Of a stretch of 64,000 nt of DNA, positions 1-64,000 are shown piece after piece. The DNA is taken from positions 15,376,001 through 15,440,000 of the forward strand of contig OU612073.1 of the NCBI GenBank assembly GCA_914767715.1, in the 5' to 3' direction. The stretch is from Membranipora membranacea. Lineage: Eukaryota > Bryozoa > Gymnolaemata > Cheilostomatida > Membraniporidae. A model generated the notes under the pieces. The model searched no databases, was not told the DNA's origin, and worked only from the letters and a program-made list of their open reading frames with translations. Made by a program: the position numbers and the translations under genes. Numbering within the stretch: position 1 is the first letter of the stretch; every line of letters starts with the position of its first letter.

Positions 1-458
1 CCCGCCACTCTGAGGTAAAGTCAGACCTGCAGTATATACATTAATACAACTCAATAACAAGGTTTACAATCTTAGCTGGTATACAGCTTGTAAATTAGAA
101 TGACAAGGTTGGAGATGTTGTAAAAACTCTGCCTCAGACTCAGAGTAATATTACAAGATATTGAAAACTATGATCAGCAGCTTGCAAATCTAAAACTTGA
201 GCATCTCTCAGAGTGTACCTGAGTGTAGCCTGTCTCAGACATAGATCCATATGCAAGTGTCGAAGTATTATTGACCATCCATTAGCTCATTATGAACCAC
301 CAGTACACACAGTAGACATAGCTTTGGTCCTCCGACCAGCCCCACTGCTCTGTGTGCCAAAAGTTTTTCACAGATTTTATAAAATTGTGCCTGAACCTGT
401 CCTCAAACCGAATTTCTACTGTGGCACATGCTGTCAAATGCGTCGATACGCAATATAG
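1..458 (+). CDS. 3'-terminal part of an unrecognised protein-coding gene
   Basis: The window opens inside an exon ending at base 14, followed by a donor (GAG|GTAAAG). A terminal exon starts after a CAG acceptor at about 211 (or 239; both give the same frame) and stays open to TAG at 456-458. If the exons join directly, the phase fits (AG|A). The visible tail has a Pro-rich stretch (around APLLCVPKVF) and ends with Cys pairs (FYCGTC, CCQM). I recognise no family. An AATAAA signal lies 4 bp after the stop, so this is the gene's 3' end. The upstream body lies outside the window. The alternative is that the terminal exon is 3' UTR with a chance open frame. Confidence 0.45.
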
Positions 459-461
459 AGG

Positions 462-467
462 AATAAA
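462..467 (+). terminator. AATAAA poly(A) signal of the upstream + strand gene
   Basis: Canonical AATAAA four bases after the stop at 456-458. Confidence 0.5.
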
Positions 468-490
468 TAGAACTAAAACAAATTAATATT

Positions 491-496
491 TTTATT
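491..496 (-). terminator. Candidate AATAAA poly(A) signal for ankyrin-caspase gene 1
   Basis: TTTATT on the + strand reads AATAAA on the minus strand, about 400 bp beyond the stop codon at 899. It lies within 30 bp of the opposing gene's signal, so the two genes end tail to tail. No closer minus-strand signal was noticed. Confidence 0.35.
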
Positions 497-898
497 CAGT
501 TCAAATAAGTAGTGTCACTCTGGGAGAATATTTAGCCATTTACCAGATTTCACAGATCATACTCAACTGTTTACTGTTTATGCTCCTACAGAAAAGAAGA
601 AAAAGCGTAACAATGCAAACAACATCAAAATAACATAATAAAATAAGATCATTATGTGTACACATGGCACAGCGGATACAACAAAAACTTGATAAACTAA
701 TCATTTGAGCTAAAAAGAGCAATATTTGAGGTAGACGTTGTGGACATTAAAGTCACGAAACAACTTTCAGATCTGCAGATTTCAATTCAAATGCATGAAA
801 TCTTTACTGACAATGAAACCACAGCACATACTGAAGAATTTTACAGGTTGTGACTTTAAAAGGTAGCACTAAACAAGCGTTTATGTTTAAAGTTGAGT

Positions 899-3808
899 TC
901 AGTGTTTCCCCACATGTAATTTTATCTTCGTCTTACTGCATGTGAATCTTGCTCTTGGCAAAATGAGGTCTTTGTCTGTGTTAGCTATAAACTGTGGAGT
1001 TTGGCTGATGCATGTCGGATCTTCCTTTTTCATTCTGCTGACAGCTTTGCTATGGATTGCAAATAAATTGGTTTTACCATCAGCCTCAGAAAATTCTTTG
1101 GCAAGTGCTCCTGTGAAAGCACCACGTATCGCAGTACCACCATATATTGTTGCTAGAAGAAGAACAGTGTTTGGACGTTCCAGCACCACATAATAGTTTC
1201 TTTGTTGGTTTTTCTCTGGTGTACTCTCAATGAAAGCTTCAGCGATCTCAGGGTCAGCCCTTCCAGTGAAGAGTTGTGCAGCTCTCTGAACTGGGATTTG
1301 GCAAGCCTGAATTGTCATAACCTGTGGCAATACAAAATGCGTAAGAGTCATTACAAACCATTGCTTTGATAATTAACGATGTGATCAGGCCTTTATTTGC
1401 TCAAATTGTTGGTGTATACGCTGTATACGTGTATTTCCGCCATTATGATTTTCTAATATCTAATGAAGCTTGTAATATACCAGATTATTACAAAAATTTG
1501 GCAATGTATACAGTCAAGTTTAAACAATCAGACCATGTGAGACACAAATTGGTGTCTCAATACCTACCAAGGGAACAACATCATCCAGGAGAGTCTGGAA
1601 AATTCTCACGACATCATTTATCGGAACTACTTCTCCTTGGCTTCCAAGAAGGCCTCCCCTGCAGCCATGGGACATTATTCCAACCATCATGAATGCGCAG
1701 CTTCCTCTAATTCGTGTCACGTAGCTATGTATCATTTCTTTGACGCCTTGACCATCAATCCAATTCATTGCCGTTGTCTCGCAACCCAGTGCCATTAAAC
1801 CCTGTTGAAATGGAAATGCTCCAAGTTACAAACTGATAAAAGTTAAGCTTTGCCAGGCTTTTCTGGTCATTCTTTAAAAGTATCAGGCATACACTCGCGT
1901 TCATCTTCTGTGTATTTTAAAATGCATCCACTCTCAACACCGTGCTAGCATTCAATCAAATTAGCTTTATCTCAATGGCCCCAAAACAAAAAGCGGGCCT
2001 TTGAAATAAGGCTCGGCTCAACGATAAACATGATATTGCCATGAAAAAGAAATTAATCATGTAATGTGTTGAATGTGCCCATTGGTGTTCAAAGAACTTT
2101 TCCTGTGCTCTTTGTAACACAGGTCATGATCTGGCACAATAGCAGCGTAGTCTTGTGCTCAACGGCTCAGATATTCGATTAAAAAGGCTTGGACCATAGA
2201 GGGATAACTCTATGGCTTGGACTATCTACTAAGACAACATGCTAGAATTTCGCTAAACCAAGAATATTGCACTCAGCCTAAATATAAGATGCTGGTGGTG
2301 TTCGGTAGTGGTAATATCCATAAAAACCATAAAACTTTATACCTGCTCAAACGCTTCCGCCTCTGCAACTGCACCTATTCTGTCTTTGGAGTTGAAAAGT
2401 ACTAGGCCATAACTTTTCATGATCTCTTGATTCCGAGGAATGATATACTGGTTACTAAAGGGTGCTAACTTCTGTATGATCTCCCTTGTCAATGGTGCAT
2501 TTCCAATAATACGTTGAAATTCTGTAAATAAAATAATGAATAGAGGCGTACTGATGACATAAAAAGGAAACTGGAAATCCCAGTGCCTCATCATCACATG
2601 ATGGTATTGGGAATCCAACATATCAAACAACAATGACGCTATTGCGAGCATAGCCTTGTGACCCTGCATCAAATGATTGACTATGCTATATGTAGACATG
2701 CAGGTGTTGTTTTACACAAGTGGTCATTAGATTAGGCAAAAGCCGACCTGTTCCACTGTAATAAAATTGATTATTAATAATCAGTGTAAAATCCCATACG
2801 CAGTAGCTCTCAACTGGTATGGGATTTTACACTGATTATTAATAATCAACTTTATTACAGTGGAACAGGTCGCTTTTGCCTATTAAAATATATAGTTTTG
2901 CAAGTAGCTGTTTCATATAATGTAAGCCTGTTAAAATTGAAAGTGAAGAATGAAGAAGATCTAGAAGAAACTTGAAACTATATTTTGTGCTTACCGCTTC
3001 TCCTATAGTCTGCATATATCTGGCCTTTATGATCTGTAGGAAATGGAAGTGCAAGGACATCAATCCATTGCTCAACAGTCAGTGAATTCCGAATCATTTC
3101 CATCATTGTTTGGACATGCTGCGTGGCTGGGATGTCTTGGATAGGTGTCAAACCACCTATATCTCGCTTTGAAACCAGATTATAACATTTGTCTGGCATC
3201 AACTTACTCAATATGAATTCAAGTGATTCAGTCTCTTCAGACATGCAGGCAAAGTGGAAAGGTGTCCTGCCCCAGTTATTCGTGATTAGAAGAAGATCAT
3301 AGAATCGGGCTCGGCCTACAGACTTGAACACAACTTTGATTGATTCATGGTTCCTCTTGATTATTGCACTGTGTAAGATAGTCGTCTCGAGTAAGCCGTA
3401 TCGGGTAGACAGCAGCTGTATCCTTTGTTTTGCAGAAACACGAGTCAGAATGTAGTGTAATGCCTTGGGGTCTAACGGAAAACCAAATAGATCACTTACT
3501 GCAGACTCGAAGTAGTAACTAACCAGGTCATCTTCCCCAGTGGGCTGTTGTCCGGTGCAGCTCATCAAGGCGCGCACAACGTCCAATTGGCCTTTCTCTG
3601 CGGCAAGATGGAATGCTGAAACATTTGTTCGGTCTTGCTCTAGCTGAAGTTGTCTTAAATCTTTTTTTACTTGCAGTGATTCAGCTTTATTGAAGTGTAC
3701 TATCCATTTCAAATAGCACCCTAGTCCTCTAAAATCACAGCTCATAAAGTAGCTCCCGTTGAACTTTATCGGACAGCAGTGATCATCTTCTGTTGGAGAC
3801 GCCTCCAT
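899..3808 (-). CDS. Ankyrin-repeat protein with C-terminal caspase-like domain (short form)
   Basis: Four exons join in frame: 3808-2995, 2521-2343, 1801-1568 and 1321-899, giving 549 aa. Residues ~1-270 carry about four ankyrin-type repeats (VSAFHLAAEKGQLDVVRALM; TTILHSAI; GRTPFHFAC; GLTPIQDI). From ~300 the sequence follows the caspase fold: an R-x-G segment (KDRIG) near the start of p20, MSHG with the candidate catalytic His376, and QAC with candidate Cys416. The usual QACRG reads QACQI. The p10 part keeps the ST-type strand and an Arg at 475 (GTAIRG) at the position of the caspase S1 Arg. There is no CARD, DED or death domain. Caspases are cytosolic Cys proteases of apoptosis and immunity; activity here is not certain. 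The ATG at 3808 was chosen as the first Met of exon 1. Intron 1 holds a palindromic MITE. It could be a pseudoprotease. Confidence 0.78.
1964..2013. repeat. Imperfect hairpin, copy 1 of a small dispersed repeat
   Basis: AGCTTTATCTCAATGGCCC faces GGGCCTTTGAAATAAGGCT. The same arrangement, better preserved, is at 22478-22520. It lies in intron 2 of ankyrin-caspase gene 1. Confidence 0.45.
2735..2880. mobile_element. Palindromic MITE flanked by TA
   Basis: Two nearly identical inverted arms of about 60 bp (termini GGCAAAAGC / GCTTTTGCC) surround a ~20-bp loop at about 2798-2817. The element is flanked by TA on both sides (2733-2734 and 2881-2882), the target duplication typical of Tc1/mariner-type MITEs. 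It sits in intron 1 of ankyrin-caspase gene 1. No coding capacity. Near-identical arms suggest a recent insertion or gene conversion. Confidence 0.75.
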
Positions 3809-5523
3809 GTCTGATGATTGAAGAGATGATTATTCAAGATGGCTATGGGATGCAACAAGTCAAGACTGTGCAGCACTATAGAGTAATCTCAATTTTAAAT
3901 GTGTGATCATGTCTGATAGTGATAAGCAATTGATTTTTTTAGCCTGTGGAGTACTCTTCATTTTAAATGTGCAATCATGCTAGATAATTGATTCTTGTTT
4001 TCGCTTGCTGTTGGTGAATTGCCATGTGACAGCAAATCAATAGCGAGGCAGAGCTGTACCAACTTTAGCAACAGCCTACATTTATATGACATCCGTTCAC
4101 CTCTTGCAGAGCTATACAGGAAACCTTAAAATCCTTCAAAGTTTATTTTAATGATATCCTCAACTGATTATAATTTGTGGATTAATTTGTGGATAGACAT
4201 TTTGTTTTGAAACACATCTTGGTCATTGGTGGTTATGACTATACGTTCTAGAGATCATTCCAGTTCAATTCCAGATTTTTGATGTTTTGTCAACAAAGCA
4301 GGATCATCTTAGGTTTTTATGAAATATGATGCGAATTTCGTAAACTTTTATGTTAGTTGCGCAGTCTTTTCAAATACAAAATTTTATTGAATTAAAGGAT
4401 TGACCAGCTCTATACACTCTGCTGATAACACTACCTACTGAACTGCAATTCATAATCTATTGTTGACATAACACATTGATTTCAATATAATACTATGACA
4501 AAACAATGAGTCTCTCATTTTTTGATAAGATCCAAAAAACAATCATGCTTGGCTGTAAAGGTACACTCACTACACTGTGCAAAGCTATGTGATGTAATTT
4601 TGCACATTTCTTCACGCTCGGGTGAGATTTCTCAAAGGAAATCCGTGTTTAATAACTGTGGAGCCATACAATAGATATTATTATAATATTCCAGTTGGTG
4701 CCCTTTCCCCTTAGGAGTTCTTGGGTTTCCCTGAAGCCATATACCAATCGACAAAGACAAAGTAACACAGTAATACAGCTTAACACAGTATAGATTACCA
4801 TTCATTTTGAAAAAATTGCAGAGTATTAGAAGGTATAATTGAGGAGCAGATATGGCAGCCCTGAAGAAGATTGTCCCAGACTCCAAAATGTACCCTAACT
4901 ACCTGTGTAAACTGAAGTTTCTTCCCATTTCGAAGGAGATTGGGCAACTCCAAAGTTTGGCCACAACTTTGCTAGCAATCGTGTGGGTATTTGTTTAGCG
5001 CGTATTTTAATCTATAAAAAATTCATTTTAGAGAAGAAAACTTTGCAACAATTATAGATTAATTCACACTGGAGGAGCAATACGATAGCATTTTAGGTAT
5101 AAATGAATTTTATTTGTTAATTCTCATTAATTTTTGAGACAAAAGGTCTCTGTAGCTCTAGTTGATGACACTATGCAATACATGCAATGTCACAAAGCTA
5201 CATTTCACTAAGATGACCATTGGTAACTGGTCTGTATTTTCTTTCAAAGTTTGTAAAATTAATGCATAACATAGCTGGTGCCTTCTACACCACATTTGGC
5301 ATTGCATAAAAAAACATAAAATACATTCAATATCAAATAAAAGAGCATTTTTAGTTTTTCTTAAACAATTTCAAATACAGTAGCAAAGTATCTTACTGAG
5401 ATCTGATCATTAATTAGTTTTATCAATCAAAGATATCAATTGACCAGAAATTTTTAAAGTACAAAACCATACAAAAAAAATCTTTCATTAGTATGTTAGT
5501 AGATCAGGAAGATTCATGCCTGC
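3809..5523. other. Intergenic, no gene recognised
   Basis: AT-rich. It contains the 5' flank of ankyrin-caspase gene 1, including CAAGATGGC (YY1-like) at about 3836-3844, and the 3' flank of the Cys-rich gene, with a minus-strand AATAAA (TTTATT on +) near 5109-5114. No open frame here shows family features or plausible splice partners. Confidence 0.5.
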
Positions 5524-8489
5524 TCACAAGTTGCTATAGATGTTTATATTGCAGCGAAAGTGAACACTGATCTTGTGGAGGGTTGTACTGTCAGGTTCGC
5601 TTGTTGCATTCTACAAAGAGAAGGAAATGATATATATTTGTTAAATAATACTAAACTAAGACAAAATATTTAAAATTACAAAGTTTCCACACCCAGTGTT
5701 TAGAAAGCTAAGCCCAACCCAGTATGCCTCGCCAACGTACAGATGTTAGGTGAAGTTATATTCTTCAATTTCGTTGAGTCATGTGAGGCATTATTACGTG
5801 CTGTGCGGTTAGGATGTGCAACAACATAAGTGCCATTCAATCTTGCTCAGTCCAGTAGGATAAATGAAGTGTTAATACCAGTACTGATATCTACAGGGAG
5901 AGAACATGCACCTCCAGCAGGTCAACATGTTATTTGTATACTTTCAAGCCAACCTCTATAAATATATAAATAAATTCATCATTCCCTCAAAAAACTCTCC
6001 CTGGTGCTCAATATTCAATATGTAAGGAAATAGCCCATATAGAGCCATTAGTAGATTAAATGCTCACCAATGGCATTCTGTCTGTATGACAACTTGGGAC
6101 ACATATTCAGTATCATCAAAGCCACAAACTCCACCTGCTGACCCGAATGGAAGGGTAGCAGACAGTCTGTTACTCTCTGGAAGCTCTCCACTACACTTGC
6201 CTTTACCATCACAGTTATCGTGTATGGATGTATACAGATGCCTTAGATTGTCCTGCTTCCATGCAAAAGTGAAGTTATTGGCTACATAATAAAACGACAG
6301 TCAATCAATGAGCGAGTGTTGGCATTAAATTTATTTTTTCAACGGTTCAGATGAACCTAATATAAGAACCTGATGGTTTTATGATTTGTTGCTAGCTTGC
6401 CGTCACTAGTTTACATATCGCAGAAGTATTTTTAAGTTATGACCTGGACTGTATTTCTGCTACCTAACTAGTGCAATAAGTAAAGGGGCTGTCTTCCATA
6501 TTAAAGGGGTATGGTCATGGGATCAAGAGCTTGTGGTATTGAGTACCTATATGAGAACACCTACATATGTTCAGCTGATCAAATTTTTGTAACTGAGTTT
6601 TAATTTAATGAACACACTGGCTATTATAAGCGCGGCAGAACTAAGTTCAGATGATCCCAAAAAAAATGGGCAAAGAGTCAGGTCAGCTACCAATTTTAAG
6701 CTAGGTAATTGATTCAGCAAAAATCTTGAATAATCTTTTTAAGGGACTTATTTCTCAACAAAACTCGGGGATGATTAGATTTATGACGAATGGAATTGAG
6801 ACACCCTGAATGGTCTTCAATAAGAATGAGTGATGCTTTACTAAAGCAAGTTATCACTTTCACATCGCTCATAATTATCACTCACTTGGTCTTTCAATTA
6901 GAAAAAATCGCACCCGAATCGATCACTGAGAAAGTATATAGTTCCATCAATGACAGAGTGGCTTGAAAGCGAGAGTAAAGCCTGGTGCTCAATTGCAGCA
7001 AAATTGCATGATTTTAGGTCTTATAAGGTCTCAAGACTCTTGCAAGTCTTGCAAAACCAATCTTAGAATTCTGGCGCCAACAGACAGTTGCAACGGGATA
7101 TCTTAGAAAAATTAATTGTGATCCATCATGGGCCGAGATTTTGGCTGTGTATGCTATAATAGGACTAAGATTTTGATAAAATCGAGAGATTCTGTAATCA
7201 ATTGTGAACCACAATCTTAGAAGTTGTATGATTATTGTGCAACAGTGGCAAGACCTTTAGAGTGAAATCTCATGCAATTGTGAACCTCAAAATCTCAAGA
7301 CTGGTAGGACTCTTGCAAGAGCATTGCAAGGCAATTCAAGAGTCATGAGACATCATTTGAAGATCTAAATATTTTGACAGCATTGCATAAAGAAAACGGC
7401 CTAGAGAAACAGCAAAAATGTGTTGCACTTCAAAAATTGATGAAATGACTTTTTGAGGTTTGATCATGGACTTGATAATATACCTAGACAGGACACCATA
7501 TACTGCCGAAGTGAGGCACTTAATTGTGGGGCGACATTGCTTCTACACCTTTCAATGTCATTACGTCGTCCACAATTAAGTGCCTCAGTGCCTCAATGCC
7601 AATGCTCTATTTAGTGTCCTGTCTAGGTTTATGGTCTATGGTCTATGGTCTATGGGTTTGATTTATTTTTACTAGTTGAAACACTGTGGACTCATGATGC
7701 CTAGAATCACCTTATTATTATTTTATTGATTTAACAAACTGCATCAACCAATACTGTTTAAAACTTACGTCCTCCCATATCAAAGTCACAGATACCAAAC
7801 TGACAGCCACTGGCCTCCGACTCGGTGTTTAACATCAAATATAGTTTTTGTAATGACATCACATATGTACCATCTCCTGTACCACACTGGAGCTGGTAAG
7901 ACTTTCCTGAGCACACTGTCTGAATGTTCTCACCTGTGTACATATTATGCAAAATCATCTTTGAAAAGTATAAGGTGAGAAATACACAGAAACCCCTCCC
8001 ACTGCAGCTGAACAGAAAAGGTAGATATCAGTGTGTTATGGTGTCTTGGAAACGATAAAATAGATCATTCAGAATTGGGGGGGGGGGGGGGATAAAACAT
8101 TCGATTGACTGCTTATAGGAGCAACAACTGATCCAAACAGTAAGCTATAACATTTCATATTAATTTTAGATCGCTGAAAACTAAATTGGCTTTCTCATTT
8201 AACAAACAGGAATTTTCTCAATCCTGCACCTCTTTCTGATTGAAAGGCAAAAATGGTAAACATTCTCAGATACATAGCAGTCGCTGAGCGCTTAGGTTTG
8301 CGTGTGCCACAAAGTCAAATGAATGTTCATCAGCTCGATCAAAAAAATTTAGAGTTAGTACATTTCGAATGAATTCAACTCACTCTCAGCTCCGTAAATA
8401 ATAGTCAGTATCAATCCTATGGCAGCACACAGTCTGGAACATCTGCTGTAACCAGAAAATGAGTGGAGAACTTTCATAGCCATAATCAT
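5524..8489 (-). CDS. Small Cys-rich secreted protein (possible SUEL/galactose-lectin-like fold)
   Basis: Four exons are proposed: 8489-8384, 7933-7769, 6281-6068 and 5599-5524, giving 186 aa with consistent phases. The N-terminus has a hydrophobic core (LCAAIGLILTIIYG) followed by AES, a plausible signal peptide. The mature part has spaced Cys motifs: VCSGKSYQLQC, GCQFGIC, NCDGKGKC, VCGF and a last RC. The VC-G-S-Y-L-C start and the late C-x4-C pair recall rhamnose/galactose-binding (SUEL) lectin domains, but the match is by eye and weak. The last acceptor is uncertain: the stronger TAG at 5611 would create a stop (TG|A), so the weaker CAACAAG acceptor at 5600 was used. Three Met codons at 8489, 8483 and 8477 could start translation. 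Confidence 0.55.
7493..7627. mobile_element. Palindromic MITE-like element
   Basis: CCTAGACAGGACAC at the left end is inverted at the right end (GTGTCCTGTCTAGG). Internal arms (GAGGCACTTAATTGTGG and its complement) also pair. No clear target-site duplication. It is inside intron 2 of the Cys-rich secreted gene. Confidence 0.6.
7628..7655. repeat. Short tandem repeat, unit GGTCTAT
   Basis: About three and a half copies of a 7-bp unit directly abut the palindromic element ending at 7627. Confidence 0.7.
8077..8091. repeat. Poly-G run (15 G)
   Basis: Uninterrupted G tract in intron 1 of the Cys-rich gene. The exact length may be a sequencing artefact. Confidence 0.7.
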
Positions 8490-9300
8490 CGGTGACAATT
8501 TATATCAAAATATTCACAGGTATAAATATGTTACCAGCAAACAAGAAAAAACTTCATGAATTGAATGGGACAAGTCCACAATCTACATTAATCCGAAGAA
8601 TCAAGAGGCACAATATGAACACCATTTTTGCCACACAGGGAAGGATGGATATGACGCTCGCTTACCTGAGCAACTTCATTATCAAAGCTGTGATGGTTTC
8701 TGGCTGCATATGATGAACAACGGCGTTTTATATGTATGCCTATGTCTATGTGAGTGCTCTTGCTTTGCACCCAATGCAACCTTTCACACAAAAAAGTTGT
8801 CACTGCGTGCATGGTGCGTAATGAAACGGTTTTTTTTGCAGTGACACAACATACATAATGACAATTTGAAATTGATAATCCGATGGTTAAGAGGATTATC
8901 AGGATGGTCTGTGGTGGTTGATAACGATAAATTTTGCCACAAGTTTTTGGGTGAAGGAATAAAAAACAAGATTTGGTGATATGATGGTCCATGCACAACA
9001 ATTGTGATTTAATATGTGATGCATGATGATGCAACCTATTGTAATCCAACTGCATTGCACAACAAAGCTGAATTTCTAAACAGATTGCAAAAATACATTA
9101 AAGATTAGTCTTTGTGTACTGACTAATTACGACTGATCACTGATAAATCAGGATTTATCACCCCCCTACCATAAGTTTCAATAAAAAATTTCAAATTCTT
9201 CATAGCTGTAAATATCAATTTCTCCACTCACTTTTTTGAGTTTCCTGAATGGAAAGGTGAATATGTTGCTTGCTTTGGGGCAAGAAACGCTCGAGGGTGT

Positions 9301-9493
9301 GCTGCCCCTTAAGAGGGACGCAGGTTGCCCGAGGTCCTCGTACTGAGAGTGTGATACATCCTATAAAACTAGAATGCATCCTAAAGGTGAGGCCATGGTG
9401 GACATTCTAATCGTGAGTGTGCAGCAAGCTGCCAGAAACTGAATCAGGCACTCATCAACCATTGGCAGTGACACTTTGATCTTAGCCAATAGG
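9301..9493 (+). repeat. Dispersed repeat family, copy 1
   Basis: About 190 bp from GCTGCCCCTTAAGAGGGACG to TTAGCCAATAGG is repeated in reverse complement at 34182-34373, with similarity visible along the whole length (shared blocks such as TAGAATGCATCCTA and GTGTGCAGCAAGCTGCCA). No coding capacity. Probably a non-autonomous transposon. Confidence 0.75.
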
Positions 9494-11479
9494 TCGAGAA
9501 GCGTAAATTTGCCCTGTTTATGACAAAACAAGAAGCGTAATTTCGCATTTCAGCTTAAAACATGTACTCCGGCCTGATGTGTAATGGAGAATTCTTACTG
9601 TAGACTTGCGATACAGAAAGCGGTGTGGTCATGAAGGAAGTTCTATCACAACAAGATTAGGAAGTTTGCTCATATTCATTGTGTCAGAAGAATCCTCAAT
9701 CTAACAGGTCCTATCAGAAACAGGACATCACAGTATCCTATGGCAGACATGGAGGTAATGGCAAGGACAGACAACTTTATCAAAATTGGTTCAAGGAGGT
9801 AAACCAATTTTTATTTCTATACTATTTTATTGTAGCAGTATAAACGAATAATGTAAGAGTACTCATGTTCACACATATAAACATGATTATATACATAATA
9901 TGTTAATGCACATGTAAATATCATTACTTTGTTAGATATTTACATACAATTAAAACTGAAGGAAATTAACTGTGTTCGATAAGAATTCGTCATTTATAGA
10001 AGAGGAGTTCACATATTTGAATTGCATCATACTGTAAAAAATATTTGTGTGACCGACTTGGAATATGTCCCATTGCGAGTCTTAGGAGTATTAGTTTGTC
10101 TGGATTTATTTATATCTCTAATTAAATAGGGTCTGTGAATGCAACATCGGAATTGAGGCTCTGAGTCAGATCAATAAGTAGAATTTATTGGTCCGGTGGT
10201 TACAATCTGTTTATCAGTACCGAAAGGAGGCCTTGACCAGTCGTTGAAAACAGGTGCGTGATGACTCATAAGACGTGCCGTGACTCGTGAGGCGGCGTTG
10301 AGAGGATGCGAGAGAGACATGAGTTGTTAGACAGGTTTGAGACGCTGCTTGCAGTCCTACGGCCTGATTTTTAGGCCAAGATCTTTAAAAAAAACAAAAG
10401 ACTTGGGTGGATATCAAATTCAGCCTCAACCTTTGATCTCATGTATCTTTCAGAACTGGTTTAATGTTGTAATGTCAGATTACAGATAGTCGGGTTAAGT
10501 CTTTCTTTTCAATACTATTTAATTGAAGAGGACCGAGTATGAGATGAGAATGTATGTATGAATGTATTCATTTGGACCGGGAAAGACTAGCAATTATGTT
10601 GGATCGGATAAGCTGGTGGGCAATCATATCAAAGCAAACACATTTGCTTCGGAAAGACCAGAGCTCAGAATATTTATGGCCATTCATTGACAGAGACAGG
10701 ATGACAGGTGTGTGTATTTTTTAAGATATTGAAACACATTTCATTGGAGTTGTCCCCTGTCTCGTTGACTCGCTAAAATATGATGTCATTCCCGCTAAAC
10801 AGCGAAGAAATAAGAGATGTTTTATGTACCATAAACTTTTTTTTTTACTTCTGTTACTGCACTACTATTCTTTAACCAATAGGGGACTCATTCAGATTGC
10901 CTTATTAACTTAACATGAGACTCTCATTGCCCAAAATGACTATAATAAGTAAATGAACTCCTGCTTGGAGACTTAATAATTTAATCAATTAACAAAATTA
11001 AAGAATAGAATACTTACTTACTTACTAAGACAATTTTCTGCAAGTGCAATGTTGTCAATCGCATTCACTGAGTCGAATTTGGGGCATCTACTGGCTACAC
11101 TACATCTGCCTTCCTTTCTCATGGGGCCTACCAGCAAGCATGTGATTTCCATAACCCAGTAGGCCGTCACATGGTTCTTTCTGTTGATATTGGACCAAAC
11201 AAGAAGACCAGTACCAGTCAGTTCTGTTCTAAAATAAATACCCTGTCGGATAGGCCCTGGGGGCCTTTGTCTTGGAGTCTGTCTTCAAACATGTCCCAAG
11301 ACCTCTATGAGACTTTTATGACAAAAGCCCTTTTGTTTGGTGAAAAAGGAGTACAATGGCAGGCAAAGTTTGCATGTCTGATTACATATTGGATGGTTGG
11401 GGAACGTTTATATATGGTGGTAGCCTCAGTTCTCCTCTTGTCTTCACCTACACTCATTTGTGGGTATACACAATCCACC

Positions 11480-11819
11480 CACAGACAACAGGTCACTGAC
11501 AGTTGATTTGATGAGCCTTGTGTGGTTTGTGTTTGTTGTGGTGAAGATGGAAAGCTGTGCATGAACCAAGTTATCGCGGCTGCGCAGCTTCTGTACCCGC
11601 CAATTGCGTTGCTCAGATGAGTCACTTCTCTCTCATTGATCAGAAGTTTAATATTCTGATCAATGAGAGAGAAGTGACTCATCTGAGCAACGCAATTGGC
11701 GGGTACAGAAGCTGCGCAGCCGCGATAACTTGGTTCATGCTCAGCTTCCCATCTTCACCACAATAAACACAAACCACACACACACACAAGGCTGCAACTC
11801 ATCAAATCAACTGTCTGTG
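11480..11819. mobile_element. Foldback MITE family A, copy 1
   Basis: Nearly the whole 340-bp element is one inverted repeat centred near 11650, with termini CACAGAC / GTCTGTG. It is flanked by a perfect 7-bp duplication ATCCACC (11473-11479 and 11820-11826). Compared with copy 2 (58806-59166), the right terminus lacks about 14 bp between two TGTC repeats. No coding capacity. Confidence 0.85.
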
Positions 11820-11940
11820 ATCCACCTGCTGCTACAATATGTAGGAACCACTGCTGGTTAAGGGCATTTTACAACTGTACTTTATTTTGTAATGAAAAGC
11901 AGTCCTTCACTGAACATAACAAAACATAGTTTAGAGGCAT

Positions 11941-12050
11941 GGGCCCCTGGGACTAACGAGAGAATGTATTGCACCATTCTCTCTGGACTAACATGCCTTT
12001 ATTTTGCTAACGCACATTGGCAAAGCAAAGGCATATAAGTCCTTGGGCCC
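11941..12050. mobile_element. Short MITE with GGGCCC termini
   Basis: It starts GGGCCCCTGGGACTAAC and ends AAGTCCTTGGGCCC. The end sequence matches the termini of the larger palindrome at 58672-59683 (right end reads GTAAGTCCCAGGGGCCC). No target duplication recognised. Confidence 0.55.
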
Positions 12051-12093
12051 ACCAATGAACTCCCTCTCCCGGGAGAGAGTTCATTTGGCCCAA
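12043..12093. repeat. Short perfect-stem hairpin
   Basis: TTGGGCC...ATGAACTC pairs with GAGTTCAT...GGCCCAA around a CTCTCCCGGGAGAG centre. It overlaps the end of the preceding MITE. Confidence 0.6.
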
Positions 12094-12124
12094 TGTGTAT
12101 GACTTAATTTTATATAATACTAAC

Positions 12125-12142
12125 TATATATATATATATATA
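12125..12142. repeat. TA microsatellite
   Basis: Nine TA dinucleotides. Confidence 0.85.
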
Positions 12143-12696
12143 TGATATATACATGTGTTTGTATAGGCTACCTAATTCATTCTCACATTGATAGTTCTAC
12201 CTCAAAACAGCTGGGTCTTTGGGCAATGTTCGACTGCCCCTCCCACCAAACAGCACCTGTCACACGTTTCATAGTAAAACCTGAGTGTTTGATTGAAATA
12301 TGTACCTAAAATATGTCTTGGCATGCAATATGGGCTGCGCCAACAAACCGTTTACTATGATTTATTCATAAACCTGGACACTGCCCATAAAGAACTAGAC
12401 TTTTCTCTAATGTTTGAAAAAGGCACACAAAACAGGCACTATGAATGGGAAGCCTACAGTACTGTGTGACCTGGCAAGACTTTTCTATGACAGTCTTAGG
12501 CCTTGTTGTTATAAGACTTATTTCAGGCACTGAGTCCAATGCAGCGCTCGTACAACATCTTGCCACTGAGCAGGTACAGCAATGTCGCCAAGCAGAGGCA
12601 GGATACACATGCTGACCGCTATTTTGGTTTGGTTTATTTGGCCTTTGCGACTGGGGAATGTCCGATTATTGACTTAGCTTTTTCATGGAATTTTTT

Positions 12697-12781
12697 ATGA
12701 AAATTTCCTAGTAGAGAGTTTGTCGACATGCAGCCAATGATTGGCTGCACGTCCAAAAACTCTCTCCTAGGAAATTTTCAT
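12697..12781. repeat. Hairpin-forming inverted repeat
   Basis: ATGAAAATTTCCTAG at the left pairs with CTAGGAAATTTTCAT at the right, with further pairing inward (GCAGCCAATGATTGGCTGC at the centre). Likely a MITE remnant. Confidence 0.65.
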
Positions 12782-13130
12782 GAAGGCAGCCACGGGACAT
12801 TTACTGTAATGGAAATTCCAGGGGGGGGGGGTGCAGTCAACCATTGTCAATGACCTAAAGCTGGTAGTATAGAGCCACTCAATACCAATAAGAACATGAT
12901 GGAAGGGAGAGTACAATACTATCCATGTAGCGTGTACTTACATCATGATAGAACTGGTTTAATTATGATACATGGTTATGATACACTCATATTTTTATGG
13001 CGCTAAAATGATTCTAAACACCTTAGCAGAACAGATGCAAACCCAATCATTTTTGCCAAATCCTCAGATAATGCCAATAAGTATGCTAATTGTTCTCCGA
13101 TTTTAGGGTGGTGCTCGCTAAGAAAGGTCA

Positions 13131-16100
13131 ATGGAGAAGATTTTAATACATGATGATCTTTTCCTACGTGGAGACTCCCCAAGACATGAGGAAAGTGATG
13201 ATAATGACTCAGATGATCTCCAATTTGTCGATAACTTACAAATGGAACCAGATGACAATCCTGAGAGTGAAGTGTTGACTCTTTGTAATCCAATAGATAT
13301 GAGTTTAGGTTCAGGTACTACAAATCCCACTTCAAGCGTGACTATTGAAGGAGAAGAGAAACCCTTGGGTATTAAAGACTGCGGTGGAAATCCGGAAGCT
13401 CAGGTAAGTGATGGGACAATTACTGCTCCACATTTGAAGACTGTGAACAGAGATCAATGTGACTCCACCAGTACTAAAGGTCAGCTCCATGGTGGTCCAG
13501 ATTGCCCATTGGGAGCTGCCATTGCTAGTTCTGTACAAAAAAGTGAAGCCAATGAACAATGCTTGGGAGAGAGTTTCAAGTTTGAACCAACTAACAATTC
13601 TACTTCACCGAGTGAAGATTGTACTGAACATGTACAAAATGCAGATACATTGACCCATGATGGAAACTCACACAATCAAGGATCCTTAGATGGAACTGGA
13701 GTAGACCATCAGCCTACTGCAACCAGACCAGTCACTCCTGCTGAGCCTGCTATGTGCAAAATTCTCAAACACTTGATAGATGGCTTTGTAATTGAAGAAT
13801 CTTCGCAGCCTTTTCCGGTGAGTGAGCTATATTCTTTTGGATGCATAAGTTAAACATGAACTAACTCAACAGTTTGTTTTAGATGTAGAATGTACTCATG
13901 TTGAGGGCAAAAAGGGTATCGGGTTAATGTAAGTGATCAATCTCGTTTTGCTTGCTCAGAGTGACATTCCATTATAAACCACTAACGGAATGCCGCGTTA
14001 ACTACCCTGGCGAGTTAGAGGGGTTGATCTAGTATTGGATACAAAACTTATGTAGGCCTCGATGCATCTCCATTCAAACCATACTTGACTTTTTCATATC
14101 CGTCTTTCCCTCGTTTGCTGTTTTCCCAGTCACCAAGTTGGGATAAATACTTAATCAGCTTATAACTTTGTAATTGATTCAGGTACATCGGTCCTCACTT
14201 CTCACTGAGCTGCAAATGAGAACAAAGAAGAAAGTGAGTCGTAAGAGGGGAGCTACAGCTGGACTCATTGGCACACATAGCTTATCACAACCTGCGAGTC
14301 GCACAGCCAGTCCGGCTACTGTACAACATAGTCCCCATCTCAACTCAGCAGACAACTCTACCAACCCTAGTATACTACAGAGATTACCCCAACACGGCAA
14401 AGATGGTATGATACAGAATTCGGCTAGAAAACCATTATACGGGTCATTGAAAGCTGCTAATGAAATGTAGAAATTATCTTTTGTTGGAGGCGATACTGTG
14501 GGTTATAGCTTCCTTATGTTGAGTCAAATCTGTAAAGATTTTGAGGCGATACTGTGGGTGAAAGCATTTGAGTCAAATCACTTCACTAAATACCAACAAA
14601 ACTAGCTGGAATTGTCCAGCCATTATTTGTCTAGCTTATTGAGTTGATATATATTTACAATGCTTATTTCAACATAATCATCCTCTGACCTCTTGGGCTG
14701 TAAAACTTACTTTATCTCAATACATTGTAGGATATGGCCCTCAGATATGCACATTGTGTAACGCAGACTGCCTTAGCTTGTACTTCTACCGCGGTGGACC
14801 TTACTGCTCTCGTCGCTGTATAAAGAGACAGAAGTGTACTCTCTTCTCGGATCCTCTTGCTGGTCCTCCTAAACGTGGCCGACCACCAGGAGCCATGACC
14901 AGAAATAAGCCTACATTCAGAAACAGCGGCAAAATAGCCAAAACAATGGTGAGGCTGGCTTGCATTACATATTTAGTTGATAACTTGCACCTAAACCATT
15001 TGTTACATGTTCCAGATATGCCTTCTACACAGATACAACAACAATCAAGTTGCTTGTTGGTGCTTTTGACCATTTCCAACTTGCGCCTGAAAACCATCCG
15101 GACAGCCCCGTATCACGATTATGATCGACTTAGTAAGCGCTACTTTGGGCAGGAAACCAAGCGCATCTTGCTCCAAATATAGGGCTCAAGCTTTGTGTGT
15201 TGCTAACACCGAACCATTGCAGGACTTGTTGAAAATGTAATGTAAAAATTTCATTGTTCAAAACATCCCTTGGCCATTATTATTACATACACCAGATGAT
15301 TCGACATTTCTCAAGTGCCATCGCCACGTCTCCGTTCGCCCTTGTATTTTAAAAGTTCATACTTGAGAGTTGTTTACTCTTGGTACTGACAGGTTCAACA
15401 CCTGCATTACTTCATAGACACAGTATATGGAGAAATTTTACTGTGAGTAAAGTAACATGTGATTTAGGGGGAGGGGAGCAAGTCTATTCTATCAGAGGGA
15501 TTTTGGGACCAGAGCAGCATCAGGTCATTTTTTATCAAAATTCCTACAATGCAACACTTACAGGGAATTCCTAGTTTAGTTTCATGAACTTCATTGACCC
15601 TATCAAATTTGGAAAAGTAGAAAATTGCGTTATATACTTTGCCACTTGCCGTGTTGGATCGAAAAAAATAATAATACATATTATTGTTTTATATAAAGAG
15701 GACACTGATGTATATTAGGATGATTTAAAAGCTGCAATATCAATCTGACACTTATATGACTGCAATTTTCAGATTCTACCGAGGAACTCACGCCCCGGTG
15801 AAAATAGTGAAGTGGCCTAACAAAAAATATGCTCTCAGACTTAGTATCTATAATTTCTCGTATTTTTAGTTCAGAGGGCGTCATGGACGACCAAAGCGCT
15901 TTGAGAGGTCTGTTTATTCAAGTTCTGAATCAGATAAGTTTAATCAAAGATTATTCTCTGTTTGCCTCCCTCTTCAGCATGATAAGGACATAGAAGACAG
16001 TGAGATGAGGGACTCTGACGGGTCATTAGACAGCGATGGTGCTCTGTTGTACAAGCGGTATGATGTCTTCCACTGGACGGTCAGTTTTTATTCTCTATAT

Positions 16101-16723
16101 ATTCTATATTTATTCTATATTTATTTGCATAGTTAGTATAGTTACTAATTGGTGATATACAGGGTTTAACTTAGATGTGTGCCAGTGCTTGGATAACGTC
16201 CTATAAACTAAACCATGAGGATGCATTTCATAATAATATGTTGAAAGACACCCAACAAATTATGATACCACCACCAAGCTCTTTGCTGCGCTAGCCCAAA
16301 TTAATTCTATTAGAAATTCAAGAGAATATACCTATATTATGTGTATCCTGTGTCACTTTAAGCATTTCCGCACCACCATGTTTTGTTTATTTAATTTTGT
16401 GATATCAAAATAACTGACCTGCACCTTTTCGCATCCTGAAAGATAACTCCAAAAAAGGCAACTCCGAATGATCAACTAAGAACTCTGGCTAACCTACACA
16501 TGCATAATTAACCATGGATTTATTATGGCTGTTGCAGATCGACGATGTACGAGAGTATATAAGATCTCTACCGGGATGTGAGATGTACGCTTGTGAGTTT
16601 GAGGAGCAGGAGATCGATGGCCGTGCTCTGCTTCTTATCAACGAGGATCATCTACTCAACGCTCTCGATATAAAACTCGCAGCTGCCATTAAAATATACA
16701 GCCATATCAGTTCATTCCGGTAA
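13131..16723 (+). CDS. ph/PHC-like: Polyhomeotic-like PRC1 protein (HD1, AT-hook, FCS zinc finger, SAM)
   Basis: Five exons fit: 13131-13817, 14183-14405, 14731-14948, 15870-16079 and 16538-16723 (507 aa). Residues ~213-240 match the Polyhomeotic HD1 motif (ILKHLIDGFVIEESSQPFP, then VHRSSLL across the first splice). An FCS-type zinc finger follows (C-x2-C, YCSRRC), then a classic AT-hook (KRGRPPG) and a second GRP segment (GRHGRPKRF). The C-terminus is a SAM domain (LPGC, QEIDGRALLL, IKLAAAIKIY). Known family: nuclear Polycomb repressive complex 1 subunits whose SAM domain polymerises. An in-frame TAA lies 12 bp before the chosen ATG. Exon 1 contains an unused strong donor (GTAAGTG at 13404), so a shorter isoform is possible. 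An ATTAAA signal follows at 16775. Confidence 0.88.
14487..14579 (+). repeat. Tandem duplication in Polyhomeotic intron 2
   Basis: GAGGCGATACTGTGGGT...GAGTCAAATC occurs twice (14487-14530, 14543-14579). Confidence 0.75.
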
Positions 16724-18184
16724 TTATATCAGGATAATTGGTTTGGTGGGCTATCTTACTTGATGCTATGTTTTATTAAATATGCATTGATATTAGACCG
16801 CTATTACAAATTATAACACATGCCTCTTTGTATTCAATTGAATTGATGTACCACAGACAAACCACATAATATCCAACCTCATATATTTGGTATCTCCGAA
16901 TCCAGCTTGGTCTTTCACCTGTCCATCTATTCATTCTGTTTGCTTGGTGTGAGCAAGGAGTGATCACACTTTGTGTGCTTGTGGCATTGTGAACTGTTAG
17001 GTCAACAAACTTCAGCAATTGATTTATGCTTGCCGGTATTAATCCAATGAAGAAAAAGACCTCTGGAAATATTGTAGGATATGATATATTGAGTTAATGT
17101 CGAGTCTCTTGGCTTTCCATTTATAGGTGAGCCCAAAGAAAAAGATAATCCTGCGACCTGCTTGTGATTGAATCCAGTCAGAATTGAGAGGATCACAACA
17201 GAAATTATCAGCGAGAGATATGACCTGCAAGATGGCTATATAGGGTTGAAAGGCTGGACAACAAACAGAGATATATATGTCTATCGCTTAAGAAGTCACT
17301 CGTTAAGAACATTTCACTCCTTGATGTAACAACACATTGTCAAATTTTTGCTCTAAAAGGAGTGAGTTTGTCATTTTGTGTCTGAATTTGGAGTTGCACG
17401 TTCTTTCAGTAGAGGGGGAGCAACTCCAAATCAGGCAAACTGGCTTTTACATGGTCCAGGCAGGTAGGGTCCAGGGAGGGCCTAAAAAGGGAGTTTGGGA
17501 CATATATACCAAACACCCTGGCTAAGACATGGGATATCACTGAATCTCTGTTATAAGGTACACACTGAGCTTAAGTCTCGCACAGTAGCAAGTCCAAACA
17601 TGGAGATTTATTTATGGTTAATTTGTTGTATTTTCAGATTATTTCATCATTTGTTGCAAGATAAAACTCTTGTTTAAGTTCTTGGCCAGAATAAATTTGT
17701 GTTTGTGACTCTCCGTTATCAACTTAATAAAAATATTGATCCATCAAATAAAATATATGAACATGATGTCATCCACAATGAGAACAAACTTAGTGGATAG
17801 CTTGACTAAGTGGTGCTTAGACCGTGGTAAAAACACTTGTGAATATGTGTTTATGACCCTGGTCTAACCTAACATTGTCACTATTCCACTAAAACAAAAT
17901 TGGCCACATGACAATACTAGCCCTGATCAAAACACAGTGATATCTGTTTGTGTAGGCGTTTTATTACAAACATATCAGTTTTTTATTCTATATGCAACTG
18001 GGCAGAACAACCCAATATGATCAGCCATTATTCAAAATGAAAATAGTACAAATATTACCGTAGGAGAGGAGATGTATGATACATTTATACAATATGCCAC
18101 AACACGAATAGATGAGTGTCTCCGATTCATAAAGTCTATTCAATGGGCATAACAAGTCTTATGATTTATCAAAAGTATAGCTAT
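16724..18184. other. Intergenic between convergent Polyhomeotic and Nup43 genes
   Basis: Contains an ATTAAA at 16775-16780 for the + strand gene and minus-strand AATAAA signals (TTTATT at 17960-17965 and 17982-17987) for Nup43. Nothing else recognised. Confidence 0.5.
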
Positions 18185-21100
18185 CTATGTTTTGATTTGG
18201 TAGCATAAACACATCGCTCCAGAATCAGTACCCGCAACCAGAGTGTCTGTTTGAATGTCAATAGAATTCACCTCAAAACTTTGAGTGAAAGGAGCTCCAC
18301 CATCCATCTCAAATAACTCCTTGACCTCAACACGACCCTTTGCAGCATCAGCAAGAAACCAGCAGCTTCTACCCTCCATTTCACCTGAAATCAGATAAAT
18401 AGGTGAATGGTAAGAATTATGTTGGACACCACTTTAAATAACACATCAACTAGCCGAAGTGGACATATAAGGGGATTTTGGGTGTTTATTGTAAGCAAGC
18501 TGAAAATTTGGTAGACCAATGAGTTGTCTTCTACTGACAGCCCCACTATATGATATGTACTGCCTGTAATGTTTTATCGTGTGCCCACATGTAAGAAAAG
18601 CAAGTTACCAGCACAAAACGATGTCTTCCTCAGATCAGTGAAATAACCTAAATAAACTGGGAAGGCATCACAGCGCCCATGTTCATGTTACATGCTATCT
18701 AGCTAGGCCATGTTGGCAGGTTAGGTTGGAATTGAAGATTTAAATGTGTTATCATTTCAGAATATATAACACAGCTAAAGCTTAGGAGGGGATAATTCTC
18801 ATTTCAAGACTTGAATAATGTAAGCAAGGATGAATAATCACTGACTGGTGTTCAGCATCATTAACCCCATTGTGGCTCAGCCAACTGATAACTGACACTT
18901 TTTCAATGTATTGGTTAGGCATTCAACAAAAAAAAGAGATAAATAATGAGAAACTATAAAATATTTGATTACCTGTTCTGTCTTTATCTCCGTTCCATTG
19001 CCATATTGATCCATTAGCAGCACAGCTGAATAAACTGTCTGGATACCCAGGATGAAACTTAATGTCTTGAACTGCAAACAGAGAAGGTGAGGTCACGGAT
19101 TGAAAAATCACTGACCACAAACTCACGGAGTGGTGTTTATTGACAATCCAAATCGACATTTCAAATATTACCTCCGAATCCCTAAAAGGAAGCGGCTAGA
19201 TAATCCTTACCCGGCAAGATGTGATAAATCACTATTATTCAATGTTTGGGCCACTGAGTGTGACATATAGTTGACAATATTTGTTGTGTGGAAAGAATAG
19301 AAAGGAAATACACTTTCATGCTTGAACTGCCTACGGACTGAGAAGACAACTTCATATATACTTTCAAAACATGCTGTTTCACTATTTACCCACCTCAGAA
19401 AATGGTGCTAGATCCAAAGATTTTTTGTCATTTCTTAACCTAAATTTTGAACGCCAAATGTGACCCAATAACTTTACGAGAATCATATCAAGAAAAAACT
19501 AACTTGCGCTTCCGTTGTGACCTTCTAAGATTGTTACAGGAACTCCTTCTTGCCTCAGATCGTAGATATCAAGCATACCGTTACTCCCACCTGTAGCGAT
19601 TAAATGGTTCTGTGATGGATGCCTATCAAGGCAGTTCAATATGCTCAAATCTCTTGACCTGCAAAAATTGTTAACAGGAGAACTTATCGTCAGTGTAAGA
19701 AGAAAAAGCTATAAGAATGATGTGTTAGCACTGACATGAATATACCTTCAGTGGGAAAAAAAGTTTGCTTTTTCGTGCAGGCTTAAATATAGAGCAAGCT
19801 AACATTTACTCACCTCCCTTACATTGTATCATCTCGCACCTTACCTAGTGAAACTTTGGGCTAACTACAACCACACAAAACTAGCTACAACTACAATAAA
19901 TTCTGGCTAATATTTTCTCATCTAGGAAGTTATTTTATACTCTCGCTTGGAAATTGTGTATATAATAACACTATGGGTAGCTAAGATGTGCCAGGACATG
20001 GACACACACTGCTTACCCAAAGCTGAGATTATAGACAAAACACATGACCCATATACTTACAGGGCAAATGTCTGCACAGCTTGAGATCCACTTTGCCTGA
20101 CATCAAACACTTTCAGCTGACCACTAGTATTAACAACTGCTACACACTGAGGGGATACCCATAGAATAGATGTGAGTACAGAACTGTCACAAGCCGCTGT
20201 AACAAACAGAACGTTGACATGTATAAGATAAGAATGAAATAACAGCTGATTTTAATTAGTTTGCTGTCTCTTGGCCACTCAGGAGCAAATTCCATAATCG
20301 ACTACTCATGTGGCTCAAAAACTGAGCTGCCATCGCAGTCAAAACTCATGAGATAGTTTTGAAGATCCAGAGTGAGCTTACCGAAAAAAAGTTCTCAAAA
20401 ATTTGATCAGGATTCCCAGGATGAAACTTGATGTCTTTAACCGCAAACAGAGAAGACTTTAATCTATATCAAATTACAGTTTGGAATGATTGTTGGATAG
20501 AATTATGTTGGATAGTCTTTCTTGTTTTGACTGGTAATTGTTTATTAAGTAGAACCAAACTTACATAGACATCTAATAGGCTCAGGTCTGTTCATACTTA
20601 GTACATTTATAGTTCCGTCCTCACCGCAGGTGGCCAAGTTCTCTCCAATAGATATATCAGTACATGGACAGGGATTTCCTGAAAAAAACCAAGTGACAAG
20701 ATCATTATAACAGTTATATAAATAAAATATTTATTCTGGTAGTATTAATAAAACCAGGGACTTTTGTCCAGAAATAAAAGATGAGATAAATCTCTTTTAA
20801 AAGAAAAATGCCATGTAATGAATTATGAAAAGTTATGGTAACGAACAGTAGTAGTAGCTGGTAGTTAGTAGTTGGTGATATGAGTGTGAACACAAAAGCA
20901 GGTTTGAATAGATATTTCCAAAATAAAAGGCATGCCTCATCTCAATGAACTCCTTCATTGCTCATATACACCAATTTAGTTTACTGCAATAACACTCAGG
21001 CTACATTGTGTAACATTGTTGCTTTTCCTTCCCTATAATTCCTTCACCTAGAAATTGTATGATAGACATGCTTCATCTAGTCCTTGTGTGAAAGCATACT

Positions 21101-22241
21101 TCACATGGACCTTGTGTGGTAGACATGTCTCATATAGACCTAGTGTGTGCAGTGGTTGGGTCTGACTTGAAAGAACAGCGTACCTGATATATAGTGGTGC
21201 AGTGCTGTCCATCTATGCTCCAGCAGCAGCTGCCCAGACAATCGATCCACTTGGTAGATACTCACACCTCCACCACTGCTTGATGCGGCGAGCAGGCCGT
21301 TGTGATGCTGCAAAAATATCAATCAGATATATATTGTTACGAACGGGTAATAACGTAAGCCTATTAATGCTAGGTCGAATTGTTTTGTGACTATTTCTCT
21401 GATATATGCAGCTAATGGCTAAAAAATCTGACGCTTCAAATAAGAACTTTAGGAAGTCACTATTGCTAATGATGTCTGTTAAAATGAAGGAAACCGCCTG
21501 GAACAAACAAGGCTCGAACTCATGTATCCTGCAGCAACAATCACCTTGCTCCCGATAGGAGCCCTGGGTCTAAGTCCGATTGATTGATTGTCAGAGATTA
21601 TCAGTTCTGCTACTCACATCCAAAGCAGTTACATCATCTTTGTGAGATACTTTTTGCATGAAGCTGACTTTTCCTCCTTCCTCTTCCTCATGCTTCTCAT
21701 CTTTGTTAATAGAGCAGAGCATTAGGTTATTTACCTGAGTGAATAAATATATGTTATACAATATTTTAACAACACATCTGGAATGTTATTCAATTTTCAC
21801 ACCTTGGGAACACATAGATCAGGTTTGACCAATTTGCCTTAATTCTTTATAGTTTACTGTAAGCAGGAAGGATTTCTGTGAGTAAACAACTCAGAGTGAC
21901 AAAACACCAAATGTTAATTATGTGCTTGCTGAAAGATTTCACTCCTCAGTAGGCACTGGACACCTTAGAACTTGCATATAATCTAATCAATTAATATTAC
22001 CAATCATCATGATTATGAAGTGTGTATAGATTATATTCAAATAGTGTAATCAAATCTCATAAAGTGGTAGGAATGCAAGTTCGAATGAAAAATTAGTACT
22101 ATGTACTTGAATGTCTACCTTGGAATCATATGAGCCTGTCACAAACACTTCTCCAGAGCCATCATCTCCATCTCCACTCAATACTTTGATGGCGCTGATC
22201 TTATCACCTATATATCTAACTTCATAATTCTCTGCTTCCAT
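18185..22241 (-). CDS. NUP43: Nucleoporin Nup43 (WD40 protein of the nuclear pore Y complex)
   Basis: Eight exons join without phase conflict: 22241-22119, 21734-21618, 21307-21184, 20678-20565, 20196-20061, 19658-19504, 19071-18973 and 18384-18185, giving 355 aa (vertebrate NUP43 is about 380). The N-terminus (YIGDKISAIK...EVFVTGSYDSK) and C-terminus (VNSIDI...LVAGTDSGAMCLCY) align by eye with NUP43, and WD-type repeats lie between (LATGGSNGMLDIYDLR; KFHPGYPDSLFSCAANGSIW). Known role: beta-propeller of the Nup107-160 scaffold at pores and kinetochores. A local acidic run (DEKHEEEEGG) lies in exon 2. Intron 4 holds an echo of exon 7 (20411-20456). Confidence 0.85.
20411..20456 (-). pseudogene. 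Partial duplicate of Nup43 exon 7 inside intron 4
   Basis: CCCAGGATGAAACTT, GATGTCTT and GCAAACAGAGAAG match the exon 7 5' edge, including its acceptor (19041-19086), with only a few differences. The copy lacks the rest of the exon and is not in the predicted mRNA. Confidence 0.7.
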
Positions 22242-22477
22242 TGCCCTGAAACTAGAAGATTAAATTTGGATCTAGCATTAGATCTATGTTACTTTGGTCA
22301 AACTATGGTGACAATATGATCTGTGAAATATGAGAGTGTGTGCCCAATCAATGAGTCCATTGGTGCAATGGACAGCAAAACTTGCCTGCTCCTGTCCACC
22401 CTTCGATCTTGCTGCTTGTGTGATTGTTCAACGTGCACTGCAATTGACCATCCTCATTTTCGTTCCAGTATATGTTA

Positions 22478-22520
22478 GCTTTATCTCGAAGGCCCCTTTG
22501 ATGGGCCTTTGGGATAAAGC
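22478..22520. repeat. Hairpin, copy 2 of a small dispersed repeat
   Basis: GCTTTATCTCGAAGGCCC pairs with GGGCCTTTGGGATAAAGC around a 7-bp loop. Related to 1964-2013. Confidence 0.65.
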
Positions 22521-22828
22521 TTATATATCCTGATGTTGTCCACCTTGGCCTATTGGACTCTTTTATTGCCAAAGCCTCTCAAATCTCAACTCTTTTCATT
22601 CACTCTTGCTCTCCCAAACATCAATTTTGTGATAGCTGATAAAGCCCATGTGACAGAGTCTGTCTGTTGCTATGTCCACAGAAATATGGTAAGAGCAAGG
22701 AGTAAAAAAGCTACTACTTGGTAAAAGTATCCCTTCTCCCAATAACTAGTAAAATGCAAGTAGAGTAGTAGGTAGGAAGGGTCTCTAGGCAAGCAGTAAG
22801 TTTACTCCTTGGTCTAGGGATCAATCCA

Positions 22829-22975
22829 CAGGTCTACTCTAAAACCTGGGTCTTCTTTGGCAGCAATGTTTGACTGCCCCCCTTGAGCTTTTGTTGTTTT
22901 GTGAAACATTGCCAAAGACCCAGGTTTTGGAGTTGACCTGTGCCTAGGTCCTTGGCAATGTTTGACTGCCCTTGA
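22829..22975. repeat. Inverted repeat with a re-used GGCAATGTTTGACTGCCC block
   Basis: CAGGTCTACTCTAAAACCTG pairs imperfectly with CAGGTTTTGGAGTTGACCTG (the left arm begins at 22829, the right arm ends at 22940). The block TTTGGCA(GC)AATGTTTGACTGCCC appears in the left arm and again at about 22952-22971. A diverged relative is at 12209-12240. Confidence 0.6.
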
Positions 22976-24742
22976 GCTTGATATTTTGTTGAGTGTCAAA
23001 CATTTATTTATGATCATTGTTGTTGTCACAATTGGCAGGGTTTGGAGTAGACCTGCTTGCTACAATAATTAATACTATCCAACCAGTCCACCACTAGAAT
23101 TATGAGCAGATATCAGAGTGTATACACAGAAATGTTGAGCTGTTATTTTTGTATAGAATACTAAATTATTTACCACTCTAACTTGATATTTTTCCTCTCC
23201 TCATTCAATTTTTGATTTACTTTCACTTTAGGTTAACCTTCACCTTAGTCTAACAGCTTTCTGATTGGACTAGTCTATCTATGGATTTATTCATTGGTCC
23301 ATACAGCTAGCCAATGGAATTTCACAATTCAAATTTGTGTCTGCTAATTTTATGGTACCAAATCATGAAATACCATAAACTTTGATAATTATTGTAGTAT
23401 GACTGCCCAATTGAAGGTAGTACAGAATTTTCATACTCATGGTAGGTACTGAATTTCTTTGATAGTTTTAAATTGGTCTACATCAGCAGTGGGTAGGAGG
23501 AGGCTCAGTGAGTATATGTTCTTCAGCGCGCATGTGGAGGTCAGTCGGGTTCGGATCCTACTGCAGACTACCGACAGCTGGGGACTGTTGAGCCCTGAGA
23601 TGTGCTCCAACCTGCCTACAAACTGAGAACAAACTGACGCGGACATTGCACCCCAAAATCTTACATTTTTACCCCAGATCCTGCAGCCTTCGTGCAGGTG
23701 CCTAGTTGGCAATTCTTTTGTGTCTAGTTATTACTCGATTGTCTCATTTGATATAACATGGTATGGCCATTGCATTAATTTTGACCATAATTGCCATTCT
23801 TTATCACACTTGTAGCTACATAAATGTTAGTACATTTACCATAAACCAGCATCACTTCAAACAAGCAAAAAAATTAATCGCACCCTCAATGACAGGCTCA
23901 GCAGACTTGCTGCTCAATGACAGGTGATCACAGAACAGTACTATTGAGTTCACGTGTAGCTATGTGTTGAGGACTGTTCTTGCCTTGTAAATACTCAAAG
24001 GATAAGTTCAGTTCAAGACTCACTGTTGATCACATCAAAGATACTACTGGACTCTGACATGGAGTCGAATTTCAGGTCTCTCATGAAAAAGTGGTCAAAT
24101 TGTATAAGTGGCAAAGTCTGGTTTAGGCCTACATATTGTTCTCTACTGCTGATGCTCTTTAAAGAAATTCTATGTTTTCTGCACCAGGCCCCAGTTTATA
24201 TTGATTTAAGCTGACCTGTGTACTTAGATTGGGCCAACGGGTCATGGGCCCTTTTACTTTATCATGAGCACAATTTTGAAAATCTCTGGCAATGAAAATT
24301 TTTCGTTGCTATGAGAAAAGGTAAGTCTGATCATTCTTCTCTTCATTCCATCCTTAGCGGACTTTTGATTGTGAGGATTGGCCAACATTGTGTCATTTTG
24401 AACAAGTGAAGCAGTGTTGTGTTAAAAAATTTTCATGCAACAATCTCAGGATTTTGTCTGGAATGTTCCAGAATGCCTCTCCCTTGATCATCGTTTGCAA
24501 AAGTTTACCCCTTGCAGAACTGATCTACAGCACCCCTCCCTCCCTCACCCACCCTGCCCTCCGGGTTACAACATAACAAGCCTGGGTTCAAAAATGTCTT
24601 GCAAAAATAAGTAATAAACTAAAGAGCGCAAAATTATAATTTTGGCTAGGAAAATTATTGCGGCCTTAAGAGAAGAGCCTACTCAAAATCTGTCTTGTAA
24701 GAAAAAATTATGTTTTTTCATCTTAACTATACTACCGGTCAG

Positions 24743-24748
24743 TTTATT
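24743..24748 (-). terminator. AATAAA signal for ankyrin-caspase gene 2
   Basis: TTTATT on the + strand about 170 bp beyond the stop. Confidence 0.45.
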
Positions 24749-24915
24749 CTTAAAATTGCATGTCAGGAGGTGCGAACTCTACTCGGACCCTAGGCAATAA
24801 GTAAAATACGCTGTTCATTCAAAAGTAATGAGGTAAAGTTAATATATATTATATATTAATAACTTCACTCATATCAGTGTTACAATGAAGTTCAAAGGAA
24901 GCTGCAGTCACCATA

Positions 24916-27900
24916 TCAGATATTTGTACCATTCGGTTTCGGAAGCTCGATAACAAGTCTACTGATATTCTTATCAACGGTATATGCATGATTGGTATAC
25001 TGGGTTGATCTTGAGCTTTCTCTGACAAGTCTTGATGCATCGATGAACAAATCAAGGATATCTACTACGCACTCCGGTGCCTGCTGGCTTAATGCTTCTG
25101 GTCTGCTGCGTACTGAGCCCTGTTGCCTTGCGGTCTCAAAGTGTCGGTGATCCTCATACCCAGATAACTTTATGATGGCTTCAAGGTGGTCACTCATCAC
25201 TTTAAACAAGCACTGTTCTCTTGGAGATCTGTCAAATAATTCGAGATAATGTTTGGTAGTTGTCATATCAAACGAGCTGGTATACTACAAAAGGACAACC
25301 TTCAAGTCTTAAGGTTTTATATTGCAGTTGCATGGGTAAAACCGTAAGGCTCTGGTTTGGAAATTGAGGATTCCACCGCACTCAAGATTTCCTACTCACT
25401 TGCTATCAGGGAGTGTAGAGTACATGAGATAGCAGTGAAGTGGTAGGACAACATCAGGGAATGGATGAATCTTCCATTCTCTGGCTCGTTCCCCACTTCT
25501 CAATGGATTATTGACAGGCTCAAACTCTGATGAGTCCAGTAGAGATGGTAAGACTGTCGACTCCCAGCTGTTGTATGTTCTACTAGCTTTAGGCTTCTTT
25601 TCTTCCCTCAAACCACCTCGACAAAACGCCAGAAAGACAATCTATGAAATAAATGTTGAGTATATTGGATACAACCCGGCTATTTGATGCAGTCATGGTA
25701 GTGAACCTGTAAGCAGTAGTTGTCGCTTTTTTTTCCATCAGGTTACTCTCAAGTAAGAAAATGAATTTATAACAGTCTCTGTTATCTGTATGTCAAGGTT
25801 CATGGAATACCCCCATTCCAGTACATGTTTTATATAGTAGAGGCGACGGCGTTGGAGATGAGGATATCAATTTCTTATATGGTCAAAAGAAATCAGCCGT
25901 TTCAACTGTAACCTGACTTACCTTAGGTATTGGAGTTGATGTTGGTGAACTGGTTGCAGAAAATTTGTCAATGGCTTCTTGTACTGATATCGGTTTCCTC
26001 TCAACATCTGACATGTTGCCATCTAAGTCACCATGTCCCATTATTACGAGAGCCATCAAGTCTGTTTTTGTTGAGGTTGCAAATTTCTCGATTCCATCAA
26101 GCAGAGAGGTAGCAGAAGGATCAAGCAGTTCCTCCAACTTCAAAATAGAATAAATATCACATTAGAAAATGTAAGTAAATAAAACTGTAACTTTGGTCTG
26201 CTGAACAAGGTGCAGACGTATACAATAGTATTGGTGGTCCCAGAATCTCTAATAATATACCTGATTGTCAATTATGTGGTCAAAATTGATATGGTGAACA
26301 TTACCTCAAATGCGAGCTGACAACCTAGTAAGCGTTTAGCATCATCATACTGTACATTCCAGTTATCACGTGTTTTCCTCAACCCGTTGTCGTCAACATG
26401 GTAGGTGTAAGAAACAATCAAAGCTCTCCGCTTCATATCTCTGGTCACTATTTCAATATGATTGTCAGTGTGCGCTTTGTCGGTTGATGGGAAATTGTTG
26501 ACATGGCTGGCCAGAGTTGTATTCACCCTAACTTCTTTTATCTCTGCTTCACTAGCCAGTTCTTCTACAGAGCGATTGAAATCCACTTTGTCCGGTTTAC
26601 AAAATAGGTCTGAGATGATTTGAGAGGTAATTTGTGAGCTGCAAACAATCAAAATGAACCATAAATAATCATCAAATCAACAAATCACTGTAGTATATCC
26701 ACAAAAAAATCATAATTTGTGTAAAAAGTCATTGGAACAAAGGTAGTGAGCATACTCTGGAAATTTAACATCAAATGCTTTCTTGCAACATGTTGTACCA
26801 CTGGGTATCTCACTTGAACCCTGCTTGCTATCATACATACCTGCCAGTTGCAGACTTGTGGCATAGCAGTGATATGATAAGAAAGTCAGCACTTGGTGCA
26901 GGTACACTCAATCGCCTCCCCTCATCTGCTGCAAGTTTCCTCACAATCACCTGAAATTCGGATAAATTGCTAAGTTTGGGATTAGTAAAAATACAATTTA
27001 AATCCATGTCAGTTAGGTTGACCAGCTTTGATATAAACTATCAAATATAAAATGGATACATAGATCCTGGGATTGCAGTTCGGGATCGCAGAGTGGCAAA
27101 ACAATTTGAACTAATGTTCCCAAATTATCGATGGCTGATGTCTATAGGTATCCTTATACCACAATGGCAACGGGAAGCGACCCTACAAGCAAAGCACTCT
27201 CTAAACTGGTTCGGGCATCACAAGGATTGCTATAGTTACCTTTGGATTGCCATGCTGATCTTTCCTGTCCATCTCGAAGAGTTTCCTGTGCAGCTGATTT
27301 TGTGTGAGGTCTGTCTCATCTTCATCAATATAGAGAAAGTTGACTGGGGTACTGTATGTGTTCTAGAAAACATGATCAACATTATTTTAGCTGATGAACA
27401 AACAGTTCATTATTTCTTGATTCAAAATCAATCACTGACAATTCTTTTGATTAATTCACACTTATAATTATCAATGGCAATCCGGCAGAACCAGTGGGCC
27501 TGGTGTACACTTGCTCAATGCAATAAATTCTCTATTCCTATTTTTTATAGTCTTAATATTATCAGTTAGAGAGCATGGTCATGGCATGATGGATTTTGAA
27601 TAAAGTGGTTAGCTTGGAATACAGCTGGTAATTGTTTACGGGGAGTCTCACATACCTCATATGTATCTTTGTGATCAGAGGTGTCGAGTTCCCGTACTTT
27701 GGATGTAATTTCCATCAGGGCTGTTCCATCAGTTGCTGCCTTGTCTGTTATAACTGTTTGGTCAGTGAGATTATAAGTAAAGACAACAGCATATTCATTC
27801 ATTGCATACTTCATGACTCTGAAAATTCTCTCATCAAACTCTATCTTCAGATAGCTGCTGTCTGGAGCTGTCACAAAAACTAACCCGTCTGCATTATCTC

Positions 27901-29979
27901 CGTAAAGAATACTATCTCGGTCTTTGATTGGAAGAGAAATTCCAAAGATCATGTTATCGGGAACTGCATCTCGATGTAGTGTAACGCTCAAATCATCCTG
28001 AGATTTACTGTCAAATTGGATACTTTTGTTCCTACACAGCACATAGTTTTGGTAGAACTTTCTGTCAAACTTTCTCTTACCAACAATTGACCTACAGTCA
28101 ATGGCTGCTTTGTTTTGGGCTAGTATCACCTTCCGGCGATCTGGCAAGGAGAGACGCATCAAGAAGTTGGCGAATTCCCGGGTCTGAAATCGCCCAGCCA
28201 CATAGTTGATGGGTGTGTTCCCATATGAATCAGGAGTAATAACGTTCTGTAAGTTTATTCTCGGGCAATACTCGACTAATATCTGAATCAAGGTGTCGCT
28301 AAACGGATGCAGAAGCGCGACATGGAAGACATTCTGCTTAAGGTTATTGCAGTGTTTAAAGAGTTTCTCGACGAGTGGATCCAAATCTGTGTCTGTGTCA
28401 ATGAAAGCTAAGATCCTTTCCGCTGCCTCAGCATTCCCTTTATCTATGGCCAGTAACAATGGTGTGTTGCCAAATTTGTCAGTTTGTACAAGCATATCAA
28501 TGATGATATCCTTATAACCACCACTTGGTTCATGATATAGACTGCATATTAAGTCAACAATACTTTCGCTGCCAGATTGTTTGCCTGAAACTCGGTGAAG
28601 GACATTTTTTCCATTCTTGTCTTGCACCATAAGAAGTTTTTGCATTGCCTCTTTTGGAATTGTATCAAGTATCGCCTTTGCTATAAGCTCGTTAGCAGCA
28701 TGGTGCAGTGCTGTTGCACCCAGAATGTTCTGCTGAAAGATCAATTCTGTGCTCTTTCCCTTCCCTAAAGCATCAAAGATAAAGGACAGGCAGTCTGTCC
28801 AGCCGTGCTCACAGGCAGTTTGCAGAAGGGTAACACCATCTCGGTTAGGTGATGCTATGACATTTGCCCTTTTTTCAGCTTGTATGTATTGAATCAAAAT
28901 TCTGGCAATCTCTTCATTTCCAACACAATGTAGAGAGGTTCCACCGTATATGTCAGGCTTAAGAATGAGCGCTTGCAAGCTTTCGATGTCAAACAATGTG
29001 CATATATACTTGATAGTGTTTACCCAGCTCAAGTAGCTGGCAGTATGCAGGACAGTGCGACCATGATCGTTGTAGCGCTGGATCAACTGAGCACGCTGAG
29101 AATATGGGACAACATCGATCAAATATCTTGTCATTTCTTCATTGCATGCATAGTGAATAACATTCTGAGCACCTGTGTCATCTTGCTGAACCAATATGTC
29201 TGCAACTAGTCCAGGAAACTCACTCGCAAGGTAGTGAATTACATCTTCCCTCCCCATGCGGCAGCATTCACACAAAGTAGATCCATCAATAAAATCAGTA
29301 AGGTCAGAGCCATCTATTGTTGCAAGCATCTTTTCAAGTACAGCCTTGAATATCTCGACATTTGCAGCCATGTGCAGTGCATTTTCACCCATCCAGTTCT
29401 CCTTCAGCAGCTGTTTACCTTCAAAGCATCCTGACTGAAGCCAGTAAAAGACAAACTCGTTTTGTCCTTCATAGCAGGCATGCTGGAGTGCATCATTTCC
29501 TAAGTAATAGCTTGTTGATGACAGAATTATTAGTTTTCCGCTCGGCGCAAGATTTCTCAGCAGTATATCGACTATTTCTATACTTTCGATATCTTTAATC
29601 CCTACTGTCATCACCAGACCTGTGCCATATGCGTCAATGAGTGCTTTGAGGGCCGCAGCTGAGTTGTTATCTATGAGTTGCCTACAGTTTTTAACAACTG
29701 CTGAAGCCTGAAAATTGCATTAACATAATGTTTATTATTTAAAAGAGAGTACTTTGCTGGCAACAATTCAAACATATGTTATCAATAACAACACATGACT
29801 GGTTTGATAAATTTGCGGTGTGCGAATGTACACACAAGTTGTATTCCACATTGATAAATAGAAAAATTCAATAAGTAAGGGCCCAATGCTGATGAGATTA
29901 TAGCACAACTTACCTCATTGTCAGACAGATTAGACCACTTTGCACTGTTTCCATTGATAATTTCTTCCGCGGATGTCAT
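24916..29979 (-). CDS. Large ankyrin-repeat protein with C-terminal caspase-like domain
   Basis: Eight exons fit in phase: 29979-29914, 29707-27656, 27362-27240, 26950-26841, 26638-26305, 26137-25922, 25641-25400 and 25276-24916, giving 1167 aa. Residues ~60-540 are a long ankyrin array (GNDALQHACYEGQ; GENALHMAAN; GRTVLHTASY; GGTSLHCVGN; GVTLLQTACEHG; GATALHHAAN; GKNVLHRVSG; GNTPLLLAID; GNTPINYVAG). About 300 residues of unknown type follow. The caspase part begins at RRALIVSY (~855). MGHGD carries candidate catalytic His930 and LAFCRGG candidate Cys974. p10 contains YSTLP, followed by a ~110-aa tail. The canonical QACRG Gln is Ala here, and the S1 Arg after STxPG appears replaced (NSFD). The last acceptor (ACCAG at 25277) was chosen because the stronger TAG 8 bp upstream breaks the frame. 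No CARD/DED seen. Activity and specificity are unproven. Confidence 0.82.
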
Positions 29980-31010
29980 GTTACATGGAAGGAACTGGGT
30001 ATTTTTTCAGGGCTGTAGACTTTAGCTTGGAATGCGTAGCAACAAGCAGATACCCCAGCAAATATCCCTATGCAGACAGAATGGCAGGTAGTTTGCCACA
30101 GCAAGCTGTAAATGCTTCTTCTATATGTCGGATATCACCCACTACTATTAGTTAGGTAATACTAGACTATGGATTGATTTTATTGCGCAGCTTATGTAAT
30201 GTAGGATCAGAGTAGTTTTGTTTCATGTAATGTAATGATATAAAGTCCTTTTTACAAAGTGAGCAAGGAACGCTTGAATAGACCATCAATCAAACACAAT
30301 ACACCTTTATCAATAAAGATCTGGCTACAGCTCAGCATTATGCAATGTGCTTGCAGCTCAAAGTACGAATTAGAGTTTTTGACATGGTTTTCCCCCTGTA
30401 TATGTAATTATAGATACCCAATAGTTTTGCTTGTTTGAAGCGCAGACCGAAGACATTTTCCAAAAACAATAAGACTTTCATAATAACAATGTACAGAATA
30501 GATTTCAAATTCACTTTAATTATACATCGTTTTAGTCATAGCAAAAGTCACCTATAATGCAGGCTGAATCATTTGCCATTGTGATTACCCATAATGCACC
30601 ACCTCATGAATGTAATCAGCTTTGATGTAACACATTCATAAAGTCTGCTACACAAACACATCTGTGTGACCTTGGAATGAATAACACTGTTTTGGTCCAC
30701 AGCAACATATTCACGTGTAGACTTCACTGCAGGTCTGTGCGAGTATTTTGTTATTACAAAACGCTGTGCTGGAAAATCAAAATTTTTGTGTTTCACATTT
30801 TAATTGATTTGACTTCTCCCCCGACCAATAATTGGACATTTATATGCCCAAAATTTTTCTTTTCATGCATACAGTGAAATAAAGTGTGATGAATCGAAGC
30901 TATGACAAACAAGCCGTCTGTTATCAATTTATTGAGCGTAAAAAATGCTCTGCCTATACACAGGGACATTCTCCCTGCTATACAGAACATCCGAGTTGTG
31001 GAGTCTTCCT

Positions 31011-31021
31011 GGGGAATTCCC
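31011..31021. promoter_or_regulatory. NF-kB-like site GGGGAATTCCC
   Basis: Fits GGGRNWYYCC on both strands. About 450 bp before the RING gene ATG and 1.03 kb before the ankyrin-caspase 2 ATG. Confidence 0.4.
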
Positions 31022-31268
31022 GCCAAATGATGCACTGTGGGATTATTCTTAATATTGACTACTCAGCTGGTATCGTAACTTTCCAGGTAAGACTGCGATG
31101 CTTACTATACTGAATATAAATTGTCTTTGATACTTTGCACAGAGTTTTTTCCACAAAAATGGGAAATGTGTACTAATATACCATGGAGGAAGTGCAACAG
31201 TAGAACTCATAACTACTGTTAGGATCTGAAATCCAGGCACCTATGATTACACGCTAGCACGTAATTAT

Positions 31269-31302
31269 GGGAATTCCAGAATCCTATGTTTGTGGAATTC
31301 CC
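31269..31302. promoter_or_regulatory. Pair of kB-like half-palindromes
   Basis: GGGAATTCC (31269-31277) and GGAATTCCC (31294-31302), facing each other 16 bp apart. Confidence 0.35.
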
Positions 31303-31465
31303 AGACACTTGTTCCCAATAGACAAAAAATTATGCAGTATTGGTCTGTGGGTTTTCCATTGACTAATTTTTCGGAAAAAAATCAATGATTACAATAGAAG
31401 CATCGGCTCAATTGCATTCTGCTGACTCACTTCGATCAAGCAACAAGGACTAATAATCACTGCTG

Positions 31466-34400
31466 GTGATGAAATATAGCTACTACACAAAGATTTATCC
31501 TCTGGTATTACACGGAAGACAAAAACCTGGAAGGTCGAAGATGGGTGAATGTCCTATCTGTTGTGATGAAGACACAACATTAAAGGCACTGCCATGTTGT
31601 CGAAATAAAAGCTTGTGTGTGGATTGTTTAAACAGACTAGAGCTGAAGGACGAACAGACATGCGAGTGTCCATATTGCAGAGAGGTAAGTAACCATAAGT
31701 CGACTTACTCAATCTCAACAAGAATTAATGATTACTAACGAGATTTACCAAATGATGAAAAAAAATTGGGGCTTTTCAACCACTTTGGTAGCTTGTCCCT
31801 CTCACTTCCACCTACATTGATTCACACAGCAGATTGATTGAATCCAAGCCTATAATTGAAGCGTCTTCACCAGAAAGCCTTAGTCGATGAATGAAAAGTA
31901 GTGTGGTAGGAGTTAGAGACACCTTCATACCGACCAATAGTAACATCGAATATTTATGAATTGTTTAATGTTTTACCAGGCTTTCAGTATTCCTGAGGGA
32001 GGATTTGCAAATCTCCCAGATGCAGAGTTGTTTGCCGAAAGCAGCATAACAGCCGTAAAAGGTAAGATGCTTTAACAAAATCACTTGTTGAAGTTTTTGT
32101 CTCATCATGTTTGCATTTCCTACAAGTTAAAAGCCTCTATTACTTTCTTTTTGTGGTAGGATCATGCCTATATTTTCAAATGATCACTGTTTTAAAAAAC
32201 ACTACCTGCTAGTCCATGTCATATAACGTATTTTGATCCGCTTTATTTTTAGACCATACAGAGTCAAGTTGTAGCCAGGCTCTGAAAAACGCATTACATA
32301 AGGCCAGAGCTGCAGCCAGGCTGGCTGAACAAAAGGTGAGCCTAAATTGTGTCGGAGATCAAATTAAACTCATAAAGTCAATAGTTTAGGGGGAGAGCTA
32401 CCATCAAACTATCATGGCTCAACTAGATACCGCCCTCTAATGCTTGAATAAATGTGTTACATTGCATTTGGACCTAATGATTAGCGTTTGAAGCAGGAGG
32501 GTGGCCAAGGACTGAGGAGGTCAGCAGGAAATCACTCCAGAATTATTGAATTAAAAGGTTTTCTTGTTTATCCAGATTGAGAGATGTTCCCTTCAGCAAG
32601 TTCGTCTTCGTCAGGAGCAGGAGCTACTTGAGGATGTCATCGATGAAATGAGGAACAATGAGATTCCGGATGAGCAGATAGAGAGAAAGGTAAGACTAAA
32701 TAACCTCGCATAATATTATTCACATTCAATTTTGTCACCCATAGGCTAATTGAAGGTTTCTGGCTACCTGACTACCTGGCTAACACACCCCTTAAAATAG
32801 CGGGCTTACCTATTGACGACATCAAACTATTCTCTTTTGGGATAATGGCGTAATCGGTTAGCGCCCTTGCTATTCACTGTCAGGCAATTGGTGCCTCAGG
32901 AGTTGTTGGTTCGAGCCCCACTGGATCATGGAGGAGCTCTCAAAGGTTGTTTGCTCCAGCCCTCAGCACCCCGGGTGAATACTTCTCCCCGGGGGTTGGC
33001 CTGTGGAGCTGTCCTGAACAATGGTAGCCGTGAATCAAAGACTTACTAATGTAGCACATGATCCCTTTCCATGCAAGGTCAGCGCCTCACCTCAACGGTT
33101 GCGCTAAGATTGAGAATGGTAGGTTGGTATTGGCGTGCCTGCAAGTCATGTTGTTTCCAGTTTCGCTACCGTCAAGATTTCCTACATTTAAATCCACAGC
33201 TGGATTGGTTTTCGACCTGTTGTAATGCTTACAATTTTAGAAAGCAGCTATTGATGAGATGACCCAACAAAAAGTTGAAAAGATGGAGTGGAGAGAAGCT
33301 CAACTCAAGTCTTCATTCGTCAAATTGAAAGAGCTTATCTCCAGGATTGAGATATTGAGTACTAAGCCAGATGGACGATTGTATGAAAAGAAGTTGGAGG
33401 TAAAATTGAGGAAATTGGAGAGATACCTGCAGGAGCTGGAGCAGTTATTATCACCACCAGGTGAGCTTCTTGTGTGACAAAATATGAGGCAATTATGCTG
33501 ACACATAGTTATTTTGCTACTCTAACTAGAAACAGACTTGCAACTTGTTTAACCCTAATAAGAAAATCAAATCGAACTTGTTATGGTTATTGACCCCCCC
33601 CCCCCCCCGGCAATTTCGTCCTTAATCTATATACTGAGATGCTGAGCCATAGACAGAATGGCTTTTCATAAAACGCAAAACTTTTGCTGTAATGTTCGCT
33701 AAGGAATATTGGCCATTATGATGTTAACTGTTATCATAAATTTACACCCCAAGAACTCTTCAGCACCCTCAGTGTTGAATGAGGCAACTCCAATGTTATC
33801 ATATTGAATGTGCAGTGTTGCTATGGAGATGCTCATTCGGAAAGTATCTCATGATCAACAACAATTCTATTTCTGTCAATCTTCTGTAGATTTCTTATTC
33901 CTAGTATTCAGTGCATTCAATTTCCAGTTGTCTAAGTGTGTTGAATAGATTCAGAGCAGACCTTTTAATGTTTTAAATAATAATTATTCATTTCCTTCTC
34001 TCTAGGTGAAGGTTTTAGAGCTGGTGATAGTGTGACCCTGAGTTTAAATGTGGAACAGCTTATGCCGGATTTCTTGAAGACAGATCTGACACATTCGGAT
34101 GTTGGTTACATTCATGCACTTGATGAAAACCAAGACCAGGTATCTAAACCACTTCCTTCTCAGTTATGCCAAGCCAGTCACGCCTATTGGCTAAGATCAA
34201 AGTGTCACTGCCAATGGCCGATTAGTGCCAGTTCAGTTTTGGCAGCTTGCTGCACACTCATGATTAGGAGGTCTTCTATGGCCTTACCTCTAGGATGCAT
34301 TCTAGTTTTTTAGGATGTACCACATTCTCAGTATGAGGATTTGGGGCACCTTCCGTCCCTCTTTAGGGGCAGCCCAATCTTCTGTTTCTTACTAAACAGC

Positions 34401-36805
34401 AAGCCAGTCACCTTCACCCTACACTCAGACAAGTCCCAATTCGTAAATAGTCTTAAGCTGCATTAACACTTAGGAGCAACATAAAATATGAATCTTGTGT
34501 CAATAGGTAAAAGCACCGACATATACTGTGGAAAGAAATTTTTTATTAATAATCAATGTAAGAACCAATAAATCATGGTTATTCACTTACCCAACTCAGA
34601 GCAACTGTGTTCCCAATGCATGATGTACTCTCAACAGTCTAGGATATTTACCATGATTAATTCACAAAACGCTGATCTTCGGTCAGTTATTATAGCTTTG
34701 ATAAAGCAAACTAAAATGGAAAATCTACGGAAAATCAGCAGTGTTAAAGTGTAAATGTAGCTTACATGATATTTGACAAACTAATGTTGGCATACTAACC
34801 GTCATTAATTTTGTTTCAGTGTGAAGTGGTATTCGGGCAGCATTCTTATTGGACTGGCCAGACTTCTCAATTGGAACTGTCAAAAACCAAACACAAACTG
34901 CCTGTGTTTCTGAATAGAGTGAAATTTTTCTCGTCAGAAGGAGAAAAACCAATGTTTGGTTGGCAAGGTATCCAACCTGGAAGGTAGGTCACACTTTTGA
35001 TATGCTGTCAGTGTTGTTTTTATCTTAGCTCCTATTTAAACTGGTCAATGGTTGTTGCAATCACAAGAGCAGACGGTATGTGGGTCGAGTAGAAAATGGC
35101 TTGACAATACTAACTAATGTCTTCTAGAGCAGCCTTTTTTATAAATATCGATGTAGTTTCACAGACTGAGCGTATCTGCGAATCTTTCATAGCGTTGGTG
35201 CAAATGTTTTGTTTTTTTCACCCTCCACTCCATAGTTATACTAATGTTTTACTTATTTCAGCGTTGGGATACTCACTCGTTTTCTCAATGAGGTTGTTGG
35301 TAATCATCGGGTTGTAGAGGTAGACTTTCCTGAAAACCATAAATGGCGCTGTCTGTTTCATGAATTGAAATGTGCACCTCCTGAAAAGCTGAAGGTAAGT
35401 CTTTTAGATTTGCATTTTTGAAGATTGTTAGATCATTATTTTTTTTTTCAATATTACATTTTACCTCTTACTATTACATCGTGCTAAGGAGATAGGTTTT
35501 TGAATGATTGATAATGTTTGATTTTGAAAATTGCACTTCAATAGTCTATTGGTTAGGTTTTTTTTAATTGAGAACTGATCTGTCATGACTTGAAGAGCCT
35601 TCATAATTTACAAAATTCTTTGATTTCAGAAAGGTGATAGAGTTTCCGTAAGGTTGGAAGTTGATCAACCTACGGGTGGTTGGCATGACAAAAATGTGAG
35701 CCATACAAGTGAAGGGAAGATAATTTCCATAAAAGGAGATAATTATGAAAAAGCAGTTGTGAGTTTTCCAACTATTGGTCGACGATGGAAGGGACTGATA
35801 TCAGAGCTGGAGAAAGTGAGAGTCATCGGTGTTGGGGATATGGTGCAGGTACCGTAGGCTAACATACCAATATCTGAAGGGAGATTTTTATCATGCTCTC
35901 AATGAATCAAGGTGACCCGTACCTGAAGAGAATCTGCAAATAAATCTCTTCAGAGATTTCGCACCATGGCATCCCCTCTCCAGGCAAACCATCTATCAAT
36001 GATGGTTTATATTTTATGCGTTATACCATACTGATATATGAAATCAATTATTTTATTCTTTTCAACTTCTAGGTTGCCGCGCAAAACGTGTTTTTGGGAC
36101 AAATCACATATCAACCTGGTTTACCTGATGCTGATGTTGAAGGTTTAATCGCAAACATAAACCACATCGGAGATGGTATGTGAATATATAGTTGTATGCT
36201 TTTTATTTTAAGTTTTGAACAATCAACTTGTGTTAGTGATTATACTGCTGATCGGCAGTGTTTATGAGTAGATTGTGAAACACGCTATTCACTGAATAAG
36301 GTTTGTCAGCTCTGAACACATCATTCGTTTTAGTAACCGGTATAACACTGCCAAATGACAGCATTATAGACATATCTTATTTATTCCGAATAAATTTTCT
36401 ACAGAAAAAACTGCAACAGTGTTGGTTATTCAGCCACCGAAACTTATTGGAATGCTTATCGAGTGTGCAACATCTGATGTTAAACTGAAGGAGAGATACT
36501 GTAGAATGTTTAGGGAGATCAGGGATATCTCCGGACTGCAAGGAGGACTGGCTGATATTCATCCTGCTGCCACCCAAGAACTTTTCCAGTATGTTATGTA
36601 CCGACATCGAAAGCTAGACCGACAACAAAACAGATCCTCAGAGGAAGATGACACTCCGTCAGACGATGATGAGACAGATTTAATACAACTTGAAGCAAAT
36701 ATAACAAAATTACCTTTTACGAGGATGATGCTGCAAGATTTGATAAGCCGTAACAAGCAAATGGAACCGACTGACAATTTGGACAATGATAAGATCTCAT
36801 ATTAG
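31466..36805 (+). CDS. RING-type, coiled-coil protein with Mind-bomb-like SH3 repeats; probable E3 ubiquitin ligase
   Basis: Eleven exons join in phase: 31466-31684, 31980-32061, 32253-32335, 32576-32689, 33241-33460, 34006-34139, 34820-34983, 35262-35394, 35630-35848, 36073-36175 and 36405-36805 (623 aa, or 598 from the Met at 31541 just before the RING). The RING-like start has CPIC, LPCC, LCVDC and CPYC; a clear fourth-ligand His is absent. A charged coiled coil follows (exons 3-5, e.g. LRKLERYLQELEQLL). Then come repeated beta units of the Mind-bomb repeat/SH3_15 type (FRAGDSVTL...VGYIHALD; VGILTRFLNEVVGNHRVVEV; KGDRVSVRLEV...GKIISI; VGDMVQVAAQNVFLGQI). The C-terminal 130 residues are unassigned, with an acidic stretch (EEDDTPSDDDE). 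Role as a cytosolic ligase is inferred. AATAAA follows at 37249. Confidence 0.78.
32835..33030 (+). repeat. tRNA-derived SINE-like sequence in intron 4 of the RING gene
   Basis: Has a polymerase III A-box-like TGGCGTAATCGGTTAGCGC and a B-box-like GGTTCGAGCCC about 50 bp downstream, followed by a non-tRNA body. No intact cloverleaf is evident. Confidence 0.5.
33594..33608. repeat. Poly-C run (15 C)
   Basis: Homopolymer in intron 5 of the RING gene. Confidence 0.75.
34182..34373 (-). repeat. Dispersed repeat family, copy 2
   Basis: Reverse-complement relative of 9301-9493, inside intron 6 of the RING gene. Confidence 0.75.
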
Positions 36806-37499
36806 ACATATTTTTTTCCAATTTGCGAAAACTGATCAACTGTAAGTGATAATCCATAGCTTATAACACATTATTCAGCACCAACACATCCCGAAACCCA
36901 CAATAATATCATTAGCAAATATGTTCACATGTTAAGACACTCCTTGGAATCCGGGTTTAGAAGCTAGTAAAAATTGGTTTATTGACCACTGGTGACTACC
37001 CCTACATTAAGGCCTAAGAGTCCATCAATATATAAGTAAATTTTAATTAGATAAATTATTTTTTCTTAATTTATAAGGGCATTTATGCAATATTTTTATT
37101 GATGACATGACTTTTTTGGCCTCAGCCGAACACATACCAGAAACTAATTATTTTGATTTTTATAGTTATGATTTATCTTTCAACAACCTTGCTGCAGCAT
37201 TTGTTGTTGAATTAATCTGTAAATCTTCTTGATGTCGCTTTTTTGACAAATAAAGGTGCTAAAATTCCAAAATAAATGAGTTATCCTATAATTGTTTTTT
37301 ACTCAGCCCACTGCTTGATTACTATACCCCAGTTCCTGGCTTACTTATGTATTGTTGTACGTAAATACATATGTTTTTAATTGGCAGACAATATCCTCCT
37401 GGTCAGTTTTACACAACGTACCTATAAATTTTTTAAAAAAAACTTTTGGAAAATAAAGGTGGGGAAAGAATGATTATGCAATGACAATCTCGGTGTTCA

Positions 37500-38470
37500 G
37501 GCAATAATGCTAGACTTTTCTAAATAATTCGACAAAATGTGTCCAGCTTTCGCTGTCAAGAAAATTTTAAAACTGAAAATAGATGGCTATCTTGTAGCTA
37601 TTGTTCAGGACTTTCTCTCTAATAGAGAACAGTGTGTAAGGTTTCGCAACAAAAAATCCAACTTCAGTCCAATCAATATAGGTGTCCCCAAGGGACAGTA
37701 CTAGGTCCTCTACTCTGGAATGCATTTATCGATGACTTGTCACCACCAACACCACAACTAAGTACGCCGATGACACAACTTTATACCATCTGCTATCAAA
37801 ATCTAACTGTCTCATGACTGACTCTACTGCTCGTCGGGCAACTGTGACCATCAGCGAGAACCACCTTCAAAGAGCACTCGATTACACCTATCAGTACTGC
37901 ACTGATAACTTTATGCTGTTGAATGTGAACAAAACTCTCTCCATAAACTTCACTTTGCAAAAACACTCACCATTGACACCTATAACATCAATCACTCTGA
38001 AATACTCTACACCCCAAATGTGAGGCTCCTTGGTGTGATATTTGATGGGCACCTGAAGTTTCACTCCCATGTAGACCATATCATTGACAAAACAAAACAT
38101 TCTCTTCATAGTCTTTTAAAGCTAAGACAAGCTGGTGTGAGATCTCATTCACTGATGTTATTTTACAAAGCTGGAATTTTATCGGTTTTATCATATGCAG
38201 CCCCGTGCTGGTTCCAGCACACCTCCCAAAATGTTGAGGATAAACTGGAGTGATTTCAAAAGCTCTGAACCAGAATTATGATTCAATATGAGGAAGAGTA
38301 CGCAGAGAGACTTTCTTTACTAAAGATCGAAGAACTAAAAATACATCTTGATATTCTTTGTTTTCGATATAATTATTCAGAATCAAATATGAGAATCATA
38401 TATGAGAATCATATATGAGAATCATACGTGCAAAATATTTTTGGAAGCCCGAAATCACCGTTCCATAAAT
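37500..38470 (+). pseudogene. Degenerate non-LTR retrotransposon reverse transcriptase (CR1/L2-like)
   Basis: Reading across frames shows LDFSK-stop-FDK, DFLSNREQ, GTVLGPLLWNAFIDDL, the catalytic YADD box (37763-37774) and a downstream RLLGVIFDGHLKFHSHVDHI block with YKAGILSVLSYAAPCWF. Several frameshifts and in-frame stops (for example in place of the Ala of SKAFD) show it is dead. 5' truncation is typical of this class. No tandem 3' tail recognised. Confidence 0.85.
38388..38428. repeat. Short tandem repeat, unit about 17 bp (ATATATGAGAATC)
   Basis: Three near-identical ATGAGAATCATA units at the end of the retrotransposon remnant. Confidence 0.6.
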
Positions 38471-38586
38471 AGGACAGCATTCATAGACAATGAAATTTTT
38501 CATAAATACACCTGACTGCTTTGTTTTTATTTATTTATTTAGGCATGGTCTTTATTTGTCATTGACTTTGATCGGCAATAATAAAG

Positions 38587-38604
38587 TATATATATATATA
38601 TATA
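38587..38604. repeat. TA microsatellite
   Basis: Nine TA units. Confidence 0.8.
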
Positions 38605-39066
38605 TCTTGTTAGGAGGTGCAATGTCGAGAATAAGATTGATGAATGATAAAAATAGGCAGGATTGTATATCATATCAAATCTCTTCTCAAGAAACAGAGA
38701 GTCAGAGTTAAAAAATTAGGTGAAGCAAAAATAAAAACAAATTGAATGTCACTGATCCGCAGATAAAAATGATAATTTGATGACGGTTTGTTGAATTTAT
38801 TGAACTACAAAGGTAATAGATAATATTTTAATTCTATTAAACAACTCCAATCAATATTGACAAAATTTTGAAAATAGTTAATTTCTAAAGAGAACACACA
38901 GTTCGCCATTGTCAGGTAAAAAAGACTATGTAGTCAATAAGCAAATCAAAAATATATTTATTTCTTCTCCAATCAACCAGATGTCATATCTTTACAGGTC
39001 ATAACATCATAGATAGAACTTGGGCGATGGTCAAGCATCACTGATGTGACAACGCCTCCTAGGTGC

Positions 39067-42000
39067 TCAATACTGCTGCTCAAACACTGCAGGGTTGTCA
39101 ATCATATAGCACCTGTTACACTGGCCATCTGGTCGACAATCTGTTTTCTGGTGGCAAGTGATACAAGGTGTGCCTGTATCAGGAAACTTGCATATTGTAT
39201 AAGCTGATCCATAGCATATGATATCAGGTACTATTCTTTCAGGCAGCCTGGCGGTCCTGAAATATTGCCCGTCGCACTGGTATTTGGCTGTAATTTGAAA
39301 ATATTGAATGCATACACAGTATTTCTGCATAGGCCACAAAGGTCACATGGCTCAAATGGGTCACATGGTAACCCAAAGATCAAGTTCAATCCAGTTTGTC
39401 TGAATTTCAGGCTGCTCCCATTCGACTGGAAAGCAGCCAGGCTGTCCATGGGGGAGCAAATCCAAACGCAGACAAATTGGATCAAACTTATAATTAACCG
39501 CCATATCAACTGGAGAGTTTCATATCAACATAGGTGTTGATATAGCTTTACTTAGAAATTCCATGTATTACCATCTCGGAGGGGCTTCGGATCAATAAGC
39601 ATTACACATGCAAAAAGTCTACCAATTTCACGTACCTTACATGTACATCCAGGGATGTTATGGGAGAAATAGCTGTGACATTGACAAAACACTCTTGTAC
39701 TTACGGTTATCCCTCATAAAGTTAGCATATCTCTCTGATGAGTATTCGAGCAGTTCAATTACGAGATTATTCTCAGCTGTGTATTGAGAGGACACTGGTA
39801 GTAGTGATCCTTTAAGTCGGGCCAAGAAGACAACATCTACAAAACAACTTATGGCGAACACCGTGCCAGAGTTTTCATAGCTTGAAGGGTTTTGCAGCCC
39901 TATACCGTCAAACTGTGTGCTATGATTCCAAAGTCTGATTCTTTACCAATCTTTGTCAGGGATATCAGATACGGTACTCATAACAGACCATGTCAGGAAA
40001 GGTTTGGGTATCCTCAAAGCGGGGTATTATTTATTTTTTGTGTTGTCGCAAAAGTGGTGTGTAAACACAACAAAAAATATCTTTGGATAATAGAGCAACT
40101 TCTAACTCCTTTTTTATGATTTTGGTTTACAGCATTTATGGAAAAATGTGTTTCAGATTGTCAAATTCAACTTATTTTGCACTTTGTCCACAACACAACA
40201 TAATTTTATGAGGAATGTATCTTGACCTCACCATGAGCAGCATAATTTATCAGCTCTTGTGTCAGCGGTCGCCTCTTCCACAAATACCTGTCAGCTGACA
40301 TTGCTTGTGATATAACCTCTTTCTCATACTGGGAAAATCCACAACCTTAAATAGTGTTAGAAAATAACCGATCAATCAAAGTGATTTTCGAAAAAAATTG
40401 AGATGAGATTTGATTTCAAAGTGAGCAGAGCTAATCATGTCACAACAGGGTAACGTTCATTTCTATTCAGTCGCTTTTACGCATCAAATATTTATAAAAG
40501 TCAAACTTGTGATAGCAGTGTTCCATCGATAGATATATATCTATGGTTACATCTTCTCAATGAACCCTTGGTTACTGTAGCTTATAAATCTGAAGCCTGA
40601 ATCACTTCTACACAGTGGCAGTAGTAGTCAATTTTAAATGACTAAAAAGAAATCCTAAGGAACAAATAGTTAGCCTTGCTTGTCCAAAGCTTTTTCTCAC
40701 ATAAGCTATACTGATATTTACCTGGTATATGTAGAGCCAAACATTTCTGTAGTCCAGTAACACATTGCCAGCGTCTATTTCTCAGCTTCATATCGAGAGT
40801 CTTCAATAGTTGTATGTCTTGTATTCCTATAAAACAATCAATTACAAGTGTAATATAAGTTACAGTAATGATAATAATAATAGTGTTGCTGTGCGTCTAT
40901 GTGTAAACAATGACTGCACCGAGGTGCTGCTAGGGAGAATTTATAGTGACGACTAGGTTCCAAGGCGTTATTCTCTTTTCAACCGCTGACAGCATTAACC
41001 CAGCGTGAAGCATAGGACTACAAGGCCAGAACTGCAGTGATTGATAACAGTATCCTCCTGTACAGAGCTATGTTGTTGTAAATACAGAAGACCTCCATTA
41101 TTTTAAGTTCTGATGCGAAGGGACTATGTGATCAGTCAAAATCGAAAGGAATTTTGGTCCTGGTAGGGGTTTGAACCCACAACGGGTCGGTCAAATGGCA
41201 GATGCGTTTACCACTGAGCCAAACTGACTGATGTTTAAAAATTTGCTTGAAACTTGCGACTTCTCAATGGCGAAAAGATTGGAAGGAGAAGCTGGAATTG
41301 AAAGGTGTAAAACTTGATAGGATATGAAGGCAAACTCATCACTAATAACAGATTGTATTTGGTTAATCTGACTGTAGTGCCATGATTGGACTGTAGTGTA
41401 GATACTTTTTTCTTTTCATTTCTGAGTTCATCTATTTAACTATTATTGATTTTATATTGATTTATTTCATCAAACTCACCATTGACGTTGATGCCATATA
41501 GATGCTTCAGAGCATTACAATCTTCTCTGCAGTCAAAGAATAGTTTGGTGACTCTGCTGTCCTCAAATATTTCTTTCAAACCTGGAAAATATACTACTCA
41601 GTCTTGCCATCTGATAGAAATCAATACCCTAGATCAAAATTGTATATAACCACAATTTTGACTAAAATGGAGAAAAAACTGTTTTTGAGTGAATCTGTAC
41701 CTGCTCAAATATTACTTAACATTTACCAGTATTATAGGATAGGGAAGAAAAACCTGAAAATTGCCCGGTAGAAGTTATCCCTTGATTGCGATCAGAAATG
41801 GAGGGTAAATAGTATAACCCTTAGAACAAAACAAACAAATAGTAAATAACCAGTAGGCCTAAGCTTTCTCAACTTTCAAATACAATTTTCCAACAAAAAG
41901 CGTCTTGTATAGTTATGGTGTTTTCGCTTCCAAGTGTTATGTTGGTAAAAAGAATGTTTATTGATAGGCAGTTAGCAGCTCAGCTGCTCAAGTCTGTTTG

Positions 42001-42352
42001 CTGTAGTAAGGTGCTCCTAAATCTTAATCTCAAGCTCTCACAGGTGGTATAGCAGTTCCTTCTCTGTTTATTATGAGCAATTAAATAGTCCATTGAAAAC
42101 AGCCGGTGCAATCATATATCAATCATAACATCGTGCCTTACCTGTCTCAAATGCTTTACTCTGTAGTCTACATATATCAAGAAGGTAGACTCTGTCTGTG
42201 GTTGCTATCTGAACCAGACAGAGTTCTCCGTCTCTTCCTAGATTTACACCTTCACAGTCAACAGAGAGTGTCTCAAACTCTCTTATCTCATTTACGGCAT
42301 TCTTTACTTTATCTTCCGTATCCACCAGAATTGCAGCTATGTTAGAAGCCAT
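39067..42352 (-). CDS. EXD1-like DEDDy 3'-5' exonuclease, paralogue A (C-terminally shortened)
   Basis: Six exons: 42352-42142, 41581-41480, 40826-40722, 40345-40232, 39836-39705 and 39287-39067, giving 294 aa. The DEDDy core is visible: motif I D32-x-E34 (VDCEG), motif II FFDCREDCNAL (D91) and motif III Y174-x3-D178 (YAAHD). The C-terminal exon has a Cys cluster (CITCHQ, DCRPDGQCNRC) that could bind zinc. The closest known groups are EXD1/Egalitarian-type RNA exonucleases; a role in RNA decay or small-RNA pathways is inferred. It is 22 aa shorter than paralogue B because a Gly codon aligns with TGA. Four of the first five exons have identical boundary phases and lengths in B. AATAAA (minus) at 38957-38962. 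Confidence 0.82.
41160..41232 (-). repeat. tRNA-like/SINE-head sequence
   Basis: On the minus strand TTTGGCTCAGTGGTAAACGC (A-box-like) is followed by GGGTTCAAACCC (B-box). The arms do not close into a good acceptor or anticodon stem, so a functional tRNA is unlikely. In intron 2 of paralogue A. Confidence 0.5.
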
Positions 42353-42486
42353 TTATCAAGCGCAATCTCCCCTGACAAACTTCTTGTTTTGTAATGCCTT
42401 ACTGCATATTTTTCACAATCAATATCACTATCTATTGAAAATTGGCACAGTTATATGATAATCATTAATTATTGATTGGAGGTGGA

Positions 42487-42497
42487 GGGGAATTCCC
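42487..42497. promoter_or_regulatory. NF-kB-like site GGGGAATTCCC upstream of exonuclease paralogue A
   Basis: 135 bp before the ATG at 42352, followed directly by another GAATTCC. Identical to the 11-mer at 31011-31021. A degenerate match sits at nearly the same distance from paralogue B. Confidence 0.4.
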
Positions 42498-42551
42498 GAA
42501 TTCCTGTTTGTCACATCAACTGTAATGTTTTATTCTTTGCGTTTGCCAATA

Positions 42552-42802
42552 GGTAAATTTGCGCCCTTGGTATCTATATTAAATAATCATTAAGCATAAT
42601 CATTTTCATGGGGAAAGCCAACTGAATCCAACTTGAATTCAAGTTGTCTCCCTATTACCAATATTGACATGAAACTTTGAATTATCTCCTCATTGGTAAT
42701 AGGGCGACAACTTGAATTCAGGTTGGATTCAGTTGGATTTCTCCATGAAAATGATTATGATTAATGATTATTTAATATAGATACCAAGGGCGCGAATTTA
42801 CC
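42552..42802. mobile_element. Palindromic MITE flanked by TA
   Basis: 251 bp, arms of ~110 bp (termini GGTAAATT / AATTTACC), flanked by TA at 42550-42551 and 42803-42804. Internal blocks AACTTGAATTCAAGTTGTC and its inverted mate are near-perfect. Non-coding. Confidence 0.75.
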
Positions 42803-43425
42803 TAATTCCCCAGAGTTATTATATTGGGTTTCCAAGTCAATATTTATTAAATTTTCTTACTGTGGAACAAGTTGCGTTTTTACTTAAAGAGTGTGATTAA
42901 TACCAAAGACATGGCGCTGTCTCGGAACTTTGTTAGAAAATATGATTGAAAAGATACAATCACAGATTATGTTTTTGGTTCTCTTTAATTGATAGGCATA
43001 AATGTTCTGTTTACTATAATGTCTGACTCACTAAAACGTTCTGACCAAATCTCACTCAGGTAAAAGGCTTCAAAGCCTACTCTTTTCAAATCGGAAGCAT
43101 ATCTTGTGATTAAACTTACTGGTTATATTGACATTTACTCCTAAACTGATTTCTCTGGCTCTCGCAATGATACAAAAACTTGTAAATTCTATGGTCCACT
43201 TTGGATTCTTATAATCATAATTTTTGCCCTTACAAACAGAAGCTATAAAAACTCAGTATCTATTTAGGAGCTTTGAAAACATTTTGTTTATTGTAAGATA
43301 ACACACAACGAAACATATAGTCAATCATTTGAACAAATAGCACATGTAGAACCAAGGAGTTACAGGTTACGCTTAGGTAGAACAGTCATATCAAATAGTT
43401 GTCTCACCACAACTTTTGAAAGTCA

Positions 43426-43803
43426 TTAATATCGATAGAACTTAGACGATGGTCCATTATCAAAGATGTAACGACGCTTCCTCGGTGCCCCATACTGCCG
43501 TTCAAACACTGCAGGGTTGTCAATCATGTAGCACCTGTTACACTGGCCATCAGGGCGACAGTCTGTCCTCTGGTGACAGGTAGTACAATGTGCTCCTGTC
43601 GTATCTGTAAACTTCTCAATTGTATATGCTGTTCCTGATGTCATGATTTCGGGGATTATTCTCTCTGGCAGCCTGGCGGTCCTAAAATACTTCCCGTCCC
43701 TCTGGTATTTAGCTATAGTGTAAAAATATAAAATTCATGCTGTCAAGGAGTTTGAAGTCATCCGGGTGGGTCTGAATGGCACTGCAAATCAACTCACTGA
43801 GCA

Positions 43804-43836
<33 letters not shown>

Positions 43837-46330
43837 TAGACTAACTTTGTATCTAACAACTAAATAGTATCATGGTGTTGATATCCCATTTTGAGCTAAG
43901 TAATGGCATCTTGGTAATGAGTGTAAAGACGAGGAAATTTGAATTATCTTGCGCATACATCCAGGGATGATACGGAAGTAATAGCTGTGAAATTTACAAA
44001 ACATCGTTAAGTGCTCTTGTACTCACGATTATCCCTCATAAAGTTAGCATATCTCTCTGTTGAGTATTTGAGCAGTTCAATTATGACATCACGCGGAGTT
44101 CCGTATCGGGGGAACCCTGATAGTATTGTGACGCGCAGTCGAGCCAAGAAGAAAACATCTACAGCACAAAAGAGCACAGACACCGATTATGTCGAAATAC
44201 CGAAATTGACAAAAGATATGCACTGAGGGCTAGAAGTGATGTAAGGAGATACTTATCAAAACACATGAGTGGCTTATATGCTGCTGTGGCCGGCCATGAG
44301 GACGTTGTACTAGAGAAGGCATCAAAACAGCGCTTGACTCATGGTTTCTAGCTGAAAACCTGTGTGTTGTGCAGTGGTATGTGCACAACTAAACATAAAC
44401 CATGACGTCTGACATGGCTGGATTTTTTAATCCAAATTGAATTTTCGTTCAGATATCGTGTAATTTTGGTCAATTTGTATAGCTTGGGAATTCTATAAGT
44501 GACAGAAGGGAAATAGTAATATGTAAACTTGTTGCATACCAATCTATGCATATGCAACCATATGCTATAGCATATGTGATCTATATCATACCGTAAGCAG
44601 CATAGTTTACAAACTCCTTTGTCAGCGGTCGCTTCTTCCACAGACTCCTATCAGCGGACATGGCTTGTTTAATCCTTTCTTTCTCATGCTGGGAAAACCC
44701 ACAGCCTAGAATAGACAATAAATCAACCGATTACCCTGATATTATGTCAAATTTTCAGTTCTTTTTAAATCCAAAAGCTAGTCAGGATTTACAACTCAGC
44801 ATTCTAGCCCCACAGAGCGGTGGGCTGTCGGAGGGATTTCAAGAGTCTGGGGGCGCAGACTACATTCTCAGCTATTCAGTTTCTATTACCCATCAATGAG
44901 ATGTTGGACTAAGTTTTTTTGCCATCTCTTCCGATACACAACTGGTTACAGCAGCTTACAAATCTAAAGTCTGGACCATTTTGTCTCAGTGGCAGTTTTG
45001 ATATATTTGGAATGGCTCAAAAGGAATCATTGGGGCTTTCTTGCTCTCGGCACAAAATAATATACTGATATTTACCTGGTAAATTGTAAGCCATACATTT
45101 CTGAAGTCCAGTAACACATTGCCATCGTCTACCACCAAGCTTCATATCAATAATCTTTAATATCTGTATATCTTGCATTCCTAAATATCCACCAATTGAA
45201 AATTTAACTCATGTTTTAAAATTTATCAATAGTAATAAGTAATAAGTAGTAATAAGTAAGTGTAATAACATTCATTTCCCAGAACCTGCAACTTTTTTTA
45301 TTGCCGAAAAACCTAAAACCTAAAACCTAAAACCGGCACAGAAACAGTGATGCTATTTGAAGGATAGCTCAGCACAAATAAAACAGGTTATATTCAGTAA
45401 CAATGGTAGTGCTATAAAGGTAAATCAAATATTTTCCACTTTACCTGCATTTGAAGTTACCCCCTCCTTTGAGCCGGCAGCGGCTTACCAGTAGAATACG
45501 AACAACTGGAATCTTGGCAAATTGTGTTATGATATTCTAACAGGGGCCCCTATGTCATGTTTCTTTGCTCCCCACAATTCGATCACTTACCATAACAGAG
45601 TATCGATAGGGCTTTTCAAGTCCTAAGCTCGTGGAACTGAGCAGTATAGAGACACTCCATTATCACCAGTGTCACTAGCCAATGTGTTGGCTCTGATTGG
45701 TTGGTCTTTTACACCCAACATCCAATCATATCAGGAGCCAACACATTGGCTACTTTGTAACCGGCAATGCAACTCGGCCCTTGCTATATTATCATTAACA
45801 AACCCTATACTTCTTGTATCATCAGACTCACCCTTAACATTGATGCCGTATAGATGCTTCAGAGCGTTACAATCTTCTCTGCAGTCAAAGAAGAGTTTAG
45901 TAACTTTCTCGTCCTCAAAGATTTCCTTCAAACCTGAAAAGAAGATACTAGTCATCAGATAGAAACACAATTGTGCTCGTGGGGATGTATAACAGAGCAT
46001 CTCTGTAACCTATTGTAGGCCGGGGAGATATCTTAGCCTTGTTACACATTAAAATTGCCGCATGACAAAGCTAATTATCAATATTATGGGACACAATACA
46101 AATCATGTTACCGTCTTACCTGTCTCAAATGCTTTACCCTTTAGTTCACAAATATCAAGAAGATAGACTTTCTTTGTGGTTGCTATCTGTACCAGGCAGA
46201 GTTCTCCGTCTCTCCCTAGATCTACACCTTCACAGTCAACAGACAGCGTCTCAAACTCTCTTATCTCATCTACGACATCCTTAACTTTTTCTTCTGTATC
46301 CACCAGAACTGCTGCTATGTTAGAAGCCAT
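43426..46330 (-). CDS. EXD1-like DEDDy 3'-5' exonuclease, paralogue B
   Basis: Six exons: 46330-46120, 45933-45832, 45180-45076, 44705-44592, 44158-44027 and 43712-43426, giving 316 aa. Exons 1-5 have exactly the same lengths as paralogue A (211, 102, 105, 114, 132 bp). The DEDDy motifs are retained (VDCEG; FFDCREDCNAL; YAAYD). The C-terminal Cys cluster (CTTCHQ, DCRPDGQCNRC) is followed by a basic tail (GAPRKRRYIF) missing from A. A block in exon 5 (RVTILSGFPRYGTPRD) is strongly diverged from A although its flanks are nearly identical. Same likely biochemistry as A: an Mg2+-dependent RNA or DNA exonuclease. Poly(A) signal about 135 bp downstream. Confidence 0.85.
43806..43835. repeat. TA microsatellite
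   Basis: Fifteen TA units in intron 5 of paralogue B. Confidence 0.85.
44326..44386. repeat. Dispersed repeat, copy 1
   Basis: ACAGCGCTTGACTCAT...AACCTGTGT...GTTGTGCA-TGGTATG recurs at 55001-55056. In intron 4 of paralogue B. Confidence 0.65.
45307..45334. repeat. Short tandem repeat of CCTAAAA
   Basis: Four 7-bp units; telomere-like in appearance but too short to mean more. Intron 2 of paralogue B. Confidence 0.75.
45676..45752. repeat. Hairpin-forming inverted repeat
   Basis: TAGCCAATGTGTTGGCTC pairs with GAGCCAACACATTGGCTA, with inner CCAAT boxes. In intron 2 of paralogue B. Confidence 0.75.
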
Positions 46331-47952
46331 TTATTGCAATGATATATAGCGCATAATCACTTTTTTAACTCCTTGGTTTGAATGGCAAACAAAATATTTC
46401 GCACAATCAAATTCATTTTATCGTACAGTGAGCTTATATTGAGATCATTCAAGTTTGAAGGGGAATTTCTGAGGACTAGTTAAAAGCACCGTTATAATCA
46501 ACTGAACAATTTTTGTGTTTGTTTTTGCCTAATGACCCTGTCCTCGGTATTGATTTTGATCAAAGAAGGACATTGACATGACATCAAAAGGCTATTTCAC
46601 AAGCTGACTCTATGAAATAGAAGTATTCGTAGCTTGCTACATTGTCATAATTAACGTTACCTCAAAGCATCTATTGTCAGCTCATAAGTTGTCAGAAAAT
46701 GCAGTGAAATTAGGACCTCATGTTAGACCTTTTGATACCAAGTTATGTAAAGCGCTCTTTCTGATCATGCAGAAGATTATGCGAACGTAACGTAGTGAAT
46801 TCCCAGTTAGCACTAAAAAGAGGGAGAGTTGTAATTTCACCGATTCAATTACTCTGGAATCAATCAGTTTCATCCCACCAAGTATTGAAATTCTCAATAG
46901 CTTTGTTTTTCAGACAGAAAATGTTCAACTTTCTATAGTGTAATGTTATGACTGGAAAGTTGCTCGAATGTAACAGCAGGGAGGGTGTCCCTGGTAACAG
47001 TTATCCCTATTTGATTCATATGCAGAGTTGTCTTACCACTGAATAAGCGAGCGCAATGAATTATAATATTATTATTTATTTGAGCACAGGGAGTAACCAC
47101 AATACAGCTTTTATAAGAGAGAAAACTTCCGAACCCATTTATCAAACAGAAATGCTCTTGTTTCACAAAAATGACAATATTGACCTGAAAGTTTAAAGGA
47201 TATCCACAAACCAAAGCATTTTATAGTAAGGTCAGTAAGTACTCAGGTTATAAATATTGCTTTCAATAGATTTGGGACTATTCTAATAGAATGAATAATT
47301 TTTTACTGGCGAGAGCTTTAAAATCGCTCACTGTTGAAACCTTAGTAGACTTAGAACAGCAGTTTTTACTGCCTGACAATGACATGCTTTGGTCTGCGGG
47401 GAGCTTTAGTTTATGGCACCGAAGCATTCTCCAGGCCAATGGATACTCAAAGCTTAAGCACACTAGAATCTCTAACAAAAATTGTTTCAAAAAATATCGA
47501 AAAAATGTTGCATAAATCAATGTGCCGAAAGGTTTTATGGATATAATAAATCAGGGTGGTGAAATAGGGTGTCATATATGTTGTTGAGGATGATGGCTAA
47601 AGTATTTTTGTGAGCCTGTTCGAAATTGAATGATTGTAATTGTACAAGCAGGCCCCCCATTATAAACAGAATTTAAGTTTCATACTGGAATGCTAATTTC
47701 TAACATGAATACTTGACACATATTCAAGAGTGGTAGGGCTTTCCAATATTAAATGAATGACAAGCCCCTTACATATTAAGCTCTACATAGGGCACAAATC
47801 ATAACAGTGAACATAAATATCTTATCCTTAGAATACAAGAGAGCATAACTCGTCAATCAGTAAGAAAATATAGCTTTCATTTAATTAACTAGATATGTTA
47901 TAATAGATATATTATTACATTAATGACTACAGTTTATAGAGATCACATTTGG
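46331..47952. other. Intergenic, no firm gene
   Basis: Promoter side of paralogue B, with GGGGAATTTCT at 46460-46470, and the 3' flank of the mannosidase gene with a minus-strand ATTAAA (TTTAAT 47880-47885). An open frame at 47291-47515 (+) of 74 codons has no recognisable family or splice partner and is left uncalled. Confidence 0.5.
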
Positions 47953-58284
<10,332 letters not shown>

Positions 58285-58671
58285 CCTTATTTTTTTTCTG
58301 AAAATAAAACATAGCTCAAGAGTCTCAAATCTAAACCGATCATGTAAATATGGGGTTCATGTATACCCCCCTGCTCCTAAAATGACAGGTCATATCCGGA
58401 TCAGCGAGCCGATTTGCTGTCATTTCTTTGTAAATTTATCCTTCAATTACAAAGATTTTACATGTTTTGTTTAGAACCTTTGAATACCTCTATGAATACA
58501 TCAATCACATAGTAAATTTAAGGTATAAGGAGTGCCTCATATGGTATGATAGTGTTTATGAGTTGTTTTGGCTAGAGGGGTTACAGTACCTGCTGTTTTA
58601 TGTTCACTGGTTATGTTACTGTAAGTGTAGTCCTTTCTTTAACCAGCTTTAAGTTTAACTTAACATTACAC

Positions 58672-59683
58672 CCTGGGACTTACTACATGTCTTTACTTTG
58701 CCAATGTCCACTATCAACCACCCAAAAAACACCAAACAGGGTAAGACACAAAAACTTTTTTGTTTACAACCTACCTTGAAATCTCTCACACTAACTCACT
58801 CAGCCCACAGACAGCAGGTCACTGACAGTTGATTTGATGAGTTGCAGCCTTGTGTGTGTGTGGTTTGTGTTTGTTGTGGTGAAGATGGGAAGCTTGCATG
58901 AACCAAGTTATCGCGGCTGTGGAGCTTCTGTTCCCGCCAATGACGTTGCTCAGATGAGTCACTTCTCTCTCATTGGTCAGAATATTAACTTCCGACCAAT
59001 GAGAGAGAAGTGACTAATCTGAGCAACGTAATTGGCGGGTACAGAAGCTCCACAGCCGCGATAACTTGGTTCATGCAAGCTTCCCATCTTCACCACAACA
59101 AACACAAACCACACACACACAAGGCTGCAACTCATCAAATCAACTGTCAGTGACCTGCTGTCTGTGCTCAGCCTTCCTCTTTCATTAGCTTTCATTTTAG
59201 CAGTAGGCTGAAATGGCTGCATGAGTATTGACGTCCCCACATGATTATTGTACTTTTTTTTTATTTCACTAAATCGGTTCTTTTTACGCTCATATATGAT
59301 TTCTCATAGTTTATTAGAAGCTAAAAATTAATGAATATAATTTAGAACTCATATATGAGTGTAAAAAGAACCAATTTAGTGAAATAAAAAAAATTACAAT
59401 AATCATGTGGGGATGTCAATACTCATGCAGCCATTTCAGCCTACTCAGGTTTTTGTGAATTTTGTAGAAGTATTTTTTTCTCTGGTCCATAAAGTCAGCT
59501 CTGTTTGTGCTAGAAAGTTCAAACCTGAAGCAAATGAAAGAGGAAGGATGAGTGAGTTAGTGTGAGAGATTTCAAGGTAGGTTGTAAAAAAAAAATTTTT
59601 TTGTCTTACCCTGTTTGGTGTTTTTTGGGTGGTTGATAGTGGACATTGGCAAAGTAAAGACATGTAAGTCCCAGGGGCCCGTG
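58672..59683. mobile_element. Palindromic MITE family B, host of a nested MITE
   Basis: Left arm CCTGGGACTTAC...TTTGCCAATGTCCACTATC is inverted at the right end (..GATAGTGGACATTGGC...GTAAGTCCCAGG). The centre is near 59325. ATTACAC occurs on both sides (58665-58671, 59684-59690), a candidate 7-bp target duplication, with the left end shortened relative to the right (which ends GGGGCCCGTG). Family A copy 2 interrupts the left arm. Confidence 0.75.
58806..59166. mobile_element. Foldback MITE family A, copy 2 (nested)
   Basis: 361-bp palindrome with CACAGACAGCAGG termini, flanked by a perfect 7-bp CTCAGCC duplication (58799-58805, 59167-59173). The empty site survives in the opposite arm of the host palindrome (about 59536-59562). 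Confidence 0.9.
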
Positions 59684-61525
59684 ATTACACCCCAGCAGAT
59701 GGGAGGGGGTTGAAGTAAAAACTACTACCCTCAGAACTTTTTTGTTCCCATCTTCATAAGAGGGATAATTCTCTGTTTATCACTCCTCTGCTGCAGTGTT
59801 AGGGAGGGGAGGGGCAAGCGCAGAGCTGGCATCAGTGAGAGTGACACTAGACTAGTAGCCCATACTTGGAGGCAACTTGATAGCTTTAGTGTTTGGATCA
59901 TTTCAAGTAATTCACGCCTTTGTTGAGAGTTGGGTCCCTCACTATGTGGGCATACTCTACTTGTAAGCAGAAGCGACTGATGCAGGCAAGATGGGGATAA
60001 TCTTTAGTACCATCATATTTAGCGTGTTTGGTTGTTCCAACTAGTGTTTTCGATGTTTTACTTTCATTAGGTCCGTAGGCCTATGTAGATCATACAGCTG
60101 TCAGCATCAGCATGGTTGGAGACCTGCTGATAGAGTGGTTGATTCTATATGTCTATGACATGTAACAAAGGGCCTGTGGGACTTTCCCTGCTTGTTTGAG
60201 TAAAATTGACTTCACTTTTAGACCTGTACTGTCTAACTTGGCATTAGTAATAGTGTATCTGCTCGCTGCTCTTGTGACTTCTAGTATGAACCCACTCACT
60301 TATGTTTATTCAGTTCAGCTCTCATACAGCTGTACCAGAGTTTAATTATTATTTTGGCAGGCCGCAGGGTATAGAGTAGCCTATGCTAGATGGCCTATCT
60401 TGAGTGTAAGCTTTGTTGGTCACTGATGGGGTTTGGGGACAATCTAAAACTTCCTCAACAAAGCTTGTCTAGACTGTCTTTATGCCCAATGAGATATGTA
60501 TGACAAACGCCTCAACTGAATTACTGAAACAATTCTCATCTGCGAGGCGAAGTCAACCCAACCCAGCCAATGTATTCCCTATCAAATTTTATCTTGCTTT
60601 TCTAAGTTTTATCCCCACTTTAAAAGGTTCAAGAATATGGGTATGCAGCTCATCATTGTCCTGCCCGCCTGCCACATCGACATCAGTAAGAAGACTCATA
60701 CCGAATTCTATCGGCCAAGTGAATGTTCCAAACATGTTCACTCGATGCCTGCCTACTTGATCACCACTTCATAGACTTTAAACTTTGGTAACACGGCTTC
60801 TCGCATGTCTAACTATACTGAAAAGTGGCCATTGGTTACAGAATAAGTTCATAACCCCTTTTCTCACAAAAACCCAAGAAGTGTCGCTACCAATTTTGAC
60901 GTATATATGTTTGTGTCAGATTGATACCTCCCTTTAAAAGCCTACAAAAGGACCAAAGTAATATATAGTCACGCAGCTAGTTCTGCTGCGGTTAAGCAGT
61001 TTTTTCACACTGAAAAAATTCATAGCACTTTTGGGTAAAACATGTATATAATGTTAGAAATTTTCCTCCCTGATCATCCCTGAAGTATCAAAGCCCAGTT
61101 TTGTACCAGCCCATTAAGCCACCACGTCTATCTACTTGAAAGAAGTGTAAAGGTTAACAAAATATGTTATCTATTGTTGTACCATGTCCCTGACAATGAC
61201 AATATATTTATTTTTAACTAATCTGGAACAAATCAGTAATGGAGAGTATTCAGAGGTGGTAGCTTGTTGGGCTGGTAATTATGTATAGCGTTAGAAATTG
61301 TCCCCCCTTCTTGTCTATTAGGTATTTAACCCTTGTGCTGTACCCGCCGGATAAGCTACCACTCTCATTGCATTAAATGACTAAATTTTTCCAAATAAGT
61401 TTAAAAAAAGTCTGCTCTGGGCTTTCTGCAGGCGTTAATCTTCAACTGTTTAAATAGACAATGCTATCATTACTGGCTATGCAACTGATACCAAAATTGT
61501 TTTCAGACCCTTGTAGAGTGAGAGG

Positions 61526-63436
61526 ATGACGGAGGACAGTGGCTTAATGCTAACTGTGACAGAGATGAGAGTACTGGCTACTGCTGTTATACATATGAAT
61601 GTTGATCAAATAGCTCTCTCAATTATCACTATACCTAAACTGAAGTCAGCTTTACATAAATTACTCCCAATCACAGCGATGGCGCAACAACAACAACCCT
61701 TCAAAAGGGGCCAATATATTAAGGTTGGTGCTTAAGTATTGCTGTTGTTCCTTTGAGCGATCTTCCGCCAAGTTCAATTCTCAATGATAGAATCCTACCA
61801 ATAAAACATGTGTATAAGTTTAAGAAAAGAAAAGGAATTCATTATCTGGTGGTCAGACCGCAAAATCAAAATTCATTTACCCTTTCATACTGCACGTTAC
61901 ATAATTCTGTTTTGTTATTTTGTTTGTTTGCTTTATCTTGTTTCGCAGCATGGTTTGACTGACTTTCGTTAGTTATGAGCTGTAGAGAGGCAAATGTTGT
62001 CAGTTAGAAATAATAATAACTGTTCACTTCTATCAAGCTCCTTTGTATTTATCAAATTATTTTATAATCTACCTTTTGAAGGCCACAGGTAACTCCTATC
62101 CCCTGAAACGCAGTCAAGTGACCAACAGTATACGGCTGAGAAAGACAGCCAGGAAGTCCTTCAGGCAGCATAATGAAGTCCTGGCAGCTTCTGATAATGA
62201 TGACTCTAACCCGGGTAAGACTTCATCAATCACCCCCCTCCCCTCAGTAGTATTTGTGTTCAGGAAGTTATGAGAAACCACCACAGACTCAATAATATAT
62301 GGTTTTATTGTATGAGTTATTGTTAGATAGCTATCAGTTCATTATTGTCTATGGGGAGCGCCAGACTTCAAACATGGGCCAATACAGTCTGAGAATTCGC
62401 AGATCAAAGTTTATGCTTACAGATATCATACTTGTATCAGCCAATATATAGTTAAAGAATATGACTACATTTTTTGGTTTTGTATAGTACTCATAGTAGA
62501 TAGGTTGACGGCCATTTTTTTTCATTTGTTCATCACACTGTTTCTCCTCGCACATGTAACAGTTATTTAAAATTTATATGTGTGATGTTGATTAATATTT
62601 GTGTGCTTATCTGAAATGTAAACCCAGTATAAATTATGTGAGTTTGTCATAAAATAAACACAAATAATGTACACATTTGTTTTTCTAGTTTCTGTATTCT
62701 ATATTTGTGAGTAAATCATGATGTACATATATATCTCACTGTTACAGTTGGAGCATATTACCCATCTATAGAAGAGGCACTACACACAGCACAGCCTGCT
62801 TTCCCTAACGCTACAGACCTAAATAATATACCTGCAGCACATGAAGAGTCGTTCACTCATCTACCTACAGATATCACACTAGATAATACAACACCTGAGA
62901 CTTTAACAAATGGTCTCGTACCGCCAGCCAGAATCGCCGGTAATCAGTCTGCTATGGGCAAACAACCCAACAATTTGAGAGCAAAATCAAGCCGTAGGGT
63001 CAACTACATAACATGCAGGATCTGCATGACAATATTCCATAACAGAGACTTATACTATGATCATATAAAGACTCACGCGGGAGAGGCCAATGTGTACACC
63101 TGTAGTCATTGTATGTTTGTGACAAAGCGCAGACAGGTATATAACACTCATATTCTGCGTCATAGCGGTGCGCTGCCTTTCAAATGTAAACTCTGTAAAT
63201 ACGGAGCCAGGCAGCGAGCTTTACTCAAGGATCATATGAGAAATCATCACCCTAATGTAGAGCAAGAAGACACTGAAGTTCATATTTATCCTCAAATCAA
63301 ACCAGAACCGAGTGTGGCCACGGCAGCTAATGGTGATGGAATGAGCGAAGGGGAATCTATGCAAATAATTCACTCAGCTGATGACAGTGACAATTACTCT
63401 GCTCTTGTCGTCAACTGGGAACAAGATGCTGGATGA
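61526..63436 (+). CDS. C2H2 zinc-finger protein with three fingers
   Basis: Three exons: 61526-61723, 62082-62214 and 62748-63436 (339 aa). The N-terminal ~70 residues look helical and hydrophobic (VDQIALSIITIPKLKSALHKLL). Exon 2 is basic (KRSQVTNSIRLRKTARKS). Three consecutive C-x2-C-x12-H-x3-H fingers lie at about residues 193-265 (TCRICMTIF...HIKTH; TCSHCMF...HILRH; FKCKLCKYG...HMRNH), separated by non-canonical linkers. The tail is acidic (EGESMQIIHSADDSDNYS) with an IKPEP motif, a possible sumoylation site. Likely a nuclear DNA-binding regulator; no orthologue recognised. The ATG at 61526 is the first in exon 1, but an upstream non-coding exon is possible. Confidence 0.78.
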
Positions 63437-64000
63437 ACATTACCAGTGGATCGATTGTTTGATATTTTATTTGTAAAGCAGAAGGATCTTGCCTAGGCAT
63501 AGTAGAAAGTTTTCCAAACTGATTTCCTGAGTTGAGTTAATAAACTTTGAAATTATTTTTTAACGATGAACTTAAACTTTAGACAACAGGGAAACTAGGC
63601 AACATAAGATCTGTGTATACGGGAGACAACTGACGCACGCATCATTATCAGTATGTGTTCAATATCATGGAATGACCTGCGAAAACATTCAGACTCATCT
63701 GTTGCATTGTACTCTCCTCCGGCTAGCAATTTAATAATATAAAACAGTTCAAGTCACCTCCCTCTAAATAGTTCGAAGACCGTTGCATATATTTTTGAAG
63801 TCCCATCATGAACACTTAGCTGGAGACCTCCAAAAGGTCTATTATGCTAACATCTGGGCGAGGCTAGTTTAAGTGCTCAAACGGTGCAAGATGCTGGTAG
63901 AGGCATTTCATTATCAACCACTTTCTCCCCTCCATTTAAGGATATGAACATAAAGTGCCGCAGTTATGGCCACCTTCTTTGTGGTGAGACAACTAATAAA
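63437..64000. other. 3' flank of the zinc-finger gene
   Basis: AATAAA at 63539-63544, about 100 bp after the stop. Nothing recognised beyond it. Confidence 0.55.

Follow-up and report, generated by a model that had tools for sequence, protein, structure and literature searches.

In the best-known animal pathways the sensing part, the adaptor and the protease are different proteins that meet via death folds. CED-3 and the initiator caspases that bear a CARD or DED have a long N-terminal interaction region ahead of the Peptidase_C14 domain. Animal caspases in which a recognition part is fused directly to the protease have been described with a dsRNA-binding part (PMC7836458) and with LRR and TNFR parts (PMC2575513), and for a tree covering 160 metazoan caspases the legend gives CARD, DED and NHR as the domains that accompany them (PMC11251625); in the excerpts of these three papers no ankyrin repeats are reported for the dsRNA-binding, NHR, LRR or TNFR caspases. 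Coral caspase-X (Acropora millepora AmCaspase Xa-Xd), which lowered the viability of HeLa cells, has an N-terminal caspase-like region without the His and Cys followed by a typical active domain in a single chain; it is apparently restricted to corals, and the excerpt mentions no ankyrin array (PMC4715348). c-FLIP is a dead caspase paired with active caspase-8, the two being separate proteins (PMC11121540). The NLR-type genes of the sponge Dysidea avara encode NACHT proteins, for which the available portion of the text mentions NACHT-Ank architectures and lists CASc (caspase) in the domain legend, with no mention of an ankyrin-caspase lacking NACHT (PMC12909245). In fungal gasdermin-controlling systems, proteases of the subtilase S8 or CHAT type are fused to WD40, TPR or ANK repeats (PMC12881547).

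The window analysed here, a stretch of 64,000 nucleotides, contains a gene (gene A) predicted to encode a fusion of an ankyrin array and a caspase. It resembles the initiator caspases in its long N-terminal region but has neither CARD nor DED, since Pfam at E<=1 lists only ankyrin families for the whole protein; NACHT, which characterizes the sponge proteins, is also not among these matches. As in the fungal systems, a putative repeat sensor is fused with no intermediary to a protease of the cell-death kind, here an animal-type caspase. The arrangement proposed below is similar to that of caspase-X but includes an ankyrin array, a first caspase domain that is recognised weakly and an active domain in which two Asp-pocket residues appear lost, and it differs from the c-FLIP/caspase-8 pair in being a single chain with ankyrin repeats. 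The preliminary description knew of no ankyrin-caspase family, and no animal example was found among the matches listed in the open-access literature; its list of caspase prodomains (CARD, DED, death or none) was, however, too narrow. The string "ankyrin-caspase" in the excerpt of PMC13429693 is part of a UPA-CARD domain name and not a fusion.

Gene structure and coding evidence

The exon structure of gene A, which lies on the minus strand (29979..24916), was deduced from the sequence: splicing of eight exons at GT-AG borders rebuilds a product of 1167 aa in a frame of 1167 codons without stop or frameshift (Table 1). The start of exon 8 was fixed at 25276, an acceptor AG located 8 bases upstream being rejected because it yields stops. 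Codon scores were positive for the predicted frame of all eight exons and negative for their two remaining frames, and the seven introns were negative in all three; the score was trained on exon 2 and gene B, and the independent test comprises seven exons. On the minus strand no AATAAA or ATTAAA was found from the signal downstream of the stop codon to 28259, and within gene A such signals are located at 29736, 29599 and 28259 (intron 1 and exon 2). Protein searches, with about 8000 candidates scored in each, matched P0001 and P0002.

Table 1. Location of the exons of genes A and B and of a polyadenylation-type signal in the window.
Feature	Position	Strand	Content
Gene A exon 1	29914..29979	-	start codon, 22 codons
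Gene A exon 2	27656..29707	-	684 uninterrupted codons; all of ankyrin array and first part of middle region
Gene A exon 3	27240..27362	-	middle region; ends ...GNPK, directly followed by phase-0 intron
Gene A exon 4	26841..26950	-	middle region, VIVRKLA...ADFLI; Ala754 at position of caspase catalytic Cys
Gene A exon 5	26305..26638	-	last part of middle region joined to beginning of caspase domain within a single exon
Gene A exon 6	25922..26137	-	caspase large-subunit part, GHG (His930); ends ...PIPK
Gene A exon 7	25400..25641	-	from FCRGG (Cys974) into start of small subunit
Gene A exon 8	24916..25276	-	small-subunit part, C-terminal tail, stop
AATAAA polyadenylation-type signal	24743..24748	-	3' of gene A stop codon
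Gene B exon 1	2995..3808	-	ankyrin repeats
Gene B exon 2	2343..2521	-	linker and start of caspase domain
Gene B exon 3	1568..1801	-	SHG (His376)
Gene B exon 4	899..1321	-	QAC (Cys416) and small-subunit part

Domains of the gene A product

The ankyrin array was identified by Pfam as Ank_2 (E 1.7e-28, nine stretches, whole protein as query), and 12 LHxA-type motifs in tandem, starting at residues 94-520 with a spacing of 34-47, were counted by eye; the preliminary description gave at least nine repeats. The AlphaFold model of exon 2 had a mean pLDDT of 54; its ankyrin part is usable, and beyond exon residue 449 it is uninformative (pLDDT <50). In structure comparison this low-confidence model matched ankyrins and DARPins, with a best E of 7.9e-6.

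The C-terminal end is a caspase domain with both catalytic residues. The last 324 residues matched Peptidase_C14 with 45.7 bits (E 8.5e-12; Pfam cut-off 21.4), and the same family was absent at E<=1 when the whole 1167-aa protein was the hmmscan query. Both expected profiles were matched, Peptidase_C14 on the C-terminal fragment and Ank_2 on the whole protein, and the GHG and FCRGG motifs of the caspase-like domain reported in the preliminary description were located at residues 929-931 and 973-977, respectively, with the catalytic pair His930/Cys974 kept. The best PDB match of the caspase part was a reconstructed ancestral caspase-6 (E 3.6e-5), and its large-subunit part aligns with caspase-2, caspase-9 and CED-3. 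The P1-Asp pocket consists of three residues, Arg, Gln and Arg. Gene A lacks this complete set: Arg874 of the large subunit is retained, the Gln position is occupied by Ala972 and the alignment with caspase-9 shows a gap facing the SWR arginine of the small subunit, so that two of the three residues appear to be lost. The active site also has GHG in place of SHG and AFC in place of QAC. Because of Ala972 and the gap, Asp-directed activity is doubtful, and the product is regarded as a predicted caspase-fold protease.

The region between the two domains, some 300 aa, had been left unassigned. This holds for database searches, since no Pfam or PDB match was obtained and the one NCBIfam line (E 0.12, far under cut-off) is not credible, but the region is probably a decayed caspase domain without catalytic function, based on its repeated intron phases, a PK dipeptide at an intron and an intron-anchored block. 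The phases 0,0,2 form the same series as in the active caspase domain, and the sole PK in residues 641-845 adjoins a phase-0 intron, as does PK 966-967 in the active domain. Aligned without gaps, the anchored block of 34 residues gave p values of 0.0012, 0.0014, 0.0014, 0.012 and 0.083 against five caspases and 0.0056 against the active domain of gene A; equally high scores were reached by 23 of 19,903 windows (six-frame). It showed no match to gene B, where p was 0.32. Against the caspases it was slightly outscored by a window from the ankyrin part of the gene A product (rank 3/1133). A strand-5 block of the middle gave p 0.045 against the active domain and 0.07-0.58 against the references, and a strand-1 block gave p 0.18. 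The five-caspase HMM scored -0.5 bits, which was equalled by 214 of the 845 reported shuffles (1000 made), and 494/5000 shuffles scored as high as the middle when scanned for the strand-4 motif and 3191/5000 when scanned for the strand-5 motif. Unanchored segment alignments were mostly not significant, and BLASTP of the middle against the active domain (best E 1.1) was not informative. A plain MAFFT alignment of the caspase-like regions placed the motifs out of register and was discarded. If the middle is a decayed caspase, gene A would consist of ankyrin repeats, pseudocaspase and caspase, resembling coral caspase-X plus a sensor.

A second ankyrin-caspase gene model

Gene B (3808..899, 549 aa), which the preliminary description had missed, is a second ankyrin and caspase gene model in the window, with matches to Ank_2 (3.6e-10) and C14 (7e-15, 55.8 bits) when the whole protein was the query. 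It has the catalytic pair His376/Cys416 in canonical SHG/QAC motifs and an Asp pocket of Arg319, Gln414 and Arg475, the last assigned by eye. A codon score trained on gene A only marks its four exons as coding in the frame of the model and its three introns as non-coding. The large middle region is absent from the model. Cys974 of gene A and Cys416 of gene B are each the seventh residue past a phase-0 intron, and the two genes appear to have a common plan. Support for the fusion is weaker than in gene A because it depends on one splice, with an AATAAA in that intron (2856). A further AATAAA is located in intron 3 at 1397, and none was found between the stop and position 500. P0002 matched gene B with E 3.6e-3 (25% over 22% of gene B). 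No third copy was found in the window by tblastn with genes A and B. PADLOC on both caspase parts yielded nothing, and no relatives of the middle plus caspase query were confirmed in viral contigs or genome contigs (one scan each). Rfam (gathering) and tRNA scans were empty, as was, expectedly for a eukaryote, a bacterial promoter scan upstream.

Alternative readings and proposed function

With coding signal confined to the predicted frame of every exon, and with domain boundaries crossed by two of the exons, the ankyrin and caspase parts of gene A are unlikely to be separate genes. A pair of neighbours, of which the ankyrin gene would stop within intron 2 and the caspase gene would lie beyond it, would account for the reading frame of exon 2 running on 29 codons into this intron and being called so in P0001, the same gene in another assembly; P0001, by continuing into intron 2, reveals itself as genomic sequence and not a transcript. 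Intron 2, however, has a GTATGT donor, scores as non-coding in all frames and contains no AATAAA or ATTAAA, the first part of the middle is already in exon 2, the end of the middle and the start of the caspase share exon 5, and gene B was modelled with the same architecture, all of which makes such a pair of genes very improbable. Hardly credible is a decayed pseudogene or assembly artefact, which the single locus might suggest; the frame is intact throughout, and the near-identical exon 2 of P0001, with 3 differences in 652 residues, is open too. The exon rebuild, the frame, the codon scores and the Pfam matches at both ends bear out the ankyrin-caspase fusion in one predicted spliced protein of 1167 aa.

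Within a real fusion the middle could be an unrelated domain or linker, giving a two-module sensor-protease without a pseudocaspase. This is consistent with its recognition by no profile or PDB search and with a gene B model devoid of such a large middle, but the intron phases, the PK at the intron and the anchored block argue otherwise, and we consider it possible though rather unlikely. The substitutions in GHG and AFC and the gap opposite the SWR arginine would also suit a C-terminal domain that is proteolytically dead or of other specificity, the protein serving as regulator or decoy. Metacaspases and paracaspases are active without the Asp pocket, and both catalytic residues as well as Arg874 are retained, which renders this reading unlikely.

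We give even chances to the reading that gene A is a single, functional gene of animal type and encodes a caspase gated by a signal, with a dead middle caspase pairing in cis. The 12-repeat ankyrin array, which we infer to be the sensor, would replace the CARD/DED prodomain and bind a partner or ligand, and the dead middle would pack in cis on the C-terminal caspase, in the manner of c-FLIP and caspase-8. Once the array is bound, the molecule would cluster or open, whereupon the C-terminal domain (His930/Cys974) would cleave substrates downstream of it, with a probable role in cell death or in defence; the nature of the middle, the cis pairing, the trigger and the substrates are what we infer here. 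It is tentatively proposed, at somewhat less than even chances, that an ankyrin-gated caspase family exists in an animal, in which gene A combines sensor, dead and active caspase as a c-FLIP/caspase-8 pair connected in cis to a solenoid that binds a ligand, the protease perhaps no longer requiring Asp.

The fusion in gene A and the similar design of the nearby gene B suggest that sensing part and protease are united in a single chain in these proteins. An adaptor would be dispensable for a caspase that carries an ankyrin sensor itself, and the built-in dead partner, if true, would mean that c-FLIP-like control can arise in a single chain outside corals. With genes A and B present in one window and differing in their middles and active sites, the idea is directly testable.

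Structure and domains of gene A

The preliminary description had placed an ankyrin array and a caspase domain in a single 1167-aa protein, and this is upheld by the splice model, Pfam matches and codon scores. Joining the eight exons of this gene (gene A), read on the reverse complement, gave 1167 codons and a stop. Codon usage was scored with exon 2 and gene B (a second ankyrin-caspase gene model) as the training set, so that seven exons are independent. Each of the eight exons scored above zero in its predicted frame (0.02 to 0.22 bits per codon, lowest in exon 7) and below zero in both alternatives, and the seven introns were negative in every frame. Exon 2 spans the passage from the ankyrin array to the middle (residues ~555-845) and exon 5 that from the middle to the caspase domain; both junctions are independent of splicing inference. 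The same strand was scanned from 24300 to 30100 for AATAAA and ATTAAA, and the sole occurrence below 28259 was an AATAAA at 24748, 3' of the stop; further ones are in exon 2 (28259, 29599) and in intron 1 (29736). A second sequence of exon 2 from another assembly (P0001) showed three differences in 652 residues; because it reads on for 29 codons into intron 2 it is genomic and carries no transcript evidence. The architecture and residues are observed features of this gene model, and the architecture is real with high probability. Spliceosomal introns, together with a caspase of animal type, indicate that the host is an animal.

An exon 8 acceptor 8 bases upstream was rejected since in-frame stops result. 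An exon with a RING-type zinc finger, matching zf-C3HC4_3 at 21.7 bits (under the cut-off of 27), appears to begin a multi-exon gene that diverges from gene A.

Coordinates of gene A exons and other features
Feature	Position	Strand	Basis
Gene A exon 1	29979-29914	-	GT-AG, phase-consistent splice model
Gene A exon 2	29707-27656	-	GT-AG, phase-consistent splice model
Gene A exon 3	27362-27240	-	GT-AG, phase-consistent splice model
Gene A exon 4	26950-26841	-	GT-AG, phase-consistent splice model
Gene A exon 5	26638-26305	-	GT-AG, phase-consistent splice model
Gene A exon 6	26137-25922	-	GT-AG, phase-consistent splice model
Gene A exon 7	25641-25400	-	GT-AG, phase-consistent splice model
Gene A exon 8	25276-24916	-	GT-AG, phase-consistent splice model
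Gene B	3808-899	-	Spliceable model
Inverted repeat, gene B intron 1	2739-2877		95% complementary
RING-type exon	31541-31735	+	Pfam
A-box/B-box pair	32856-32917	+	tRNA-like
Open frame	37909-38253	+	By eye
Glycosyl hydrolase family 47 exon	49081-49422	-	1.4e-16

Pfam Ank_2 matched nine stretches of the whole protein (E 1.7e-28), and 12 LHxA-type motifs, chosen by eye with positions from a script, were located at residues 94, 131, 165, 204, 240, 279, 315, 354, 390, 437, 481 and 520, bearing out the claim of at least nine repeats. The motif spacing is 34-47 residues, with a 36/39-residue alternation over much of the array (27656-29707, -) and a two-repeat period of ~75. The AlphaFold model of exon 2 (two-sequence input, mean pLDDT 54) has helix pairs in the array, with block means of at most 89. 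Its ten best Foldseek matches, the top one at E 7.9e-6, were all structures of ankyrin-repeat proteins or DARPins; tankyrase ARCs are ankyrin clusters.

The Peptidase_C14 match proposed as a check was obtained with the last 324 residues (45.7 bits, E 8.5e-12; Pfam cut-off 21.4), and was not listed at E<=1 with the entire protein as query. PDB sequence matches of the C-terminal part were ancestral caspase-6 (3.6e-5), CED-3, caspase-2 and caspase-9. The catalytic pair is His930 and Cys974. The Asp-pocket residues of caspases are the large-subunit Arg, the Gln of QAC and the Arg of SWR. Arg874 aligns with the first; AFC replaces QAC, putting Ala972 at the pocket Gln position, and in the caspase-9 alignment SWR stands opposite SF with its Arg facing a gap, so that Asp specificity is doubtful.

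The middle of gene A

The middle had been called unassigned, and it found no match in Pfam or PDB, with one chance line at 0.12 in NCBIfam; its intron phases and an intron-anchored block nevertheless incline us towards a decayed caspase domain. A caspase-like order can be seen by eye: YAVVFTY resembles strand RALIVSY, GNPK/VIVRKLA (the slash marks an intron) stands at the place of GKPK-VFIIQAC, and ADFLI resembles strand 5. The three introns have phases 0, 0 and 2, in the order of the three active-domain introns, and the single PK in residues 641-845 adjoins the phase-0 intron, as PK does in the active domain. An ungapped 34-residue block anchored at the intron gave p values of 0.0014 (CED-3), 0.0012 (caspase-1), 0.012 (caspase-3), 0.083 (caspase-7) and 0.0014 (caspase-8), a range similar to that of gene B's own block against these five (0.0006-0.0076). 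Against the gene A active domain p was 0.0056, and against gene B 0.32. Six-frame windows scored as high in 23 of 19,903 cases, and the block ranked third of 1133 windows of the protein, outscored by the active block and by a single window from the ankyrin array; the block test was not blind, the PK match being known beforehand.

Other comparisons spoke against this reading. A five-caspase HMM gave -0.5 bits, equalled by 214 of the 845 shuffles reported (1000 made). In motif scans, 494 and 3191 shuffles out of 5000 did as well as the middle. Unanchored segment alignments reached a best p of 0.008 among 21 tests; blocks at strand 5 and strand 1 gave p values of 0.045-0.58 and 0.18. These tests have limited sensitivity, because the undoubted caspase parts of both genes, chiefly the small-subunit part, fail many of them too. 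As a decayed caspase domain the middle would be catalytically dead, since Ala754 occupies the position of the caspase Cys and no His motif was seen by eye.

Gene B and other features of the window

Gene B, absent from the preliminary description, is modelled as a 549-aa product; it matched Ank_2 (3.6e-10) and C14 (7e-15) as a whole protein in Pfam and carries canonical SHG and QAC. When gene A served as the only training set for the codon score, the four exons of gene B had positive values in the modelled frame and negative values in the remaining ones, and its three introns were negative. Arg319 is retained along with QAC, and Arg475 is a candidate pocket Arg by eye. The catalytic cysteines, Cys974 in gene A and Cys416 in gene B, are each encoded by the seventh codon downstream of a phase-0 intron; the two genes have a common plan. 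Gene B supports the ankyrin-caspase architecture more weakly than gene A, because its join depends on intron 1, which contains AATAAA (2856). Intron 3 has a further AATAAA (1397), and the stretch from the stop to position 500 has none. Searches with both proteins (tblastn) found no third copy in the window.

The 61-nt inverted repeat in gene B intron 1 has a 17-nt loop and is like a small foldback mobile element. Elsewhere, ARAGORN did not report a tRNA at the A-box/B-box pair (GGTTAGCGC...GGTTCGAGCC), which has the look of a tRNA-derived SINE. By eye, the open frame is similar to the terminal part of a LINE reverse transcriptase; it had no Pfam match at E<=0.01.

Known relatives and a proposed mechanism

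Caspases are described with dsRNA-binding parts in bivalves (PMC7836458), NHR in anthozoans (PMC11251625) and LRR or TNFR in amphioxus (PMC2575513). Unusual caspase front ends therefore exist, and the premise that animal caspases carry only CARD, DED, death or no prodomain was too narrow; its other part held, in that no animal caspase with ankyrin repeats was reported among the matches listed from the open-access literature, though one may exist in other papers or protein databases. A sponge NLR figure legend includes a caspase domain (PMC12909245). Many Amphimedon proteins join death-fold and TRADD-N domains to terminal ankyrin repeats (PMC8195603) but, as far as described, are not caspases, and fungal S8 or CHAT proteases are fused to ANK, TPR or WD40 (PMC12881547). 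Coral caspase-X is reported to unite a dead and a live caspase in a single chain, and its live domain kills more on its own (PMC4715348).

An ankyrin-gated, cis-paired caspase is the most likely model for gene A; its trigger, pairing, substrates and role are inferred. Ankyrin-repeat, CARD and death-domain transcripts are described as rising in sponges given microbial patterns (PMC6208332), which fits such a mechanism and is uninformative on gene A itself. The ankyrin array would bind a partner, the dead caspase domain would pair in cis with the live one, and partner binding or clustering would release the live domain for substrate cutting.
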